Source: Betaproteobacteria bacterium | GTDB taxonomy: Bacteria > Pseudomonadota > Gammaproteobacteria > Burkholderiales > SG8-39 | Direction: 5' to 3' | Assembly: GCA_016210745.1 (NCBI GenBank) | Contig: JACQTO010000139.1 | Coordinates: forward strand, 1-64,000 | Length of the DNA stretch: 64,000 nucleotides | In this document: positions 1 to 64,000 of the stretch, in pieces | Layout of the letters: each line of letters opens with the position of its first letter | Position numbering within the stretch: the first letter of the stretch is position 1 | Program-made: the position numbers and the translations under genes | Notes under the pieces: generated by a model | Told to the model about the DNA's origin: nothing | What the model saw: only the letters and a program-made list of their open reading frames with translations | The model's database searches: none

Positions 1-1
1 G

Positions 2-1120
2 GTCGGAGAAGAGCGGGTGGCGATCAAGATGGTCGAAGTGCATTCCATCGGCGCCGGCGGCGGGAGCTTGGCCTGGATCGATTCCCTCGGGCTGTTGCGC
101 GTGGGGCCGCAAAGCGCGGGTGCCGCCCCGGGACCGGCGTGTTATGGGCGGGGCGGGGACCTGCCCACCGTCACCGACGCCAATGTTGTTCTTGGCTATA
201 TCCCGACCGACTACTTCCTGGGCGGGGAAATCGTCCTGGACGCGGAACGCTCGCGCGAGGCGATCCGGAAAGTGGCCGAGCCGCTGAAGATGAACGAGAG
301 CCAGGCCGCGCAGGCGATGTTCAACATGGTCAACTCGCTGATGGCCGATCAGGTCATCGAGCTCTCGACCAAGCGCGGCTACGATGTGCGCGATTTCGCC
401 CTCATCGTCGGCGGCGGCGCGGGCCCGGTTCACGGCGCTCATATCGCCGAACAACTGGGAATTCCCAGCGTCGTCATCCCGAAGTATTCGGCCCTGTACA
501 GCGCCTTCGGCATGTTCGCGATGGATGTCGGCCGCGATTATGCCCAGAGCTATATGGTGCGCGCCGACAAGCTGGACCTCGAGCGCCTGGAAGACCTGTA
601 CCGCGGTCTCATCGAGCAGGCCAAGGCCGATCTCAGGGAAAGCCATGCCGAGGCTTCCGAACTGGTCCTGACTCGAACCGCGCAGATGCGGCACGTCGGC
701 CAGTTCCACGAAATCGAGATTCCGCTGCCGGGGGAACTCAAGACGCTCGATGACGTGCAGTCGGTGCTGGCCACGTTCCATGCCCGGCACAAGGAGCTGT
801 ACACGTTTGATCTTCCCCAGCGAGCGATCGAGTTCAGGACCTTCTCGCTCAGGGCGACCGTCATTCGAAAGCGCGATCTCAAGATCGTTTCGCTCGCGCG
901 CGGCGCTGCGGAGGCGAAGCCCGCGCTCAAGCGCACCCGCCGCTGCCTGTTCGGCAAGGACTGGATCGACACGCCCTGTTATGACGGCGCGCGGCTGCTG
1001 GCCGGGAACGTAATAGCGGGCCCGGCGATCATCGAGGAACAGGCCACCACGGTTGTCGTTCCCGAGAAATTCGTCTGCACCGTCGACAAGACGGGAAGCT
1101 ATCTGTTGAAGCGGAGGTAA
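2..1120 (+). CDS. hyuA: Hydantoinase/oxoprolinase subunit A, C-terminal part (5' end outside window)
   Basis: The reading frame is open from the first bases of the window, so the N-terminal half of the gene lies upstream; the GTG at 17 is internal. About 372 residues are present, against roughly 690 in full-length HyuA proteins. The segment has the glycine-rich GAGGGSLAWID stretch and the GPGPACYG-like region (AGAAPGPACYGRGG), followed by VGGGAGPVHGAHIAEQLG, all typical of the ATP-grasping actin-like C-terminal half of HyuA/5-oxoprolinase. The family hydrolyses a cyclic amide (hydantoin, 5-oxoproline, or acetophenone carboxylation in relatives) at the cost of ATP together with HyuB. The stop lies 4 bp before hyuB, whose ribosome site overlaps this stop, so the two are translationally coupled. 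The actual substrate cannot be read from sequence. Confidence 0.93.
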   Translation, partial: VGEERVAIKMVEVHSIGAGGGSLAWIDSLGLLRVGPQSAGAAPGPACYGRGGDLPTVTDANVVLGYIPTDYFLGGEIVLDAERSREAIRKVAEPLKMNESQAAQAMFNMVNSLMADQVIELSTKRGYDVRDFALIVGGGAGPVHGAHIAEQLGIPSVVIPKYSALYSAFGMFAMDVGRDYAQSYMVRADKLDLERLEDLYRGLIEQAKADLRESHAEASELVLTRTAQMRHVGQFHEIEIPLPGELKTLDDVQSVLATFHARHKELYTFDLPQRAIEFRTFSLRATVIRKRDLKIVSLARGAAEAKPALKRTRRCLFGKDWIDTPCYDGARLLAGNVIAGPAIIEEQATTVVVPEKFVCTVDKTGSYLLKRR

Positions 1121-1124
1121 TGCG

Positions 1125-2948
1125 ATGGACGCGAGCACTTTGGAATCGAAGGCGATCGCTGCGGGGGCGGATGGGGCTGCAAGGCAAGCAGCGGAAGTGG
1201 ACCCGCTCACCTTGTCGACGGTCTGGCATTCGCTGCAGCGGATCTGCCGCGAAATGCGGCGCCTGATCGAGCGCACTTCGCAGAGCTATCTCATTTCGGA
1301 GATGAAGGACATCTCGGTCGGCATCTGGGACGGGCAGGGGAACACGGTCGCCATCCCGGTCGGGCTGCCGGTTCAGTTCATCGGCGCAAAATATTCCGTT
1401 CGCTACATCATGAAGGAATACGGCGACGATATTCATCCCGGGGACGTGTTCCTGGCCAACGATCCCTACAAGGGATACTCCTGCCATCCGCCCGACTGGG
1501 GTTATTTCCGCCCGGTTTTTTACCAGGACCGGCTGGTTTTCTGGACCCTGGCGCGCGCCCACATGGACGATACCGGGGCGGCCTATCCCGGGGCCTATTT
1601 TTCCAATCCCTACGACATCCATTCGGAGGGGCTTCTCGTTCCGGGTATCCGGGTGATCGAGAAGGGCCGCGAGCAGCGCGACATCGCGCGGCTCATATTC
1701 AACAACGTGCGGCTCGCCGACGGCGCCCGCACCGACAGCGCGGCGATGATCGGGGCCACCAAGCTGGCCGAAAACCGCCTGCACGACTTGATCGCCAAAT
1801 ACGGAATGGACACGGTGAGCGATTGCCTGGCGGTGATGCAGGAGCGCACCGAAAGGGCGGTGCACGCCTCGATCGAGACCATTCCGGACGGGACCTATTA
1901 CGGCGAGTCCGCCACCGACGACGACGGCGTGGAGTTCGATGTTCCGGTGACGGTTCGCTGCGAAGTCACGGTCAAGGGCGAGCGCATCGCGATCGATTTT
2001 TCCAAGAGCGACGGTCAGCGCAAGGGATTCGTCAACTGCAGCTATCCCACCACCTACAGCTTGGCCATGGCAGGGGCCATTCTCTTTCTCGATTCGGAAC
2101 TGGTGGATTTCCACAACGAGGGCACGATGCGGTGCATCGACATCATTGCCCCGGAGGGATTGGTGGTCAATGCGAACTACCCCTCGGCGATGGGCGGTGC
2201 TCCGATCAGCATGGGCCACGCCATCCTCGAGTCGGTGATGATGGCGATGTCCGCGGCTGTCCCCGCCAAGGCGGCTGCCGGCTGGGGGCGGCGCTACGGG
2301 CAGTACATCTACGGCGTTCACCCGCGCACCAACGGTCTTTACGTATTTCCGGGCTATCACTGCGAGGGCGGGGCGGGCGCGGTCAACGGGTATGACGGCT
2401 ACAAGGGCGTCGCTTCCATCGGCAGCCTGGGCGAGATCGCGCGGCCGAACAACGAGGACTGCGAGATCAAGTATCCCTGGCAGTTCGTCTGCCGCGAATT
2501 CCGCAAGGACTCCGCGGGAGCCGGCAAGTGGACCGGCGGTCCCGGCTTTCACTGGGAGATCGTGAACCTCGGCGGCGAAGCGGGAATGCACACCGGTGCC
2601 GGCCAGGGCGAGACGACTTTCAGCCACGGCTGTCTGGGCGGAAAGCCCTCGCTGCCCAACTCGTGCTTCATCGTGCGCGCGAAGACCGGCGAGAAAGAGC
2701 TGGCGAAGGTCCACCGGCTGCATCCGGTTTTCGCGGGCGACCGCGTCATCAAGGACACCAGCGGCGGCGGCGGCGTGGGCCGGCCCGAGGAGCGCGATCC
2801 GCAGAAGGTCTGGGAGGACGTCTATCTCGACGAAATCGTGACCGTCGATTACGCGCGGGAAGCCTTCAAGGTCGTGATCGATCCGGCGACGCGCCAGATC
2901 GATTGGGACCGCACCAAGGCGCTGCGGGCTGCCGCAACGAGAGGATGA
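1125..2948 (+). CDS. hyuB: Hydantoinase/oxoprolinase subunit B
   Basis: This is a 607-residue protein of the HyuB family, the partner subunit of HyuA. Recognisable family segments are MKDISVGIWDGQGN near the N terminus, HPGDVFLANDPYKGYSCHPP with the conserved ANDPY motif, the RAHMDDTG segment, and GGGGVGRPEERDP near the C terminus. The start ATG follows GGAGG that overlaps the hyuA stop codon. No signal peptide is seen, so the enzyme is cytosolic. It forms an operon with hyuA; downstream lies a hairpin element and then a convergent amidase gene. Hydrolysis of a cyclic amide is the family role, and the amidase next door may act on an open-chain product, which is inference from position only. 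Confidence 0.95.
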   Translation: MDASTLESKAIAAGADGAARQAAEVDPLTLSTVWHSLQRICREMRRLIERTSQSYLISEMKDISVGIWDGQGNTVAIPVGLPVQFIGAKYSVRYIMKEYGDDIHPGDVFLANDPYKGYSCHPPDWGYFRPVFYQDRLVFWTLARAHMDDTGAAYPGAYFSNPYDIHSEGLLVPGIRVIEKGREQRDIARLIFNNVRLADGARTDSAAMIGATKLAENRLHDLIAKYGMDTVSDCLAVMQERTERAVHASIETIPDGTYYGESATDDDGVEFDVPVTVRCEVTVKGERIAIDFSKSDGQRKGFVNCSYPTTYSLAMAGAILFLDSELVDFHNEGTMRCIDIIAPEGLVVNANYPSAMGGAPISMGHAILESVMMAMSAAVPAKAAAGWGRRYGQYIYGVHPRTNGLYVFPGYHCEGGAGAVNGYDGYKGVASIGSLGEIARPNNEDCEIKYPWQFVCREFRKDSAGAGKWTGGPGFHWEIVNLGGEAGMHTGAGQGETTFSHGCLGGKPSLPNSCFIVRAKTGEKELAKVHRLHPVFAGDRVIKDTSGGGGVGRPEERDPQKVWEDVYLDEIVTVDYAREAFKVVIDPATRQIDWDRTKALRAAATRG

Positions 2949-3002
2949 ACGACAAACTCCGGTAGAACGCATCCGGACATCGCCCGGATGCGCGAGCCTG
3001 GC

Positions 3003-3125
3003 TAATCCGGAATCATCGGTGTTGCTTTTGCCGTTATCTCAATCTCCTCTTTTCCTCAGTTGCATGCAACTGAGGAAAAGAGGAGACCTATTTAAAAACC
3101 AAACCATCCCCAACTGCGTCAGCAC
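3003..3125 (+). repeat. Hairpin element copy 1 (perfect 44-bp palindrome at 3043-3086)
   Basis: A gapless palindrome occupies 3043-3086: two 22-nt arms, left arm beginning TCTCCTC and ending CAGTTGCA, perfectly complementary to the right arm. Left flank (CCGGAA...GTTGCTTTTGCCGTTATC) and right flank (AAAAACCAAACCATCCCC) match the flanks of the copies near 42.0, 51.0 and 59.7 kb. It sits between the convergent hyuB and amidase genes, so it could act as a bidirectional terminator, but it has no T tract. The arm sequence is not conserved between copies, only its self-complementarity is. Confidence 0.85.
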
Positions 3126-3183
3126 TCGAGTTAAAAGTGACTACAGCAGTCCACGACGGTTGCTCAACGCGATCAAGCAGCCG

Positions 3184-4674
3184 TCACGGCGTGGTTTGCG
3201 GCGGCCGTCGATGCTTGGTCGCCTGCTCGTACGCATAGGCGAAGCGAATCATGTTCGCGTCGTCGTAGGGACGTCCCAGGAAAGTGATTCCCGCGGGCAG
3301 CTTGTCGCTGGTAAATCCCGCCGGAACGACGATCGAGGGCACGAACACGAGGAAGGTGTTGATGTGCGGCGCGCCTTTCTGGTCGACGTAAGGCGGGTTG
3401 ACGCCGTCCTTGATCAAGGTGGGCTGGTGCTCGACCGCCTTGTGCACGATGGCATCCAATTGGTGGTCTGCCATCACCTTGAGCATGAGCGTCATCAGCC
3501 GGTCGCGCGCCTTCAGGTACTCGTAATGCGCGCCGGGCGGCGTGACCTTGGTCCAGCGTGTCTTTACGCCCCGCAGGGTGTCGGCGAATAACGGTGAGGC
3601 CATCACCTCGGCGCGCGAGCGGAACGGGGCATTGGCGCATCCCTTGACATAGGCGGCGAAGGATTCGTCTTCCTCGTCCGGGTTGCCGGCCCGCAGCGCG
3701 AGCAGGGCCTGGAGTTCCGGGATCACGATGGGATCGACGAGACTCGCGCCTGCCTTTGCGAGGTCGGCCACCGCCCGGTTGAACACGGCGTCGACTTTGG
3801 CGAAATCCGCCGAATCGGGTTCGACGTGAAAACCCATGGGCTCGCGCAGTATGCCGATGCGCGCGCCTTTGAGTCCGTCGCGCGAAAGCACGTTGGTGTA
3901 GCTCTCAGGAATCTGGCCCACGCCGCGCGCGGTGATCGGGTCCGCGGGATCGTAGCCGACCATCACGTCCAGCACTTTCGCCAGGTCGGTGACCGTGCGC
4001 GTCATGGGCCCGAGCGAGCCGTTGGTCGCCGGCCAGCCGGCGTAGACGCCGCCGCGGCTCACCAAACCCGCGGTCGGGCGCATGCCCACGGTGCAGTTCC
4101 AGATCGCGGGCCTGCGGATGGATGCAAAGCCTTCCTGGCCGATGGCGATGGTCGCGAAATTGGCCGCGACGCAGGCAGCCGATCCGCCCGATGAGCCGCC
4201 CACGGTGCGTTCCAGATCGTAGGGGTTGCGCGTGGAGCCGAACAGCGAACCGTGCGTGTCCCCGGCGCCCATTTCGCCCAGCGTGGCCTTGCCGATGACT
4301 ATCGCCCCGGCTTTGCGCAGTTTGTCGACGACGAAACAGTCGCGATCGGGATTGAAATTCTTGAACACCACCGAGCCCAGCGTGGTCGGCATCCCCTTCA
4401 CATCGCACTGGTCCTTCACGATCAGCGGGATGCCGTGCAGCGGACCGACAAAACCCGAGGTCTTGAGGGCCGCATCGAGCCGCTCTGCGTCTTCCAGCGC
4501 GCGCGCGTTCAGGTTGGTGATGGCGTTGATCGCCGGCCCCTTTTTCTCGTAGGCGTCGATGCGATCGAGATAGATCTGCACCAGTTGCCGGGCGGTGACT
4601 TGCCCCGACTTGTATGCAGCGTGAATGTCGCCGATCGTCGTCTCGACCGCGTTGAACGATTCATGTGTCTTCAT
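3184..4674 (-). CDS. Amidase signature-family protein
   Basis: The protein is about 496 residues from the ATG at 4674 (MKTHESFNAVE); a longer frame reaches 4719 but lacks family similarity there. It carries the amidase-signature core: a catalytic lysine in LIVKDQCDVKG, the serine-rich TVGGSSGGSAACVAA motif with the cis-Ser and nucleophilic Ser region, and the MRPTAGLVSRGG segment. The usual GTDTGGSIR nucleophile loop reads GQEGFASIRRPA here, which keeps SIR but is divergent before it. Members hydrolyse C-N bonds of carboxamides in the cytosol. It is followed on the same strand by an MFS carrier 94 bp downstream, suggesting uptake or efflux of its substrate or product. The substrate is unknown. 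Confidence 0.9.
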   Translation of the reverse strand: MKTHESFNAVETTIGDIHAAYKSGQVTARQLVQIYLDRIDAYEKKGPAINAITNLNARALEDAERLDAALKTSGFVGPLHGIPLIVKDQCDVKGMPTTLGSVVFKNFNPDRDCFVVDKLRKAGAIVIGKATLGEMGAGDTHGSLFGSTRNPYDLERTVGGSSGGSAACVAANFATIAIGQEGFASIRRPAIWNCTVGMRPTAGLVSRGGVYAGWPATNGSLGPMTRTVTDLAKVLDVMVGYDPADPITARGVGQIPESYTNVLSRDGLKGARIGILREPMGFHVEPDSADFAKVDAVFNRAVADLAKAGASLVDPIVIPELQALLALRAGNPDEEDESFAAYVKGCANAPFRSRAEVMASPLFADTLRGVKTRWTKVTPPGAHYEYLKARDRLMTLMLKVMADHQLDAIVHKAVEHQPTLIKDGVNPPYVDQKGAPHINTFLVFVPSIVVPAGFTSDKLPAGITFLGRPYDDANMIRFAYAYEQATKHRRPPQTTP

Positions 4675-4768
4675 GGCAGCGATTTCCCTGCGTAAATGTC
4701 GATATTCAAAGTGGAACACTCCCTCTCCCGCCCGGGCGGAAGAGGGCTGGGGCGAGGGCTGGGCTGCA

Positions 4769-6073
4769 TTATCGCGCAGAACGGGCAGCGAGCGCTTTGC
4801 GCCGCGCCGAGCGCTCCCCGGCCCTTAGGGTGAGCAACATCAAGAGCGGTACCAGCGCCACGAGGACTGCCATCAGGCCTGCGGCGGGCAGGCCGCGCCA
4901 CTGGATCAGCGGTCCGGTCAACAGCGCCATGGCCACGCTCATGGCGCCGGCGAAGCTGTCGTTGACCCCGATTGCCCGTCCGCGTTCGATCGTTTCGGCG
5001 TAATCGGCGATCGCCACCGTCGCCGCGATGTTGGCTGCCGACCAGCCCAGCCCGACGAGGAAGGTCCCGAGGGTGATGGCCCAATACGGCTCGGTGAATG
5101 CGACCATGCCCGCTCCGATGAGTGTGGTCGCGACGCCCGGAAACATGACCGCTTCGCGCCCGAGGCGATCGGCGAGCTTCCCGAACGGGATCGAGAACGC
5201 ATACATGCCCGCGGAGTGAAATGCCATGGAGATCGCGATCATCCCCAGCGAGTGCCCCTGGTGGTCGAGCGCCAGCGAGGTGAGCACCATGACGATCGAC
5301 ATGTTGCCCTGCGCCGCACAGTTGGTGACGATCGCCATGCGGGTCGGGATATGGCGCAGCAAGGCGACGGCGATGAAGCGCGAGCGCTTTGCACCCGCCG
5401 GCGGCGAGGGGGGCGAGTAACTAGGGTAATAGCGCTCGAGGTGCATGCCGATCTCCTTCGGATCGGGACGCACGAATGCAACCAGTGCCATTCCCGCCAC
5501 GATCAGAACCGGCAGCAGCAACCAGGGCAGGCCGAGCGGTTCATGGCCGATGCGCTGGGCGAGTGCCTCGGAGATGTGGATGAGTATCGGACTGAGCAGC
5601 ACGCCGACCATCGAGCCCATCGCGAGGTAGCCCAGCGCCTGTCCGCGCAGGTGCGAGGGGAACATGTCGGCCGCGGCGACGCGAAGCTGCTGGGCGGCAT
5701 TCATTCCCATCCCGAAGACCAGCATGCCGGCGACCAGGACGGGAAAACTGCGCAGGCTCATCGAACTTCCGACAACGATCGTGCCGGCCAGCCCGAGCAC
5801 CAAGCCGAACAGTACCCCGGGTTTGCGTCCGTACGTATCGGTGATCTTGCCCACGGGGTAGGCGACCAAGAATCGGCTGAGCCCCATAAGACCCACTGCC
5901 AGGCCCGACCAGGTTGCCGCACTCATCAGGGAAAGGACCATCAGCGGCACGAGCATGAAGGCGAAATTCATGCCGCTTCCGGTGAACGCGAGGGTCAGCG
6001 CGAACAATGCGGTGTTGCGTTTGATCAGCGGCGGGATGCGGGTGATGGCGGGGCTGCGGAGCGTCCTATTCAT
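4769..6073 (-). CDS. MFS transporter (paralogue of 15062-16351)
   Basis: A 434-residue polytopic membrane protein of the major facilitator superfamily with about 12 hydrophobic segments. The motif-A-like loop after TM2 reads YPVGKITDTYGRKPG and its counterpart in the second half reads FGKLADRLGREAV. It is strikingly similar along its length to the MFS protein at 15062-16351; shared blocks include FGMGMNAAQQLRVAA, FLVGLGWSAANIAAT/FLVGLGWAAANIAAT and RPDPKEIGMHLERY. It follows the amidase gene on the same strand with a 94-bp gap. The substrate cannot be predicted; the amidase context hints at an amide or acid. Confidence 0.9.
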   Translation of the reverse strand: MNRTLRSPAITRIPPLIKRNTALFALTLAFTGSGMNFAFMLVPLMVLSLMSAATWSGLAVGLMGLSRFLVAYPVGKITDTYGRKPGVLFGLVLGLAGTIVVGSSMSLRSFPVLVAGMLVFGMGMNAAQQLRVAAADMFPSHLRGQALGYLAMGSMVGVLLSPILIHISEALAQRIGHEPLGLPWLLLPVLIVAGMALVAFVRPDPKEIGMHLERYYPSYSPPSPPAGAKRSRFIAVALLRHIPTRMAIVTNCAAQGNMSIVMVLTSLALDHQGHSLGMIAISMAFHSAGMYAFSIPFGKLADRLGREAVMFPGVATTLIGAGMVAFTEPYWAITLGTFLVGLGWSAANIAATVAIADYAETIERGRAIGVNDSFAGAMSVAMALLTGPLIQWRGLPAAGLMAVLVALVPLLMLLTLRAGERSARRKALAARSAR

Positions 6074-6208
6074 GAACGAACCTTACCAGAACCCGGTGGG
6101 CGACGGAGATCAGCGCGCGAACTCACACTTTCGACCATTGCGGACTGTCACGCAAACTGAATCGCTCAATTGTGAGTTTCAAATACCTCTAATGGAACCG
6201 GGTGGATT

Positions 6209-6229
6209 GGACAATACAATATAATGTCC
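6209..6229 (+). promoter_or_regulatory. Candidate -10 box inside a small palindrome upstream of lysE-type gene
   Basis: A consensus TATAAT lies at 6220-6225, about 34 bp before the LysE-family start, within an inverted repeat GGACA-N11-TGTCC (6209-6213 / 6225-6229). The overlap would suit a repressor site on a promoter. No convincing -35 box at the right distance is seen, so this is tentative. Confidence 0.35.
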
Positions 6230-6258
6230 CAGTCTATTTGAGCAGCTCGGGACCAATA

Positions 6259-6891
6259 ATGTCGGAATTCAGTTTGTTCCTAATGGCACTCTTTGTGGTC
6301 TATTTGCTGCCTGGGCCGGACATGATTCTTTTGCTCGAGGCAGGGTCGCGTCAGGGCAAGTTGCATGCCCTTTCGACCGCGGCGGGCTTGGCCATGGCGC
6401 GTTCCTTTCATGTAGTCCTATCGGCAATGGGACTCGCGGTGCTGTTCAAGACGGTCCCTTGGACATTTGATCTGGTACGTCTGGCGGGCTCAGCGTATCT
6501 GATCTGGCTGGGAATTGGCATTTTCCGGTCAAACACTACAGCAGACCTGGCGATGCCCAATACTCCACAGTCGAACGTTAGCCAATACGGCGTCCGGCAG
6601 GCCATCAAGCGAGGGTTTCTAACAAATCTCTTAAACCCAAAGGCTCTGCTGTTTTGTTCCGTGCTCTTGCCGCAGTTCATTAATAAGCAAGAAGGAGAAA
6701 TTGTTTTTCAGTTCGTGTTGTTGGGAATTGTCCTCGTGGCGGTCGGGCTTATGTTCGATGTTATCTATTCGCTTGGCGGGTCTTGGCTCGGTCGTTTCAT
6801 GAGACAGAATCCTGGCGTGCAACGACTCCAGTGCTGGTTGTTTGGCACGCTGCTTGTCGGTTTTGGCGTTCGTCTTGGTCTTTCTCGCTAG
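6259..6891 (+). CDS. LysE/RhtB-family amino-acid exporter
   Basis: From the ATG at 6259 (MSEFSLFLM) the protein has 210 residues and the six-helix layout of the LysE/RhtB translocator family. Diagnostic features are the early VYLLPGPDMILLLEAGSRQG segment, matching the family's PGP motif after TM1, and the conserved GFLTNLLNPKALLF segment in the middle. Members export amino acids or related metabolites across the inner membrane. The ORF could be opened at 6202 but the first 19 codons add nothing typical. Base composition is visibly lower in GC than the neighbours, which suggests recent acquisition. The next gene (MFS) is 181 bp away. Confidence 0.9.
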   Translation: MSEFSLFLMALFVVYLLPGPDMILLLEAGSRQGKLHALSTAAGLAMARSFHVVLSAMGLAVLFKTVPWTFDLVRLAGSAYLIWLGIGIFRSNTTADLAMPNTPQSNVSQYGVRQAIKRGFLTNLLNPKALLFCSVLLPQFINKQEGEIVFQFVLLGIVLVAVGLMFDVIYSLGGSWLGRFMRQNPGVQRLQCWLFGTLLVGFGVRLGLSR

Positions 6892-6955
6892 TTAGGCCGG
6901 GCAACGCTCCGAAACGCCGGTTCAACCCCCGCGTTCGAACCGCACTTCGCCGACG

Positions 6956-7034
6956 AATCGTCAAAAGATTCACCGCGCCGCGCAATTGTGTGCTTGAATC
7001 CGCCCGGGAACGCACGATGCATCTTTTGACGATT
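6956..7034. repeat. 14-bp inverted repeats bracketing 51 bp upstream of an MFS gene
   Basis: AATCGTCAAAAGAT at 6956-6969 is the exact reverse complement of ATCTTTTGACGATT at 7021-7034. The arms are separated by 51 bp and end 38 bp before the MFS start at 7073. They could be a looped operator pair or the stem of a long leader hairpin; no terminator follows. Function is unknown. Confidence 0.6.
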
Positions 7035-7072
7035 TTGCGCTGCTGCGCATCTGGGAGATCGGAGCGAGTTTA

Positions 7073-8299
7073 ATGGCAATGGACGCCTCACTGACCATCC
7101 GAGCGCGTGACGTCAAGGTCATCAGCCTGATCGGGGTGTCGCATTTTCTGAGCCATTGCTATCAGCTGGCTTTGCCAGCCCTTTTTCCGTTGATCCACCG
7201 TGTCGAGGGTATCGGATTCGCCGAACTCGGCGCGCTCTCCTCGGTGTATTTCCTGGCATCCGCGCTGTGCCAGGTTCCTGCCGGCTTCCTGGTGGACCGG
7301 GTCGGTGCCCGACCCGTCTTGATCGGCGGCATGCTGCTGCTCACCGGTTCGACGACGCTCATCGCTTTTGCGCCCTCGTATTCCGCAATGCTGGTTCTTT
7401 CCGTCTTCGCCGGTCTCGGCAATGCCGTGTTCCATCCCGCGGATTTCAGTATCCTCAATGGCAGCGTCAGCGAACAGCGTATTGGCCGCGGTCTGAGCGT
7501 ACATGGCTTCGGCGGATACGTCGGCTACGCTGCGACGCCGATCGGTGTCTTTACCCTCGGCAGTCTGGTGGGCTGGCGCGACGCGATGCTGATGATCGGT
7601 ATCGTCGGGCTGGTGGTCGTGGGCATCCTGTGGGCACAACGGCAAGATCTGCGCGATAGCGTGGTCGACCGCGGAATCAAGTCGCAGGGCTTCATCCACG
7701 ATATCGGCGTATTGTGGCAACCGCCGGCGATCCTTGCCTTTTCCTTTTTCTGTTTCATGGCAATGGGAGCGGTCGGGATGATGACGCTGGGCGCGAGCAC
7801 CCTGATCGCGTTGCTCGACATGCCGGCCAAAACGGCGAGCACGATCATTTCCCTGCAGTTGACAGGTTCACTGGTCGGCACGCTGATCGGCGGCGTCATA
7901 GCGGACAAATACAGCCGTCATGATCTGCTGAGTGCGCTGGCGGTCATCTTTGCGGCTTGCCTGTTGATGACCGTACCGTTCATTCGGCCGTCCAGCGCAA
8001 TCCAGCTGGTCCCGATTTTCATGGGTTTCGGTCTGCTCTACGGCATCGCCGGCCCGCTGCGCGACATGGTTGTGAGATCTCTCGCGCCGGCCGGGGCCGC
8101 AGGCAAGACCTTCGGGTTCACCTATTCCGGCATGGATGTCGGCTCCGCCATGGCAACGGCCCTGCTCGGGTACCTGCTGGGCAGCGGCAAGCCCTTCTGG
8201 GTACTGGTCATGTGCAGCCTGTTTGTTTTCATGGGCGGCCTTACCATCATGCTCACAAGGTCCGTGACGGCCAGACAGGCGGCGCGGGCCGCCGCGTGA
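7073..8299 (+). CDS. MFS transporter
   Basis: A 408-residue inner-membrane protein of the major facilitator superfamily. The motif-A loop appears as GFLVDRVGARPVLIGG after the second helix, and the second-half counterpart as GGVIADKYSRHDLL. The segment FAGLGNAVFHPADFSILNGSV resembles the FHP-containing helix of fosmidomycin-resistance (Fsr)-like and related MFS proteins. The start ATG at 7073 is followed in frame by another ATG at 7079; either could be used. It stands alone between the LysE gene and a toxin-antitoxin pair, with an inverted repeat just upstream. The substrate is not predictable. Confidence 0.88.
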   Translation: MAMDASLTIRARDVKVISLIGVSHFLSHCYQLALPALFPLIHRVEGIGFAELGALSSVYFLASALCQVPAGFLVDRVGARPVLIGGMLLLTGSTTLIAFAPSYSAMLVLSVFAGLGNAVFHPADFSILNGSVSEQRIGRGLSVHGFGGYVGYAATPIGVFTLGSLVGWRDAMLMIGIVGLVVVGILWAQRQDLRDSVVDRGIKSQGFIHDIGVLWQPPAILAFSFFCFMAMGAVGMMTLGASTLIALLDMPAKTASTIISLQLTGSLVGTLIGGVIADKYSRHDLLSALAVIFAACLLMTVPFIRPSSAIQLVPIFMGFGLLYGIAGPLRDMVVRSLAPAGAAGKTFGFTYSGMDVGSAMATALLGYLLGSGKPFWVLVMCSLFVFMGGLTIMLTRSVTARQAARAAA

Positions 8300-8333
8300 C
8301 CGGCGCCATCACAGCACCGGATCTGGGCATACC

Positions 8334-8458
8334 GGCCGGGAGCACCCGTTGAGCACAGCGCTGCAACGCGGACTTACGTCAATGCACCTGTTTTTGCCAT
8401 CTCCGCTTTCCGCGGATACGGGGAGCCGCCGCTCTCGGCCAGAAAGAGACGGTCGTCT
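8334..8458 (+). repeat. Dispersed intergenic repeat R1, copy 1
   Basis: About 120 bp beginning GGCCGGGAGCACCCGTTGAG and ending near the CGGCCAGAAAGAGACGG segment. It matches 33660-33782 in the same orientation at roughly 80% by eye, including CCCGTTGAGCACAGCG, ACGTCAAT and GTTTTT. No open frame with coding character covers it. The core TCCGCTTT...CGGCCAGAA also appears in the other coding-poor stretches of the window, which suggests an old dispersed family. Confidence 0.75.
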
Positions 8459-8476
8459 CCGCGTTCGGTCCCAGCT

Positions 8477-8830
8477 TCACGCCACCTGTGCGAGAGGCAT
8501 AAGGATCTCGACTGATTCGTAGGGCACGAGAATCGTTGATTCTTCCCCGCGCTCGATCAACCCGAGTTCCTCAAGGCGCGAAACATCGGTATGGACGTTT
8601 GAGTAATTGCGTTCCGCAGCCTTAGCCAACGCATAAACGCTGCATGGGCCCACGCGGCGGAGTGTATCGAGAAGTTCTAGGCGCGCCGGTGTAAGTTCAG
8701 AAAATAGCATTCGAGCTGATTCGAAACTCAGCCGATAATCCAGCGTTTTCCCTCGACGCGCTTCCGCAACCTGCAACCTTGCTGAGCGAATCGCAGCGCC
8801 TCTCTTCGCCACCTCAATGATTGCCTTCAT
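8477..8830 (-). CDS. Winged-helix DNA-binding protein, probable antitoxin of TumE-type pair
   Basis: The protein has 117 residues. The C-terminal half looks like a winged helix of the MarR/HVO_A0114 type: LTPARLELLDTLRRVGPCSV, then ALAKAAERNYSNVHTDVSRL as the helix-turn-helix, followed by ELGLIERGEE. It starts 3 bp after the stop of the TumE-family gene and is in the same transcription unit, the arrangement usual for this toxin family. The likely role is to bind and neutralise the toxin and to repress the operon through the palindrome at 9112-9133. No direct evidence distinguishes antitoxin from plain regulator. Confidence 0.75.
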   Translation of the reverse strand: MKAIIEVAKRGAAIRSARLQVAEARRGKTLDYRLSFESARMLFSELTPARLELLDTLRRVGPCSVYALAKAAERNYSNVHTDVSRLEELGLIERGEESTILVPYESVEILMPLAQVA

Positions 8831-8833
8831 GGA

Positions 8834-9121
8834 TCATCTCCAGTTCGCGATGTCACGTTCAAAATCGTCCAACAGTTGGTCGATCGTCGTGAAGGTGTAG
8901 ACCTCTTCCTTTTCACCAATGTGCCGGTGATCGCCCTTGCCGCGCTCGTTGTCGTAGCGTACGCGGCTGTCACCTTCAGTGCCGTAGTACAGGCGGTACT
9001 TGAAGGGATGTGTGCTCAGCGGAAGCGGCTCTGAAAGTTCCCAAACAACCACTTCAACTATGGAGCCGTCGTCGCGAACATCCTTAGTGCGCGCAAGCAA
9101 GACTGCCTTCATATATTGCAT
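8834..9121 (-). CDS. TumE-family (DUF6516) putative toxin
   Basis: The protein has 95 residues. Features typical of the DUF6516/TumE family are the charged strand-rich core HPFKYRLYYG, RVRYDNERGKGDHRH and GEKEEVYTF, followed by a helical end LLDDFERDIANW. The RYDNxxGKGDHRH segment is the conserved, probably catalytic or nucleic-acid-binding part of the family. The first gene of a two-gene unit, it is followed 3 bp later by the winged-helix gene. The start ATG lies inside an inverted repeat, which would allow autoregulation. Toxicity is inferred from family. Confidence 0.78.
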   Translation of the reverse strand: MQYMKAVLLARTKDVRDDGSIVEVVVWELSEPLPLSTHPFKYRLYYGTEGDSRVRYDNERGKGDHRHIGEKEEVYTFTTIDQLLDDFERDIANWR

Positions 9122-9133
9122 GGTAGCAATATA
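9112..9133. promoter_or_regulatory. Palindrome overlapping the start of the TumE-type operon
   Basis: TATATTGC (9112-9119) and GCAATATA (9126-9133) form a perfect 8-bp inverted repeat around 6 bp that include the toxin start codon. Placement across the start of a toxin-antitoxin operon is what an autoregulatory operator would show; a translation-blocking hairpin in the mRNA is the alternative. Confidence 0.55.
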
Positions 9134-9609
9134 CGCTGGGGCTGTCTACTGGGACCGAACGATATGCGCCACCAGGCCTGTAGTTGGGTCAGCGAGTGGG
9201 GTCTTGAGCGACTGCTATTGAGGAAATCCGGAAGCGACCGGTCATGTTAAGGGTTGTAGGACGCCTGCCCACTGCGCAGTGTCAGCGGCGCCGTGAATTC
9301 CGTTGAAACTGGCCGGTTTGAAAAACATCGCTTTCAATGGCAGTGAACGGCACCACTCGTCCTTGGAACGCCCCGTCAAGCGCACAACCGCTTAAGAAAG
9401 AGCCGGTCGTCCTGATTAGCTCGACTGTCGGCTCTTCGGGTCAAAGGAATGGTCTCGCACCAGCAGCCAGTCTCGGTTGGGTCGTGGCGCCAATAGGCTA
9501 GTACGAGGCAATTTCTCGGGAAAATACGGCCGTGGATCAATGGCACCACGGTAGCGATTCGGGGATAGCAGCGAACTCATGGCAAGCTACTATCCCGTAG
9601 AATTCGCGA
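9134..9609. other. Non-coding stretch with degenerate intergenic repeats
   Basis: No frame here has coding character. The middle (about 9250-9450) has repeat-like segments such as CTGGCCGGTTTGAAAAACAT, CGCTTTCAATGG and AAGAAAGAGCCGGTCGTCC. These resemble, in composition and short motifs, the repeats near 8.4, 31.9 and 33.7 kb. The promoter of the penicillin-binding protein gene should lie near the end of the stretch, but I cannot pick it out. Confidence 0.5.
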
Positions 9610-11640
9610 ATGAAACAGGTCTTCCACCGCGCCGCCGATTTTGTCGTTGAATACTTTCGCCGCCTCACGGTTGTCGCCCGGCGGCATCCCCTGCGGGCGC
9701 TGCTGGTGTTGCCCGGGCTGGTGCTGCTGTATGTGCTGGCGCTGGTTCCGTTCACCCCCGGTATCGGCGATCTGCGCAAGGCCAAGTCTGAAACGCCCTC
9801 CGTGGTGCTGTCCTCTGACGGCATGGTCCTCGCCGAATACAAGCGAATCAACCGCCGGTGGGTGCCCCTGGAGAAGATCGCGCCGAGCGCGGTGCAGGCC
9901 TTGATCGCCGCGGAAGACCACCGGTTCTACCAGCACCACGGCATCGACCTGCGCCGCACGGCCGCGGCTTTGCTCAGCACCTTGTCGGGCAATCCGCAGG
10001 GCGGCTCGACCATCACGCAGCAACTGGCGCGCAACCTGTACCCGGAGGAGATCGGCCGCGCCGTCACTGTCACGCGCAAGGTGAAGGAAGCGATCACGGC
10101 CCTCAAGATCGAGGCGCTTTATTCCAAGCCCGAGATCCTCGAAACTTATCTCAACACCGTGCCATTTCTGTTCAACGCCTTCGGCATCGAGATGGCAGCG
10201 CGCACCTATTTCGACAAGTCCGCCGAAGCACTGGATGTGCTGGAGTCCGCCACGCTCATCGGCATGCTCAAGGGCCCCAGCGCCTACAACCCCGTGCTGC
10301 ACCCCGAGCGCGCACTGAAGCGGCGCAATCTCGTGCTGGCACAGATGGCCAGGCACGGCAAACTCGAGCCCGCCCAGGTTGAGGTGCTGGCCAAGCGGCC
10401 GCTGCGGCTGGATTTCGAGCGGCAAGTCGAGCCGCTGGGGTCGGCGCCCCACGTTGCCCAGCAGGTGCGCAAATGGCTGATCGCCTGGGCCGATCAGCGG
10501 GACTACGACATCCAGGCCGACGGGCTGGTGGTGCGCACAACGATCGATTCCAGGCTGCAGAAGGCCGCCAACCAGGCCGTTGCCCGGCAGATGGCGCAGC
10601 TGCAAAAGCTGGCGGACAGGCGGCGCAGGTCGGTCCATGAGCGCCCCGTGCTGCAGGCAGGCTTTTTGGCGTTGGACCCGCGCAATGGTTTTGTAAGGGC
10701 GTGGGTGGGCAGCCGCGATTTTGCGCAGGAGCAGTTCGACCATGTGAGCCAGGCGCGCCGCCAGCCGGGCTCCACGTTCAAGCCTTTTGTGTATGGCGCC
10801 GCGTTCATGCAGGGCTTGGGCTCCGACACGACGCTGATCGACCAGCCTGTAGCCATCAGGTTCACCGGCGGCGAGGTGTGGAGGCCCAGCGATACAACAG
10901 CGCCCTCCGGCCTTCCCATGACCCTGCGCGACGCTCTGGTGTTCTCCAAGAACACCATCACCGCCCAGCTGATACTGAAGGTGGGGCCGACCCGCGTCGC
11001 AGAGCTGGCGCAGGCAATGGGTGTGCGCCAGAGCAAGCTTGACCCGGTGCCTTCGCTCGCCCTGGGCACCAGCCCCGTCACCCTGCAGGAAATGGTCGCC
11101 GCCTACGGCACCATCGCCAACGGCGGGCACTATGTCGAGCCGATGCTGATCAGCCGCGTCGAAGATCGCAACGGCCGCCTGCTCGAAGAGTTCGCGCCCA
11201 TCCGCGACCCGCAGCCGGCACTGCCGCGGCCCCAGGCGCTGGAGCTCGTCAACGTGATGCGCGGGGTGGTCGACGAGGGGACGGGATCCGCCATCCGCCA
11301 GCGCTACGGCATCGGCGCCGATGTGGCGGGCAAGACCGGCACGACGCAGGAAAACAGCGATGGCTGGTTCATCCTGATGCATCCGCAGCTGGTGGCGGGC
11401 GCCAGGGTGGGCTTCAACGACAACCGCGTGACCATGGGGCCTTGGGGCCCGGGGGCGCGCAGCGCCCTGCCGATGGTCGGCGAGGTTTTCCAGCAGGCCC
11501 TGCGCAACCGCTGGATCGATCCCGGCGCCGAGTTCGACATACCGCGTTCGCGGCCTCCTCTGCAGCGGGAGTGGGAGCAGCTGGAGGATGGAGTGAAAAA
11601 GATCTGGCGCGACGTGCTGCGCAGGATCTTCAGTCTTTAG
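9610..11640 (+). CDS. Bifunctional penicillin-binding protein, PBP1A family
   Basis: A 676-residue class A PBP that polymerises and cross-links peptidoglycan in the periplasm while anchored in the inner membrane. One membrane segment is at about residues 31-48. The glycosyltransferase (GT51) domain has EDHRFYQHHG at 102-111 with the catalytic Glu102, and GGSTITQQLARNL at 131-143. The transpeptidase domain has the nucleophile motif STFK (Ser388-Lys391), SKN at 446-448 and KTGTT at 575-579. All catalytic motifs are intact. It is shorter than housekeeping PBP1a (about 750-850 residues) and lacks a long C-terminal extension, so it may be an accessory class A enzyme. It is monocistronic. Confidence 0.95.
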   Translation: MKQVFHRAADFVVEYFRRLTVVARRHPLRALLVLPGLVLLYVLALVPFTPGIGDLRKAKSETPSVVLSSDGMVLAEYKRINRRWVPLEKIAPSAVQALIAAEDHRFYQHHGIDLRRTAAALLSTLSGNPQGGSTITQQLARNLYPEEIGRAVTVTRKVKEAITALKIEALYSKPEILETYLNTVPFLFNAFGIEMAARTYFDKSAEALDVLESATLIGMLKGPSAYNPVLHPERALKRRNLVLAQMARHGKLEPAQVEVLAKRPLRLDFERQVEPLGSAPHVAQQVRKWLIAWADQRDYDIQADGLVVRTTIDSRLQKAANQAVARQMAQLQKLADRRRRSVHERPVLQAGFLALDPRNGFVRAWVGSRDFAQEQFDHVSQARRQPGSTFKPFVYGAAFMQGLGSDTTLIDQPVAIRFTGGEVWRPSDTTAPSGLPMTLRDALVFSKNTITAQLILKVGPTRVAELAQAMGVRQSKLDPVPSLALGTSPVTLQEMVAAYGTIANGGHYVEPMLISRVEDRNGRLLEEFAPIRDPQPALPRPQALELVNVMRGVVDEGTGSAIRQRYGIGADVAGKTGTTQENSDGWFILMHPQLVAGARVGFNDNRVTMGPWGPGARSALPMVGEVFQQALRNRWIDPGAEFDIPRSRPPLQREWEQLEDGVKKIWRDVLRRIFSL

Positions 11641-11652
11641 CTTGCGCGATAC

Positions 11653-11880
11653 TCACGGCGCTTTGGCGTCCTCGCCTGCAAGTCGAAACCCTTCATACGC
11701 AAAGGCTCCTGCGATCGTCACGCAGTCCTTCTCGCAGACGCCTTCCCGGCGGGCAGTTTCGTACCACTGGTTCTTGATCGTCTGCTCCATCGTGTCGATG
11801 ACTTGTTTCGCCTCGTCTGTCGGCACGAGGAAGCGCGCGCTCTGCGAGAGCAGGTTGTGCGCATGCGCGTAGCGACCCAT
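11653..11880 (-). pseudogene. Remnant of a HipA-like kinase toxin (C-terminal end)
   Basis: Read on the minus strand from about 11880, the frame gives GRYAHAHNLLSQSARF, then DEAKQVIDTMEQTIKNQWYE and ARREGVCEKDCVTIAGAFAY. This pattern matches the extreme C terminus of HipA-family kinases, where an LSQxxxFxL segment and WYExARxxGVSExDC occur. The open frame continues upstream to 12054, but that part has no HipA-like sequence and no kinase motifs, so only the tail of the gene is left. No hipB is seen. Confidence 0.5.
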
Positions 11881-12110
11881 CCTTTTAAAGCACATTATCG
11901 TGGCTAAGATGCTATAAACAGCACGACAAGTCACCGCTGAGGCAGTGCGCGAGCGCGAGCTGCCCCTCGCGACGCCGTGAAGTTTCTCGTCGATAACGCA
12001 CGGTCTTCCGATGGGCGCCGAGGGTAGAACGTGCATCGGCATTACCCGCTGCATGACACTACCAATTTGGGCATTAGGCAGTGGGCGGCTTCGAAGCGGG
12101 CGCGATCGGC

Positions 12111-12470
12111 CTACCCACTATTCCCAAGATAGCGCAAATGGCTGCCACAGCCGTTCCGGCAATCGGAAGCACCGAAACCTGGAACGACAACCATGCCGAC
12201 AACCCTTCGGTTCAGGATGCATTCGGCTTCGCGGGAGCGCTTCACTGCCACGACTTTTACCCCCGGCGCCGAGAGCAGCCAGTCGATATGCCAGCGTAAC
12301 CCTTTCTCCTTGCGCAGATGTCGGGCGATGCGCGCGTCGAGATTTCTTTTCGCACTACCGGTGTAGACATATCGACCCGCCGGAAACAGGAAATGGCCGA
12401 GACGTCCGATGCCTATGCGAATCGGCCTTTTGACCTCAATCCCGAGCTGGTAGGAGATCGCTGCGGTCAT
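12111..12470 (-). CDS. GIY-YIG nuclease-like DUF123 protein
   Basis: A 119-residue protein of the DUF123 branch of the GIY-YIG superfamily. The RYVYTGSAKRNLDARIARHL segment carries the modified YxYTGSA motif with its conserved arginine, followed by HWHIDWLL-like (RWHIDWLLS) and the AECIL glutamate segment that replaces the usual catalytic Glu region. It is of near-normal length. Members are small nuclease-like proteins of unknown physiological role. It stands alone in a gene-poor zone between hipA-like and lhr-like remnants. Confidence 0.8.
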   Translation of the reverse strand: MTAAISYQLGIEVKRPIRIGIGRLGHFLFPAGRYVYTGSAKRNLDARIARHLRKEKGLRWHIDWLLSAPGVKVVAVKRSREAECILNRRVVGMVVVPGFGASDCRNGCGSHLRYLGNSG

Positions 12471-12689
12471 GGCGCCTTGGTGTCGCGTCCGTCATCATCT
12501 CACGCACCGCGATCGCGCAGAATATCGGCATCGCACTCGCGGGCTTGCCCGGCGCTACAAGCCACAGCCGACCAAAAGCGGAAGTTCGGTACCGAAGGGG
12601 TAGCCGCGCTCGGCGTATCGATCGCGGCGAGCATTTGGTGCCCGGCAAGCGCGGCTAGTGCCGCGTCCGCGAGATAAACGGTGACGGTG

Positions 12690-12809
12690 GCGGCGCGTGT
12701 CGTCGCCGCGCCGGATGGCCTTCCAACCTTCGAGCTGCGCTCCAGTGGGTTCGGCGAACCGGCTCGCCCACCATTGCCGGAGGACCGGGTGAAAATCGTG
12801 GGGTAGCAC
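12690..12809 (-). pseudogene. Remnant of an Lhr-like DEAD/DEAH helicase N terminus
   Basis: The minus-strand frame from 12809 reads FHPVLRQWWASRFAEPTGAQ and continues GWKAIRRGDDT, which is the characteristic start of Lhr-type helicases just before the Walker A motif. After that the sequence loses similarity: no GSGKT motif exists in any frame, so the gene is truncated or scrambled. The remaining bases between 12471 and 13049 show nothing else that I can identify. This is a fossil of a gene whose body has been lost. Confidence 0.4.
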
Positions 12810-13049
12810 AGTGGCTATTTGACATTGGATTCGGGGATTGATTGCGCGCCCAACGCGGCTATAGAAAGACCATGACAGCGGCGCGATGCCCGAAACCTCG
12901 TCGCTATTCAGGCATTTCCCGGATGTCCTGCGTGTTCATGCCGACCGCCCAATGCCAGAGAGAACTTCCCCGAAGCACAAGGGTCCTGATATCGAGCAAG
13001 TCCGCGATTGCCGTCGAGTGTCGCGATGTATTTACGAAAGGAGATTGCG

Positions 13050-13745
13050 ATGGGAAGCATGATGCGAAGGAGCGGGCTGGTTGCGGCCGGCGTGATGGCA
13101 CTAGTCGGTTACGCAAGTGCCGATCGGGACGATGGTATGACGTTTTTCGTGACGAGCACCGGGCCCGGCAACGGGGCCAACCTGGGCGGTCTCGAGGGTG
13201 CGGATCGGCACTGCCAGTCCCTCGCGGAAGCGGTGGGTGCCGGGAATCGCACCTGGCGCGCTTATCTGAGCACCCAGGCGAGCGCATTTGACGATCCGAA
13301 TTTCGTCGATGCGCACGATCGGATCGGCGCCGGCCCCTGGCGGAACGCCAAGGGCGTGGTGATCGCTAGGGATATCGGAGAGCTGCACTCGGCCTACAAC
13401 AACCTGAACCAAGGGACTGCATTGGACGAGAAAGGCCGACCCGTGAATGGCCGCGCGGAGACGCCGAACAAGCATGACATCCTGACCGGTTCCCGTCCCG
13501 ACGGAACGAGCTTTCCGGGCGCTCCGTTCCCCGACATGACCTGCGGCAACTGGACCAACGGCGGGATCGATGGCTCAGCTATGCTTGGACACCATGACCG
13601 CGCGGGCCCTGTCGACGCGTCCTGGGCCACTTCCTGGAATTCAGCCCATCCATCGCGCGGCTGCGATCAGCAGGCGCTGCGAAGCACGGGCGGCGATGGG
13701 CTGTTCTACTGCTTTGCCGTGGAGTCCTCGCGCAGGCGTCGCTGA
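13050..13745 (+). CDS. Exported lectin/endostatin-fold-like protein
   Basis: From the ATG at 13050, preceded by a good GAAAGGAGA ribosome site, the protein has 231 residues. It begins with a signal peptide (MMRRSGLVAAGVMALVGYAS) and is likely periplasmic or secreted. The segment MTFFVTSTGPGNGANLGGLE followed by ADRHCQSLA and TWRAYLSTQ is typical of bacterial proteins with a C-type-lectin/endostatin-like fold. Cysteines in HCQ, MTCGNW, SRGCDQQ and FYCFAV are placed to form two disulphides. The role is unknown. It is flanked by DUF1015 on the opposite strand. The 14 codons upstream of 13050 are unlikely to be used. Confidence 0.75.
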   Translation: MGSMMRRSGLVAAGVMALVGYASADRDDGMTFFVTSTGPGNGANLGGLEGADRHCQSLAEAVGAGNRTWRAYLSTQASAFDDPNFVDAHDRIGAGPWRNAKGVVIARDIGELHSAYNNLNQGTALDEKGRPVNGRAETPNKHDILTGSRPDGTSFPGAPFPDMTCGNWTNGGIDGSAMLGHHDRAGPVDASWATSWNSAHPSRGCDQQALRSTGGDGLFYCFAVESSRRRR

Positions 13746-13766
13746 TCGCGCATCGCGGCGCTTCGG

Positions 13767-15005
13767 CTAATCGAGCGCGAGCGACACCAGTCCGTCGGCG
13801 AGCTTGGGCTCGAACCAGGTGCTCTTGGGCGGCATGATGGCCCCCGAGTCGGCGACCGCCATCAGTTCGTCCATGCCGGTCGGATACATGGAAAACGCCG
13901 CGGCCATCCCACCTGCGACCCGCCGCTCGAGTTCTTCCGGCCCGCGGATGCCGCCGATGAAATCGATGCGCGGGTCGGTGCGCGGATCGCCGATTGCGAG
14001 CACCGGGCCAAGCAGATGGCGAGCGAGCAGGCTCACATCCAGCCGTGCAGTGGGATCGGCCTCTGGAATCCTCGCCCCCTCGATCTCCAACCGGTACCAC
14101 TGGCCCGGCAAATAGAGGCCGAATACCCCGCGTCGTTCCGGCACGACCCTGGCGCCGGCGCGCTCCAGCTTGAAGGCGGCGCCGACGCGGCGCAGAAATT
14201 CCTCGCGGCCGAGCCCGTTCAGGTCGCGCACCACCCGGTTGTAGGCAAGGATGCGCATCTGATCATGCGGAAACGCGACGCAAAGAAAGCGCTCGCAGCT
14301 CGCCTCCGCAGACCCTTGCGGCGCGCCGCGGCGGCGCGAGGCAGCCACGCGCGAGGCGGCCGCGGCACGATGGTGTCCGTCCGCGATGTAGAGGGCGGGC
14401 ATCGCGTCGAACGCCGCGGTGAGCCGCGCGATGCGATCCTCCTCTCGAATGACCCATAGCATGTGCCGCACACCGCCGCCCGCGGTCAGGTCGAATTCAG
14501 GCGCCCCGCTCGAGGCATCGGCGAGGATTGCGTCGACTTCCGGCGCACTGGGATAGGCGAGCATTACCGGCCCGGTGTGCGCGTTGAGCGCCTCGATCTG
14601 GCGCACGCGATCGTCCTCTTTTTCAGGACGCGTCAACTCGTGTCGCCGGACGCGTTGCGCTTCATATTCGGCGACGGAGGCTGCGGCAGCGAGCCCGGTC
14701 TGCGCATGCCCGTTCATCACCAAGCGGTAGGCGTAGTAGCAGGGCGCGGCCTCGCGTTTAAGCACGCCGCGCTCCAGCATGCGCCGCATATTCTCGGCCG
14801 CCTTGGCGTAGACCTCGGGCGAATAAGGATCGGTCCCTTCGGGCAGGTCGATCTCAGGCTTGGAGATGTGCAGGAAGCTCCAGGGCTTGCCCCGCGCCTG
14901 CTCGCGCGCCTCCTCGCTGGAGACCACGTCGTAGGGCGGTGCGGCCACCTGCGCTGCGTATTCGGGATGAGGCCGCAGAGCCGCGAAAGGGAGAACGAGG
15001 TGCAA
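13767..15005 (-). CDS. DUF1015 family protein
   Basis: A 412-residue cytosolic protein matching DUF1015. Landmarks are the N-terminal VAAPPYDVVSSEEAREQ, PWSFLHISKPEIDLP, the RRHELTRPEKEDDR segment, and YIADGHHRAAAASRVA with a histidine pair after an Asp-Gly, the hallmark of the family. Members are widespread, often near serA-like or other dehydrogenase genes, but have no settled biochemical role. It stands alone here; the neighbour downstream on the opposite strand is the lectin-like gene. Length fits the family. Confidence 0.9.
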   Translation of the reverse strand: MHLVLPFAALRPHPEYAAQVAAPPYDVVSSEEAREQARGKPWSFLHISKPEIDLPEGTDPYSPEVYAKAAENMRRMLERGVLKREAAPCYYAYRLVMNGHAQTGLAAAASVAEYEAQRVRRHELTRPEKEDDRVRQIEALNAHTGPVMLAYPSAPEVDAILADASSGAPEFDLTAGGGVRHMLWVIREEDRIARLTAAFDAMPALYIADGHHRAAAASRVAASRRRGAPQGSAEASCERFLCVAFPHDQMRILAYNRVVRDLNGLGREEFLRRVGAAFKLERAGARVVPERRGVFGLYLPGQWYRLEIEGARIPEADPTARLDVSLLARHLLGPVLAIGDPRTDPRIDFIGGIRGPEELERRVAGGMAAAFSMYPTGMDELMAVADSGAIMPPKSTWFEPKLADGLVSLALD

Positions 15006-15061
15006 GATCGGCTCCGTGAAGTGAAGCCCGTATTTTAGCTGAGCGCGTGATCAGACTCAGC

Positions 15062-16351
15062 TCAGGCGGTTCGCCTGCGCTGCGCGGATCGCAGCGACGC
15101 ACGGGTAGCGAGCAGCATGGCGAGCGGCACCGCGGCGACGAAGATCGCGGTGTAGCCGGCGGCCGGCAGCCCGCGCCACTCGATCAGCGGCCCCGTGATC
15201 AGCGCCATGGCCACGCTCATCGCGCCGGCAAAGCTCTCGATGACGCCGATGGCGCGCCCGCGCTCGATGGTTTCGGTGTAATCGGCGACTGCGGCCGTCG
15301 CCGCGATGTTGGCCGCCGCCCAGCCCAGACCAACGAGGAAGGTGCCCAGCGTTATCGACCAGTACGGCGCGGTGAAGGCGACCATCCACGCGCCGACGAG
15401 CGTGATCGCGACCCCCGGGAACATCACCGGCGCGCGCCCGTAGCGGTCGGCGAGCCAGCCGAGCGGAATCGAGAACGCGAACATGCCCGATGCGTGAAAC
15501 GCCATCGAGACCGAAATGGCGAAGAGCGAGTGCCCGTGGTGATCGAGCGCGAGCGAAGTCAGAATCATCACGATCGACATGTTGCCCTGGGCGGCGGTGT
15601 TGGCGACGATGGCATGCAGCGTCGGGACGTGGCGCACGAGGCGAATCGCGATGAGGCTCGAGCGCTGCGCCGCGGCGGTCCCGGACGGCGGCCGGTAGTC
15701 CGGAAAGTAGCGCTCCAGGTGCATGCCGATTTCCTTCGGATCGGGGCGCACGAGCGCCACCAGGAACATGCCCGGGATTATCAGCGCGGGGAGCAACAGC
15801 CAGGGCACCCCGAGCGGATCCTCGCCGATGCCTCCGGCAAGCGACTGCGCGGCCTGAATCAGGAAGGGAAATATCATCACGCCGAGCATCGAACCCATTG
15901 CGAGGTAGCCCAATGCCTGGCCGCGCAGCCGCGGCGGGAACATGTCGGTCGCGGCGACGCGAAGCTGCTGGGCGGCGTTCATTCCCATGCCGAAGACGAG
16001 CATCGCGCCCGCGAAGAGGACGATGCTGCGCAGGCTCATCGAGAACCCCACGCCCACTGCGCCGGCTAAGCCCAGGGCGAGGCCGAACAGGACCCCGGGT
16101 TTTCGGCCGTAGGTGTCGGTGATCTTGCCGACCGGATAGCCGACGATGAACCGGCTCAAGCCGATAAGGCCGACCGCGAGCCCCGCGAGCGTGGCGCTGC
16201 CCATGAGGCTCACCACCATCAGAGGCCCGAGGATGAACGCGAAATTCATCCCCACGCCGGTGAAGGCGAGGATCACCGCGAAGAGGGCGGTGTTGCGTTT
16301 GATGACCGAGGGGATTGGGGGGCGCGCGGGACTGCGGACGGGCTTGTGCAT
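15062..16351 (-). CDS. MFS transporter (paralogue of 4769-6073)
   Basis: The likely start is the ATG at 16351 (MHKPVRSPARPP), giving 429 residues; the longer open frame would run back across tRNA-Leu and is rejected. It is a 12-helix MFS carrier with motif-A loops GYPVGKITDTYGRKPG and GWLADRYGRAPV. It shares most of its sequence with the carrier at 4769-6073, including KRNTALFA, GMNFAF, FGMGMNAAQQLRVAA, LRGQALGYLAMGSM and RPDPKEIGMHLERY. The two are duplicates that now lie about 9 kb apart on the same strand. The substrate is unknown. The tRNA gene begins 128 bp upstream on the other strand. Confidence 0.9.
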   Translation of the reverse strand: MHKPVRSPARPPIPSVIKRNTALFAVILAFTGVGMNFAFILGPLMVVSLMGSATLAGLAVGLIGLSRFIVGYPVGKITDTYGRKPGVLFGLALGLAGAVGVGFSMSLRSIVLFAGAMLVFGMGMNAAQQLRVAATDMFPPRLRGQALGYLAMGSMLGVMIFPFLIQAAQSLAGGIGEDPLGVPWLLLPALIIPGMFLVALVRPDPKEIGMHLERYFPDYRPPSGTAAAQRSSLIAIRLVRHVPTLHAIVANTAAQGNMSIVMILTSLALDHHGHSLFAISVSMAFHASGMFAFSIPLGWLADRYGRAPVMFPGVAITLVGAWMVAFTAPYWSITLGTFLVGLGWAAANIAATAAVADYTETIERGRAIGVIESFAGAMSVAMALITGPLIEWRGLPAAGYTAIFVAAVPLAMLLATRASLRSAQRRRTA

Positions 16352-16478
16352 GGGGCGCACCTTACCAGAGGCCGCGCGCGGCGTCGAACTGTTGGCGGGC
16401 GATATAATGAAGCGGCTCAGCAAGAACAATGGATCGGTGAGCCTCGCATTGCTCTTGGGGTCCAGCCGCTCACCTTGA

Positions 16479-16567
16479 GCCCGGGTGGTGAAATTGGTAG
16501 ACACAAGGGACTTAAAATCCCTCGCTGCGAAAGCGGCATGCCGGTTCGATTCCGGCCCCGGGCACCA
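16479..16567 (+). tRNA. tRNA-Leu (anticodon UAA)
   Basis: An 89-nt class II tRNA with CCA encoded. The acceptor arms are GCCCGGG and CCCGGGC. The anticodon arm is AGGGA-CTTAAAA-TCCCT, with anticodon TAA at 16513-16515. A long variable arm follows (CTGCGAAAGCGG region), then a T arm GCCGGTTCGATTCCGGC, the discriminator A and CCA. It reads leucine UUA codons, rare in this GC-rich genome. No second copy of its 3' end, which would mark an integration site, was seen in the window. Confidence 0.98.
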
Positions 16568-16650
16568 AATCGCGATCTTGCCGATTGAACGTGCCGTTAT
16601 AGAGTGTTGGTGCCAGTGCCTGGATTACATCGACCGGACGCCATGATCTG

Positions 16651-18147
16651 ATGTCGGCATCATCCTACAAAGGGCTCGAGGAGCGCTTTGCGCGCCTCGG
16701 GCGCCTGCGCGACGCGCAAGGCATTTTGCACTGGGACCGTTCGGTCATGATGCCCTCGGGCGCCGCGGAGGGCCGGGCCGAACAACTCGCGACGCTGGAT
16801 GTCATCTGCCACGAATTGATCACCGATCCGGAAATCGGTGAATTGCTCGACGCAGCCGAGGGCGAAGCGCTCGGGGATTGGGAACGCGCCAACGTGCGCG
16901 AAATGCGCCGCGCCTGGATTCACGCCAGCGCCGTTGATGCGGCACTGGTCGAAGCGAAATCGCGCGCCGCCTCGGCGTGCGAGATGGCCTGGCGCGAGGC
17001 GCGGCCCAAGGCGGACTACGCCATCGTGCTCCCGTACCTGGAAGAGGTGCTGCGCCTGACGACCGAAGCCGGCAAAGCCAAGGCGGCCAGGTTCGGGATC
17101 CCGGTATATGATGCGCTGCTCGACCAGTTCGAGCCGGACGCGCGCACGGCGTATATCGATCCGCTGTTCGACGATTACGGCGCCTTCCTGCCGGATTTTC
17201 TCGACCAGGTGCTCTCGCGCCAGGCGCGCGAACCGGCCGCGGTCGAACCGCGCGGCCCTTTCCCGGTCGAGCGCCAGCGCGAACTCGGCCTGCGGGTGAT
17301 GCAGATCCTCGGTTTCGATTTTCACCGCGGACGGCTCGATGTCAGCCTGCACCCGTTTTCGGGCGGCGCCTCGGGGGATCAGCGCATCACCACGCGCTAT
17401 AGCGAGGCCGATTTCACCAGCGCGCTCATGGGCACCATTCACGAGACCGGGCACGCGCTCTATGAGCAGCACTTGCCCAGCCGCTGGCGCCATCAGCCGG
17501 TCGGCGGCGCGCGCGGCATGCTCGTGCACGAGAGCCAGTCGCTGCTGCTGGAAATGCAGGCCTCGCGCTCGAGGGAGTTCCTCTCTTTCGCTGCGCCGAT
17601 GATGCGCGAGGCGTTCGGCGCCGAGGCTAGAGAGGAGGCGTGGCAGCCGGAAAACCTTTTGCGCCTGTACACGCGGGTTTCGCGCGGCTTCATCCGCACC
17701 GAAGCCGACGAAGTCACCTATCCGGCACACGTCATCCTGCGCTATCGGCTGGAGCGTGCGCTGATCGCCGGGGACCTCCCGTTGCGCGATCTGCCCGGCG
17801 CCTGGAACGAGGGGATGAAGACGCTGCTCGGTGTCGAGCCGCCCGACGATCGCTTGGGCTGCCTGCAGGACATTCACTGGTACGACGGCGCGTTCGGCTA
17901 TTTCCCGACCTACACGCTGGGCGCCATGGCCGCGGCGCAGTTGTTCGACGCCGCGAGCAGAGTCATCCCCGGGCTGCCGGCGGCGATCAGCCGCGGCGAA
18001 TTCAAGCCGCTAGTCGATTGGCTCGCGGAAAATGTCCACGCCAAAGCGAGCTATCTTTCGACGCAGGACTTGCTTGCCGCTGCGACCGGCCGCCCGCTCG
18101 ATCCGGCCGTCTTCAAGGCGCATCTCAAGGCGCGCTATCTGCCGTAA
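16651..18147 (+). CDS. M32-family metallocarboxypeptidase (thermostable carboxypeptidase 1 type)
   Basis: A 498-residue protein of peptidase family M32, the usual length. The zinc site is HETGH at residues 264-268, and the third ligand is supplied by the HESQS motif (Glu294). Other family blocks are LHWDRSVMMPSGAAEGRAEQ near the N terminus, HPFSGGASGDQRITTRY, FIRTEADEVTYPAHVILRY and IHWYDGAFGYFPTYTLGAM near the end. It removes C-terminal residues from peptides in the cytosol. It lies 84 bp after tRNA-Leu and is followed by NDH-2 120 bp later. Confidence 0.97.
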   Translation: MSASSYKGLEERFARLGRLRDAQGILHWDRSVMMPSGAAEGRAEQLATLDVICHELITDPEIGELLDAAEGEALGDWERANVREMRRAWIHASAVDAALVEAKSRAASACEMAWREARPKADYAIVLPYLEEVLRLTTEAGKAKAARFGIPVYDALLDQFEPDARTAYIDPLFDDYGAFLPDFLDQVLSRQAREPAAVEPRGPFPVERQRELGLRVMQILGFDFHRGRLDVSLHPFSGGASGDQRITTRYSEADFTSALMGTIHETGHALYEQHLPSRWRHQPVGGARGMLVHESQSLLLEMQASRSREFLSFAAPMMREAFGAEAREEAWQPENLLRLYTRVSRGFIRTEADEVTYPAHVILRYRLERALIAGDLPLRDLPGAWNEGMKTLLGVEPPDDRLGCLQDIHWYDGAFGYFPTYTLGAMAAAQLFDAASRVIPGLPAAISRGEFKPLVDWLAENVHAKASYLSTQDLLAAATGRPLDPAVFKAHLKARYLP

Positions 18148-18266
18148 TCCCGCTACACCCAGGACCAGACTTCAACCCGCAGAGTATTGAGCAGCCCCGC
18201 AGGGGCACTGCGATCACCTTTTGCGAAGACGCGAAGAGCAGTGTCAATTCAGGCATCATACGAGAC

Positions 18267-19523
18267 ATGACCCCACGCGTCGTGATTCTCGGCTGCGGCT
18301 TCGGTGGCCTGTGGGCCGCGCAGGGATTGCGCGGGGCTCCGGTGGAGGTTACGGTGATCGACCGCACCAATCACCACCTGTTCGCACCGCTCCTGTACCA
18401 GGTGGCCACCGCAGGACTGTCGGCGCCGTCGATCGCCGGGCCGATCCGCCACATCCTCGCGCGCCAGCGCAACGCGACGGTGCTCTTCGGCGAGGCGCAA
18501 GCGGTCGACCTAGCGCAGCGCACGGTGCGCCTTGAGAACGGCAAGGAGATCGGCTATGACCACCTCATCGTGGCGACCGGCGCGTCGCACAGCTACTTCG
18601 GCCACGACGACTGGGCGCCGTACGCGCCCGGTTTGAAAACGCTCGAGGATGCGCTCGAGATCCGACGCAGGGTGCTGCTCGCCTTCGAGCACGCCGAGCG
18701 CGAGACCGATACCGTGCGGCGCGCCGCCTGGCTCACTTTGGTGGTGGTGGGCGGGGGCCCGACCGGCGTGGAACTCGCCGGCCAGTTCGCAGAGATTGCC
18801 CGGCATACGTTGCGCGACGAGTTTCGCCGCATCGATCCGAGCAGTGCGCGCGTGATTCTGGTGGAAGGCGCCGATCGCGTGCTGCCCGCCTATCCGCCGG
18901 AGCTTTCGCACAAAGCGCGGCTGCAGCTCGAGCGCCTCGGCGCCACGGTATGGCTGGGGCGCAGGGTCACGGCGGTAGATGCCGAGGGCGTCACTCTGGG
19001 CAATGAGAGAATTGCCTGCAGAACCGCTGTCTGGGCGGCAGGCGTCGCCGCTTCGCCGCTTGGCCGCATGCTTGGCGCGCCGCTCGAGCGCGCCGGGCGG
19101 GTGATCGTCGAGCCCGACCTTACCCTCCCCGGACATCCCGAAGTCTCCGTCATCGGCGACCTTGCTTCGGTACCCAGCCACCGGCCGCCTGTACCGGCGA
19201 TCGCCCCCGCGGCCAAGCAGATGGGAAGGTATGCGGCGAAAAACGTAATCAGAAGAATTTCAGGCAAGCCTTCGTTGTCCTTCCGTTACCGCGATTACGG
19301 CCAGATGGCGACCATAGGGCGCAGGGCCGCGGTGGCCGTGATCGGTGCGGTGAGGCTCTCCGGCTTCCCGGCGTGGGCCGTCTGGCTGCTTGCGCATATC
19401 TACTTTCTCATCAACTTCCGCAACCGCGTGGTGGTGATGATCGACTGGGCCTGGGCCTACTGGACTTACGAACGCCACGCACGCATCGTCATCCGGGGAA
19501 TCAAGCAAGACAAAAACGCGTAA
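18267..19523 (+). CDS. ndh: Type II NADH dehydrogenase-like FAD oxidoreductase
   Basis: From ATG 18267 (MTPRVVILG) the protein has 418 residues; the longer frame upstream overlaps the carboxypeptidase gene and is rejected. The FAD-binding GCGFGG is at residues 9-14, HHLFAPLLYQVATAGL follows as the quinone-reductase signature, and a second dinucleotide fold VVVGGGPTGVELAGQFAE binds NADH. ATGASHSYFGHDDW and a C-terminal amphipathic/hydrophobic stretch (WAVWLLAHIYFLINF) suit a monotopic membrane enzyme passing electrons from NADH to quinone without proton pumping. It appears monocistronic. Confidence 0.93.
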   Translation: MTPRVVILGCGFGGLWAAQGLRGAPVEVTVIDRTNHHLFAPLLYQVATAGLSAPSIAGPIRHILARQRNATVLFGEAQAVDLAQRTVRLENGKEIGYDHLIVATGASHSYFGHDDWAPYAPGLKTLEDALEIRRRVLLAFEHAERETDTVRRAAWLTLVVVGGGPTGVELAGQFAEIARHTLRDEFRRIDPSSARVILVEGADRVLPAYPPELSHKARLQLERLGATVWLGRRVTAVDAEGVTLGNERIACRTAVWAAGVAASPLGRMLGAPLERAGRVIVEPDLTLPGHPEVSVIGDLASVPSHRPPVPAIAPAAKQMGRYAAKNVIRRISGKPSLSFRYRDYGQMATIGRRAAVAVIGAVRLSGFPAWAVWLLAHIYFLINFRNRVVVMIDWAWAYWTYERHARIVIRGIKQDKNA

Positions 19524-19662
19524 ACTTCCAGAGCACGGTCCTATTGCCTCCTGTCGGCGCATGAGCTAGATTGCCGCCGAGTCAAGATGGTTCGAGAAGG
19601 CAAGCTCAACCCGATCGAGCGCGGCACGCGCGCGATATCCCGAGCAGGGAGAAATCCGGATC

Positions 19663-19944
19663 GTGCAGAAATCCCATCGTGTCATCGTCACCGTCATAGG
19701 CCGGGACCGGGTCGGCATCATAGCCAACGTCTCGGCCGTGCTGGCCGAGGCCGGCGCCAACATCCTCGATATCTCGCAATCGGTGATGGACGAGTTTTTC
19801 GTCATGATCATGATGGTGGACATCGAGCGCGCCGGCGTTCCGTTTGCGGAATTGAAGCAGCGTCTCAATGCCAAGGGCGAGGAAATGGGGCTCAAGATCG
19901 ATGCCCAGCACGAAGACGTGTTCAAGTTCATGCACCGCATCTGA
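19663..19944 (+). CDS. ACT-domain regulatory protein (UPF0237)
   Basis: A 93-residue single ACT domain starting at GTG 19663. [20 protein letters not shown] is the typical ligand-binding first strand and helix, followed by [20 protein letters not shown]. Such stand-alone ACT proteins are found next to the UPF0210 (PFL-like) gene, as here, where the second gene starts 17 bp downstream. The pair is widely conserved, and the ACT unit presumably binds an amino acid to regulate its partner. The start codon is not ATG; GGGAGA lies 15 bp upstream. Confidence 0.92.
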
Positions 19945-19961
19945 ACTGCAAGCCGCGCCAA

Positions 19962-21332
19962 ATGAGCGTATCCCGGTTTTCGCCGCAGGAAATCATCGAG
20001 ACCATCCGCATGGTGCAGATGGAGAACCTCGACATCCGCACCATTACCATGGGGATCAGCCTGCGCGACTGCGCCCACCCGGACCTTGCGGTCGCCTCGC
20101 GCAAGGCCTACGAAAAGATCTGTCGGCTCGCCGAAAAGCTGGTCGCGAGCGGCGACGAAATCGCGCGCGAGTACGGCATCCCCGTCATCAACAAGCGCAT
20201 TTCCGTGACGCCGATCGCGCTGGTCGCTGAAAGCTCGGAGGCCGAGTCCTACGTCGTCATGGCCGAGCATCTGGACCGGGCCGCGCGAGAGGTGGGCGTC
20301 AATTTTCTCGGCGGTTTTTCGGCGCTGGTGCACAAGGGCCAGACCAAGGGCGATGCGGCGCTGATCGCCTCGATCCCCGAGGCGCTGGCAGCCACCGAGC
20401 GCGTGTGTGCGTCGGTGAACGTGGGCAGCACCCGGGCCGGCATCAACATGGACGCGGTGGCGCAGATGGGCCGAACCATCGTCGAAACCGCCCGGCGCAC
20501 CGCGGCGCGCGACGGGCTGGGATGCGCCAAGCTCGTCGTGTTCTGCAACGCGGTGGACGACAACCCGTTCATGGCGGGGGCTTTCCACGGCGTGGGCGAG
20601 CCCGAGTGCGTCATCAACGTCGGCGTGTCGGGCCCGGGCACGGTGCTGCGCGCCGTCGAGAAGGAAGGCCATACCGACTTCGGCACCCTTGCCACCACCA
20701 TCAAGCGCGCCGCTTTCAAGATCACCCGTATGGGCGAGCTGGTCGGCCGCGCCGCATCGGAGAAGTTGGGCGTGCCCTTCGGCATCGTGGACCTTTCGCT
20801 CGCGCCCACGCCCGCGCAGGGCGACTCGGTGGCGCGCATCCTCGAAGCGATGGGACTCGAGCGCGTCGGCACCCACGGTTCCACCGCGGCGCTCGCCCTG
20901 CTCAACGATGCGGTGAAGAAGGGCGGCGCGATGGCCTCGAGCTATGTCGGCGGGCTCTCCGGCGCCTTCCTGCCGGTCTCGGAAGACATCGGCATGATCG
21001 AGGCGGCCGGCATGGGCGCCCTCACTTTCGACAAGCTGGAAGCGATGACCTGCGTCTGTTCGGTGGGACTGGACATGATCGCGATCCCCGGCGATACGCC
21101 GGCGGAAACCATCGCCGCGATCATCGCCGACGAAGCGGCGATCGGCATGATCAACCGCAAGACCACTGCCGTGCGCCTGATTCCTGCGCCGGGGAAGAAG
21201 GAGGGCGACATGGTGGAATTCGGCGGCCTGCTCGGACGCGCGCCCGTCATCGCGGTGCACCGGGAGTCCAGCCGCGATTTCGTCGCCCGCGGAGGCCGCA
21301 TCCCGGCGCCGCTGCAGGCGTTGAATAACTGA
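19962..21332 (+). CDS. UPF0210/PFL family protein (DUF711)
   Basis: From the ATG at 19962 ([15 protein letters not shown]) the protein has 456 residues, the normal family length. Conserved segments include [32 protein letters not shown]-like ([15 protein letters not shown]), [37 protein letters not shown], and the C-terminal [14 protein letters not shown]-type end. The family is related to pyruvate formate-lyase-fold proteins, but the enzyme activity is not established. It forms an operon with the ACT-domain gene. The longer frame that opens upstream is out of register with the ACT gene and is not the start. Confidence 0.92.
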
Positions 21333-21454
21333 AATAGGACCCAGGATGCAGGGATCGCCTTGCGGGCAGCGCGGCGAGCTTCGGTTTTCCTCTGCGTACC
21401 GCTGCTTGCTCAAGGCGCGGTACAGGGCGTGATGAGCAGCCAGGCGTCGCCCTA

Positions 21455-21472
21455 TGCTATCATTGCTATCAT
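21455..21472 (+). promoter_or_regulatory. Two tandem 9-bp repeats upstream of fitAB-like operon
   Basis: TGCTATCAT occurs twice back to back (21455-21463 and 21464-21472), 28 bp before the antitoxin start. The position suits an operator for the FitA-type antitoxin, and the TATCAT units could also serve as the -10 box. FitA-family proteins bind inverted repeats rather than direct ones, so this is tentative. Confidence 0.45.
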
Positions 21473-21499
21473 ACTGGCCGCTGGACTGATGGAGGACCC

Positions 21500-21733
21500 G
21501 TGGGGCAGCTGATCGTGCGCAAGGTCGAGGACGAGCTCATTCAAGCGCTGAAAATGCGAGCGGCACAAAAGCGTCGTTCCGCGGAGGCGGAGCATCGTGA
21601 GATCCTTCGCGAAGCACTCACGACGCGTCGCAAGCGCAGAACGCTCAAGGACCTGTTGTTGGATATGCCGAGCGTTGGCGATGATGCCGATTTCGAGCGA
21701 CCGAAAGATCTTGGACGCAAGACCAGGCTATGA
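21500..21733 (+). CDS. FitA/Phd-like ribbon-helix-helix antitoxin
   Basis: A 77-residue protein starting with GTG at 21500 after a GGAGGA site. The N terminus GQLIVRKVEDELIQALKMRA is a strand followed by a helix of the ribbon-helix-helix DNA-binding type, and AEAEHREILREAL is the second helix found in FitA-family antitoxins. The C-terminal third is charged and probably wraps the PIN toxin. It overlaps the toxin gene by 4 bp (ATGA), the classic toxin-antitoxin coupling. Neutralising the toxin and repressing the operon are family inferences. Confidence 0.88.
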   Translation: MGQLIVRKVEDELIQALKMRAAQKRRSAEAEHREILREALTTRRKRRTLKDLLLDMPSVGDDADFERPKDLGRKTRL

Positions 21734-22167
21734 AGTACCTGCTCGATACAAACGTCATCGCCGAGATCCGCAAAGGATCTCGTGCAAACGCAAACGTCCG
21801 TTCCTGGTTCAACGACCTGGATCCCGACGCCATCCTGCTCAGCGTGGTCACCATCGGTGAGATCCGTCGCGGAATCGAAAGCGTGCGCCGGCGCGACGCG
21901 GCCGGTGCCCGGTCTCTCGAACGCTGGCTGCGGCGCTTGCTCACCGACCAAGGCGAGCGGATCCTCACCATGGATCTCCCGGTCGCCGAGGAATGGGGCC
22001 GCCTGAACGTTCCCGACCCGCTTCCCGTGATCGACGGGATACTGGCAGCAACCGCCAGGGTTCATGGGCTGACTCTTGCAACGCGGAACGTAAAGGACGT
22101 AGTCCGTTCGGGCGTCGATCTCGTGAATCCCTTCGAGATCGGCGCGCGCGTTCGTCCACGATCCTGA
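21730..22167 (+). CDS. FitB/VapC-like PIN-domain toxin
   Basis: A 145-residue PIN-domain ribonuclease. The first acidic residue is in YLLDTNVIAEI near the N terminus, the second in the TIGEIRRGIES segment, and the third and fourth in VIDGILAATARVHGLTLATR followed by NVKDV. The acidic set needed for metal-dependent RNA cleavage is complete. The start overlaps the antitoxin stop. The frame ends with a short basic tail. Expected action is RNA cleavage when the antitoxin is lost. Confidence 0.92.
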   Translation: MKYLLDTNVIAEIRKGSRANANVRSWFNDLDPDAILLSVVTIGEIRRGIESVRRRDAAGARSLERWLRRLLTDQGERILTMDLPVAEEWGRLNVPDPLPVIDGILAATARVHGLTLATRNVKDVVRSGVDLVNPFEIGARVRPRS

Positions 22168-22343
22168 ATATCAGCCCCCGGATCGCCTAGTGCCGCGTGC
22201 GCGGGATGAACCGCGACGGCGGCGGCGGTGCGCGGCGTCCGGCGAGAACGGCGGTTTCGCGCGCACTGGGAGGGGTCCTGTCACGGGTCACCGGCAATTT
22301 CCGCGAGTGGCTTACGCAGCACTTCGCGAGCACCGTGTCTGGT

Positions 22344-23309
22344 CTAACGCGAAAAACCGAATGCGCCGTCGGCAAAAGCCTCGGGCGCGAGCGGTGCTTG
22401 CCCCGGCGACCAGGTCGCCAGGTAGGCACGCAGCTTCTTCGCCGCTCCCGACTCGCGTTCGAGGCTCAGCACCGGCACACCGAACGATTCGGCGACGAGG
22501 CGAGCGTGCAGGCTGGTGCCGACACAGCCGCTGCTGCCTGCGATCAGGGCGCAGATGTCCCACACATCCAGCGATTCGAGTACCCGCATCGGCGGTGACG
22601 GGTGCGCCGCGAGTCGGCGATAGGGTTCGAGCGCATCGTGCCACGGTGCGGCGCCGGCGCGGAACAGTACGACGGGCAGGCCGAGGCGATCGAGGCCGCG
22701 GGCGAATGCCGCGAGCGTCGCGTCGTCACCGCACTCGGCGGCAAACTGGACGGCGAGATAGGGATCGCTGCGCTGGATTCCGGCTCGGATACGCGCGCCG
22801 AAGAGCTTGCCGATCCGCGTCACCGGATCCGGCACGAGCGACGCGTCGATGCCGGCGGCGGCGAGCAGCGCCTGCGTCGTGCGATCGCGCACGCTGACGC
22901 TGGCGGCTTCTCGCAATGCGGCCAACACCTCGTCGCGGAATGCTTCATCGCGTTCGGCAAGCTCGACCCCGCCCACGGCCTGGAAGACGACCTCCGAGCC
23001 GGGCGGCAGTTCGTGCCGGGCAACCACGTAGGGCGCCTGCCGTCCCCAGCGCGGTGCAGGTTCATCGAGCATGTAAGCAGCCTGCGCCGCATCGCAGTCG
23101 AGCAGTTCGCCGCCGACGTGGATCAAGGTCAGGGGCCTCGTCAATGAATCCAGCGCGCAGACGCGCTGCCCGCCCCAAGGCGTCAAGTCCCGCGCGGCCA
23201 GTCCGGCGAACGCCCCGCCGCCGAACTCTTCGGCGGCCACCTGCCCGAGCAGGATGTCGCCGAGATTGTGGCGATCAAAGGCACCGAAGAAGACCGGCGG
23301 CGGATTCAC
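22344..23309 (-). CDS. Polysaccharide pyruvyl transferase family protein
   Basis: A 321-residue protein with the fold of the polysaccharide pyruvyl transferase family. FFGAFDRHNLGDILLG is the N-terminal nucleotide-loop segment (NxGD), SVSVRDRTTQALLAAAG the mid-protein RD motif, and GCVGTSLHARLVAESFGVPV the C-terminal motif with the conserved GxSLHA. Family members add pyruvyl ketals to sugars; others have lost that activity. No exopolysaccharide genes are nearby, so the substrate is unclear. It stands alone. The 176 bp between the FitB gene and this one hold nothing I recognise. Confidence 0.85.
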   Translation of the reverse strand: MNPPPVFFGAFDRHNLGDILLGQVAAEEFGGGAFAGLAARDLTPWGGQRVCALDSLTRPLTLIHVGGELLDCDAAQAAYMLDEPAPRWGRQAPYVVARHELPPGSEVVFQAVGGVELAERDEAFRDEVLAALREAASVSVRDRTTQALLAAAGIDASLVPDPVTRIGKLFGARIRAGIQRSDPYLAVQFAAECGDDATLAAFARGLDRLGLPVVLFRAGAAPWHDALEPYRRLAAHPSPPMRVLESLDVWDICALIAGSSGCVGTSLHARLVAESFGVPVLSLERESGAAKKLRAYLATWSPGQAPLAPEAFADGAFGFSR

Positions 23310-23353
23310 CGCGGTTCACGCCAAAGGCGAGAGCTTCATGCGGTGGATGATAG

Positions 23354-23857
23354 TCATTCACGCGGCGAATGGCCAAGCAAGTCACGGTCGACTTGAACCG
23401 CGCCTAACGCCTTGGCGTTCAAACCGCTGCTGAGCTTCCAGTCCGATCCCGTCGGCAGCATCGCTTTCGTGCGCTTCACAACCCGCAGCACGAACCTCCG
23501 GGCAAGGGCCGTCAAGCGCGACCACTCCTCGCGCCGCAGCTCTGCGGCGCGAGCCCTGGCTGCATCCAGGAAATCGCCGGTCAGAGTGACTTTCTCCCCG
23601 GCGCGTTGGCGAGCGCCGGCGGATAGGTAGACGAGAGCCGCGCCCCGAATGCCGCTAATCACAGTGACGCCGCGTTCTTGCACGACGAACTCCTCGCCGG
23701 CCGCAAGAATGACGTCATCGATGAGACCTTCTTGCGTCAGCCACGCCTGTCCTGCAATGCAGTGCACGGCGAACCCGACCGGCAGACGAACCGACAAGGG
23801 CTGCGCCTCGTCTATTTCCAGGATCCGGCCTCCTAGCTTCCGTCCAGTGCTGTTCAT
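23354..23857 (-). CDS. DUF2917 domain protein
   Basis: From the ATG at 23857, with GGAG 8 bp upstream, the protein has 167 residues. The segment GFAVHCIAGQAWLTQEGLID followed by DVILAAGEEFVV is the conserved core of DUF2917, a small beta-rich cupin-like fold. A divergently transcribed LysR-type gene next to DUF2917 is a recurring arrangement in Burkholderiales. The C-terminal part is helical and basic. Function is unknown; control by the adjacent LysR protein is inferred. The frame can be opened further upstream, but that part overlaps the intergenic control region. Confidence 0.85.
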   Translation of the reverse strand: MNSTGRKLGGRILEIDEAQPLSVRLPVGFAVHCIAGQAWLTQEGLIDDVILAAGEEFVVQERGVTVISGIRGAALVYLSAGARQRAGEKVTLTGDFLDAARARAAELRREEWSRLTALARRFVLRVVKRTKAMLPTGSDWKLSSGLNAKALGAVQVDRDLLGHSPRE

Positions 23858-23936
23858 CGTATGTCTCCTTCGGCTAACATGACATGCGTGAATATCGCTC
23901 CGCAACGATGCCCCAACAAACGATCTTTGCGCACGC

Positions 23937-23961
23937 TATGCATGCGTAACGCGTATGCATA
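23937..23961. promoter_or_regulatory. Near-palindrome spanning the lysR start codon
   Basis: TATGCAT-GCGTAACGCG-TATGCATA: outer 7-bp arms (23937-23943 and 23954-23961) are complementary and the inner GCGT/ACGC halves pair after a 2-bp offset. The LysR start ATG (23955) lies within the right arm, with no ribosome site before it. This is the expected place for LysR autoregulation and for control of the divergent DUF2917 gene. Confidence 0.5.
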
Positions 23962-24905
23962 ACCAACGCGATCTACCCGCCTCGCTTGATCTTCTGCGCG
24001 GCTTCGAGGCGGCCGCCCGCCATCTTTCTTTCACCAGGGCGGGTGCGGAACTCTTTCTCACCCAGTCGGCGGTGAGCCGCCAGGTGCAGACCCTCGAAGA
24101 GCAACTCGGGATAAAGCTTTTCCAGAGACGCACGCGGGCCCTCGTCCTCACCGAGGCGGGCAGTCTTTATTACCGTGAAGTCGCGAAGGCGCTGCAGCAA
24201 TTGCGGGAGGCGACTGCGAGCGTACGCGCGGCAACGAATCCGATCGTAAGGGTGACGACGGCGGTCACGTTCGCGGCGCTCTGGCTCGTGCCGAGGCTCG
24301 CCGACTTCCAGTCGCGCTTCAAGGATGTCGTCGTCCACGTTGCGGCAGACAACGCCATACTCGACCTCGAACGCAGCGGGCTCGATCTGGCGATACGCTA
24401 CTGTTCGGCCGAGCGGGCGGGCGAAGGCGCCGTCATGCTGTTCGGAGAGCATGTGACACCGGTGTGCAGTCCGACCTTTGTCCGCACGCAAGGGCGCATC
24501 CGGAAGACCGAAGATCTGCTGCGCGCCCCGCTGCTGCATTTCGACGATCCGACCGGATGCTCGCCGTGGCTCGCGTGGAATGTGTGGATGGAAACCATGC
24601 ATCTGCGAGCGCCCAATTCTCTGGGCGGACTGCACTTCAGCCACTACGACCAAGTGATTCAGGCCGCTGTCGCCGGCAACGGTTTGGCGCTCGGGCGCTT
24701 GCCCCTGGTCAAGAGCCTGATCGAAGATGGCCGCCTTATCACCCCGCTTCGGGGCAAGCGATACGCGACGCTGACGCAGAACCGCGCTTACTGGCTCATC
24801 GTTGCTCCAGCGGCCGGCAAACGCGCCGAAGTGCAGACCTTCGTGCGCTGGCTGCGCGAAGAGGTGGCGGCGTCGGTGCGCAGAGGCGCGTTGGTCGGAG
24901 AGTGA
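23955..24905 (+). CDS. LysR-type transcriptional regulator (GcvA-like)
   Basis: A 316-residue LysR regulator. The helix-turn-helix is in the N terminus: LRGFEAAARHLSFTRAGAEL, then TQSAVSRQVQTLEEQLGIKLF. The remainder is the periplasmic-binding-protein-like effector domain with VTTAVTFAALWLVPRL and LAIRYC, and the layout resembles GcvA and AmpR relatives. It is divergent from the DUF2917 gene with a palindrome over its start, so it probably regulates itself and that gene. No good ribosome site precedes the ATG; leaderless or weak translation is possible. Confidence 0.93.
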   Translation: MHNQRDLPASLDLLRGFEAAARHLSFTRAGAELFLTQSAVSRQVQTLEEQLGIKLFQRRTRALVLTEAGSLYYREVAKALQQLREATASVRAATNPIVRVTTAVTFAALWLVPRLADFQSRFKDVVVHVAADNAILDLERSGLDLAIRYCSAERAGEGAVMLFGEHVTPVCSPTFVRTQGRIRKTEDLLRAPLLHFDDPTGCSPWLAWNVWMETMHLRAPNSLGGLHFSHYDQVIQAAVAGNGLALGRLPLVKSLIEDGRLITPLRGKRYATLTQNRAYWLIVAPAAGKRAEVQTFVRWLREEVAASVRRGALVGE

Positions 24906-24917
24906 CGAGGCCAGCCG

Positions 24918-25766
24918 CTATGCGGGGAGCGCCCCCGGAAACTGCGGCAGCGCTCCGGTGATCTCGAACCAGAGGGCCTTGTCGGCGGTGAAGATATGCC
25001 CCTGCGCCCGCACCCCCGGATCGGTGTCCAGCGAACCCGCGGGCACGTTGACGAAGCCGCGTTCCGCGGACACCTTGGGCACCTTGGCGCCGCAATGCGG
25101 GCAGAAGGCCACGGTGTGGAAGCGCGCGTCGGGCACCTTGTACTCCCTGATCAGCTCGTCCCCGCGCAACCAGCGAAACTGGTCGAGCTTGTAGAAGATA
25201 TTGGTGGCGTGCGCCGCGGCGCGGCCGAGACGGCAGCGGCTGCAGTGGCAGTTCATCATGCGCATCGGCGCGCCCGCAGCCTCGAAGCCGATCGCTCCGC
25301 ATAGGCAACTGCCCTCGGCAATGCCGGCGCGCGGCGCGACGCTCGAGCGCGGCACTCCCTGGGCGCCGACTCCCGGCGGGTAGGCGTCGTATTGTGGGAG
25401 ATCGTCCGCGATCATGTCCCAGGGTGCTTTGGAGCCGACGAAGATGTGGCACTGGGGCTTGATGCCGAGATCACCGTCGAAGGCGGCGGCGGGCGCGGCC
25501 GCGATCCCGATCTCGGGCAAAGTCGTGGGCCCGGCCGATCCGCAAGCGCCGCAGAAGGTGCGTACGCCGTTCGGCGAGGATTGATAGCGCGCGAGCTTGT
25601 CCTCGCCCGAAGTCAGGCGAAAGCCCGCGATCGGCGCCACGACGAAGGTCGCGAATCCCGTCCCGTGATGCTTGCGGCACATCGAGCAGTGGCAATGCAT
25701 CATGGCGCTGAACGGACGGTCCAGCTCGTAGCTCACAACTCCGCACAGACATCTTCCCTTGGTCAT
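24918..25766 (-). CDS. Double-domain GFA (CENP-V/S-hydroxymethylglutathione-binding fold) protein
   Basis: From the ATG at 25766 the protein has 282 residues and two consecutive GFA domains, where a single domain of about 130 residues is usual. Domain 1 has CLCGVVSYELD, HCHCSMCRKHHG and FCGACGS; domain 2 has CLCGAIGFEAAG, NCHCSRCRLGRA and FCPHCGAK. Each therefore has the CxC, CHCxxC and CxxC zinc-ligand sets. The family includes glutathione-dependent formaldehyde-activating enzyme homologues, mostly of unknown activity. It sits convergent to the LysR gene with a 12-bp gap. Confidence 0.9.
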   Translation of the reverse strand: MTKGRCLCGVVSYELDRPFSAMMHCHCSMCRKHHGTGFATFVVAPIAGFRLTSGEDKLARYQSSPNGVRTFCGACGSAGPTTLPEIGIAAAPAAAFDGDLGIKPQCHIFVGSKAPWDMIADDLPQYDAYPPGVGAQGVPRSSVAPRAGIAEGSCLCGAIGFEAAGAPMRMMNCHCSRCRLGRAAAHATNIFYKLDQFRWLRGDELIREYKVPDARFHTVAFCPHCGAKVPKVSAERGFVNVPAGSLDTDPGVRAQGHIFTADKALWFEITGALPQFPGALPA

Positions 25767-25928
25767 GGCCGTCTCCTTGCGCCCGGCAGGAGGCAGGCGC
25801 ACTTGGCAAGGGTAGCGCAGGTTGGCGCGGGCCGTCGATCCGGATGCGCAGGTCCTCTCGCTTCGCCGATTCGCGGTGACGGGATATCATTGCGCGAACT
25901 AGCGAAGGTTAGAAAGAGGGAGCGAACA

Positions 25929-26399
25929 ATGCAAGTGCAAAAGTACATGAGTGCCCCGGCGCTTACCGTGAGAGCGGACTCCGACTATCGGTCAGGGTTC
26001 GACCTGATGCGCCAGAAGAACTTGCATCACCTTCCCGTCGTGGACGGGAAGGGGCGGCTGGTAGGCATCGTTGCGCAGCGCGACATGCTGCTCGCCGCGA
26101 TGCACTATCAAAACGCGCCTATCGAGATGGCTGAGGTGATGCACCAGCCGGTGATATCGACGAAACCCGACTTGCCGATCGTAGAGGCCGCGCGCTTGAT
26201 GTTGCGCCGTCAGATCGGCTGCCTTCCGGTGGTCGATGCGAAGCTCGCCGTGACCGGCATCATCACCGAAAGCGATCTGTTCGCCGTGTTCGTGCGCATG
26301 CTTTCCGCACGCAGCGCGCGGCCCGCGAAAAAGACCGCACCCAAGAAGGCGCAGAAAGGGGGCAAGAAAGCGGCGAAACGGCGCGCGACCCGGCGCTGA
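25929..26399 (+). CDS. Tandem CBS-domain protein with lysine-rich tail
   Basis: From ATG 25929 (MQVQKYMSAPALTV) the protein has 156 residues; the frame open upstream overlaps the GFA gene and is rejected. Two CBS motifs are present: LHHLPVVDGKGRLVGIVAQR and GCLPVVDAKLAVTGIITESD, which together form an adenylate-binding module. The last 25 or so residues are nearly all Lys, Arg and Ala (KKTAPKKAQKGGKKAAKRR), resembling the tails of histone H1-like bacterial proteins and suggesting nucleic-acid or membrane-surface binding. It is monocistronic; the convergent SDR gene ends 22 bp later. Confidence 0.9.
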   Translation: MQVQKYMSAPALTVRADSDYRSGFDLMRQKNLHHLPVVDGKGRLVGIVAQRDMLLAAMHYQNAPIEMAEVMHQPVISTKPDLPIVEAARLMLRRQIGCLPVVDAKLAVTGIITESDLFAVFVRMLSARSARPAKKTAPKKAQKGGKKAAKRRATRR

Positions 26400-26421
26400 A
26401 CTCGGGCCTACGTGGCGGAGC

Positions 26422-27228
26422 TCAGCCATTGGTCCTCCATCCCGCCGGTGCGCAAGCCGCAAGAGCCGCCTCGGCAGGTGTAAGCGATTCGTCCCAGTTC
26501 TTCGCTATAAACCGCCGCCCGGTCACGCCGTCGGATTGGTTCGAAGCGATCCAGACGGCCGGCGCTACCATCTTGACTGGCTGTACGAGCGCCGCGCGGT
26601 CGGGATAGCGCTTGAAATCAGAGATCATGCGCGTGTTGGCCGCACCGCCGGGGACCAGAACGTTGACAGTGACGCCTGTGCCCTCGAGGTCGCTCGCCAT
26701 GATGACTGAATGTGCTTCGGCAGCGGCCTTCGAGGGACCGTAGGGCGTAAATCCGCGAAGCAGCATGGTCGCCAAACTGGTGGTGACGTTGATGATCCGT
26801 CCCCAGCCTTGCGCGATCAGGTGCGGGACACAGGCCCGCGCCATCAGAAACTGTGACGTGGCATTGTTACCGAGCATATCGTGCCACTGGTCCGGCCTGA
26901 GTTTCCAGAAAGGCGTCGGGTCGGAGGAGTTGAACGTGTTGATCACCTGCATGCCCATGCCCGCGTTATTGATGAGCACGTGAAGGCCGCCGGCGGTCTC
27001 GAGCGCGTGCGCGACGACGCGCGCGCAATCGGCTTCTTCGGCGACATTCGCGTGGCAAGGGAGAAATTTCCCGCCGAGCGCTTTGGCTGTCCGGTCCAGT
27101 TCGACCTCGCCGGGAAGGTCGACGCCGACCACGGTCGCTCCGGCCGCGATCAACCCTCGGCTCATCGCTTGGCCAAGGCCGCGCGCGGCGCCGGTGACGA
27201 TGACTGTTTTCGAATCAAGTGCGCCCAT
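26422..27228 (-). CDS. Short-chain dehydrogenase/reductase (SDR)
   Basis: From the ATG at 27228, preceded by GAGGAG, the protein has 268 residues of classical SDR type. The cofactor motif is VTGAARGLGQAMSRG, the NNAG motif reads LINNAGMGMQ, and the catalytic set reads NVTTSLATMLLRGFTPYGPSKAA. There the usual active-site Ser lies in the TTS segment and Tyr/Lys in YGPSK. VPGGAANTRM follows. The long N-terminal extension in the open frame is not credible. It is divergent from an ABC uptake operon 230 bp away and may act on the imported compound. Confidence 0.92.
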   Translation of the reverse strand: MGALDSKTVIVTGAARGLGQAMSRGLIAAGATVVGVDLPGEVELDRTAKALGGKFLPCHANVAEEADCARVVAHALETAGGLHVLINNAGMGMQVINTFNSSDPTPFWKLRPDQWHDMLGNNATSQFLMARACVPHLIAQGWGRIINVTTSLATMLLRGFTPYGPSKAAAEAHSVIMASDLEGTGVTVNVLVPGGAANTRMISDFKRYPDRAALVQPVKMVAPAVWIASNQSDGVTGRRFIAKNWDESLTPAEAALAACAPAGWRTNG

Positions 27229-27458
27229 GGCTCCTCCTCGCGTTCGGTCTTGGTGGATCTGCTCCAACGACGGCAGCGTTTGCGGTATACCAACAATTGG
27301 ATTTGGAGTCCATCTGCCCGGCTTCATTGACTCCCCTGCCGCTTTCATTAGAATGTAATGGAACCGGGGCGAAGCCAAAACTATGTGCACCGGTCCGGAG
27401 CCAATACGGGGAGGAAGCGAAGAGTAGGGCGGTTTTCTTGGATGAGAGGAGGCAGGAA

Positions 27459-28448
27459 ATGAAAACTGCAGTGGGCAAACTGTTTTCCGTTCTCGGTTTG
27501 GCAGCCGCGCTGATCGGGTTGCCGCTTTCCACATCGGCGCAGGACAGATATCCGATCGCGACCTTTACCTTTCCCTCGGTCACCAACATCTACGCCGATA
27601 TCATCTTCGCCAAGGGATTCGACAAGGCGAACGGGCTTCGCGCCGAACCGGTCACTTACGGCACCGGCGCCGCTCTCTGGGCCGGGCTCGCCAGCGGGGA
27701 AATCGTCGTTCACAACATGAGCCCGTTCCTGCTGCAGAAGATGCGCTCGGATGGCATCGACATCGAGATGTTCGCCACATTCCTGGGCATGGGATGGACT
27801 ATCGTCACCACCAACCCGGCGATAAAGAACTTCGCCGACTTGAAAGGCAAATCGATCGCGGCGACGGTCGCGTTTTCGGCCTTCGACTATCTGCAGATCT
27901 ACTCCAAGAAGGTGGGAATCAACCTCAGGAAAGACATTTCCATCGTCGATGCCACCAACGTGTTGATGCTGGCGCAGCTCGAAGCGGGGCGCGTCGATGC
28001 GATCCTGGCCTACGAGCCGAACACCACCATGCTCTTGGCGAAGAACCCGAAGGCGAAAGTGGTCCTGTTCGGCGTCGACGCCTGGCAGGCTGTCGCCGGC
28101 GATTCGGGTTGGGACCTTGGCTTGGTGGTGCGGACCGACTTTCTGAAGAAGAACCCAGGGATTCTTCCGCGCATCTTCAAGATGTACCGCGACGCGGCGA
28201 CGTTCGCCACCAGCAATCCCGAGGAAGCGGACAAGATCGTGACCTCAGGCAAGCATTTCACCAAGGGCATCCCGCCCGGCACGATTGCCTCCGGGCTCAA
28301 GGCGAAACGCCTGATTCTGGAAGTAAACCCCACGTGGCAGCCGGCGACCAATGCGCAGATCTGGAAAATGCTGCAGGCCGGCCTCGATGGCGGTTACATT
28401 CCGGCACTGCCTGCAAAGCAAGCTGTCGTCAGCGTAGCCCCGAAATGA
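27459..28448 (+). CDS. ABC transporter substrate-binding protein (SsuA/TauA/NMT1-like)
   Basis: From ATG 27459 after GAGGAGGCAGG the protein has 329 residues and a cleavable signal peptide (LFSVLGLAAALIGLPLSTSA, then QD). The body resembles the NMT1/THI5-like and SsuA-like binding proteins: YADIIFAKGFDKANGL, GEIVVHNMSP, FADLKGKSIAAT, LEAGRVDAILAYEPNT. It should bind a small ligand in the periplasm for the permease and ATPase that follow. The ligand (sulfonate, nitrate, pyrimidine-like or aromatic acid) is not readable. A strong hairpin after the stop separates it from the permease gene. Confidence 0.9.
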   Translation: MKTAVGKLFSVLGLAAALIGLPLSTSAQDRYPIATFTFPSVTNIYADIIFAKGFDKANGLRAEPVTYGTGAALWAGLASGEIVVHNMSPFLLQKMRSDGIDIEMFATFLGMGWTIVTTNPAIKNFADLKGKSIAATVAFSAFDYLQIYSKKVGINLRKDISIVDATNVLMLAQLEAGRVDAILAYEPNTTMLLAKNPKAKVVLFGVDAWQAVAGDSGWDLGLVVRTDFLKKNPGILPRIFKMYRDAATFATSNPEEADKIVTSGKHFTKGIPPGTIASGLKAKRLILEVNPTWQPATNAQIWKMLQAGLDGGYIPALPAKQAVVSVAPK

Positions 28449-28463
28449 CTTGTACGCACCTCT

Positions 28464-28485
28464 GGGAGCCCGACGGTGGGCTCCC
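28464..28485 (+). promoter_or_regulatory. Intra-operon hairpin after the binding-protein gene
   Basis: GGGAGCCC (28464-28471), a 6-nt loop GACGGT and GGGCTCCC (28478-28485) form a perfect GC-rich 8-bp stem 16 bp after the stop codon. There is no T tract, so it is more likely an mRNA-protecting hairpin that keeps binding-protein message in excess over the permease than a full terminator. Confidence 0.6.
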
Positions 28486-28503
28486 GGAGGCGGCTGCGGC
28501 CGG

Positions 28504-29286
28504 GTGACTGACGTGGTTCAAGACCGGTTTTCACCTGGCAGGAAGCTATCGAAACTTCTTCCTCGGGAAACCGTTGCCGGCATCATCGCCATAGCGGCGC
28601 TGGCGCTTGCGTGGCACCTGGCATCGATCTACGGCCCGTCCTATGCCTTTCCCAGCTGGGGGCGTATCGCGCGCGCATTCATCGCCATACCGCTGTACGA
28701 CGTCGGTATCACGATCGCAAGGCTGGCGCTGACGATGCTGCTGTCGTTCGTGATCGGCATCATTTTTTCAACGCTGGTATTTGAGCGGCCCACCGTCGAG
28801 GCGCTGCTGCTGCCGCTCGTGAAGCTGCTGATGGCGGTGCCCGCAGTATGCTGGGTCATTTTCGCCATTCTCTGGTTCAAGGGCGTGGAGTTGAGGATCT
28901 TCTTCGTCATGTGCATCACCTGCACGCCGGTCTTCATCATCGACAGTCTGGACGCCATGAAAGGCGTGCCGCTCGACCTGCGCCAGATGGTCAGGTCGTT
29001 CCGGCCGGACCCGGTCCGCTATTACACCAAGCTCGTCTTTCCGTGCATCGTCCCCAACATTCTGACCAGCTGGAAAATCAATCTCACCCTCGCGGTTCGG
29101 GTCGTCACCATCGCCGAGCTGGTCGGCGCGGTGAGTGGAATCGGCCACGGACTGGTCATGGCCCAGGAGATGTTTTCCATCGCCGAGGTGTTTGCATGGA
29201 CCGTGGTGCTGGTCCTGATCCTTCTCGCGATGCAAGGACTGGTCAATGTCATCGAGCGCAGAACGCTGCACTGGAGGACCGCGTAG
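28504..29286 (+). CDS. ABC transporter permease (SsuC/TauC-like)
   Basis: A membrane protein of about 260 residues from the GTG at 28504 (a second GTG at 28513 is possible). It has six hydrophobic segments. The EAA loop that contacts the ATPase reads DAMKGVPLDLRQMVRSFRPD and continues into TKLVFPCIVPNILTSWKINL, typical of the BPD_transp_1 domain. No ribosome site stands out, so coupling through the operon is likely. It lies between the binding protein and the ATPase, making a complete uptake system. Confidence 0.9.
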   Translation: MTDVVQDRFSPGRKLSKLLPRETVAGIIAIAALALAWHLASIYGPSYAFPSWGRIARAFIAIPLYDVGITIARLALTMLLSFVIGIIFSTLVFERPTVEALLLPLVKLLMAVPAVCWVIFAILWFKGVELRIFFVMCITCTPVFIIDSLDAMKGVPLDLRQMVRSFRPDPVRYYTKLVFPCIVPNILTSWKINLTLAVRVVTIAELVGAVSGIGHGLVMAQEMFSIAEVFAWTVVLVLILLAMQGLVNVIERRTLHWRTA

Positions 29287-29295
29287 CGGACTGCC

Positions 29296-30105
29296 ATGGC
29301 CGGCGCCAAACCGATAATCTCCCTGGACGGGGTCACCGTGCGCTTTGCCGACCAGGTCGCCGTCAACAATCTCTCCCTTTCGGTGGGCGGCGAGGAAGTG
29401 GTCGCGCTCCTGGGCCAGACCGGCGCCGGGAAAAGCACCGTGCTCAATCTCATCCTCGGGCAGATCAAGGCGACCGCCGGCACGGTCGTCGTCAACGGCT
29501 GCGATCCGCACGCCAATTACTACGCCCTGCGCGGCAAAGTCGCGGTGAGTTTTCAGACCGATCGCCTGCTGCCCTGGAGGACCGCGCGCGAGAACGTCGA
29601 GCTCGGCCTGGAGATTCTCGGCAAGCCGGAGAAGACCAGAAGCGGCCTCGCCGCCGAGTGGCTCAATCGGCTAAAGCTCAGCGCGGCGCATCACGACAAA
29701 TATCCGCATCAGCTCTCAGGCGGCATGCGCCAGCGGGTGTCGCTCGCGCGCGCGCTGGTCGTCGACCCGGATCTGATCCTGCTCGACGAGAGCTTCAGCC
29801 AGCTCGACCACGTCACCTCGAAGGCGCTGCGCACGGACTTCCTTTCGCTGGTGAAGGGACTGCGCAAGACCTGTGTCCTGGTCACCCACCGGATCGACGA
29901 TGCGCTGGAGATGGCGGATCGGATCCTGGTGCTGGCGGTGCCGGGAGAAATAAAGCTCGAATTGGCATTGTCCGAGGCGGCGAGGAACGATCCGGCGTGG
30001 CTCGCCTCGGCGACGAAGCAGATTTCGGCGGTGATGACCGCGCACAGCGGCGAGGGCGCTCAGGAACCGGCCGACGCGCTTAATTCACGGATTGATTCCC
30101 GATGA
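29296..30105 (+). CDS. ABC transporter ATPase (SsuB/TauB-like)
   Basis: A 269-residue ABC ATPase. Walker A is GQTGAGKST, the Q-loop is SFQTDRLLPWRTARENV, the signature is LSGGMRQRVSLARAL, Walker B is DLILLDESFSQLD, and the switch histidine is in VLVTHRIDDALEMAD. The residue after the Walker B glutamate is Ser where the family usually has Pro (DEPF), a mild oddity. It follows the permease by 9 bp and energises the same uptake system. The C-terminal 40 residues beyond the fold are variable. Confidence 0.95.
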   Translation: MAGAKPIISLDGVTVRFADQVAVNNLSLSVGGEEVVALLGQTGAGKSTVLNLILGQIKATAGTVVVNGCDPHANYYALRGKVAVSFQTDRLLPWRTARENVELGLEILGKPEKTRSGLAAEWLNRLKLSAAHHDKYPHQLSGGMRQRVSLARALVVDPDLILLDESFSQLDHVTSKALRTDFLSLVKGLRKTCVLVTHRIDDALEMADRILVLAVPGEIKLELALSEAARNDPAWLASATKQISAVMTAHSGEGAQEPADALNSRIDSR

Positions 30106-30202
30106 CCAGGGAATCATCGCCCCGCTCGATGCGGACATAGCGCACGCTTCGCTGTTTGCCGAGTTCGTCGATAAGGTGACCAGAGCGCCCTGCTCAGTCG
30201 CT

Positions 30203-30604
30203 CTAAATCGTCACAAACGGGTTGACCACAGTCAGTTGACCGTCGAACGTGCGTCCGTGCTCCAAGTCTTCGGTGTAGAGGGTGTCGCAGCCGGAGAGCA
30301 ATGCAGCGGCAACGATCAGGGCATCCCAGTAGGAAATCTGCCCTTGGGCCTCCACTTCCATCGCCTTCTCGACCACTCGGGGTTCAAGCGCGACTACGTT
30401 GCAGCCGGCGATGAGTTCTCTCGCAAGTTTGTGCCGGCTCGGGACATCCATGCCGAGCTTGATTCGACAAACGTTCAGGAATTCGCTGATGACCTGGACA
30501 CTGACGGTCGGCTGGTTCTCAAGGATGCTCTCTGCGACCGCGACCTTGGTATCGTCCTGCCCAAACGCGTAGACGACGACGTTGGTGTCAGCGAAGGCCG
30601 GCAC
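30203..30604 (-). CDS. PIN-domain toxin (VapC-like)
   Basis: A 133-residue PIN-domain protein: FADTNVVVYAFGQDD with the first aspartate, VISEFLNVCRIK with the conserved glutamate, and ISYWDALIVAAALLSGCDTL with the third acidic position, then LYTEDLEHG. All acidic positions for a metal-dependent RNase are present. Its start overlaps the end of the upstream small gene by 17 bp, the usual antitoxin-toxin order. It sits convergent to the ABC ATPase gene. Confidence 0.9.
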   Translation of the reverse strand: MPAFADTNVVVYAFGQDDTKVAVAESILENQPTVSVQVISEFLNVCRIKLGMDVPSRHKLARELIAGCNVVALEPRVVEKAMEVEAQGQISYWDALIVAAALLSGCDTLYTEDLEHGRTFDGQLTVVNPFVTI

Positions 30605-30806
30605 GGTCGTAGAGCGTTTCTCTCTTGATCTTCACGCCGTCGTAACAGCCGCGATACTGGCGAAATACCGCAAGATCTACCTGTCGCTGTGCGGGAACAA
30701 CGGTCGCACGTCGTCCCCTGACGGACTCGGCAAATTTCAGTATCTTGCTCGCCTCGGGCTCGGGCAAGTCCTTTACCAGCTCGTAAATTTTATCGGCGAT
30801 TCCCAT
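30588..30806 (-). CDS. Small VapB-like antitoxin
   Basis: A 72-residue protein with an N-terminal helix-forming segment IYELVKDLPEPEASKILKF followed by EFAESVRG-like (AESVRGRRAT) and a charged C terminus. The DLPEPEASKILKF pattern is like that of DUF2281/VapB-type antitoxins. It overlaps the PIN toxin gene, which follows in the same direction. The antitoxin role is inferred from position and size; no classical AbrB or ribbon-helix-helix motif is obvious. Confidence 0.75.
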   Translation of the reverse strand: MGIADKIYELVKDLPEPEASKILKFAESVRGRRATVVPAQRQVDLAVFRQYRGCYDGVKIKRETLYDRAGLR

Positions 30807-30936
30807 AACAAAGTAGCTTCCGCTATGCGAACATTCTATTCTCTATTACCCGCGTTTGCTCGCAAGTGAGCAAGCACAAGGACGTGAAGCACTTCCATGC
30901 GGCGGTGCAGCGAAGAAGGCTCAGGCGGAGAGCGAC

Positions 30937-31731
30937 GTGACCTGGGTTTTCCTTGCATTGGTTTCGGGTCTCGGTGCCATTGCGGTCGGGCTGATCGGCT
31001 TTGGCAGCAGCCTGGTGATTCTCCCCACCCTGGCCGTCGTTTTTCCGACCATGTTCGCACCCGAGGTCGCGCTGCGCCTGGCGGCGGGAACCACGATGGC
31101 GACGATGACCGTCGGCGCGCTTTCGGCGGGTATCGCGCAGGCGCGCAGCGGACAGGTGGCGTGGCCGCTCCTTCGTCTGGCCGTCTTTCCCTACCTCGCC
31201 GGGGCGCTGTTGGGACCGTGGGGGGCGCGATTCCTGCCCGTGCAAGCCCTGCGTCTCTACATCGCGGCCATTTTGGTGCTGCTCGGCCTGTGGGCCTTGC
31301 GCCCGCGTGGCGGCGCCTCCGAGCACGGCCGGACTTGGCAGGCACACAGGACAGAGATCCGCGCCGTGCTCTTCGTGATCGGGATCGCAAGCAGTGCCGC
31401 CGGCACCGCCTCGGGAGTATTCGCCATTCCCTACTTGAGCCGTTTCGATCTGCCGCTTCGCACCGTGATCGGAACCTCGACCGTCAGCGCGGCGTTCTAT
31501 TCCGTGTTCGGCATGCTCGGCTACATCTCTTCGGGGTGGGAGGCGGAAGGACTCCCGCCATGGTCACTCGGCTTCGTTTATCTGCCCGCTTTTGCGCTCA
31601 TGAGCGCAGTCGGCGCGGCGTGCGCGCCGCTGGGCGTGCGCCTCGCGGGCCGGGTGAGCGAGGGCCTGCTGCGACGCCTAGTGGCTATCGTCCTGCTCAG
31701 CGCGGCCGTCGTCATCGCCCTGCGTGCATGA
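30937..31731 (+). CDS. TauE/SafE-family (TSUP) membrane permease
   Basis: A 264-residue membrane protein from the GTG at 30937 (GGAG upstream); the earlier part of the frame overlaps the VapB promoter. It has about eight hydrophobic segments with the two-repeat structure of TSUP carriers: GLIGFGSSLVILPTLAVVFP in the first half and ASSAAGTASGVFAIPYL with IGTSTVSAAFYSV in the second. Members export or import sulfite, sulfoacetate and other small organosulfur anions. It might be linked with the ABC operon upstream, but the VapBC genes lie between them on the other strand. Confidence 0.9.
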   Translation: MTWVFLALVSGLGAIAVGLIGFGSSLVILPTLAVVFPTMFAPEVALRLAAGTTMATMTVGALSAGIAQARSGQVAWPLLRLAVFPYLAGALLGPWGARFLPVQALRLYIAAILVLLGLWALRPRGGASEHGRTWQAHRTEIRAVLFVIGIASSAAGTASGVFAIPYLSRFDLPLRTVIGTSTVSAAFYSVFGMLGYISSGWEAEGLPPWSLGFVYLPAFALMSAVGAACAPLGVRLAGRVSEGLLRRLVAIVLLSAAVVIALRA

Positions 31732-31949
31732 AGAAGTCACTGAGCGGTTGAGGTCGGCGGGCGACCGCCCCTGGGCAAGCGGTTACCGGCCAGAAGCAGA
31801 ACTTCAGGTTGACCAAACGATACGACCGGTATTCGGCCAGTCCAGCCGTTGACTCCACGGTACGCCAAAGTCCCGAATGGACGCCGAACCGGACGCAGGC
31901 GTAAAAAAAGCCGTACGGCGGCGATGACGTTCACGCTACGGCAGAACCC

Positions 31950-32257
31950 GACCCCCTGCTGCCATTGATGGTTACGATGATCGACCGTCCGCTTTTGCCA
32001 AGAGAAGCGGTCATTCCCGCTGACCCAAATTCGAACGCTTGGTTCGAGCCCTAGTCGGGGAGCCGTCCCGGTACAAATCTGGGAACCACAGCAGTAGCAA
32101 CGTTGCCCCACTGCCCGCGTTCTGCGCCTACGTGGGATAGCTTCGCTTTGCAAACCCTTCTACGAATCGCCGCTCCTGCGCCATTCTGGCAAGCGGTTTC
32201 CGAAGGGAGTAGGATTGATCACACAGGGAGAATCAATGTATCCGTAGGCCCCCGTGT
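31950..32257 (+). repeat. Left copy of about 300-bp inverted repeat bounding an accessory island
   Basis: The stretch from about 31950 to 32257 is matched in inverted orientation by 35030-35345 at close to 88% by eye. Long shared blocks include TTGATGGTTACGATGATCGA, AGCCGTCCCGGTAC, TGGGAACCACAGCAG and AGGGAGTAGGATTGATCACA. The repeat holds no open frame of its own. Within it, GACCGTCCGCTT and AGAAGCGGTC form an imperfect hairpin. The bases between 31732 and 31950 are also non-coding, with repeat-like fragments (CGGCCAGAAGCAG). Confidence 0.85.
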
Positions 32258-32272
32258 TACTCAGACGGGGGC
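32248..32272. terminator. Hairpin at inner edge of the left inverted repeat
   Basis: GCCCCCGT (32248-32255), 9-nt loop, ACGGGGGC (32265-32272): a perfect 8-bp GC-rich stem. No T run follows on either strand. It lies where the left inverted repeat ends and the island genes begin; the right-hand repeat keeps only GGCCCCCGT without the partner arm. It may be a terminator or an end structure of the island. Confidence 0.4.
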
Positions 32273-32352
32273 GCACGCAAAAGGTTAGGCATTCTTTGGC
32301 GGCTCGGCACCAGCGATCAAGATGCGAACCAATTCATGATGCAGGCAAGGTG

Positions 32353-32871
32353 ATGGAACCGATATCCGAACATCAGTTCCTTTCGGTCGCAATCGAGGAA
32401 CATTGCGCCGCTTGCCTCGATGAGCGCCAATTTGCGGTCTCGCCCACGTACATGCATTACAGATTACGCGCGCAAGACATGATTCGAAGGAAAACGTTTC
32501 CCACTTGGCGGGTAAGTACCGATGGGACAAGTTTCATCGGGGCGTTCGAGGTGCCCAAGCAGCAGGCGCATTCGATCTCATTCGACGACCTATCGAAAGC
32601 AAGTCACCTGTTCGGCGCAATAGACTTCGATGCAACGCGAGACTATTTTCGTTCCAACAGGATTATTGCGTTTCATTGTTCATCTTGTGGAGTTCATGTT
32701 GTGAAGGATGGAAATCACCGCCTCCTTCAATGTGCAGTTCATATGCTAGATCCAGACCTTGAAGTCTATGAGGTAATCAGTGGGGATTGGCTAAGGTGTC
32801 AAGTGGACATGAAGAACTTCTGCGAGTGCATTTCGACCCATGCGCTGCAGTCGCGGCCAATCCTGATTTAA
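32353..32871 (+). CDS. Hypothetical protein with a ParB-like DGNHRL motif
   Basis: From ATG 32353 the protein has 172 residues and is not a family I recognise with confidence. It has cysteine pairs in HCAACLDE and FHCSSCGVHVV, then VKDGNHRLLQCAVHML. The DGNHRLLQ element resembles the DG(H/N)HR motif of ParB/Srx-fold proteins, where it binds nucleotide or phosphate. Codon and base composition are lower in GC than the rest of the window. It is the first of three such genes inside the inverted-repeat-bounded island. No signal peptide is seen. Confidence 0.6.
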   Translation: MEPISEHQFLSVAIEEHCAACLDERQFAVSPTYMHYRLRAQDMIRRKTFPTWRVSTDGTSFIGAFEVPKQQAHSISFDDLSKASHLFGAIDFDATRDYFRSNRIIAFHCSSCGVHVVKDGNHRLLQCAVHMLDPDLEVYEVISGDWLRCQVDMKNFCECISTHALQSRPILI

Positions 32872-32921
32872 TTTAGGTGCTTCTTATTTGCTAATCGCGG
32901 GCGTCTTGGGGGACCTTTGAT

Positions 32922-33449
32922 ATGACCCGACTATTGAGCATCTTTCTGCTTTCCGCCATTTACTCATTTGCTGCTCAGGCCGCCGATCCAGCGGTCGCAA
33001 AATTCGAAGGATTAATAAAGCGCGCCTCATTGCAATCTGCAGCCCTAGGGGAACCATATCAAGACAAGGCTGGGAAATGGAGAAAGACTACGATCCGGAT
33101 AACCGATGTACTTTACGACGTGAAGAAAACGGATTCGTTAGTGAGTCCGCTCGCGGGGCAAGTAGCATTTACGCTGACCACTGAGACCAGTGAATGGGCC
33201 GACACCAGGGAACTTGCCAAAACGGCAAAGCCTGACGCGAAATCGCTGCCTCACCGCTATCAGGTTCGATTGAGTTATGGTTGGCGGGATGGTGTTTGGA
33301 AGTTTTCGCGAGGTGATTCCGAATTTCGCCTAGTGCACCCCCTGTTCGCGGATGATCCGCCTCTGCGCCAGGAAATTTCCTTGGCGGCTTACGAGAAGGA
33401 ACCGAATGCCACGCTGTTTGCTGCTCTCCGCGGGTGGCTATACCCGTAA
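32922..33449 (+). CDS. Hypothetical exported protein
   Basis: A 175-residue protein with a clear signal peptide (LLSIFLLSAIYSFAAQA, then AD). The mature part is a charged alpha/beta sequence with WRKTTIRITDVLYDVKKTDS and YQVRLSYGWRDGVWKFSRGD; the strand-rich pattern suggests a small periplasmic beta domain. I do not recognise the family. It lies 50 bp after the DGNHRL protein in the same direction and shares its lower GC, so both probably entered together. A tandem GCGGGTGGCTATACCCGTAA region near the end may form a weak hairpin. Confidence 0.65.
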   Translation: MTRLLSIFLLSAIYSFAAQAADPAVAKFEGLIKRASLQSAALGEPYQDKAGKWRKTTIRITDVLYDVKKTDSLVSPLAGQVAFTLTTETSEWADTRELAKTAKPDAKSLPHRYQVRLSYGWRDGVWKFSRGDSEFRLVHPLFADDPPLRQEISLAAYEKEPNATLFAALRGWLYP

Positions 33450-33958
33450 AGGCCCCTTGTTTAGCATCGCGGGCATCGCGCGACCTGGCGCGACACCCTT
33501 AACGACCAAGAGTTCTCACTTTTGCCCGGCTTGGGGAGCCGAGCTGGGCTCGAACCGCTCGGTTTATTGGATTGATTGGACCTCTCGCCATTGTCCGGTT
33601 TTGCTGGGAAACCTGCGGGTCGGTGCCCTGATTTCCTAGCTTCTCGACCGTCTGGATGTGGCCGAGAGCACCCGTTGAGCACAGCGCCGCAAAGCAGACC
33701 TACGTCAATCCGCGCGTTTTTCCCATCGTCCGCTTTCAGCGAATATGGGGAATCGCCGCTCCCGGCCAGAAGCGGGCATAGACCGCGCGATTATCGTGCC
33801 TTACTGATCGTCTGGTCCTAGCGGATACCGGACATCCACCAACGTAGGTTCGAGCCCCGGTTAGCTCCGCAACCCGGGCAGAACTGAGAACCGCCGGTTC
33901 TTCAGGATGCCACTGATTCGACAGTCCTCATCAGGCGCGCGTCGGTTGCGGCCGGTTG
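33450..33958. other. Non-coding stretch within the island, containing repeat R1 copy 2
   Basis: No frame has coding character. From 33660 to 33782 the sequence repeats 8334-8458 in the same orientation (GGCCGAGAGCACCCGTTGAG...CGGCCAGAAGCGGGC). Short tRNA-T-arm-like strings such as GTAGGTTCGAGCCCCGG (about 33846) occur but do not extend to a tRNA fold. The rest shows nothing I can identify. Confidence 0.6.
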
Positions 33959-34948
33959 CTAGGCTTTATCGCAGTTCTCAGGCGCCTCGGTGTTGGATTC
34001 GATTGTGGGATGCGAAAAGATGCGTAAAGATTTATTGCCGCCGAGTTGCACTTCGTACTCGGTAAATCGACTAACGATACGATGTTCATCCGAGTAATCG
34101 GCGACTCGAGATGCCGGGATCTTCTCGGTGCGGCGCCGCGCAGTCACCTCGAACAAGAGTTCTCGGAGTAGTTTAGGGCCCTGGTCCGTCACGACGGACA
34201 GTTCCCCATCCTCAATTTCCAACCTCATAGTTCTGCTAACGGGGCTGCCGTCCGCCGGTACTTCTGGAAGATGATCCAAGATAGGGCTTCGGGGGAATGG
34301 TGTCGATTGTGAGTTTGTGGCCCCTGTCGACTGCATGGTCGGCGGCACAGAACGAGCTATCAAGTCATTCAAGGTAACCGGATCGCTCGCATCCTTACAG
34401 CGGAAGATAGGTGCATCCCAGGCTAACGAATTGAAGAGGTTTTGCGAGGGCTCATCAAGTGCTAGCGACGTATCGCTTACGTCACGGTAAACCAAAACCA
34501 TGCGACCGGGAGTCAAATCAATAAAGCCGATGATTACCTCAAGCGGGCTGGTTAGATCGCGGATTTCGTCGTTGGTTAACTCGGAAATTCGCCGAAGAGA
34601 TATGTTGTGCGCCACGCCTGCTCGCAACGCGGCCTCAGTGAAGTCAGTCGAAGAGACTGCGATTGTTCGATCAGCGCCGACGTGTGCACGCTTGGTGGCG
34701 AGCTGCTCGATCCATGTAACATCTTGAACGCGTGACCGATCTCGGCATTCAATGGTGATTAGCAGGTCGCAACTCCCCACCGTGTATCTAATTGAGACAT
34801 CGACCTCGCGGTATTGACCTGTGATTTTGTCGCGTATTCGGTCTGGCGACTTTACCTTGGCTCCCTTCGGCGCAAGAGCGCTTTCAATTCGGGACGCCAG
34901 TAGCTCGAACTCTCGCGACCTAGTACGGGGACGGCTCATTGAACTCAA
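33959..34948 (-). CDS. Mrr-like restriction-endonuclease-fold protein
   Basis: A 329-residue protein. The N-terminal 130 residues fit a PD-(D/E)xK nuclease of the Mrr type: EFELLASRIESAL as the first helix, REVDVSIRY with Asp50, LLITIECRDRS with Glu67 and Arg69 (an ExR variant of ExK), then WIEQLATKR and ADRTIAVSSTDFTEAALRAG as the helix-strand pair common in Mrr proteins. The C-terminal part is unassigned. It may cleave modified or foreign DNA. No methyltransferase or partner gene is seen. It is opposite in direction to the other two island genes, and its composition is likewise lower in GC. Confidence 0.72.
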   Translation of the reverse strand: MSSMSRPRTRSREFELLASRIESALAPKGAKVKSPDRIRDKITGQYREVDVSIRYTVGSCDLLITIECRDRSRVQDVTWIEQLATKRAHVGADRTIAVSSTDFTEAALRAGVAHNISLRRISELTNDEIRDLTSPLEVIIGFIDLTPGRMVLVYRDVSDTSLALDEPSQNLFNSLAWDAPIFRCKDASDPVTLNDLIARSVPPTMQSTGATNSQSTPFPRSPILDHLPEVPADGSPVSRTMRLEIEDGELSVVTDQGPKLLRELLFEVTARRRTEKIPASRVADYSDEHRIVSRFTEYEVQLGGNKSLRIFSHPTIESNTEAPENCDKA

Positions 34949-35029
34949 CCCTACCTTGAATCGGTTGTCAAAGTGTCAACTAATCCGGCTTCGTTGACAC
35001 CGTCCTTTTCCCCGATGGAGTACACGGGG

Positions 35030-35345
35030 GCCTACGGATACGTTGATTCTCCCTGTGTGATCAATCCTACTCCCTTCGGATATCGGCTGCCAGAATGGCG
35101 CAGGAGCGCCGATCCTGGAAGGGTTTGAAAAATGAAGCTATCCCGCGTAGGGGCAGAACGCGCGCAGTCGGGGAATGTTGCTCCTGCTGTGGTTCCCAGA
35201 TTAGTACCGGGACGGCTCCCCACTCAGGGCTAGAACCAAGCGTTCGAATTTGGGGCGATGGGAATGAATGACCGCTTCTCTTGGCAGGAGCGGACGGTCG
35301 ATCATCGTAACCATCAAGGGCAGCAGCGGGTCGGATGCCGTCCTC
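35030..35345 (-). repeat. Right copy of the about 300-bp inverted repeat
   Basis: Reverse complement of the 31950-32257 sequence. The inner edge begins ACGGGGGCCTACGGATACGT and the match runs to about GGGTCGGATGCC. Differences are scattered point changes and small indels, so the copies are diverged. The remainder up to 35627 is non-coding, with further repeat-like strings (CTTCCGCTTTGCGTCGAAAA). A long frame on the minus strand (35201-35839) is only this repeat read as protein. Confidence 0.85.
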
Positions 35346-35627
35346 CGGCCCCGTAGGAAGCGGTCATCCGCATTGAAATCGTAACCAACGTCAGCAATCA
35401 GTTGGACACCGGCCGCTCGATATTGCCGATATAGGCGGCAGCATCGGCCGAATAGGACCCAGTCGGCGTGTGCTGCCGGAACTTCCGCTTTGCGTCGAAA
35501 ACGGCCGTTGATTTGGGCGCGGATATCAAACAAAGGTCCGTCGCGTCTTGACCTCAATGCATCGATGCCGCGAAGATCGCCTATTAACGCGGAGTTGCAG
35601 GCACATCCAAGCTGGCGAGCAATTCGC

Positions 35628-35699
35628 TGCTCGTGACCTTCCAGCACTATTTTGCCGTTCTCCAGCACATAGCCCCGGTCGGAGATCTTCAGCGCCTGC
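35628..35699 (-). pseudogene. Fragment of a livF-type branched-chain ABC ATPase gene
   Basis: The minus strand from about 35698 reads QALKISDRGYVLENGKIVLE, then GHEQ. This is the near-C-terminal segment of LivF ATPases, where ISDRGYVLExGRIVLEG is standard. Only about 24 codons match; nothing of the rest of the ATPase is present. It abuts the stop codon of the nitrilase gene, so a rearrangement joined the two and then the island repeat followed. It is a boundary scar rather than a functional gene. Confidence 0.55.
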
Positions 35700-37406
35700 C
35701 TACACCCGGCTCCGCTCCGGCGCGCGCAGCAACGCCCCGTAGAATTCAGGCCGCCGGTTGCGCACCTGATCGGTCTTGTCGTAATCGCGCTTGTCTCTCC
35801 CGTACATCGCCGCGAGTCCCGCCGAAACGTGCATGCCATTGCCCGGCGAACATTCCGCTGGAATCGGCGAACGTATCCACCAGTGCGGGAAGCATGGGAA
35901 ACGATCGGCCTGGATGATCATGCTGCCGCGGGCAACGTCCGAATCTGCTCGGGCTGCCGCGATCAGGCAGAGGCGATTCTCGGCCGCGCGCTCGACCACG
36001 CCCAGCCTCGGCTCCCAATCGACCCGCCACGCGCAGGGGAACGCGATGATGTCGGCGCCTTTGAAGGCGAGGATGCGCGCTGCTTCTGGCATCAGGCAAT
36101 CGTAGCCGATCATCATTCCGATGCGGCCGAACGGCGTCGTGAATACCGGGAAGTCATCTCCGGGCGCCGCCCATCTGCGCTCGGTCGACCACAAGTGCAC
36201 CTGCCGGTATTTGCCGATCACCTCTCCGGTTGGCCCGACCAAGTACGCTGTGCTGAAATAACGGCCAGCGTCCGCCTCGACGAGGCTCGCTACGATGTGG
36301 ATGCCGGTCTCGCGGGCCAGCCCCTTAAATCGAGTGAGGGCGTCCGCCGAGGTTCGCGACGATCCGGCAGGGTCGGCGGCGATCCGATCGCGATCGAACA
36401 GCGACAGCTCGGGCAGCACCACGACCCGCGTTCCACCCGAGGCCACCTCGCGGATGGTCTCGATCGTTCGGTCAAGCGTTTGGGAGACCTCGCCCTCGAA
36501 ACTCACCTGGACCGCCGAGACCCGAACCCGCGGCAGGATCTCGTCTGCCGGCAACGCGCAAACGGGGACCTCTTCGTTGGTCGCCGTCAGCAGGCCGTAG
36601 AGCTCCGGCCGCCGGTCCGCCAGCAGATCGTTGTCGCGGCCGACGCGTTTGTCATCGGCTTCTTCCGGCACGATGGTCGCGTACACCACCTCTTCTTCGT
36701 TTTCGCTCGCCTTGGCGACGATGCGCCCCATGGGGTCGACGATCTCACTGCCACCGACGAAGTTGCGCGCGTGTCCTCCGGGTATCGGTCCGACGTTGTT
36801 GCAGCTGATCACCCAGAAGCGGTTCTCCGCAGCCCTGGCCGGAACGTGGAGTGCTCCTTCATCCGGTCCGCCCGAGTTGAGCGGGTTCAAGAGGATTTGG
36901 GCGCCTTCGACGGCGAGGCAACGGCTTGACTCGGGGATCAAGCCTTCCTGACAGATGTAGAGACCGATCCGGCCGATGGCGGTCTCGAAGACGCGCCCCG
37001 GGTTCCGCCCGATACTGATGCAATCGTTCTCGTGTCCGAACAGGTACTGCTTTTCGTGCGTGCCGATGATTCTGCCGTCAGGCCCGATCAGGATGGTCGT
37101 GTCGAATACCCGCGGCTGGGGGCCCTTGACGGTCGCGTTCATCGCGATGTGCGTGGCATGAGTCCGCGCTCTGGCCGAGACCGCGTCTACAAATGGACCA
37201 GGAATCGAAAGAGCGATCTCGTACGCGTGATTCTGGTCGCGGTACCGGCTCGGGTGGTTGCAGAGTTCCGGGAGCAGGATGAGTGAGGGCTTCGGGCCGT
37301 CCGCGGGAGCACAGGCCAAGTCGATGAACCGAAGGCACTTAGTCAGATTCTGCTCGACGTCTTGGCCAATAGCATACTGGACGGTCGCGACGCGTACTGG
37401 TGGCAT
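35700..37406 (-). CDS. Tandem double-domain carbon-nitrogen hydrolase (nitrilase superfamily)
   Basis: From the ATG at 37406 after GAGGAGGA the protein has 568 residues, about twice a normal nitrilase-superfamily enzyme. Domain 1 (residues 1-280) has Glu47 in LLPELCNH, Lys119 in THEKQYLF and Cys152 in LYICQEGLIP. Domain 2 (about 290-568) has Glu333 in VLPELSLFD, Lys399 in GKYRQVHLW and Cys437 in GYDCLMPEAAR. Both Glu-Lys-Cys triads are complete. Each half ends with a matching RRPEFYGALL/RRPELYGLL segment, so the protein arose by duplication and fusion. It should hydrolyse amides or nitriles; the substrate is unknown. Confidence 0.9.
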   Translation of the reverse strand: MPPVRVATVQYAIGQDVEQNLTKCLRFIDLACAPADGPKPSLILLPELCNHPSRYRDQNHAYEIALSIPGPFVDAVSARARTHATHIAMNATVKGPQPRVFDTTILIGPDGRIIGTHEKQYLFGHENDCISIGRNPGRVFETAIGRIGLYICQEGLIPESSRCLAVEGAQILLNPLNSGGPDEGALHVPARAAENRFWVISCNNVGPIPGGHARNFVGGSEIVDPMGRIVAKASENEEEVVYATIVPEEADDKRVGRDNDLLADRRPELYGLLTATNEEVPVCALPADEILPRVRVSAVQVSFEGEVSQTLDRTIETIREVASGGTRVVVLPELSLFDRDRIAADPAGSSRTSADALTRFKGLARETGIHIVASLVEADAGRYFSTAYLVGPTGEVIGKYRQVHLWSTERRWAAPGDDFPVFTTPFGRIGMMIGYDCLMPEAARILAFKGADIIAFPCAWRVDWEPRLGVVERAAENRLCLIAAARADSDVARGSMIIQADRFPCFPHWWIRSPIPAECSPGNGMHVSAGLAAMYGRDKRDYDKTDQVRNRRPEFYGALLRAPERSRV

Positions 37407-37598
37407 GATGAAATCCTCCTCTATTCGCCAACCAGCAGCGGTGCTTGCGGGCTGGATTCGGATACTATACCAACCTGCCAAAGTGATCGTATTTCGAAGT
37501 CGACAGGGGCGTTCTTTGGACCCCGGTCACCGGCGGCTTTCACCCTGCTGGACAATTCGGGCATCAATAACAGTTACACGACGACACGGAGCCACCCC

Positions 37599-37988
37599 AT
37601 GACCGCGATCAATTTCAAGCGCGAGATTGCCGACACCCTCGACCACGCCATCGAGCGCGCGACCAAGGCGCTGACAGCCGAGGGCTTCGGCGTTCTCACC
37701 CGCATCGACATGCACAGCAAGATCAAGGAGAAAATCGGCAAGGACATCATTCCCACGGTGATCCTCGGCGCGTGCAACCCGAACCTGGCGTACGAGGCCT
37801 ACGGTGCGAACCCCGACGTCACGAGCCTGCTGCCGTGCAACGCGGTACTCCGCGAGCTGGCGCCGGGGAAGATTTCGCTGGAGTTCGTCAAGCCGACCGC
37901 GATGATGCTGATTCTGGGCGATGCCAAGCTCGCCGAATTGGCGCGCGAGGCCGATGCGAGGATAGAGCGGGCGCTGGGTAACGCATAA
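37599..37988 (+). CDS. DUF302 family protein
   Basis: From ATG 37599 (MTAINFKREIADTL) the protein has 129 residues. The features of DUF302 are the ERATKALTAEGFGVLTRIDM strand-helix, the KIKEKIGKDI segment, VILGACNPNLAYEAYGANPD and LLPCNAVLRE with the conserved Cys-Asn. The family is small, dimeric and of uncertain role, often found near metal, sulfur or redox genes. It stands alone between the nitrilase (divergent) and the nitronate monooxygenase gene (convergent). No signal peptide. Confidence 0.92.
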   Translation: MTAINFKREIADTLDHAIERATKALTAEGFGVLTRIDMHSKIKEKIGKDIIPTVILGACNPNLAYEAYGANPDVTSLLPCNAVLRELAPGKISLEFVKPTAMMLILGDAKLAELAREADARIERALGNA

Positions 37989-38020
37989 TTGCGTTTTGGC
38001 AGGCGCCGCTTGGCGTCAAA

Positions 38021-38995
38021 TCATTTGACGAATCGCGGCAGCCTTTGCGTCAAGATCTCGTGCGCTTGACGCGCGATGCGCTCGACGATTTCGCCTGCGG
38101 GCGGGATGTCGTGGATCAGGCCGGCGTCCTGTCCCATCGACAATGGCGCCTCCTCGGTGTCGCCGCTCTTGCGTGCGGCGAGCACTCCGGCGAACGCTTC
38201 GGCCCGGCGCTGGCGCAGCGCCCATTCGCGTCCTGCCCAGCGTTCGATGAACCGATTGCGCTTCGCGCGCGACATTGCGCCGGGCCACACCTTGCCTTGG
38301 GCGATATCGGGAATCTCGGTCAAGAACGTATCGTGGCCGTCGCTATCCACGATCGCTTGCTTGAAATTCGGGTGCAGCGGTGATTCCCTGCTGGCAAGAA
38401 AGCGGGTTCCGAGCAGGACGCCGTCGGCACCGAGCGAGAGCGCAGCGGCGAGCCCGCGCCCGTCGGCGATTCCGCCTGCCGCCAGGACCGGCAGCGGCGC
38501 CACCGCATCGACTACCATCGGCACCAGCGCCATGGTCGCCTGCCAGCCGACATGCCCGCCGCCTTCGGTGCCTTGGGCGATGATGACATCGGCGCCGGCC
38601 TCTGCCCCTTTCAGGGCTTCCGGAACGCCGCCGGCCATGAACGTCACCTTGGCTCCTGCTGCGTGGGCGCGGTCGATGAACGATTGGATGTCCTGATCGG
38701 GACGCGGCCAGGCAAATGCCATCACAGGAGGCCGCAGCGCGAGTGCCGCGGCGAAGCATTCTTCTTTTGCGTCGAAGACAAGAAAATTCAAAGCGAACGG
38801 CTTGTCGGTGCCGGCGCGGATTGCAGCGGTTCCGGCGCGAATCTGCTCCGGGCTCAAGTTGTGGCAACCCATCGCGCCGAGGCCGCCCGCCTGCGACACG
38901 GCGGCCACCAGATCCGGCGAGTAAACGCTTCCCATGCCTCCGAGTGCAATCGGAAGCTCGATTTCCAGCAGGTCGCAAACAGGCGTCCGAATCAT
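38021..38995 (-). CDS. Nitronate monooxygenase family flavoprotein
   Basis: A 324-residue FMN enzyme with a TIM-barrel fold. LPIALGGMGSVYSPDLVAAV is the N-terminal FMN-binding strand, AQGTEGGGHVG carries the conserved catalytic-loop His of the nitronate monooxygenase/2-nitropropane dioxygenase family, and PVLAAGGIADGRGLAAAL and GADGVLLGTRFL bind the FMN phosphate. It oxidises alkyl nitronates in characterised members; many bacterial homologues act on other acids or are linked to fatty-acid synthesis (FabK-like). It is last of a three-gene unit (Bug receptor, MFS, this gene) with a 28-bp gap to the MFS. Confidence 0.92.
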   Translation of the reverse strand: MIRTPVCDLLEIELPIALGGMGSVYSPDLVAAVSQAGGLGAMGCHNLSPEQIRAGTAAIRAGTDKPFALNFLVFDAKEECFAAALALRPPVMAFAWPRPDQDIQSFIDRAHAAGAKVTFMAGGVPEALKGAEAGADVIIAQGTEGGGHVGWQATMALVPMVVDAVAPLPVLAAGGIADGRGLAAALSLGADGVLLGTRFLASRESPLHPNFKQAIVDSDGHDTFLTEIPDIAQGKVWPGAMSRAKRNRFIERWAGREWALRQRRAEAFAGVLAARKSGDTEEAPLSMGQDAGLIHDIPPAGEIVERIARQAHEILTQRLPRFVK

Positions 38996-39023
38996 TCTCT
39001 TCTCCGCTCGTCCGCGAGCGAGG

Positions 39024-40349
39024 CTACGACGCCGATGGCCTTCCGGCGAGGAGCCGCTCGCGCAGGTCGGTATCCGTGTCCGCGGACTTGTAGACCAGCA
39101 GACCTGAAACCATCAATATCACCGCCATCACCAGCATGAATCCGTCATAGCTGCCGGTCCGGTCGAAGGCGATGCTGGCGATCATGGGGCCGGTTGCAGC
39201 GCCGATCTGGTGAACGATGAAGCTCAGGCCCAGCACTACCCCCGCCAGTCTCGGCCCGACAATTTCGTAGAACATCACGTTTTGCACGGCCACCGTGCCG
39301 AATGTCGGACCGATCGCCACCGCAACCGCAGCGTAAAAGTAAAGTTCGTTCGTAAACCCGAGCGCCAGGAACAGCGTGCCGATGCCCCGCACCAGATAGC
39401 TCAAGGAGAGCATGCTGGCCCGCCCGTAACGATCGGAGAGCCAGCCAAAGAGCAGCGCCGCGGCGACCGCGGTGGCGCCGAATACGCTTACCGCCGTGGC
39501 GCCGGAGGCCAGACTGAAGCCCTTGCTCATGGTGAGCGCGACGAGATGGGCAATCTGGAAAAATGCCACGCCGCAGGACAAACGCGCGGCGAAAAGCAGC
39601 AGCATCGAGCGGTTGCGCAGGTAGGGCAGGCAATCTCCCCAGCCCGCGCGGCGATTCCCGTGGCCGGAACCCGCCTGTGGATCCCGGGCACCGATCCACG
39701 CCAGCGGCAATGCAACGAGGCCGAGCATCCCGCCGGCGGCCAGGGCGGCCGTGCGCCATTCGAAGGCTTGGATCAGAAAGTAAAGGACGGGCGCAAACAG
39801 CAAAGCGCTGAACGACGGGGCGGTCTGAATCATGCTCACCGCGAACCCGCGCCCTTCGGCCTCGAAATGCTTGGATACGAGCAGCGACACGATCGTCAGG
39901 CCGCAGGCTCCCATTGCCAGACCGACCAGCACGCCGTACGAAAGCATGAGATGCCAGAGGTTCTGCGACAAGCCCATGCCGAGAAATCCGACCGCCATGA
40001 GGGCGATTCCCGGCAGAATCACGCCCCGCGCGCCGAAATCATCGGCGCGCTTTCCGAACAGAACGGCTCCCACGGCCCAACCGATCATGCTCACCATGTA
40101 GGGCAAAGTGGCCGTGGCGCGCGACCAGCCAAACTCCCTCTCAATGGGCGGGAGAAACAGGGGGAACGAGCTGATCGCGATCGACGTCATGGTCACGACG
40201 GCGACGCACATCAGCACCATGGCGGTGCGGGATATCGGCAAGGATGGCGAACTCGCGTGCATCTTGCGATCGGTTATGGGGATTGTTGTTTCAGACTCGA
40301 GCTTGTGTTCCGGCGCAGGCGACGGGAGCGACCCCGTCGCTCCGTTCAC
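39024..40349 (-). CDS. MFS transporter (MCT/OFA-like)
   Basis: A 441-residue MFS carrier when started at GTG 40349; ATG 40262 (MHASSPSLPISRTAMV) would give 412 residues and is the other reasonable start. It shows FPLFLPPIEREFGWSRATAT, typical of monocarboxylate and oxalate-formate-like MFS carriers, and the motif-A loop GKRADDFGARGVIL. About 12 hydrophobic segments are present. It is 22 bp after the Bug receptor gene and 28 bp before nitronate monooxygenase, so the receptor, carrier and flavoenzyme probably form one transcript for an acid substrate. Confidence 0.88.
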   Translation of the reverse strand: MNGATGSLPSPAPEHKLESETTIPITDRKMHASSPSLPISRTAMVLMCVAVVTMTSIAISSFPLFLPPIEREFGWSRATATLPYMVSMIGWAVGAVLFGKRADDFGARGVILPGIALMAVGFLGMGLSQNLWHLMLSYGVLVGLAMGACGLTIVSLLVSKHFEAEGRGFAVSMIQTAPSFSALLFAPVLYFLIQAFEWRTAALAAGGMLGLVALPLAWIGARDPQAGSGHGNRRAGWGDCLPYLRNRSMLLLFAARLSCGVAFFQIAHLVALTMSKGFSLASGATAVSVFGATAVAAALLFGWLSDRYGRASMLSLSYLVRGIGTLFLALGFTNELYFYAAVAVAIGPTFGTVAVQNVMFYEIVGPRLAGVVLGLSFIVHQIGAATGPMIASIAFDRTGSYDGFMLVMAVILMVSGLLVYKSADTDTDLRERLLAGRPSAS

Positions 40350-40370
40350 TCCCGGGGCGCGGCCGGAGCG

Positions 40371-41339
40371 TCAATCGGAGCGGATGTTTGCGGCGCGGAT
40401 GACCTTCTCGTAGCGCGCCGACTCGCGCTGCAAGCGCGCGGCGCTTTCTTCGGGCGTGGAGCCGACCGGCTCGATGCCGAGCGCGCCGAGGCGTTCGCGC
40501 ACGTCGGCGGCGCGCAGAGCCCGGGATACCTCCGCCGCGAGCCGCGTGACGATGTTGCGCGGCACGCCGGCCGGCACCGCCATACCAATCCAGATCGAAT
40601 CGTCCACGCCCTGCACTCCGGTCTCCTCCACCGTGGGCCAGTCGGTGTAGCCGGGGACGCGCCGCGAGCGCATGACGCCAAGCACCTTGGCCTTGCCGCT
40701 CTTCACGAACTGCAGCACCGAGGACATCGCGATCAGGCTCATCGCCACCTCTCCCGTGGCCACCGCCGTCGAGGCGGGCGCGCCGCCCTTATACGGAATA
40801 TGCAGCAGCTTGATGCCTGCCTGGCCGGCGAGCAACTCGGTCAACACGTGGCTCGTGCTGCCGGTGCCGGCGGTCGAGTAGGCTATGCCACCGGGTTTAG
40901 CCTTCGCCGCCGCGATCAACTCGGCCAGCGTGGCGTAGGGACTGCCCGCGCCGACCGTAATCAGCATCGGCTGTTCCGCGACGATGGATACGAGGACCAG
41001 ATCGCGCGATAGGTTGTAAGGAAGCTTCGAATATATGGCCGGGTGCATCGCGTACTCCGCGTTGGAGGCCATGAGCAGGGTGTAGCCGTCCGGAGCCGAT
41101 TTCGCGACGGCGTCGATGCCGATGATGCCGCCGGCGCCGGTGCGGTTCTCGATCACAAAGGGCTGGCCCATGAACTCTGTAAGCTTGGGCGCGATCAGGC
41201 GCGCGGGCACGTCGGTGGCTCCCCCGGGAGCGAAGGGCACGATGATGCGCACCGCCCGCGACGGGTAATCTTGTGAGAGCGCCCAGTCCGGCGCGACAAC
41301 GAGCAAGAGAGCGATCAGAAAAGGGCTTACGACCCGCAT
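40371..41339 (-). CDS. Tripartite tricarboxylate (Bug/TctC-type) solute receptor
   Basis: From ATG 41339 (MRVVSPFLIALLLVV) the protein has 322 residues and a signal peptide ending near WALSQ. Bug family features: DYPSRAVRIIVPFAPGGATD, VIENRTGAGGIIGIDAVAKS, DGYTLLMASNAEYAMHP, HIPYKGGAPASTAVATGEV, and WPTVEETGVQG near the end. It binds a carboxylate ligand in the periplasm. No tctA/tctB membrane genes are near; the following MFS may be unrelated to its transport role. The frame extends to 41528 but has no better start. Confidence 0.92.
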   Translation of the reverse strand: MRVVSPFLIALLLVVAPDWALSQDYPSRAVRIIVPFAPGGATDVPARLIAPKLTEFMGQPFVIENRTGAGGIIGIDAVAKSAPDGYTLLMASNAEYAMHPAIYSKLPYNLSRDLVLVSIVAEQPMLITVGAGSPYATLAELIAAAKAKPGGIAYSTAGTGSTSHVLTELLAGQAGIKLLHIPYKGGAPASTAVATGEVAMSLIAMSSVLQFVKSGKAKVLGVMRSRRVPGYTDWPTVEETGVQGVDDSIWIGMAVPAGVPRNIVTRLAAEVSRALRAADVRERLGALGIEPVGSTPEESAARLQRESARYEKVIRAANIRSD

Positions 41340-41494
41340 GGTGAATTTCCCTGGTGATGTTCGTTGAGGCGCCGGCCGGAACCGACCGGCAAAGCGAGGC
41401 CATGTTCGCACGGTGAAAATCAAATTGTCAATTCTCGGTCTATTCCGATACGGTATAAGCCTGCGTCCCTGGCCGGATATCAGGCTAAACATCA

Positions 41495-41926
41495 TTGGTA
41501 CTAACCGAGTGTGGGTATTGCTTGGCACATTTCAGATCGCCTGAATCCGGTGTATTCATAAAGAACGCCGTCTTCGTCACTGCGGGAACGCTGTTTCTCA
41601 TTCTGGGCATCGCCGGGATTTTCCTGCCGCTCCTGCCCGCGACGCCTTTCCTGCTGCTTGCCTCGGCGTGCTATCTGCGCGGCTCGGAGCGCCTGCACCG
41701 ATGGCTGCTCAGCCACGGCAAGCTCGGGGCCTACATCCGCGCCTTCGAGGAAGGCAAGGGGATTCCGCGCCGGGCAAAGATAGTCACCCTCGCGATGTTG
41801 TGGACTTCGATGAGCGTCTCGATCTGGTGGGTGGCCCATCCCTGGGTGCAGGCCGCGCTTCTCGCCATCGCCCTTGCCGTCACGGTGTGGATCGCGCGCA
41901 TGCCCACCGCGCGCAGGCTTCGCTGA
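41495..41926 (+). CDS. DUF454 (YbaN-like) inner-membrane protein, start codon uncertain
   Basis: The protein matches DUF454 from FVTAGTLFLILGIAGIFLPL through LLPATPFLLLASACYLRGSE and IPRRAKIVTLAMLW, with about three or four membrane segments. Family members begin only a few residues before the first hydrophobic helix, but there is no ATG or GTG in frame there: the codons read GTA TTC ATA AAG AAC. The usable starts are TTG at 41522 or TTG at 41495. The start is therefore set by guess, and the gene may be translated from a weak codon. Hairpin element copy 2 follows the gene. Confidence 0.78.
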   Translation: MVLTECGYCLAHFRSPESGVFIKNAVFVTAGTLFLILGIAGIFLPLLPATPFLLLASACYLRGSERLHRWLLSHGKLGAYIRAFEEGKGIPRRAKIVTLAMLWTSMSVSIWWVAHPWVQAALLAIALAVTVWIARMPTARRLR

Positions 41927-41949
41927 AAACCGTCCCCGCGCGAAGGTAT

Positions 41950-42080
41950 GGCCGGAACTGAAAAAGCTGGTTCTGCCTTTTATCGATCTCCCCCTTTTTG
42001 CGCAGTTGCTCGCAACTGCGCAAAAAGGGGGAGACGAAGTCAGAAACCAAATCTTCGCCAATTCAATTTCTCAACAGTGA
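41950..42080 (+). repeat. Hairpin element copy 2 (48-bp palindrome at 41987-42034)
   Basis: Two 23-nt arms (left: TCTCCCCC...GCGCAGTTGC) surround a 2-nt loop TC with perfect complementarity. Left flank GGCCGGAACTGAAAAAGCTG and right flank AGAAACCAAATCTTCGCC match copy 3 (in inverse orientation), and the right end reads TCAACAGTGACC. It lies between two convergent genes. Arm bases differ from copy 1 at many positions, with each change matched on the other arm. Confidence 0.88.
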
Positions 42081-42092
42081 CCTTCTAAGCGC

Positions 42093-42572
42093 CTAAGGCG
42101 CCAGAGAGCCGGAACTTCCTGCGGGCCCTGTCGCCGTCTTATCGCCAAATATCTGTCGAGCCCGCTCCTCGAAAGCGTCGATCGTGGCGCCTACGACCTC
42201 GTCCAGAACGGCGTGGGAGATCAGCTCGAGCGCTCCCGAGCGAAGGCTGAATTCGTAGCTGTACCCGACGACGGCGTGACCGTGATCGTCGGTTGCGAAC
42301 TCCCATCGCTGCCGAAACAAGTCGAACGGTGCATCGTTGCTTGTAATTTCAATGCTATGCGGCCGATGGAGCTCCGCCCGCGAACCGAATTCCAGCTGCA
42401 GCGGCCCGATTCCCAGGACCATGTCGACCCAGACGGCAGTCGGCTCGCGCCTCAGAATGCGGCTCGAATGGATCCAGGGCATGAACTCGGGATATTTCTC
42501 GACATCCGCCACCAGATCGAAAAGCTGCTCGGCCGTATAGAGCGAATAGCGGCGTTCGATGCGGGCTGACAT
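42093..42572 (-). CDS. RatA/COQ10-like START-domain protein
   Basis: From the ATG at 42572 (MSARIERRYSLYTAE) the protein has 159 residues and is of the polyketide-cyclase/START family to which RatA and the coenzyme Q-binding COQ10 proteins belong. YTAEQLFDLVADVEKYPEFM is the family signature, WVDMVLGIGPLQLEF and DAPFDLFRQRWEFA the strands of the cavity, and LISHAVLDEVVGATIDAFEE the C-terminal helix. Homologues bind ubiquinone or associate with ribosomes. The partner RnfH-like gene often found next to it is absent. The gene is convergent with DUF454. Confidence 0.9.
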   Translation of the reverse strand: MSARIERRYSLYTAEQLFDLVADVEKYPEFMPWIHSSRILRREPTAVWVDMVLGIGPLQLEFGSRAELHRPHSIEITSNDAPFDLFRQRWEFATDDHGHAVVGYSYEFSLRSGALELISHAVLDEVVGATIDAFEERARQIFGDKTATGPAGSSGSLAP

Positions 42573-42702
42573 GTCCTGGCGATTCCTTGGACGCAATTCC
42601 ATTCTATTATTTCATGCGCAGCGCGCCGCCGGCGATTCGCCCAACGACAATTACTGATCTGCGACAAAAGCAAGTCCGCGTGCGCGCCGTAAGCTGCCTC
42701 GG

Positions 42703-44658
42703 ATGACCATTTCCCGCCGCTTGGCGGGCGCTTTGGCTGCAGCCGCAGCGATCTGGCTTGCGCCCGCCGGTGCCAACGAGGCCGATTGGCAGCGCGCCTA
42801 CGACGCGGCGAACCGCGCCTGGCGGCAGGGCGATTTGCGCGCGGCTGAGCGCGAATTGCAGGCCGCCGAGCGCGAGGCGCAACGACTGCCTCAGGGCGAG
42901 CTGCGGCTTGCAAACACACTGGATTTCCTGGCGGTGCTGCTGCTCGAAGAGCGGCGCTACGCCGAGGCCGAAGCGGTGACGCTCCGGGGGCTCGCGCTGC
43001 GCGAGGCGGCGAGCGGACCGTACCACCCGCGCGTCGCGGCGCAATGCACCAACCTCGGGCTCGCGACCGCCGGCCAGGCGCGCTACGAGGAGGCCGAGGC
43101 GCTGCACCGGCGCGCACTCGAGATTCTCGGCAGCGGTCCAGGCACCGAGAGCATCGACTACGCGCTCGTGCTCAACAATCTGGCCGAGCTCTATCGCGCG
43201 ACGGAGCGGCTCGCTGAAGCAGAGCCGCTGCAGCGCCAGGCGCTTGCGCTTCTCGAGCTGAAGCTCGGCGCGCGCCACCGCTACACGGCGGTGGTGCAGA
43301 ACAACCTCGCCCTGCTGCTGGCAGCGCGCGCCGCGTATGACGAGGCCGAATCGCTATACCGCAGCTCGCTCGCAGTGCGCGAGGCTGCGCTCGGCGCGGG
43401 TCACCCCGCGGTGGCCACCACCCTGGTCAACCTCGCCGCGGTGCTCACCGACCGTGCGCGCTTCGCCCAAGCCGAGCAGGCGCTGCGCCGCGCGCTCGAT
43501 CTGCGCGAGGCGGCGTTTGGCCGCGAGCACGCGCTGCTCGCGAGCCCGCTGCTCGGTCTCGCCCGTCTGTACGCAGGGCTCCTTCGCGACGCCGATGCGC
43601 AGGCCGCATACGCGCGGGCTCTCGCCATTCTTGAGCGCGCGCCGGGTCCGGAGCAGCAGGAACTCGCCTCGGCGCTCATCGAGCTTGCGGCACTGCATGT
43701 GGCCGCAAACAGACCGCACCTGGCCGAGCCGCTGCTCGAGCGCGCGCTCGATCTTTGCATGGCCGACGGCGGCGCGGCACGCGGGCAGACCGCCCCCGCC
43801 TATGCGGCTCTGGTCGCGCTGCGGCGCGCGCAGGGACGCGACCGCGAAGCCGAACGGATCGCGCGGGAAGCACTGCGCCGGCTCGAGGCAAGCCGCGGCG
43901 AGAGCCACCTCGACGTTGCCGCGGTCCTCGAAACCCTGTCGACGCAGTTGCGCGCGATGGATCGCAACGCCGAAGCCCTGGCGGCCTCGGAGCGCGCGCT
44001 GGCGATTCGCAAGAGCGCGCTCGGCGGCGAGCACCCTCTGGTTGCGGCAAGCCTGGAAGCGCTCGCCGAAGCGCGCCGTCAGCGGCGTGAGTTTCTGCTT
44101 GCCGAGCGCGAATCGCGGCGTGCGCTTGCGATTCGCGAGCGCACGTACGGCACGGCGCATCCGGAGACGGCCTGGAGCCTGCTCAATGTCGCTGAGGCTT
44201 TGCTCGGACAGGGCCGCTATGCGCAGGCCGAGTCGGCCCTGCGCAGCTCGATCGAGATTCTGGAGCACACCTTCGGCGAGAGTCATCCGCTGCTCGGGGC
44301 AGCGCTCGGCGCGCTCGCCCGCCGCAATGCCGCGCAGCAGCGCGACGCCGAGGCGCGTCGCCTGCTCGAACGCGCGCTGCAAAACGCCGAGCGGGGCCTC
44401 GGAGCCTCGCATCCCGAAGCCGCGAACCTGCACATGCAACTGGGCGACCTGGCCATGTTGGCGGGCGACCATGCCGAGGCCGAGCAACGCTACGGCCGCG
44501 CACTGGCGATCCGCGAGGCGGCGCTGGGCCCGCACCATCCACAGCTTGCGCCGCTGCTCACTGCGCGGGCCGCCGCGCTGCGCGAACTCGGCCGGCATGA
44601 CGCCGCGGAGCGGGCCGAGAATCGCGCGCTCTCGATCCTTCGGGACGAACGCCGGTAA
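42703..44658 (+). CDS. Exported kinesin-light-chain-like TPR protein
   Basis: A 651-residue protein with an N-terminal signal peptide (RLAGALAAAAAIWLAPAGAN). The rest is about 12-13 tetratricopeptide repeats of the 42-residue kinesin-light-chain type: units of AEAEPLQRQALALLELKLGA followed by RHRYTAVVQNNLALLL, repeated with LGxxHPxVAxxLxNLAxL. Conserved residues include the GAxHPxxA turns. It probably makes a long superhelical scaffold for protein binding in the periplasm. No catalytic domain is seen. The copy-to-copy identity gives a strong periodicity in the DNA too. Divergent to the RatA-like gene. Confidence 0.88.
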   Translation: MTISRRLAGALAAAAAIWLAPAGANEADWQRAYDAANRAWRQGDLRAAERELQAAEREAQRLPQGELRLANTLDFLAVLLLEERRYAEAEAVTLRGLALREAASGPYHPRVAAQCTNLGLATAGQARYEEAEALHRRALEILGSGPGTESIDYALVLNNLAELYRATERLAEAEPLQRQALALLELKLGARHRYTAVVQNNLALLLAARAAYDEAESLYRSSLAVREAALGAGHPAVATTLVNLAAVLTDRARFAQAEQALRRALDLREAAFGREHALLASPLLGLARLYAGLLRDADAQAAYARALAILERAPGPEQQELASALIELAALHVAANRPHLAEPLLERALDLCMADGGAARGQTAPAYAALVALRRAQGRDREAERIAREALRRLEASRGESHLDVAAVLETLSTQLRAMDRNAEALAASERALAIRKSALGGEHPLVAASLEALAEARRQRREFLLAERESRRALAIRERTYGTAHPETAWSLLNVAEALLGQGRYAQAESALRSSIEILEHTFGESHPLLGAALGALARRNAAQQRDAEARRLLERALQNAERGLGASHPEAANLHMQLGDLAMLAGDHAEAEQRYGRALAIREAALGPHHPQLAPLLTARAAALRELGRHDAAERAENRALSILRDERR

Positions 44659-44670
44659 AGCGAAAGGCCC

Positions 44671-44693
44671 GGCCGCCCGCGCGTAGGGCGGCC
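44671..44693 (+). terminator. GC-rich hairpin after the TPR gene
   Basis: GGCCGCCC (44671-44678), a 7-nt loop, GGGCGGCC (44686-44693): a perfect 8-bp stem starting 13 bp after the stop codon. No T tract follows, so it may be a weak or factor-assisted terminator. The rest of the 44659-44959 gap shows no gene. Confidence 0.5.
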
Positions 44694-44959
44694 GATTCAC
44701 TGCTCGGCTGACAAGACTCGGCTGGGCCACTTCACGCTCCCCGCATCACCCGGAATCTGCAGAAAACGGGAACGCCGCGACGAGCGCTTTCATCTAATGC
44801 ACGAGACCGAACATGAGGACACCGCAATTCAAGCAGCGTTGTCATGCTCCTATCGAACAAGAGGCGCCGAACTCGCGGCGCGCACAGCGGCACTCGAGGC
44901 AGTCGATTGGCCGCAACAGCGAACTCTTGGACTCAAACAAACTGTTAGTGGAGAACTCG

Positions 44960-45619
44960 ATGAAACCGATCAAACAATCCCTCATCACGGCTTCGATCCT
45001 GGCCGCGTTCCTGGTGCCGGCCGCCCCGGCGATTGCGCAGCATCCTGCGCATGCGGCAGCTGTTCAGGCACCGGCTGCCACGAAGGTCGCGGAAACCGGT
45101 GCGGCGCTGCGCGACTTGTGGGTGGGCCACATCTTCTGGGTGCGCAACGTGGTCGTCGACACCCTGGCCGGCAACAAGACGGCAGCGGCTGACGCGGAGA
45201 AGCAAGTCGTCGCCAACGCCAAGCAGATCGCCGCCGCGATCGAGCCGTACTACGGCAAGGAGGCTTCAGAGAAACTGTTCGGGCTGCTCGCCGGCCATTA
45301 CGGCGCGGTCAAGCAGTACCTGGAAGCGAGCGCCGCAGGCAGCGCGGCCAAGCAGGACGCTGCGCTCAAGCGCGTCACCGCCAATGCGGGCGAGATCGCC
45401 AAATTCCTGAGCGGCGCCAACCCGAACCTCCCGTTCGACGCGTTGAATGGATTGCTGCTCGCGCACGGCGCCCATCACATCCAGGAGATTCAGCAACTGC
45501 AGCGCAAGCAGTACGCCGCAGAGGCGCAGACCTGGGAGGCGATGAAGGCGCATATGTACTCCATCGCCGACGCGCTTGCCGGCGCCATCGCCAAGCAGTT
45601 CCCGGCCAAGTTCATTTAA
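44960..45619 (+). CDS. Periplasmic helical-bundle protein with internal duplication
   Basis: From ATG 44960 (RBS GGAG) the protein has 219 residues with a signal peptide (MKPIKQSLITASILAAFLVP, cleavage near AIAQ). The mature part is all-helical, and two halves repeat a pattern: VVANAKQIAAAIEPYYGKEA with LFGLLAGHYGAVKQYL, then VTANAGEIAKFLSGANPNLP with LNGLLLAHGAHHIQEIQQL. Histidines recur at equivalent places (WVGH, AGHY, AHGAHH, AHMY), as in metal- or haem-binding four-helix bundles. The family is not one I can name. It lies upstream of a cytochrome gene, hinting at a redox or metal role. Confidence 0.75.
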   Translation: MKPIKQSLITASILAAFLVPAAPAIAQHPAHAAAVQAPAATKVAETGAALRDLWVGHIFWVRNVVVDTLAGNKTAAADAEKQVVANAKQIAAAIEPYYGKEASEKLFGLLAGHYGAVKQYLEASAAGSAAKQDAALKRVTANAGEIAKFLSGANPNLPFDALNGLLLAHGAHHIQEIQQLQRKQYAAEAQTWEAMKAHMYSIADALAGAIAKQFPAKFI

Positions 45620-45777
45620 TCGCTCCATAGGTGAGCAGCGGGCCTCGGGCCCGCGCAACGGGGTAGGCGAAATGACCAATCACGACGCCCGGCGCGAAGG
45701 CCGCGACGTAATCGCGGAAGCTGTTGGTCGATCACCTGTCCTCGCTTGCCGCACCCATCGACAAGGAAAAACTGGTC

Positions 45778-47121
45778 ATGACCTATTTTCACGAAGAAGA
45801 ACCCTCTCGCATCGCGGATCCAACTCCAATAAGACATTCGCGAAACGGCCATCAATCGCTTGCCGCGTTGCGCAGGCTGGTGGCGCTCTGCGCGGTAAGT
45901 CTCCCGGCTGTGTTAGTAACGGCCTGCGGCGGATCCGGGCAATCGGGGAGCGATGCCGCCCCGGATGCTTCGGCGATAGGCTCGGCCCTGACTGCACCGG
46001 CCATCGATCCCGTCCTGGCTGCCGAGGGCAGGCAGATCTTCCGCTTCGATACCTTTGGCGATGAGACCCAATGGACCGATACGCTGCGCATGCATGAAGT
46101 GATCGCGGCGGCAGTCGATCCCACCACCGCATTGTCGGTCGGCCTCAAGGTGGACGCGGAAGCGCTGCCGGCGGCGGTGGTGCAGGGGATTCAGAACGGG
46201 AGTATCTCTCTGACGAGCCCCGATACCACGATAGCATTGCTGAAGCTCAATGCCGTGGTCGGTCTCCAGGGCACGGTCGAGACGATCGGCGGCAAGGACA
46301 CGCTCACTCGCGTGGGCGTCACCTGCGCCCTGTGCCATTCGACCGTCGACGATTCGTTCGCGCCCGGCATCGGCAAGCGGCTCGACGGCTGGCCCAATCG
46401 CGATCTCGATCCGGGGGCGATCATCGCACTCTCGCCTGCGCTGGATGCAGCGACGAAGGCGGTCTACAACTCCTGGGGCAAAGGCATGTACGATCCTCGC
46501 TTCAATCTCGACGGCATCAGCGGGCCCCAGGTCATCCCGCCCGCCTACGGCCTGAACGGTATCAATCGCATCACGTCGACCGGCGACGGCGAAGACCTCG
46601 CCTACTGGAACCGCTACGTCGGTGTCACGCAGATGGGCGGGCACGGGTCGTTCTCGGAGCCGCGCACCGGCGTCAATGTCACCCATGGCACGGACGACTT
46701 GATCAGCTCGAAGCTGCCGGCGTTGCAGGCGTATCAGCTCAGCTTGAATGCACCGCTGCCGCCGGCCGGCAGTTTTGATCCAGCCGCCGCCGCTAGAGGG
46801 CAGCTCGTCTTCAACGGAGCGGGCACCTGCAGCACCTGCCATAGCGGAAGCGAGTTCACGGACGCCAATTTGCGGCTGCACCCGGCAAGCGATGTGGTGA
46901 GCGAGCCGGAACCGAATGGGGCCCCCAGCTACGCCTCACGCAGCGCGACCAAGCAGTACCGAACCGCGCCCTTGCGCGGGGTCTGGCAGCATGCTCCCTA
47001 TTTCCACAACGGCAGCGCGCCAACGCTGGATGCGGTGGTGCAGACCTACAATGCGAAGAAGTCCCTGGGGCTGAGCGAAAGCGAGATTGCCGATCTGGTC
47101 GAGTATCTCAAGTCCTTGTAG
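45778..47121 (+). CDS. Di-haem c-type cytochrome/peroxidase-like lipoprotein
   Basis: From ATG 45778 (MTYFHEEEPSR) the protein has 447 residues. A lipobox-like VLVTACGG at about residues 45-52 suggests membrane anchoring in the periplasm. Two CxxCH haem sites are present, CALCH in the middle and CSTCH in the C-terminal domain, where QYRTAPLRGVWQHAPYFHNG resembles the C-terminal lobe of di-haem cytochrome c peroxidases (MauG/CcpA superfamily). SESEIADLVEYLKSL is the closing helix. Activity is not assignable. A sigma factor gene begins 30 bp after its stop in the same direction, so cotranscription is likely. Confidence 0.88.
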   Translation: MTYFHEEEPSRIADPTPIRHSRNGHQSLAALRRLVALCAVSLPAVLVTACGGSGQSGSDAAPDASAIGSALTAPAIDPVLAAEGRQIFRFDTFGDETQWTDTLRMHEVIAAAVDPTTALSVGLKVDAEALPAAVVQGIQNGSISLTSPDTTIALLKLNAVVGLQGTVETIGGKDTLTRVGVTCALCHSTVDDSFAPGIGKRLDGWPNRDLDPGAIIALSPALDAATKAVYNSWGKGMYDPRFNLDGISGPQVIPPAYGLNGINRITSTGDGEDLAYWNRYVGVTQMGGHGSFSEPRTGVNVTHGTDDLISSKLPALQAYQLSLNAPLPPAGSFDPAAAARGQLVFNGAGTCSTCHSGSEFTDANLRLHPASDVVSEPEPNGAPSYASRSATKQYRTAPLRGVWQHAPYFHNGSAPTLDAVVQTYNAKKSLGLSESEIADLVEYLKSL

Positions 47122-47150
47122 ATCTTGTCCGGAGATCTCGTGTCTAAGTC

Positions 47151-47882
47151 ATGACGGGGTTACCACATATGAAAAGCGCCGAAAACCGATCAGCCAAAGA
47201 ACCGCCTGACCTAGAAACCGACGCGGGACTCGCGGCGCGCGCCGCAGCGGGCGACCAACATGCGTACGAGAGGATCATGCGGCGCAACAACCAGTTGCTG
47301 TTCCGCACCGCGCGCAGCATCCTCAGGAACGACGAAGATGCCGAGGACGCGGTGCAGGAGGCCTATCTGAACGCCTTTCGCTCGCTTGGCAGCTTTCGCG
47401 CCGACGCAAAGCTGTCGACCTGGTTGGTGCGAATCGTAGTCAACGAGGCGCTCGGGAGGCTGCGCCGGCGCGGCGCCGACGTGATCCCCCTGGATACAGC
47501 AATGGACCTGACAGCGTCACATGTGGAGGCATTTATGGACCAAGACGCCAACGGACAGCCCGAACGCGCCGCCGCTCGGGCGCAGGAGCGCAAGCTGATC
47601 GAAGCCAGGATAGACCTGCTGCCGGACGCGTTCCGCACGGTCTTCGTATTGCGTGCGGTCGAGGAATTCACGGTCGAGGAGACAGCCGCTGCCTTGGGCA
47701 TTCCGGAGGCGACCGTACGGACTCGGTTCTTCCGCGCCCGCAGCCTGATGCGCGAAGGCCTGGCGCGCGATCTGGAACTGGCCCTCGATGAGGCTTTTGC
47801 ATTTGCCGGCGAGCGCTGCGATCGCATCGTGGCACGCGTGATGGCAAGACTCAACGAAGGCGGGAGCGGTCCCCGCCCGTGA
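47151..47882 (+). CDS. ECF-type RNA polymerase sigma factor
   Basis: A 243-residue sigma-70 family protein of the ECF class (start 47151, or ATG 47169). Region 2 reads YERIMRRNNQLLFRTARSIL, then EDAEDAVQEAYLNAFRSLGS; region 4 reads LPDAFRTVFVLRAVEEFTVE followed by ETAAALGIPEATVRTRFFRA. It has a C-terminal extension (AFAFAGERCDRIVARVMARL) beyond the DNA-recognition helix, containing one cysteine. No anti-sigma factor gene follows; the next gene is a YiiX-like hydrolase. It probably controls the cytochrome and helical-bundle genes, by location. Confidence 0.95.
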   Translation: MTGLPHMKSAENRSAKEPPDLETDAGLAARAAAGDQHAYERIMRRNNQLLFRTARSILRNDEDAEDAVQEAYLNAFRSLGSFRADAKLSTWLVRIVVNEALGRLRRRGADVIPLDTAMDLTASHVEAFMDQDANGQPERAAARAQERKLIEARIDLLPDAFRTVFVLRAVEEFTVEETAAALGIPEATVRTRFFRARSLMREGLARDLELALDEAFAFAGERCDRIVARVMARLNEGGSGPRP

Positions 47883-47901
47883 TTTGAGCTGGATTTGACC
47901 C

Positions 47902-48690
47902 ATGAACCTCCTGCTCAGCGCCCTGGGCAGACGCCTGGCCGATTATTTATCGGCGCCCAAGCGCCAGGGCTCGCATGTGGCGACGGTGGCGCCGGAGCTT
48001 CTCGGCGCGACCCTGCGACCCGGCGACGTGCTGCTCGTCGAAGGCAACACCCGGATCAGCGTGGCGATCAAGTACCTGACCCAGTCCACCTGGTCGCATG
48101 CGACGCTGTTCATCGGCGATGCGCTGGGCCCCCCGGAACCAGGAGAGGAGCCCAAGGTATTGATAGAGGCCGACATACGCGAAGGCGTGCGCGCGGTCCC
48201 GCTCAGCATGTATGCCAATATGCACACGCGCATCTGCAGGCCCGTCGGACTTTCGCCCGAGGAGCTGAAGAAGGTCGTGCGCTACGCAGTTGGGCGCATC
48301 GGCCACCAGTACGACATGAAAAACGTGCTCGACCTTGCACGCTATCTTATCCCGACTCCGCCGGTGCCCGCGCGCTGGAGGCGGCGCATATTGGCGCTTG
48401 GCAGCGGCGATCCTTCGCGGGCCATCTGCTCCACGCTGATCGCGCAGGCGTTCGAGTCGTTGCGTTACCCGATCCTGCCGGATGTGGCGCTGGAAAAATC
48501 CGGCGACCCGGTGTGCAAAGACTGCTACCGCGAAGTTCTGCGCATCCGGCATTACAGCCTATATACCCCGCGCGATTTCGATATCTCTCCATACTTCGAG
48601 GTGGTAAAGCCGATCCTCGCCTATAACTTCGACTATCGCGGCCTCGCGTGGGCCGAGGATTGGGCGGGGATGCGTCCGCAGCTGCATTGA
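47902..48690 (+). CDS. YiiX/YebB-like permuted NlpC/P60 cysteine hydrolase
   Basis: A 262-residue protein with a permuted papain-like fold of the YiiX/YebB family. Near residue 40, LRPGDVLLVEGNTRISVAIK opens the fold. STWSHATLFIGD provides the catalytic-site His position of the permuted order, and RAICSTLIAQAFES holds the Cys. QYDMKNVLDLARYLIP follows the middle. There is no signal peptide of standard type, so it is probably cytosolic or peripheral. Such proteins hydrolyse peptides, amides or lipid-linked bonds. It starts 20 bp after the sigma factor stop, in the same likely operon. Confidence 0.85.
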   Translation: MNLLLSALGRRLADYLSAPKRQGSHVATVAPELLGATLRPGDVLLVEGNTRISVAIKYLTQSTWSHATLFIGDALGPPEPGEEPKVLIEADIREGVRAVPLSMYANMHTRICRPVGLSPEELKKVVRYAVGRIGHQYDMKNVLDLARYLIPTPPVPARWRRRILALGSGDPSRAICSTLIAQAFESLRYPILPDVALEKSGDPVCKDCYREVLRIRHYSLYTPRDFDISPYFEVVKPILAYNFDYRGLAWAEDWAGMRPQLH

Positions 48691-48818
48691 GCCTTTGGCC
48701 GCCTGCGGATGTCGGCCATCCTGTTCGTTCTCGGCATGCTTATGTCAGAATGTCTCTGGCTGCTCTCGGCCACCGGCGTGGCTCGAAGGCATGCCAGCAT
48801 AAACACGGAGGGCTCCCA

Positions 48819-50288
48819 ATGGAGACAATTGCTTCTGACACCGGATTGCTTCGCCAACAGCGTCTCAAGATGTTTATCGGCGGCAAGTGGCTGGAATCTT
48901 CCACCGCGCGAACCCTCGAAAGCCTCAATCCGTATCAACAGAAGGTTTGGGCGAGCGTCCCTGACGCCTCCGCCGAGGATGTGAAGGCGGCTGTCACCGC
49001 GGCGCGCGAGGCCTTCGACAACGGTCCGTGGCGGCGCACTACGCCGCAGCAGCGCGCGGTCTTGATGCGCAAGCTGGGCGACCTGATGGCGCGCGATGCG
49101 GAGCGCTTGGCGCGCATCGAGTCTTGCGACAATGGCAAGCTGCTGCGTGATGTGCGCGGGCAATCGCGCTACCTGCCGGAGTGGCTGTATTACTTCGCCG
49201 GCCTTGCGACGCAGTCTTGGGGCGAGGTTCTGCCCAGCGACCGGCCGGAATTCTTCGCCTTCACCAAAAAGGAGCCGGTCGGTGTCGTTGCAGCGATCAC
49301 CCCATGGAACGCACCGTGCCTGTTGATGGTGATGAAGCTGGCGCCGGCGCTGGCGGCAGGGTGCACCTTCGTCGTCAAGCCGTCCGAGCACACGCCGGTC
49401 TCGACCCTGGTGTTTGCCGAACTGGTGGAGGAGGCTGGGTTCCCGCCCGGTGTGTTCAACGTGGTCACCGGCGGTCCCGAGGTCGGCAAGCAGTTGGTGT
49501 CGGATCCCCGGCTCGACAAGATTTCATTTACCGGTTCGGACGCCAACGGCAAGTCGATCGCCCACGCGGGTGCTGATCATCTGACGCGCGTGACGCTGGA
49601 GCTGGGCGGCAAGTCGCCGCAGATCGTGTTCGATGATTGCGATCTGAATGCGACCGCCGCCGGCGTCGCATTCGGCATTTTCGGCGGGACGGGTCAGACT
49701 TGCCTAGCCGGCTCGCGCCTGATCGTCCAGCGCTCTATCCATGACAAGATCGTCGACCTCCTGATCGCTCGCGCCAAGACGCTCAAATTGGGCGACCCGC
49801 TCGATATGACATCCGAGATGGGCCCGGCCGCGACCGAGCCGCAGTTCAACAAGATCCTGTCGATGGTCAAGGCCGCGCGGGAAGAGGGCGCGACCGTCGC
49901 GTACGGAGGCGAGCGGGCGCCACAAGGCGGCTTCTTCGTGCTGCCCACGGTGCTGACCGGCGTCCAGCCCACGATGCGCATCGCCCAAGACGAGGTGTTC
50001 GGCCCCGTGCTGTCGGTTCTGAGCTTCGAGAGCGAGGAGGAGGCGATCAAGATCGCCAACGACACGCGCTACGGGCTTGCGGCAGGCGTGTGGACGCAGA
50101 ACCTGCAGCGGGCGCACCGCGTCGCGTCCCAGCTGCGCGCGGGCACCGTGTGGGTCAACGCCTATAAGGTTACCGCTCCGTACGGGCCATTCGGCGGTTT
50201 CAAGCACAGCGGTATCGGGCGCGAAAACGGGCGCGATGGCCTGAACGAGTACCTCGAGACCAAGACCGTGTGGATCAAGATGAGCTGA
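48819..50288 (+). CDS. NAD(P)-dependent aldehyde dehydrogenase
   Basis: From ATG 48819 after ACGGAGGG the protein has 489 residues, the normal length. All ALDH active-site elements are there: Asn164 in TPWNAPCLL, Glu261 in LELGGKSPQ and Cys295 in TGQTCLAGSR. VVKPSEHTPVS and SFTGSDANGKSI bind the cofactor. It oxidises an aldehyde to the acid in the cytosol. The substrate is not readable; broadly it resembles the betaine-aldehyde/aromatic-aldehyde groups. A RidA-family gene is convergent 138 bp downstream. Confidence 0.96.
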   Translation: METIASDTGLLRQQRLKMFIGGKWLESSTARTLESLNPYQQKVWASVPDASAEDVKAAVTAAREAFDNGPWRRTTPQQRAVLMRKLGDLMARDAERLARIESCDNGKLLRDVRGQSRYLPEWLYYFAGLATQSWGEVLPSDRPEFFAFTKKEPVGVVAAITPWNAPCLLMVMKLAPALAAGCTFVVKPSEHTPVSTLVFAELVEEAGFPPGVFNVVTGGPEVGKQLVSDPRLDKISFTGSDANGKSIAHAGADHLTRVTLELGGKSPQIVFDDCDLNATAAGVAFGIFGGTGQTCLAGSRLIVQRSIHDKIVDLLIARAKTLKLGDPLDMTSEMGPAATEPQFNKILSMVKAAREEGATVAYGGERAPQGGFFVLPTVLTGVQPTMRIAQDEVFGPVLSVLSFESEEEAIKIANDTRYGLAAGVWTQNLQRAHRVASQLRAGTVWVNAYKVTAPYGPFGGFKHSGIGRENGRDGLNEYLETKTVWIKMS

Positions 50289-50340
50289 GACGCCGCAATG
50301 GGGTCAGCCGTCTGTGGAATCTCGGAAAAACCGTTGCCTT

Positions 50341-50411
50341 GTCATTCCCGCGCAAGCGGGAATCCAGTTACCTTCAATCGCTTGCTGGATGCCCGCGTTC
50401 GCGGGCATGAC
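50341..50411. repeat. Double-hairpin REP/MITE-like repeat
   Basis: Two hairpins, ATTCCCGC-GCAA-GCGGGAAT (50344-50363) and ATGCCCGC-GTTC-GCGGGCAT (50389-50408), lie between outer inverted ends GTCAT (50341-50345) and ATGAC (50407-50411). ATCCAG and CTGGAT also pair. This is the common proteobacterial intergenic repeat with CATTCCCGC...GCGGGAATCCAG. It lies between the convergent ALDH and RidA genes. Confidence 0.85.
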
Positions 50412-50426
50412 GTTGTCCGGTATCCC

Positions 50427-50822
50427 CTAATCGCAATAGGCGACCCCTTGAATTTCGATCAGCAGGCGCGGGTCGGCAAGCTCGTGAATGCCGATGGTGG
50501 CGCTGGTGAAAGCGGTGTTGGGCATCAGGCGCTTTCTCAAGGCCCAGAAAGGCGGACCGTTTCTCAGGATGTCCACGATGAAGCAGGTCATCTGCAGCAT
50601 TTTGGACAGATCGGAGCCCGCCGCCGCGAGGCTCGCCTGGAGATTATCGAAGACCTTTATCACCTGCGGCTCGAGCGCGTCTGAGACGCACACGCCCTTT
50701 TCGTCGCATCCGACATGCCCTGTCAGATACACCATGTTTCCCAGCTTTACCGCTGGGGCAAAGCCAAACTCCTTTTCCCAATCGCGCGAGCCCGGAACCT
50801 TTATGAGCTGTTTCTCGACCAT
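50427..50822 (-). CDS. ridA: RidA (YjgF/YER057c/UK114) family protein
   Basis: A 131-residue protein of the RidA family, which deaminates reactive enamine/imine intermediates or acts in degradation pathways of related type. VYLTGHVGCDEKGVCVSD, AGSDLSKMLQMTCFIVDI and the C-terminal RLLIEIQGVAYCD contain the family's binding pocket; the conserved arginine is Arg119 in DPRLLIEIQ. It probably forms a trimer. The start ATG at 50822 follows GGAGG-like bases. It is convergent with the ALDH gene; the metabolic partner is unknown. Confidence 0.92.
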   Translation of the reverse strand: MVEKQLIKVPGSRDWEKEFGFAPAVKLGNMVYLTGHVGCDEKGVCVSDALEPQVIKVFDNLQASLAAAGSDLSKMLQMTCFIVDILRNGPPFWALRKRLMPNTAFTSATIGIHELADPRLLIEIQGVAYCD

Positions 50823-50944
50823 GGAGCGCCTCCTCGAAGGTTATGAATTCAAGCCTGCATGACCATGTTAGCGCAATGAGCGCCGGACAACGCGTTCGCC
50901 CGGTCAAAGTGCCAGTAGCAAGCTTAGCAACTTACGGACGGGTT

Positions 50945-51084
50945 TACTGTTGACAAATTCGGCGAAGCTTTGGTTTCTAAATTCGTCTCCCCCTTTCGTG
51001 CGGTTGCTTGCAACCGCACGAAAGGGGGAGATTGATAAACGGCAAGACCAGCTTCCTTGGTTCCAGCTTGTCCGCCTTAGGTGC
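50945..51084 (-). repeat. Hairpin element copy 3 (46-bp palindrome at 50986-51031), inverted orientation
   Basis: Arms of 22 nt (TCTCCCCCTTTCGTGCGGTTGC) around TT are perfectly complementary. Read on the minus strand, the left flank is GGAACCAAGGAAGCTGGTCT and the right flank is AGAAACCAAAGCTTCGCCGA then GTCAACAGT, matching copy 2. It lies in the 375-bp gap between RidA and the divergent TRAP receptor gene; otherwise that gap shows no gene. Confidence 0.88.
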
Positions 51085-51197
51085 GGCGCCGCTTTGCCTT
51101 GACAGCCGCTGCGCTGCGGAGCAAAGTGCACTCGCCATAGGAGGGCGGGTGCTTGAACCGAAAGCCCCATTTCAGTCGGGTAATGGAGGAGGAAACC

Positions 51198-52289
51198 ATG
51201 ATCGGAAGAATCCGCGAGGCGCTCGCGTTCCGGAAATGTGTATTGGCTTTGGCCATGCTGGTATGGGCGAGTCCGGCCGCGCCCGCAACGACAAAGCTGA
51301 CGATCATCGCGGGCATTCCGCCGACGGCATTGTCGGTCAAGGTGACCAAGGAATTCTTCATTCCCGAGATCAACAAAAGGCTTGCAGCCTCGGGGGTCGA
51401 CTTCAAGATCGAGTGGACCGAAGCCTGGTCCGGCACCGTCGCCAAACTGCCCGAAGTATTCAGCACGGTCAGCGAGGGTGTCGCGCACGTCGGGGTGCAA
51501 GTCTGGGCTTTCGAGGGTTCGAAGCTTCCCCTCGAGAGCATCACGTTCAATGTTCCCTTCGGCATTTCCGACGAGGTCGCGCTGACTCAGGTGATGCGCA
51601 ACCTCCACGCTGCCATACCGGAGATGAACGAGCAGTTCGCCCGCAACAATCACGAACACCTGGTGAGTTGGGCGACGGACCCCGATCAACTGATCAGCAA
51701 GTTCGCGGTAACACGGCTGGAGAGTCTGAAGGGCCACAAGATCGGAGCGAGCGGCACGCAGGCGCAGTATTTCAGGAACACGGGCGCGGTGGCAGTTAGC
51801 TCGGGCATGGACCAGGCGATGGAAGCCATGCGATCCGGACTCTACGAGGGCTATCCCGCTCCGGTATCGCTGATGATCCCTTACAACATGCATGAGTCCG
51901 GCTCGCACCTGACGAAAGTGAAATTCGGCGCAACGATCTCATCCGGGCTGTCGATGAACAAGAAGGCGTTCGATGCGCTGCCGGCGCATGCGAAGAAGAT
52001 CTTCAAGGAAGTGGCATGGGAAGCCGGCTTGCTGCACGCCAAGACCGCCAGGGAACGCAGCATTGCGTTCGAGCAGGTGATAAAGAAGAAAGGACTCGTT
52101 GTCGCCGAGCTTCCGGCAGAAGAGCGCAAGCGCTGGGCAAACGCCATGCCGAACGTCGCCAGGGAATGGGCGCAGCGCACGGACGCACGCGGCCTCCCGG
52201 GAACGCGGCTGGTCAAGGCCTACATGGATGAGTTGCGCAAGGTTCCGGGCGCCGACAAGGAAATTGCCCGGCACTGGGACCGCGAATAA
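51198..52289 (+). CDS. dctP: TRAP transporter substrate-binding protein (DctP-like)
   Basis: From ATG 51198 after GGAGGAGGA the protein has 363 residues with a signal peptide (CVLALAMLVWASPAAPA). It has the DctP fold: KVTKEFFIPEINKRLA, GVAHVGVQVWAFEG, SLKGHKIGASGTQAQYF and MGSGLYEGY-like (MRSGLYEGYPAPVS) segments, with the conserved arginine region before it. It binds a carboxylate ligand in the periplasm and delivers it to the fused DctQM permease encoded 14 bp downstream. The ligand is unknown. Confidence 0.9.
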   Translation: MIGRIREALAFRKCVLALAMLVWASPAAPATTKLTIIAGIPPTALSVKVTKEFFIPEINKRLAASGVDFKIEWTEAWSGTVAKLPEVFSTVSEGVAHVGVQVWAFEGSKLPLESITFNVPFGISDEVALTQVMRNLHAAIPEMNEQFARNNHEHLVSWATDPDQLISKFAVTRLESLKGHKIGASGTQAQYFRNTGAVAVSSGMDQAMEAMRSGLYEGYPAPVSLMIPYNMHESGSHLTKVKFGATISSGLSMNKKAFDALPAHAKKIFKEVAWEAGLLHAKTARERSIAFEQVIKKKGLVVAELPAEERKRWANAMPNVAREWAQRTDARGLPGTRLVKAYMDELRKVPGADKEIARHWDRE

Positions 52290-52302
52290 GCATCGATAAG
52301 AC

Positions 52303-54282
52303 ATGGCTGTCGATCCCGCGGGCGCAGAGGTGCTAGGCGGTCCGCGCATCGAAAAATCTATTTCCGGGACGGTTTCGCGGGCCATCGATGCTGCGGTGAC
52401 CGGGCTGAACGCACTCGGTTCGATCTGGGTGTTCGTGATGATGGCGATGATCGTCTCGGACGTCACCGCGCGGTTCCTGTTCAACCAGCCGATCAGGGGC
52501 GTGCCGCTTCTCATCGAGCTGTCCATAGTCGCCATCGTCTTCCTGCAGTTGGCCTCGGTGCTCAGGGCGGGACGACTCACCCGCTCCGACATCATCATCG
52601 GCAAGCTGCTCTCGAGAAAGCCCGCAATGGGCGCCGTGGTGCAGTCAATCTATTACCTCGCCGGTTTTCTGCTGATGGCGCTCGTGTTCATCCACAACTG
52701 GCCGCTATTCGAAGCCGCCTGGGTGCGACGGACCTATGTCGGCGTCGAAGGGGATTTTTCGGTCCCTGTCTGGCCGCTGAAGCTGCTGATCCTGGTGGGA
52801 TCGGCGATTTGCGGCATCCAGTTCCTGCGGGGGACGCTTGGCGACTTTTGCACGCTGCGACAAGAGTTACGCTTGGTGCCGTCGAGCCGGATGGATGCTG
52901 CGGTCGGCGCGGCGGCGGTGGCCGGTGCGATCTTCCTGATGTACCTCGCCCTGACTTATGCGGTGTCCTCACCGGTTCTCGTAGGCCTGATTTCGGTGTT
53001 GTTTGTATGCGTCACCGTATATGCCGGCATGCATATCGGCGTGGCGCTTGCGCTGCTTTCTTTCTTTTGCCTGGCGGCGATACGGGGAGACTTCGAAGTC
53101 TCGGGACGGCTGCTGGCACTGGCTGCCGGAACAAGCCTGCAGCGATATGATTTTGGCGTGATCCCGCTGTTCGTTCTCATGGGTGTCTTCGTCACGATTT
53201 CCGACATCGGCAAGGACACCTACGAAGTGGCGAACCATCTGTTCCGCAGGGTGAAGGGCGGGTTGGGGATGGCGACGGTGGGCGCAAACGCCGCGTTCGC
53301 GGCGGTGACCGGTTCGAGCATCGCTTCGGCGTCCGTTTTTACCAAGATATCGATCCCGGAGATGCTGCGGCATTCCTACCAGCCGCGATTCGCGGTCGGT
53401 GTCGTCGCCGGAAGCTCCGTCCTCGGCATGCTGATCCCCCCGAGTCTTCTCTTGATCATTTACGGAATTCTGGCCGAGACTTCGATCGGAGCGCTCTTTC
53501 TTGCCGGCATCGTGCCCGGAATCATTCTCTCTGCGGCGTACTGCATTCTGATCTGGTTCATGGCCAAGCAGTTTCCGAATTTCGTCGCCAAGCCCGAGGG
53601 ATTCTCCAACCGGTCGATGAACAAGATGCCGGTGATGGAACTGCTCGGCAAGACGCTGCCGATCGTTATCCTGATCGGCGCAGCTCTGGGGGGAATTTAC
53701 GGCGGAGTATTCACGGCCACCGAGGCAGGCGGAGTCGGCGCATTCCTCGCATTCGTGCTGACCATCATCAGGCGCAAGTTGAGCTGGGAAAGTCTCTGGC
53801 GCGCCTTGAAGGAAACCGGCCACGTCTCGGCCGCCATCTGCTTCCTGTTGATCGCGGCCCACATCTATTCGCGCATGATCGCCATCACCGGCATCCCGAA
53901 CGCCATGGAGCATTACCTGCAAGGTGCGGGAATGGGCTTGTGGAGCCTGATTGCCATCTACCTCATCGTGGTACTGATACTTGGAACGATTCTCGACGCG
54001 GGCTCGATCATGCTCATCACGGTGCCACTGATGGTGGCCGCCGTTGCGCCGTTTCAAGTCAACATGGTCTGGCTTGGGATCATCACGGTCGTGGCGGTCG
54101 AGATCGGCTTGCTTACGCCGCCGTTTGGATTGTCCTGTTTCGTGATCCATAACAATCTCAGTGACGCGAGGATCACCCTGGAGGACGTGTTCTGGGGGGC
54201 GGCCCCATTTGCACTGGTGATGGTCGTCGTGCTGGGGTTGCTCACGGCTTTTCCGCAGCTCTCGCTGCTATTCGCCAGATGA
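52303..54282 (+). CDS. Fused TRAP transporter permease (DctQ-DctM)
   Basis: A 659-residue membrane protein joining the small (DctQ) and large (DctM) TRAP subunits. Residues 1-190 form the DctQ part with SIWVFVMMAMIVSDVTARFL and GVPLLIELSIVAIVFLQL; from about 210 the DctM part follows with FGVIPLFVLMGVFV, ANAAFAAVTGSSIASASVF, GMLIPPSLLLIIYGILAETS and LLTPPFGLSCFVIH. It uses the sodium or proton gradient to import a carboxylate with the DctP receptor. The fusion is of known type. A perfect palindrome after the stop probably ends the transcript. Confidence 0.93.
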   Translation: MAVDPAGAEVLGGPRIEKSISGTVSRAIDAAVTGLNALGSIWVFVMMAMIVSDVTARFLFNQPIRGVPLLIELSIVAIVFLQLASVLRAGRLTRSDIIIGKLLSRKPAMGAVVQSIYYLAGFLLMALVFIHNWPLFEAAWVRRTYVGVEGDFSVPVWPLKLLILVGSAICGIQFLRGTLGDFCTLRQELRLVPSSRMDAAVGAAAVAGAIFLMYLALTYAVSSPVLVGLISVLFVCVTVYAGMHIGVALALLSFFCLAAIRGDFEVSGRLLALAAGTSLQRYDFGVIPLFVLMGVFVTISDIGKDTYEVANHLFRRVKGGLGMATVGANAAFAAVTGSSIASASVFTKISIPEMLRHSYQPRFAVGVVAGSSVLGMLIPPSLLLIIYGILAETSIGALFLAGIVPGIILSAAYCILIWFMAKQFPNFVAKPEGFSNRSMNKMPVMELLGKTLPIVILIGAALGGIYGGVFTATEAGGVGAFLAFVLTIIRRKLSWESLWRALKETGHVSAAICFLLIAAHIYSRMIAITGIPNAMEHYLQGAGMGLWSLIAIYLIVVLILGTILDAGSIMLITVPLMVAAVAPFQVNMVWLGIITVVAVEIGLLTPPFGLSCFVIHNNLSDARITLEDVFWGAAPFALVMVVVLGLLTAFPQLSLLFAR

Positions 54283-54291
54283 CGCTGTGAG

Positions 54292-54329
54292 GAAAGGGGT
54301 CGGGTTCGAATTCGAACCCGACCCCTTTC
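54292..54329. terminator. Perfect 38-bp palindrome between convergent genes (bidirectional terminator)
   Basis: The 19-nt arms (GAAAGGGGTCGGGTTCGAA and its exact complement) meet with no loop at a central GAATTC. The AAAG start and CTTTC end give an A/T-flanked hairpin on both strands, as in bidirectional intrinsic terminators. It lies 10 bp after the TRAP permease stop and just before the end of the convergent TPP enzyme gene. It resembles no part of the element family near 42 and 51 kb. Confidence 0.75.
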
Positions 54330-54333
54330 TCGC

Positions 54334-55998
54334 TTATTTGCTGAAGACGCCGTAGCCCGTTCGTTCGAGCGGATCGACGATGACGTCGATCAAGCAGGGC
54401 CGATTGGCCTTGAGCGCGGCCTCCAGTGCAGGCTTGATTTCGCCGGGCTTCTCGACGCGGAATCCCTTCGCGCCGCATATGTCAGCGTACTTCGCGAAAT
54501 CGGGATTGGTGAAGTCCACGCCAAGGTTCCGGCCATAGTGGCGATGCTGCAGTATCTTGACGGAACTGTATGACGAGTCGTTGAAAATGACCGTGACCAG
54601 GTTGACCTTTTCGCGCACCGCCGTTTCAAGACCCTCCATGGACTGGGAAAAGTCGCCATCTCCTACAAGACAGAGCACTTGACGGTCGGGACAGGCGAGC
54701 TTAGCGCCCAAGGCAGCGGGGAAGGAGAATCCAATGGCTCCGAAACCGGTCGATCTGAGCGTGCACCTGGGGGTAAGAATCGGCAATTGCATGCTGACAA
54801 AGTGAGAATGGCGCCCCCCGCCGACAGATATGATGGCATCGTCACGCATTACGGCGCCGATTTCCTTGAGCAGTCTGCGCTGCTTGATTGGAGCGGAGTC
54901 CAGATCGACATCGAGCAGCGCTTTCAATTCCGCCGCGAATTTTCCGTTCAGTGCCTTGGCCCGGGAACCTGCCGGCGACGATCCAGCCTTGCCCACGAGG
55001 GGCCGGATGACAGGAATGATGTCCCGGAGAAACATCCTGCAATCCGCGACCACGCCGATATCAACGGAATACTGCCGGGCGATCTCCTCCGGGTCGATGT
55101 CCACCTGCGCGAGCTTGGCCGAAGGAGAAATGAGCTTCCAGTTCTCCGTCGTAACATCGGAAAACCTGGAGCCTATCGCCAGGACGAAGTCGGATTCCTT
55201 CAACGCCTCGGAGGTGGTGCGGTGTCCCCAGCGTCCGGGCACACCGACGAAAAGCGGATGGTTCTCGGGAATAGCGCCGCGGCCGCCGGTGGTGTTCGCC
55301 ACGGGGACTCCGGTCAGCTCGGCAAATTGGACCAGTTCCGGCGTCGCTTTCGAACGGATGATGCCGGCGCCGGCGAGGATCAGCGGCTGCTTCGCTTTCA
55401 GCAACTGCTCTGCGAGCTTGACGATCAGATCGGGATCCGGCCTCACCCTGCTGGAGTACGATTCGTAGGCCGGAGCCTTCACCGCGGGAATATCCCCGGC
55501 TTCTTGTTCGGCGATATCGAGCGGCAAATCCACCTGCACAGGCCCGGGCCGGCCGAGACGGGACCGCACAAAAGCCGAACGCATGATTCGCGGTATGTCT
55601 TTGGCCGACGTTGGCCGCTCGCTCCACTTGGTGATCGAACGGAAAGGTGTGAGTTGATCCCACCCGTTCATTACGTCACGGGTCAAGTGGGACTGCTCTT
55701 CGTTGCAGGTGATCATGACGAGTGGCGAAGAATCCCTGAAGGCGCTCCCGATTGCGCAAACCATATTTGCCGCGCTCGGTCCCGAATGTGATATGCACAC
55801 AGCCGGCGTATCCGTGACCCGAACGATTCCGTCGGCCATCGACACGAGCGTATTTTCGTGTTTGGCCAGAATAAACCGAATACTCGGCTCCCGACTGATC
55901 GAATCCAAGAGCGCGGAGGTCGAATGCCCTGACATCCCGAACGCATACTTGACACCGGCTTGAACCAATGACTGCACCAACAATTCTGACCCTCTCAT
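54334..55998 (-). CDS. Thiamine-pyrophosphate enzyme (acetolactate synthase-like)
   Basis: A 554-residue protein with the three domains of the ALS/benzoylformate decarboxylase/oxalyl-CoA decarboxylase superfamily. Catalytic Glu48 lies in ILAKHENTLVSMADG; the TPP-magnesium motif is LVGDGDFSQSMEGLETA followed by VIFND. SHSGPSAANMVCAIGSAF and GRPGPVQVDLPLDI are standard. It starts with a strong GAAGGAGG site. Candidate activities are acetolactate synthase, a 2-oxo-acid decarboxylase or a C-C lyase; no ilvN-like small subunit is near, so biosynthetic ALS is unlikely. Nearby Bug and CoA-transferase genes suggest catabolism. Confidence 0.9.
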   Translation of the reverse strand: MRGSELLVQSLVQAGVKYAFGMSGHSTSALLDSISREPSIRFILAKHENTLVSMADGIVRVTDTPAVCISHSGPSAANMVCAIGSAFRDSSPLVMITCNEEQSHLTRDVMNGWDQLTPFRSITKWSERPTSAKDIPRIMRSAFVRSRLGRPGPVQVDLPLDIAEQEAGDIPAVKAPAYESYSSRVRPDPDLIVKLAEQLLKAKQPLILAGAGIIRSKATPELVQFAELTGVPVANTTGGRGAIPENHPLFVGVPGRWGHRTTSEALKESDFVLAIGSRFSDVTTENWKLISPSAKLAQVDIDPEEIARQYSVDIGVVADCRMFLRDIIPVIRPLVGKAGSSPAGSRAKALNGKFAAELKALLDVDLDSAPIKQRRLLKEIGAVMRDDAIISVGGGRHSHFVSMQLPILTPRCTLRSTGFGAIGFSFPAALGAKLACPDRQVLCLVGDGDFSQSMEGLETAVREKVNLVTVIFNDSSYSSVKILQHRHYGRNLGVDFTNPDFAKYADICGAKGFRVEKPGEIKPALEAALKANRPCLIDVIVDPLERTGYGVFSK

Positions 55999-56222
55999 GC
56001 AACCTCCTTCTCTAAATCGGGTTAGCCAATGAACCTTTCCTGCGGGCCTCTACTACGCAAACGTCGGAAGACGAATTGTCAATTTCCGCCAAGAATGCTC
56101 TCCGTCATTCCCCGTGTGCCAAGGAAAGTTGGAGAGTCAGGACGGCTTCCAGCGCCAGCGCGGCATGGTTCGGCGAGGGGCCGGCGACTGGATTCGGGGA
56201 TCGCAACGCGCCGCGGTTCCGA

Positions 56223-57191
56223 TCAGTCGAGCTTCAGTTTAATGCCCCTGATGACTTTGCCATAGCGCTCGGATTCCGCGCGCATTTTCGCTCCGAGTTC
56301 CTCGGGCGTCGAGCCTACGGGCTCCGAACCCGCCTTCGCCAGGCGCTCGCTTACCTCCGCTGTCTTGAGCGCGCGGTTGGAATCGGCATTGATCTTGGCG
56401 ATGATCTCCCGTGGCGTGCCCGCCGGCGCCGCGAGAGCCGTCCAGTTGGACGCTTCGAATCCGGGAAAACCGGCCTCGGCGACCGTGGGCACGTCCGGGC
56501 CCAGCGGAATGCGCTTCGGTGCCTGCACCGCGATGCCTTTTGCCCGTCCCCCTTTGATGTTCGACAGCGCAGAGGAAGAAGCCAGGCTCTCGAACAGGAC
56601 CTCGCCGCTTGCGAGCGCCGCAACCGCGGGGCCGCCGCCCTTGTACGGCACGTGGCGCAGCTTGGTCTGGGTCTCGAAGGCGAAGCGCTCTGCGGTAAGG
56701 TGGCTGAGCGTGCCGGCTCCCGCCGATCCGTATGCCATTCCGCCGGGCTGGGCATTGGCGTACGCGATCATTTCCTTGAGAGTGTTGAACGGCGCGTTGA
56801 CGTTCGCGGCAAACATCATCGAGGTATCGCTAACCAGCAGGACGGGCGCGAAGTCGGAGAGCGGATTCAGCGGGAACTTCGAGTAAAGGTGGGGCGTGAT
56901 CGAGTAGTCCCCGACAGCAGCCATCAACAGCGTATAGCCGTCAGGCTTCGCTTTGGCCACCGCCTCCATGGCGATGATGCCGTTGCCGCCTGGGCGGTTT
57001 TCGACGATGACCGACTGGTTCCAGAATTCGGTTAGCTTGGCGCCCAATATGCGCGCCGCGAGATCGTTGATCCCACCGGGGGCGTAGGGAACCAAGATTC
57101 TGACAGGCCGTGCAGGGTAATCCTGCGCGGTGACGGCGGTCGCGGCGAGCGCCGCGACAAATGCCACTAACAGCGATCTGATTAGACGCAT
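56223..57191 (-). CDS. Tripartite tricarboxylate (Bug/TctC-type) solute receptor
   Basis: From ATG 57191 after GAGGAGGGG the protein has 322 residues with a signal peptide (LLVAFVAALAATAVTA, then QD). Family segments: ARPVRILVPYAPGGINDLAA, VIVENRPGGNGIIAMEAVAK, DGYTLLMAAVGDYS, HVPYKGGGPAVAALASGEV, PTVAEAGFPGFE. It binds a carboxylate in the periplasm. It is divergent from a second Bug gene at 57417, so the two start regions share a 225-bp control region. The open frame beyond the ATG is not used. Confidence 0.93.
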   Translation of the reverse strand: MRLIRSLLVAFVAALAATAVTAQDYPARPVRILVPYAPGGINDLAARILGAKLTEFWNQSVIVENRPGGNGIIAMEAVAKAKPDGYTLLMAAVGDYSITPHLYSKFPLNPLSDFAPVLLVSDTSMMFAANVNAPFNTLKEMIAYANAQPGGMAYGSAGAGTLSHLTAERFAFETQTKLRHVPYKGGGPAVAALASGEVLFESLASSSALSNIKGGRAKGIAVQAPKRIPLGPDVPTVAEAGFPGFEASNWTALAAPAGTPREIIAKINADSNRALKTAEVSERLAKAGSEPVGSTPEELGAKMRAESERYGKVIRGIKLKLD

Positions 57192-57416
57192 TGGGGAACC
57201 CCTCCTCCTCAGGTGGAATCGAGAGGAACGATATATGGCAGAACTGGGGGTGTCAATCAAAACAGGAAATCTTTCTCCTGCCGCAGCTTTGTGCGGGCGT
57301 CGCGCCGAGGGCGCCGCGAGTGCGGCGAGAAGCGCTCGGGCGGCCTGTGCTATGCTGATTTGCGCATGCGTTTTCTCAGTCGAGTCAATCTGCTCTTGGC
57401 AACCGAGGAGGGGAAC

Positions 57417-58382
57417 ATGAGAGTGCAAAGCATCGCTGTCGCGGCAGGCCTGATCGCCGCTTGTATTTCCCCATTGTCAACTGCCGCCTGGCCCGAGCGG
57501 CCGATTACCTTCATCGTTCCTTATGCCGCGGCCGGCATAAACGACAACTCCGCGCGCATCACCGCCCAGTGGGTCACCAAGGTGCTCAAGCAGAACGTGA
57601 TCGTCGAAAACCGGACCGGAGCGAACGGTACCATCGCGGCGGAATTCGTCGCGCGTGCTCCCGCGGACGGCTATACGTTTTTCATGACGGCTTCGCCGAC
57701 GTTGATGATCGTTCCGCATATGCAGAAGATCAATTACGACCCGTTCAAGAGTTTTGTGCCGATCTCGATCACCGACGCCGGTTATGTGGCCATCGCAGTG
57801 AACCCGGCCGTTCCCGCCAAGACGTTTGCGGAACTCGTCGCCTACGCCAGGCCGAGGCCGAACAAACTGGATTACGCAACGGGCGCTACCGGCTCGACCG
57901 GCCATCTCAGCATGGCGCTCTTGCTCAAGCGGGCCGAGATCACGATGACCCATGTGCCCTATAAAGGAAGCAGTGCGGCCGTGCTGGCGGTGCTGGGCGG
58001 GCATGTGCCCATATACGTCGGCACGCTCTCGGACGGCATGGCGCACCACCGGAGCGGCAAGCTCAAAATAATCGGCGTATCCAGTCTCAAACGCTCAAGC
58101 GAATTGCCGGACGTGCCGACCATCGCCGAGCAGGGATACCCGGGATTCACGACCGCGTTCTGGAATGCGCTGTTGGCTCCGGCAGGAACCCCTAAGGACG
58201 TGATCGTCAAGCTCGCCGAGACGATCGGCGCGGCATGCAAGGACCCGGGATTCAACGCGAAGTACCAGGCGCTCAGCGTCGAGGCGCTGTGCACCACCCC
58301 CGAACAATTCGCGGAAAAAATGCAGACCGACGCGCCGATATGGGAAGAAGCGGTAAAGGCATCCGGCACCGCTTTGAAATGA
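57417..58382 (+). CDS. Tripartite tricarboxylate (Bug/TctC-type) solute receptor
   Basis: From ATG 57417 after GAGGAGGGG the protein has 321 residues, with a signal peptide (IAVAAGLIAACISPLSTAA). Family segments: ERPITFIVPYAAAGINDNSA, VIVENRTGANGTIAAEFVA, DGYTFFMTASPTLMIVP, HVPYKGSSAAVLAVLGGHV and PTIAEQGYPGF. It is clearly a different receptor from the divergent one. It is first of a likely operon with a CoA-transferase, an OadA-like protein and citryl-CoA lyase, although the OadA-like gene follows after a hairpin element. It presumably captures the acid degraded by that cluster. Confidence 0.93.
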   Translation: MRVQSIAVAAGLIAACISPLSTAAWPERPITFIVPYAAAGINDNSARITAQWVTKVLKQNVIVENRTGANGTIAAEFVARAPADGYTFFMTASPTLMIVPHMQKINYDPFKSFVPISITDAGYVAIAVNPAVPAKTFAELVAYARPRPNKLDYATGATGSTGHLSMALLLKRAEITMTHVPYKGSSAAVLAVLGGHVPIYVGTLSDGMAHHRSGKLKIIGVSSLKRSSELPDVPTIAEQGYPGFTTAFWNALLAPAGTPKDVIVKLAETIGAACKDPGFNAKYQALSVEALCTTPEQFAEKMQTDAPIWEEAVKASGTALK

Positions 58383-58398
58383 GGCATGTACGGAGAGT

Positions 58399-58444
58399 GG
58401 TCTTCAACGGGCACCTGGGCTCGCCTCACGGCGAGGTGAAGACC
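58399..58444 (+). promoter_or_regulatory. Nested hairpin after the receptor gene (intra-operon)
   Basis: Outer arms GGTCTTCA (58399-58406) and TGAAGACC (58437-58444) enclose a second perfect stem CTCGCC (58420-58425) / GGCGAG (58430-58435) with loop TCAC. It begins 17 bp after the receptor stop, before the CoA-transferase. It could attenuate or stabilise the receptor message, as in other binding-protein operons. Confidence 0.6.
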
Positions 58445-58472
58445 GCGGGCCGGAGCTGAACACGAGGGCGTA

Positions 58473-59642
58473 ATGGCAGGCGCGCTGCGAGGGATCAAGA
58501 TTCTGGAGATTGCGAATTACATTTCCGGTCCGTTTGCATCCATGCTGCTGGCGGACCTGGGCGCCGAAGTGACCAAGATCGAGATTCCGGGACATGGCGA
58601 CCCGTTCCGCGGCTGGGGCGACGACGCCTACAGCCCAACGTTCTGCAATTTCAACCGCAACAAGCGCAGCCTCTCACTGAACATGCAGGCGCCCGAAGGA
58701 AAAGAGATCTGCATGCGCTTGGCGCGCGATGCCGACGTGCTCATTGAAAACATGAGACCGGGTGTGCTCGACCGGCTGGGTCTGGGCTACCAAGCGGTGC
58801 GCTCGGTCAATCCCGGCGTCGTGTACTGCTCCATTTCCGGCTACGGTTCCGATGGCCCCGACCGGGATCGGCCCGGCTACGATACGATTGGACAGGCCAG
58901 AGGAGGTTTGCTCAGCCTGCTTACGGACCTCGACAAGGGCGTGGGCTCGCCGCTGTCGGATCTGCTCACCGGCATGTATGCCTGTTACGCGGTCCAGGGG
59001 GCGCTCATCAGCCGGGCGCGCGGCGGGACAGGGCAGAAAGTGGAGACCTCTCTTCTCCAGGCCACCGTCGCTTTTGTCGGCGAGAATGCAGCCCGCTATT
59101 TGGCGACCGGTGTCGTTCCCAATCGGGACAGCCGGCTGCGCGAGGCCCAGGTGTACGTATTCTCTGCTGCAGACGGGCTGCCATTGGTCATTCACCTGTC
59201 CTCACCGCAGAAGTTCTGGCACGGCGTGGTTAAGGTCATCGCCCGGCCGGAACTCAAGGATGATCCGCGTTTTGTCGATCGCAACGCACGGTTCAGGAAC
59301 TACGCCGAACTCCAGGAGATCCTGAAGGAGGCATTCAAGGCTGCTTCGCGCGACCACTGGCTGAAGCGCCTCGAACAGCATGACGTGCCCGCGGCGCCCA
59401 TCATGAACCTGAAGGAAGTGCTCGAAGATCCCCAGGTCGCCCATCTGGGCATGCTCGTGGAAATGAATCATCCCAAGATGGGCGCGGTGCGCCTGGTGGG
59501 CAGCGGCATCCGCATGAGCGAGACGCCGCCGCAGATGAGCCTGCCCCCGCCCGCTATAGGCGAAAACACACGGGAAATACTCGCCGCGCTCGGGTATGGC
59601 GAGGAAGATATCGCGCGCCTGCAGAAGCAAGGCGTCATTTGA
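58473..59642 (+). CDS. CaiB/BaiF-family (class III) CoA-transferase
   Basis: A 389-residue class III CoA-transferase. The start ATG follows a GAGG site. LEIANYISGPFASMLLADLG is the N-terminal signature; Asp137 in DRPGYDTIGQARGGLLSL is in the position of the catalytic Asp nucleophile of the family. ENMRPGVLDRLGLGYQ and GQKVETSLLQATVAF are further family marks. It moves CoA between two carboxylates, forming an acyl-CoA. It lies between a Bug receptor and an OadA-like plus citryl-CoA lyase pair, so it may make the CoA ester of the imported acid. Confidence 0.94.
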   Translation: MAGALRGIKILEIANYISGPFASMLLADLGAEVTKIEIPGHGDPFRGWGDDAYSPTFCNFNRNKRSLSLNMQAPEGKEICMRLARDADVLIENMRPGVLDRLGLGYQAVRSVNPGVVYCSISGYGSDGPDRDRPGYDTIGQARGGLLSLLTDLDKGVGSPLSDLLTGMYACYAVQGALISRARGGTGQKVETSLLQATVAFVGENAARYLATGVVPNRDSRLREAQVYVFSAADGLPLVIHLSSPQKFWHGVVKVIARPELKDDPRFVDRNARFRNYAELQEILKEAFKAASRDHWLKRLEQHDVPAAPIMNLKEVLEDPQVAHLGMLVEMNHPKMGAVRLVGSGIRMSETPPQMSLPPPAIGENTREILAALGYGEEDIARLQKQGVI

Positions 59643-59664
59643 CGAACGGCGTCTGGGGCACTTG

Positions 59665-59800
59665 CGGAATGGCTGTTGGCGCTTTCGGCGAAGATTTTGG
59701 TGTTGATAGGTCTCGTGTTTTCGTGCAGTTGCGAACGCAACTGCACGAAAACACGAGATCGAGATGAAGGCGAAATCGGCCCCGTTGGTTCCGCTGTGCC
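59665..59800 (-). repeat. Hairpin element copy 4 (48-bp palindrome at 59711-59758), inverted orientation
   Basis: Arms of 23 nt (TCTCGTGTTTTCGTGCAGTTGCG) around AA are perfectly complementary. On the minus strand the flanks read GCGGAACCAACGGGGCCGAT and ACCAAAATCTTCGCCGAAAG then CCAACAG, matching copies 2 and 3. It lies between the CoA-transferase and the OadA-like gene, both on the plus strand, so it sits within a likely operon. Confidence 0.86.
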
Positions 59801-59858
59801 AAGGTAACGATCATCCAAGGCGGGCATCGAATGCGTGCAATTCAATCCGGGAATCAAA

Positions 59859-61316
59859 ATGAATGAAGTGAATTTTGTCGATACGACGCTGCGCGACGGC
59901 CATTCGTGCCTGTGGGCGAAGAGCATGAGGATAGGCATGATGCTGCCGGTCGCCGCGACGATCGACCAGGCCGGGTTCCAGGCGTTCGAAATCATCTCCA
60001 ACACCAACCCGAAGAAGATGGTGCGCGACCTGCGCGAGGATCCGTGGGAGCTGCTCGACCTGATCGCACAGCGCATGCCCAGGACGCCGATGCGCGTCAT
60101 CTGCGGCCGGCATCTGCAGGCGTTCCAGCTTACGCCTCGCGCCATCGAGCAGCTTTGGTACGAGCGGCTAGCCGCGCACGGCGTGCGTCAGGTGCGGATA
60201 TCCGATTCGTCCAATACTGCGGCCGGCTGGCGGCTGTCGGTGGGTTTTGCGCGCAGAGTGGGGATCGACGCCATCGTCAACCTGATTTTTTCGCTCGCCC
60301 CGAAATACTCGGACGAATACTATGCGCAAAGGGCACGCGAGGCGGCGGAGCTGGATGTTCTGCGCATCTGCCTCAAGGATCCGGGCGGGCTGCTCACTCC
60401 CGAGCGCATCCGCTCCCTGGTGCCGGTGATTCTGCAGAATGCCGGCGGCAAGGAGGTGGAACTGCACACTCACTGCAATACCGGATTGGGTTCTCAGTGC
60501 GCGGTGGAAGCCATCAAGCTCGGCATCCGGTGCATCAACACGGCCATCCCGCCGCTGGCGGATTCCAATTCCAATCCGTCGGTTTTCAACGTGGCGAGAA
60601 ACGCGCGCGAGCTGGGTTACACGACGACGGTGGATGAAGAGTCGCTCAAACCGGTCGAGGCGCATTTTATTTCCATCGCGCAGCGCGAAGGCCTGCCTCT
60701 CGGAGCTCCTTCGCCTTACGACATTTCTCCTCACATCCACCAGGTCCCAGGCGGAATGGTCTCGAATTTGCGGCACCAGCTTGCAACGGTTGGACTGGAA
60801 CACAAGATCGAAGCCGTCCGGGAAGAAATCGGCAAGGTGCGGGTGGACTTCGGCTGTCCCATCATGGTTACTCCCTACGCGCAGTTCGTCGGAGTCCAGG
60901 CGACCATGAATGTCCTCACGGGGGAGCGCTACAAGGAAGCTTCCGATGAAGTCATCCAGTTCGCGCTGGGGTTATGGGGCGACGAAGAGAGAGACTCGAT
61001 GGATTCGAACGTCAGGGACCGGATACTGGACCGGCCACGGGCCAGGGAGCTCGCGCACTGGCAGCTTCCCCAGCCTTCGCTGAAAGAGGTGCGGGAGAAA
61101 TACGGGGGCCCGGGCGTATCCGACGATGAACTCCTGCTGCGCTATCTCGCAGGCGAGGACCAAGTGGCCGCCATGCGCGCCGCAGGTCCGTACAAGAGGT
61201 ATGACGGTGCGGGCCAAGGCCTGGTGAGCCTGATCGAAGACCTCACACGGCGTAACAGCATCAGCTACATCCACGTGCAGAAGGACGCAATGTCGCTGAC
61301 CTTGCGAAGCAGCTGA
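59859..61316 (+). CDS. OadA/PycB-type carboxyltransferase domain protein without biotin domain
   Basis: From ATG 59859 (MNEVNFVDTTLRDG) the protein has 485 residues; GTG 59835 is a possible earlier start. It matches the carboxyltransferase domain of oxaloacetate decarboxylase alpha, pyruvate carboxylase and transcarboxylase 5S: VDTTLRDGHSCLWAKSMRI; Lys173 in RICLKDPGGLLTP, the lysine that is carbamylated in the family; and the metal site LHTHCNTGLG (His203, His205). The usual C-terminal biotin-carrier domain (with its MKM motif) is absent. It may decarboxylate oxaloacetate with a separate carrier, or without biotin. It is next to citryl-CoA lyase, which yields oxaloacetate. Confidence 0.85.
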   Translation: MNEVNFVDTTLRDGHSCLWAKSMRIGMMLPVAATIDQAGFQAFEIISNTNPKKMVRDLREDPWELLDLIAQRMPRTPMRVICGRHLQAFQLTPRAIEQLWYERLAAHGVRQVRISDSSNTAAGWRLSVGFARRVGIDAIVNLIFSLAPKYSDEYYAQRAREAAELDVLRICLKDPGGLLTPERIRSLVPVILQNAGGKEVELHTHCNTGLGSQCAVEAIKLGIRCINTAIPPLADSNSNPSVFNVARNARELGYTTTVDEESLKPVEAHFISIAQREGLPLGAPSPYDISPHIHQVPGGMVSNLRHQLATVGLEHKIEAVREEIGKVRVDFGCPIMVTPYAQFVGVQATMNVLTGERYKEASDEVIQFALGLWGDEERDSMDSNVRDRILDRPRARELAHWQLPQPSLKEVREKYGGPGVSDDELLLRYLAGEDQVAAMRAAGPYKRYDGAGQGLVSLIEDLTRRNSISYIHVQKDAMSLTLRSS

Positions 61317-61366
61317 GTCGGCGGGCGGGCTCGATTATCCGGCAAGAGGAATCACAGGAGAAGACC

Positions 61367-62158
61367 ATGGTAGAGGGCGGCAAGAAACGTGGAAAGACGG
61401 CGATTTGCTACAAGACGCGCGATCAAGTCATCGTTCGGGGGCTCGACCTTTGCCGGGATCTGATCGGCAAGGTCGGTTTTACGGAATTCTTTCTGTTTCT
61501 TCTCACCGGCGTTCGGCCAAGCGCCGCTCTGGTCAAGCTCGTCGACGCATCGATGGTGGCGATCTGCGAACATGGGCTGGTGCCATCGGTTCAGGCTGCC
61601 CGCATGACCCTTCATGCCGCGCCGGATGCGCTGCAGGGAGCAGTCGCCGCCGGTTTGCTGGGTGCCGGGTCGGTCATGTTCGGAACTTCCGAGAACGCCG
61701 GGCGCGTCCTCGCCGATATTGCCGAGACCGTGGCCACGCAGAAAAAACCACTTGACCAGGCCGTATTTGAAAAACTGACTCAAATACGTCAGGCCAAGGA
61801 ACCATTGCCCGGCTTTGGCCATCGGACCCATTCCAATGGCGACCCCCGCGCGACCCGGCTGCTCGAGTATGCCGATGAGCTCGGCGTGAGCGGCGCCCAC
61901 TGCGCGGCACTCAGGGAAATCGCCCGCCAAGTCGAGAAAGTCTTCGGCCGCAAGCTGCTTCCGAACATCCAGAGCGCCATTCCGGCAGTGCTGCTCGACG
62001 GGGGCTTCCCGGCCGAGGTGTTGCGCGGTGTCCCGATCGTCGCAAGGGCAGCGGGACTGATTGCGCATCTGGCCGAGGAGAACCAGCGTCCGATCAGCAA
62101 CGACCTCTGGTATTCAGCCGAAGCCGCCATCGACTACGACGGGGTTGCGGCGCGCTGA
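61367..62158 (+). CDS. Citryl-CoA lyase (citrate synthase-fold)
   Basis: A 263-residue protein of the citrate-synthase fold, shorter than citrate synthase (about 430) and typical of stand-alone citryl-CoA lyases. LPGFGHRTHSNGDPRATRL is the central His motif. The position of the other catalytic His of citrate synthase (GHGGANE region) reads GAGSVMFGTSENAGRV, without His, as in the lyase subfamily. It should cleave citryl-CoA (or an analogue) to acetyl-CoA and oxaloacetate. A clear AGGAGA site precedes the ATG. It follows the OadA-like gene by 50 bp in one operon. Confidence 0.85.
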   Translation: MVEGGKKRGKTAICYKTRDQVIVRGLDLCRDLIGKVGFTEFFLFLLTGVRPSAALVKLVDASMVAICEHGLVPSVQAARMTLHAAPDALQGAVAAGLLGAGSVMFGTSENAGRVLADIAETVATQKKPLDQAVFEKLTQIRQAKEPLPGFGHRTHSNGDPRATRLLEYADELGVSGAHCAALREIARQVEKVFGRKLLPNIQSAIPAVLLDGGFPAEVLRGVPIVARAAGLIAHLAEENQRPISNDLWYSAEAAIDYDGVAAR

Positions 62159-62289
62159 GGCTGCCGCGGCCGGTGGCGTGCCGGCTGGGTGAGACAGGCG
62201 GCAGCCGGGTTCGGAATAGGGCGGCTGGGCAGGTGTTTACGCTCGGTTAGGGATTCGTTCCCGCAATCACGCCACCAGGAGGAACCGCC

Positions 62290-62757
62290 ATGCGCACGCT
62301 GTTTCGTCTGTCCCTGGCCATCATCGCCTGCCTCGCATTCGCGCCGGCACTGTACGCCGCCGGGGATACTCCCACCATTCCGACGCGCCCGGCCGATCCC
62401 GATTACGAAAACGGCAAGAAAGCCGTCGATACCGGGAACTGGAAGGTCGCTCTGGAGCATTTCGATCGCGCCGCGTCGCGCGACCCCAACAGTGCGGATA
62501 TCCAGAACTACCTCGGCTACGCCTGGCGCAAGTCCGGCAATCTCGAGCGCGCGTTCAAACACTACGAGGCGGCCCTGCGCCTGGATCCGCGGCACAAGGG
62601 GGCGCATGAGTACATCGGCGAGGCCTACCTGATGACAAACAATCTGCAGAAGGCCGAGGAACACCTGGCGCGGCTCGACAAACTGTGCTTTTTCTCCTGC
62701 GGGGAATACCGGGATCTGAAGAAGGCGATCGAGGACTACAAGCGCGCGAAAAAATAG
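62290..62757 (+). CDS. Small exported TPR protein
   Basis: A 155-residue protein after a GGAGG site, with a signal peptide (MRTLFRLSLAIIACLAFAPA, cleavage near YAAG). Two or three tetratricopeptide repeats follow: DTGNWKVALEHFDRAASRDP, NSADIQNYLGYAWRKSGNLE and KGAHEYIGEAYLMTNNLQKA. A Cys pair lies in LCFFSCGEY. It is probably a periplasmic protein-interaction factor. The gene is not linked by sequence to the acid-cleavage cluster before it. Confidence 0.85.
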   Translation: MRTLFRLSLAIIACLAFAPALYAAGDTPTIPTRPADPDYENGKKAVDTGNWKVALEHFDRAASRDPNSADIQNYLGYAWRKSGNLERAFKHYEAALRLDPRHKGAHEYIGEAYLMTNNLQKAEEHLARLDKLCFFSCGEYRDLKKAIEDYKRAKK

Positions 62758-62796
62758 CCGCTGCGCGGTTCTCCCGCGCGTCCGATTGTTTGGCAA

Positions 62797-62865
62797 CACC
62801 CTAAGCCGATGAGCCGGAACCAAGGAAGCTGGTTTTACCGTTTATTTGCCGACAGTTGCCTCTTA
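62797..62865 (+). repeat. Hairpin element copy 5, lacking the palindrome
   Basis: GCCGGAACCAAGGAAGCTGG followed by TTTTACCGTTTAT is nearly identical to the left flank of copies 2 and 3. It then passes, without any long palindrome, to CCGACAGTTGCCTCTTAGCC, which resembles the right end CAACAGTGACCTTCTAAGC. The hairpin and about 40 bp are missing. It lies between the small TPR gene and recQ. Confidence 0.65.
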
Positions 62866-62968
62866 GCCGACTATCCCCGGGAATCTTCCTGACTCTCCCG
62901 GCGTAAACCTGTCCTTCGGCCGATGCGTTGTGCCAAAATTGCGCCCCGCGCATCCGATAAATCCATTC

Positions 62969-64000
<1,032 letters not shown>

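Follow-up and report, generated by a model that had tools for sequence, protein, structure and literature searches.

A dispersed, MITE-like repeat with apparent transposon termini and a central palindrome whose arms change in mirror

How can a DNA element keep a long palindrome self-complementary when the letters of that palindrome differ from copy to copy? The question is raised by four intergenic loci in a stretch of 64,000 nucleotides (the window), which is part of the 5.2 Mb, 270-contig genome of a groundwater bacterium (G000; 97.34% complete, 5.28% contaminated). A preliminary description had placed the palindromes at 3043-3086, 41987-42034, 50986-51031 and 59711-59758, and all of these coordinates are right. 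It had also held the palindromes to be free of any mismatch, which is true for the arms of all four but not for the centre of three. The palindrome at 3043-3086 is strictly self-complementary over 44 bp, with 22-bp arms and no spacer; those at 41987-42034 and 59711-59758 (23-bp arms) and at 50986-51031 (22-bp arms) have perfect arms flanking a non-palindromic centre of two bases. The TCTC...GAGA ends, the GTTGC centre, the unlike arm middles and the common flanks could all be seen again in the four copies, two of which are in plus and two in minus orientation.

The whole elements, each made of a left end, the palindrome and a right end, cover 2990..3146 (plus strand; covariance-model match of 121.3 bits) and 41935..42098 (plus; 145.6 bits), both in gaps between convergent predicted genes, 50926..51083 (minus; 170.4 bits) in a divergent gap, and 59652..59811 (minus; 115.3 bits; a member of the TCTCGTG subfamily) in a codirectional gap. 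Their E-values of 3.9e-32 to 3.2e-21 are what they are by construction, the four copies having sat among the 46 on which the model was trained. A fifth copy, at 62798..62876 on the plus strand, is a deletion derivative that matches the left flank and scores 37.9 bits over model positions 1-159 in 79 bases; its left end is joined to its right end, with the palindrome and the inner flanks lost. A scan of the 64 kb for palindromes with perfect arms (arms of at least 12, spacer up to 15) gave only two others, an unrelated one with 19-bp arms at 54292-54329 and one with 12-bp arms at 23528-23553. The former reads GAAAGGGGTCGGGTTCGAATTCGAACCCGACCCCTTTC and is largely kept at the orthologous place in the congener G003 (L123:18372).

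Outside the window the same layout recurs many times. The repeat is about 155 bp long, dispersed and mostly intergenic, with a left terminus of about 50 bp (CCTAAGCCGG NNN AGCCGGAACCAA...), a central palindrome of roughly 40-56 bp, and a right terminus of about 57 bp (..CTTCGCC..GTCAACA..GTAAGTGACTAA). A query with a single copy found at least 71 matches in G000, from 40 of 335 candidates. The covariance model built from 46 copies matched all 150 of the candidates taken from 2126 (E<=1.8e-22), and many loci in three congeners; G000 thus holds at least 150 copies, with 149 of the 150 matches listed lying outside the window and some of them being training copies too. The flanks, which had been known from the window only, are common to these genome-wide copies. 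The density of copies was judged from 17 stretches of G000 (L130-L146, 339 kb), taken from contigs bearing matches though not centred on the matches, in which 25 oriented copies were counted against 4 in the 64-kb window. By extrapolation we infer a total of about 300-400; hundreds of copies are probable in this bacterium, and many in each of its close kin.

The family was found in 8 of 41 genomes, a set composed of its own genome, 3 congeners, 21 others of the family and 16 of the order. There are at least 72 matches each in G000 and the congeners G001 and G003, 44 in G002 and 38 in G015, which belongs to another genus, and weak matches in three other genera (G004 with 2, G020 and G021 with 1 each). 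A survey of the order with a second model, of low sensitivity with 7 candidates scored per genome, matched at least 3 of 399 genomes. In one genome of another family, G106, the 4 matches are elements of some 180-215 bp whose ends are similar but whose centre is not. The arm sequences are specific to the species and the layout is constant, as exemplified by TCTCCCGATTTCGGGAAGTTGC in G001, TCTCCCGATTCCGGACCGTTGC in G002, TCTCCACGTTTTCGTGCAGTTGC in G003 and TCCCGCTAAATTGTAGGTTTGC in G015. Palindromes of the same design also occur in pairs, apparently in tandem, about 110-125 bp apart (L102:15795 and 15916 in G020; L104:5265 and 5378 in G004), and runs of a degenerate heptamer (CCTGAAT/CCTAAAT/CCCGAAT) were seen by eye to border some G000 copies, for example at L012:5966 and L026:9983.

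The copies lie mostly between genes, in keeping with the preliminary description. With gene calls from a home-made codon-usage gene caller, the midpoint of the palindrome falls outside any predicted gene in 62 of 63 G000 copies (two of the 63 being at stretch edges), the remaining copy having it within a predicted ORF; three copies overlap the end of a predicted gene by 25-35 bp. Two simple readings of the repeat were tried and given up. One frame of the class-A consensus runs open to a terminal TAA (by eye), but other subfamilies have stops and 2-bp length changes, which rules out a conserved peptide; and a terminator was rejected, the stem being followed by a T run on neither strand (by eye). 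A search of Rfam returned one tRNA only for the window; seven loci with elements gave three matches at E<=5, none of which came near the gathering score. Searches of the open-licence literature for the terminus strings, for palindromic MITEs of bacteria and of Betaproteobacteria, and for a winged-helix transposase free of inverted repeats did not turn up a description of the element. The earlier remark that no named element has this design therefore holds for Rfam and for the open-licence papers searched.

What, then, are the conserved flanks? They are best read as the termini of a transposon. A plasmid search with the consensus matched the left end only, in plasmids of Polaromonas and Paraburkholderia. 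On the Polaromonas plasmid both ends enclose about 170 bp of other sequence. On the Paraburkholderia plasmid pOLGA1 (L181) the left end is followed by a 504-aa gene, WP_063501089.1 (annotated as an ArsR regulator), and the stop of this gene is followed by a right end that has diverged at 13 of 43 bases. In another Burkholderiales genome, G092 (L188), the same gene is bracketed by both ends; in G372 (L187) the gene stands ahead of a right end, as does a broken second copy on contig C93; in G122 (L191) a left end leads into the gene; in G038 (L197, L189) the left and right ends are on separate pieces of it. In G008 (L182) a decayed copy adjoins a left end, and in the congener G001 (L183) a decayed remnant runs into ATTCTTCGCCAAGATCGTCAACGGCAAACTCGTAACAGACTAAA, a right end. 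Mismatches at these loci number 0-4 over the 27 bases of the left end and 9-16 over the 43 of the right end, whereas the best of 42 control strands had 9 and 19, respectively. The G038 transposon copy (L189/L197) is apparently interrupted by an insertion, which we take to be IS21-like with istA/istB. The preliminary description had found no transposase in the window. This is correct insofar as no parent lies within it, but a mobile parent exists elsewhere and has decayed in the genus.

The protein of about 500 residues is presumably the mobilising enzyme of the repeats. Its gene was matched in 2 of 25 relatives and, across the order, in 9 of 399 genomes (several of these weakly). Searches of G000, G002, G003, G015, G020 and G106 gave no match, and the link between protein and repeat therefore rests on the common termini. 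In these six the repeats may have persisted after the loss of their enzyme, if the gene does not sit on missing contigs and no other enzyme moves them. The only Pfam and NCBIfam matches of the protein are to a C-terminal winged helix, its first ~420 residues being domain-free, and Pfam, NCBIfam, PADLOC, PHROGs and PDB gave nothing convincing outside that winged-helix part. Relatives of 24-29% identity over at least 75% of the protein occur on eight more plasmid records (Rhodococcus, Mycobacterium, Caballeronia, Paraburkholderia). The two terminus patterns found nothing among viral contigs, and the protein found no match among phages; its relatives on viral contigs are few, namely a 65% fragment (L205), a 25% relative (L206) and a 62% fragment with stops (L209). 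The AlphaFold model of L206, made from a single sequence, has a mean pLDDT of 33.6 and is unusable.

Judged from its termini, the element is related, in the manner of a MITE, to a single-gene transposon that has no terminal inverted repeats. The copies are short, gene-free, many, dispersed and mostly intergenic, and both of their ends are common to a gene-bearing element. These are features of Correia/NEMIS-type MITEs, small non-autonomous derivatives of insertion sequences that share both ends with a gene-bearing element and lie in high copy number between genes. The difference is that here no terminal inverted repeats are seen (by inspection, the left end CCTAAGCCGGACGAG and the reverse complement of the right end, TTTAGTCACTTAC, do not match) and the self-complementarity is central. 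ERIC/IRU elements, of ~127 bp, are likewise intergenic with a central inverted repeat, but, going by their description, they belong to a different host group; to our knowledge they have no gene-bearing parent.

The closest analogue is the REP/REPIN system, which in the account of PMC3116915 is short, extragenic, high-copy and non-autonomous, conserved on the outside, and has an inner hairpin with compensating changes. One could accordingly propose that our repeats are such a system, mobilised by the Y1 (RAYT-like) transposases of the genome. G000 does have three Y1 ORFs (PF01797 matches), and REPIN stems vary and compensate in the same manner (PMC3116915). However, copies do not adjoin a cognate Y1 gene: the nearest element is ~3.3 kb from such a gene in L106 and ~5.5 kb in L107, with none in the 3.3 kb of L010. 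Nor do two inverted REPs stand on the outside; the repeat has two different, non-palindromic termini, unrelated by inspection, around a central near-perfect palindrome. The termini adjoin another protein family instead: Y1_Tnp is not among the domain matches of the pOLGA1-type protein or of 9 relatives, and a derivation from IS200/IS605 (Y1) elements was rejected for this lack of the domain in the parent protein. The REP/REPIN proposal is largely refuted, and we give it hardly any credence.

A mobile origin would leave copies at different places in related genomes, and such differences were observed. The closest named relative of one window protein (95% amino-acid identity) is from a Betaproteobacteria groundwater MAG, contig JACPRN010000196, which is largely syntenic with the window at mostly 79-88% DNA identity and is apparently the same contig as G003:C125. 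The window copies at 50926..51083 and 59652..59811 have no element at the orthologous place there. From 66 G003 hairpins with flanks, both flanks are collinear with fetched G000 DNA in 21, of which 16 were kept after excluding four pairs on a probably misbinned contig (L126) and one palindrome outside the family. The orthologous gap in G000 is hairpin-free in 10 of the 16 (in one of these, L082/L132, half an element remains), holds another hairpin family in 1, and holds a family copy in 5, one of which is clearly the same copy. Presence and absence thus vary at orthologous sites, as in MITE families. These comparisons of diverged species did not show exact ends, a target-site duplication or an exact empty site. 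As for the excluded contig, L126 (G003:C145) has flanks of four hairpins 95-100% alike, mostly 100%, to L026 (G000:C183), against the roughly 75-90% identity of G000 and G003 elsewhere, which makes misbinning of G003:C145 probable. The flank-first and anchored arm counts exclude this contig, and the G003 spacer numbers include one copy from it.

We now turn to the palindrome itself. In 82 aligned copies from seven genomes, 96.9% of the cells pair, compared with 74.8% in shuffles and 34-54% in slid controls; two-sided changes occupy 303 cells where shuffles have 73, and covariation scores 0.556 compared with 0.144, for a structure that was predicted from the same 82-copy alignment. Double changes occur in 17 of the 19 pairs, and every one of the top 11 covarying column pairs is a palindrome pair. 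The arm changes are thus compensatory well beyond chance. Column pairs in the flanks covary much more weakly and form no stem. An RNA fold of the whole element was rejected: folds of single sequences lengthen the stem, but the flank columns have no comparable covariation. The earlier view that the flanks and the self-complementarity are conserved, and the arm sequence is not, is supported by this concentration of covariation in the palindrome.

Copies found through their hairpins bias such figures, and copies were therefore also found by flank profiles alone, profiles that were themselves built from hairpin-found copies. In a first set of 72 G000 matches, 46 palindromes were perfect and 19 had one or two mismatches; another 2 were long with unequal arms, and in the last 5 the palindrome was lost or split by other sequence. 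A larger set, with both flanks present, consists of 75 G000 and 50 G003 elements, 2 of the latter without a palindrome. The raw count is 41 of 75 and 30 of 50 perfect, with arm-length differences in 14 and 10 and mismatches in the other palindromes. Inspected singly, 4 of the G000 and 1 of the G003 length differences proved real; in the other 10 and 9 it was the outer boundary or the spacer that had shifted, with mismatches present too in three of those 19. The arms were then re-anchored, dropping rows without the TTGC anchor (6 of 75 in G000, 2 of 48 in G003) and rows of unequal length (5 and 2). Arm lengths, 19-24 as trimmed, vary in step, those 7 of 115 rows being the unequal ones and two of the 7 being boundary artefacts with a mismatch. 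Perfect arms are found in 50 of 64 anchored, equal-length copies in G000 and 36 of 44 in G003, and mismatched pairs number 14 of 1363 and 10 of 959, or about 1%. Perfect arms are hence the majority among flank-found anchored copies, and imperfect ones are not as common. All this is seen in arms that differ much from one another: left-arm divergence among the equal-length copies is 14.3% in G000 and 18.3% in G003, and 46 of 48 G003 copies have distinct left arms.

Is the palindrome simply perfect at birth? Transposition could re-make it each time, with one arm of a single-stranded intermediate serving, for example, as the template, and from then on it would only decay. The species-specific arm sets and the many subfamilies fit this idea, and the ages of the copies are estimated from a sample, about 15% of each genome, in which true nearest neighbours may be closer than those seen. 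Between nearest neighbours the flanks lie 0.042-0.304 apart in G000 and 0.174-0.281 among the 48 sampled G003 copies; flanks at least 17% apart in the latter stand against about 1% of mismatched arm pairs. The median flank distance of subsampled G003 copies falls slowly, from 0.252 to 0.238 to 0.225 at 12, 24 and 48 copies, which suggests only a modest drop under full sampling. Were the arms to age as the flanks do, about 207 one-arm substitutions would be expected at half the flank distance in G000 and 254 in G003, compared with 67 and 34 seen in a count inflated by boundary shifts, and 14 and 10 mismatches in the cleaned, smaller set. One clean orthologous pair (n=1), L030:19466 in G000 and L121:2649 in G003, has clearly diverged flanks and palindromes with exactly one difference, a mirrored C:G against A:T. 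In a second pair, L080:12100 and L028, the outer arms differ in mirror and one inner arm is partly deleted in G000; the remaining four filled pairs are unlike in subfamily or orientation. We consider perfection at birth alone to be quite improbable. That arm matching is kept up after insertion is strongly supported, and is most likely since the sampled G003 flanks are at least 17% apart.

Two processes could keep it up, selection on a structure or the copying of one arm from the other, and both had been named in the preliminary description. Selection for a DNA or RNA hairpin would yield identical covariation, with compensatory mutations being fixed after insertion; the hairpin could serve the host, as protection of mRNA 3' ends, an RNase III site or a nucleoid/supercoil site, or it could serve the element. 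The strong covariation against shuffles and slid controls, with its structure predicted from the same alignment, agrees with selection, as does the distribution over gaps longer than 100 bp: 5 copies in 43 divergent gaps, compared with 46 in 120 codirectional and 9 in 26 convergent ones. Within codirectional gaps, however, copies along and against the genes are equal in number (24 and 22), and the T run missing from both strands also speaks against selection. Most sites, moreover, are not common to the congener (the 10 of 16 without any hairpin), and in some copies the palindrome has been lost.

The kinds of change are informative as well. Nearest-neighbour copies, counted over pairs of copies and not as independent events, differ by 89 mirrored changes (51 transition-type, 38 transversion-type) and by 41 changes in one arm only, of which 34 are transitions, 6 are transversions and 1 is an unpaired double. 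One-arm changes are the richer in transitions (34:6 versus 51:38; Fisher p=0.0024), a point that can be counted for selection; transition-rich one-arm states are, however, expected if strongly destabilising mismatches are removed or repaired faster, and they do not separate the models. The transversion type in 38 of 89 mirrored changes, together with arm lengths that shift in step, goes against selection, and so does the mismatch spectrum in element orientation, 14 G.T against 7 A.C (p=0.19), in which neither a significant excess nor an RNA-strand signature is clear. The spacer and its reverse complement both occur within species, as GAAGTT/AACTTC in G000 and G001 and GAAGTC/GACTTC in G003. 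The two-base spacers are AA in 23 and TT in 17 copies of G000, but TT in 14 and AA in 2 of G003, where the six-base GAAGTT occurs 4 times and AACTTC 0 times. This unevenness is in keeping with selection, and makes inversion in G003 a rare or recent event. Growth of the palindrome past TCTC/GAGA is hardly ever seen (by eye), and free template switching might cause such growth.

Template switching is described in PMC8604942 as homogenising the arms of inverted repeats and inverting spacers, and is argued in PMC8794818 to create and maintain RNA hairpins. Our palindromes resemble quasipalindrome correction, as these papers present it, in arm homogenisation, in the mirroring of changes across the arms, one-arm states being few, and perhaps in spacer inversion; they differ in that the papers concern yeast genes and RNA genes, and here it would act on very many dispersed copies in one genome. 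Arm-to-arm copying is favoured because transversions are mirrored, because both spacer orientations occur (G000, G001), and because an unrelated hairpin family behaves alike; the arm lengths changing in step and the lack of a significant G.T excess also fit. Of the two processes named at the outset, template-switch copying is thus the more probable one, and we would place it ahead of selection alone as the main force. Selection on the hairpin as the chief explanation we regard as possible but rather unlikely.

The unrelated hairpin family just mentioned has two near-perfect hairpins with 21-22 bp arms, of the types GATCGSCGATTGYGCACGGATG and AACCG..TTTC.GTACGGAT, which start about 85-180 bp apart and have GC-rich mini-hairpins alongside. 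It is found in G000 (L013:3179, L029:7953+8039, L131:841+930, L139:19412+19499, L140:14778+14864 and others) and in G002 (L088:17217+17393), and was not detected in 509 kb of G003. Its arms vary in mirror as well, with 5 of 343 pairs mismatched in 16 hairpins (14 from G000, 2 from G002), a sample found through the hairpins and thus biased to intact ones. Another small element, with TGGGGTCAGAGTAAC, is seen at L015:4680, L015:13870, L132 ~5400 and L128 ~6200, with inverted ends in L132 and L128; in all but one of these four it cuts or adjoins half a copy of the palindromic repeat. Of the three Y1-gene loci, L009 and L010 carry GGGGTC[AG]G motifs as well, and L011 does not. It was also observed that the hairpin nuclease component SbcD exceeds its curated cut-off in none of the 25 genomes searched from the family and the order, with weak matches in 8 of them, compared with 8 of 14 controls that pass. 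SbcCD may be missing from this group, which could bear on the tolerance of palindromes in the wider group, not on the distribution of the repeat, genomes with and without the element being alike.

Putting these pieces together, the transposon protein of ~500 residues would have moved the non-autonomous repeats of ~155 bp, as their common termini suggest. The copies would settle mostly between genes and then age, their flanks drifting, with a mutation in one arm being either copied to the opposite arm or erased, so that the palindrome stays near-perfect in place. The most likely mechanism would be quasipalindrome correction, in which a polymerase at the replication fork switches template on the hairpin; this would also account for the mirrored length changes and the inverted spacers. 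This whole account, a MITE-like repeat with the termini of a single-gene transposon and a palindrome kept in place by template switching, seems to us somewhat more probable than otherwise. A stronger combined claim, that the protein stands for a new class of transposases independent of terminal inverted repeats and that arm-to-arm copying outruns point mutation, making the covariation largely mutational, is put forward tentatively, and we would sooner doubt it than accept it.

Covariation in a stem is usually taken to prove that a structure is under selection. If the mirrored changes described here are mutational, a genome full of aged hairpins would provide a direct measure of how much covariation template switching puts out, and these palindromic repeats are a natural test bed for the origin of matched changes in hairpins. 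The common termini, for their part, point to an uncharacterised family of Burkholderiales transposons, whose protein has distant relatives on Actinomycetota plasmids, and which would have left its mobile repeats throughout these genomes.
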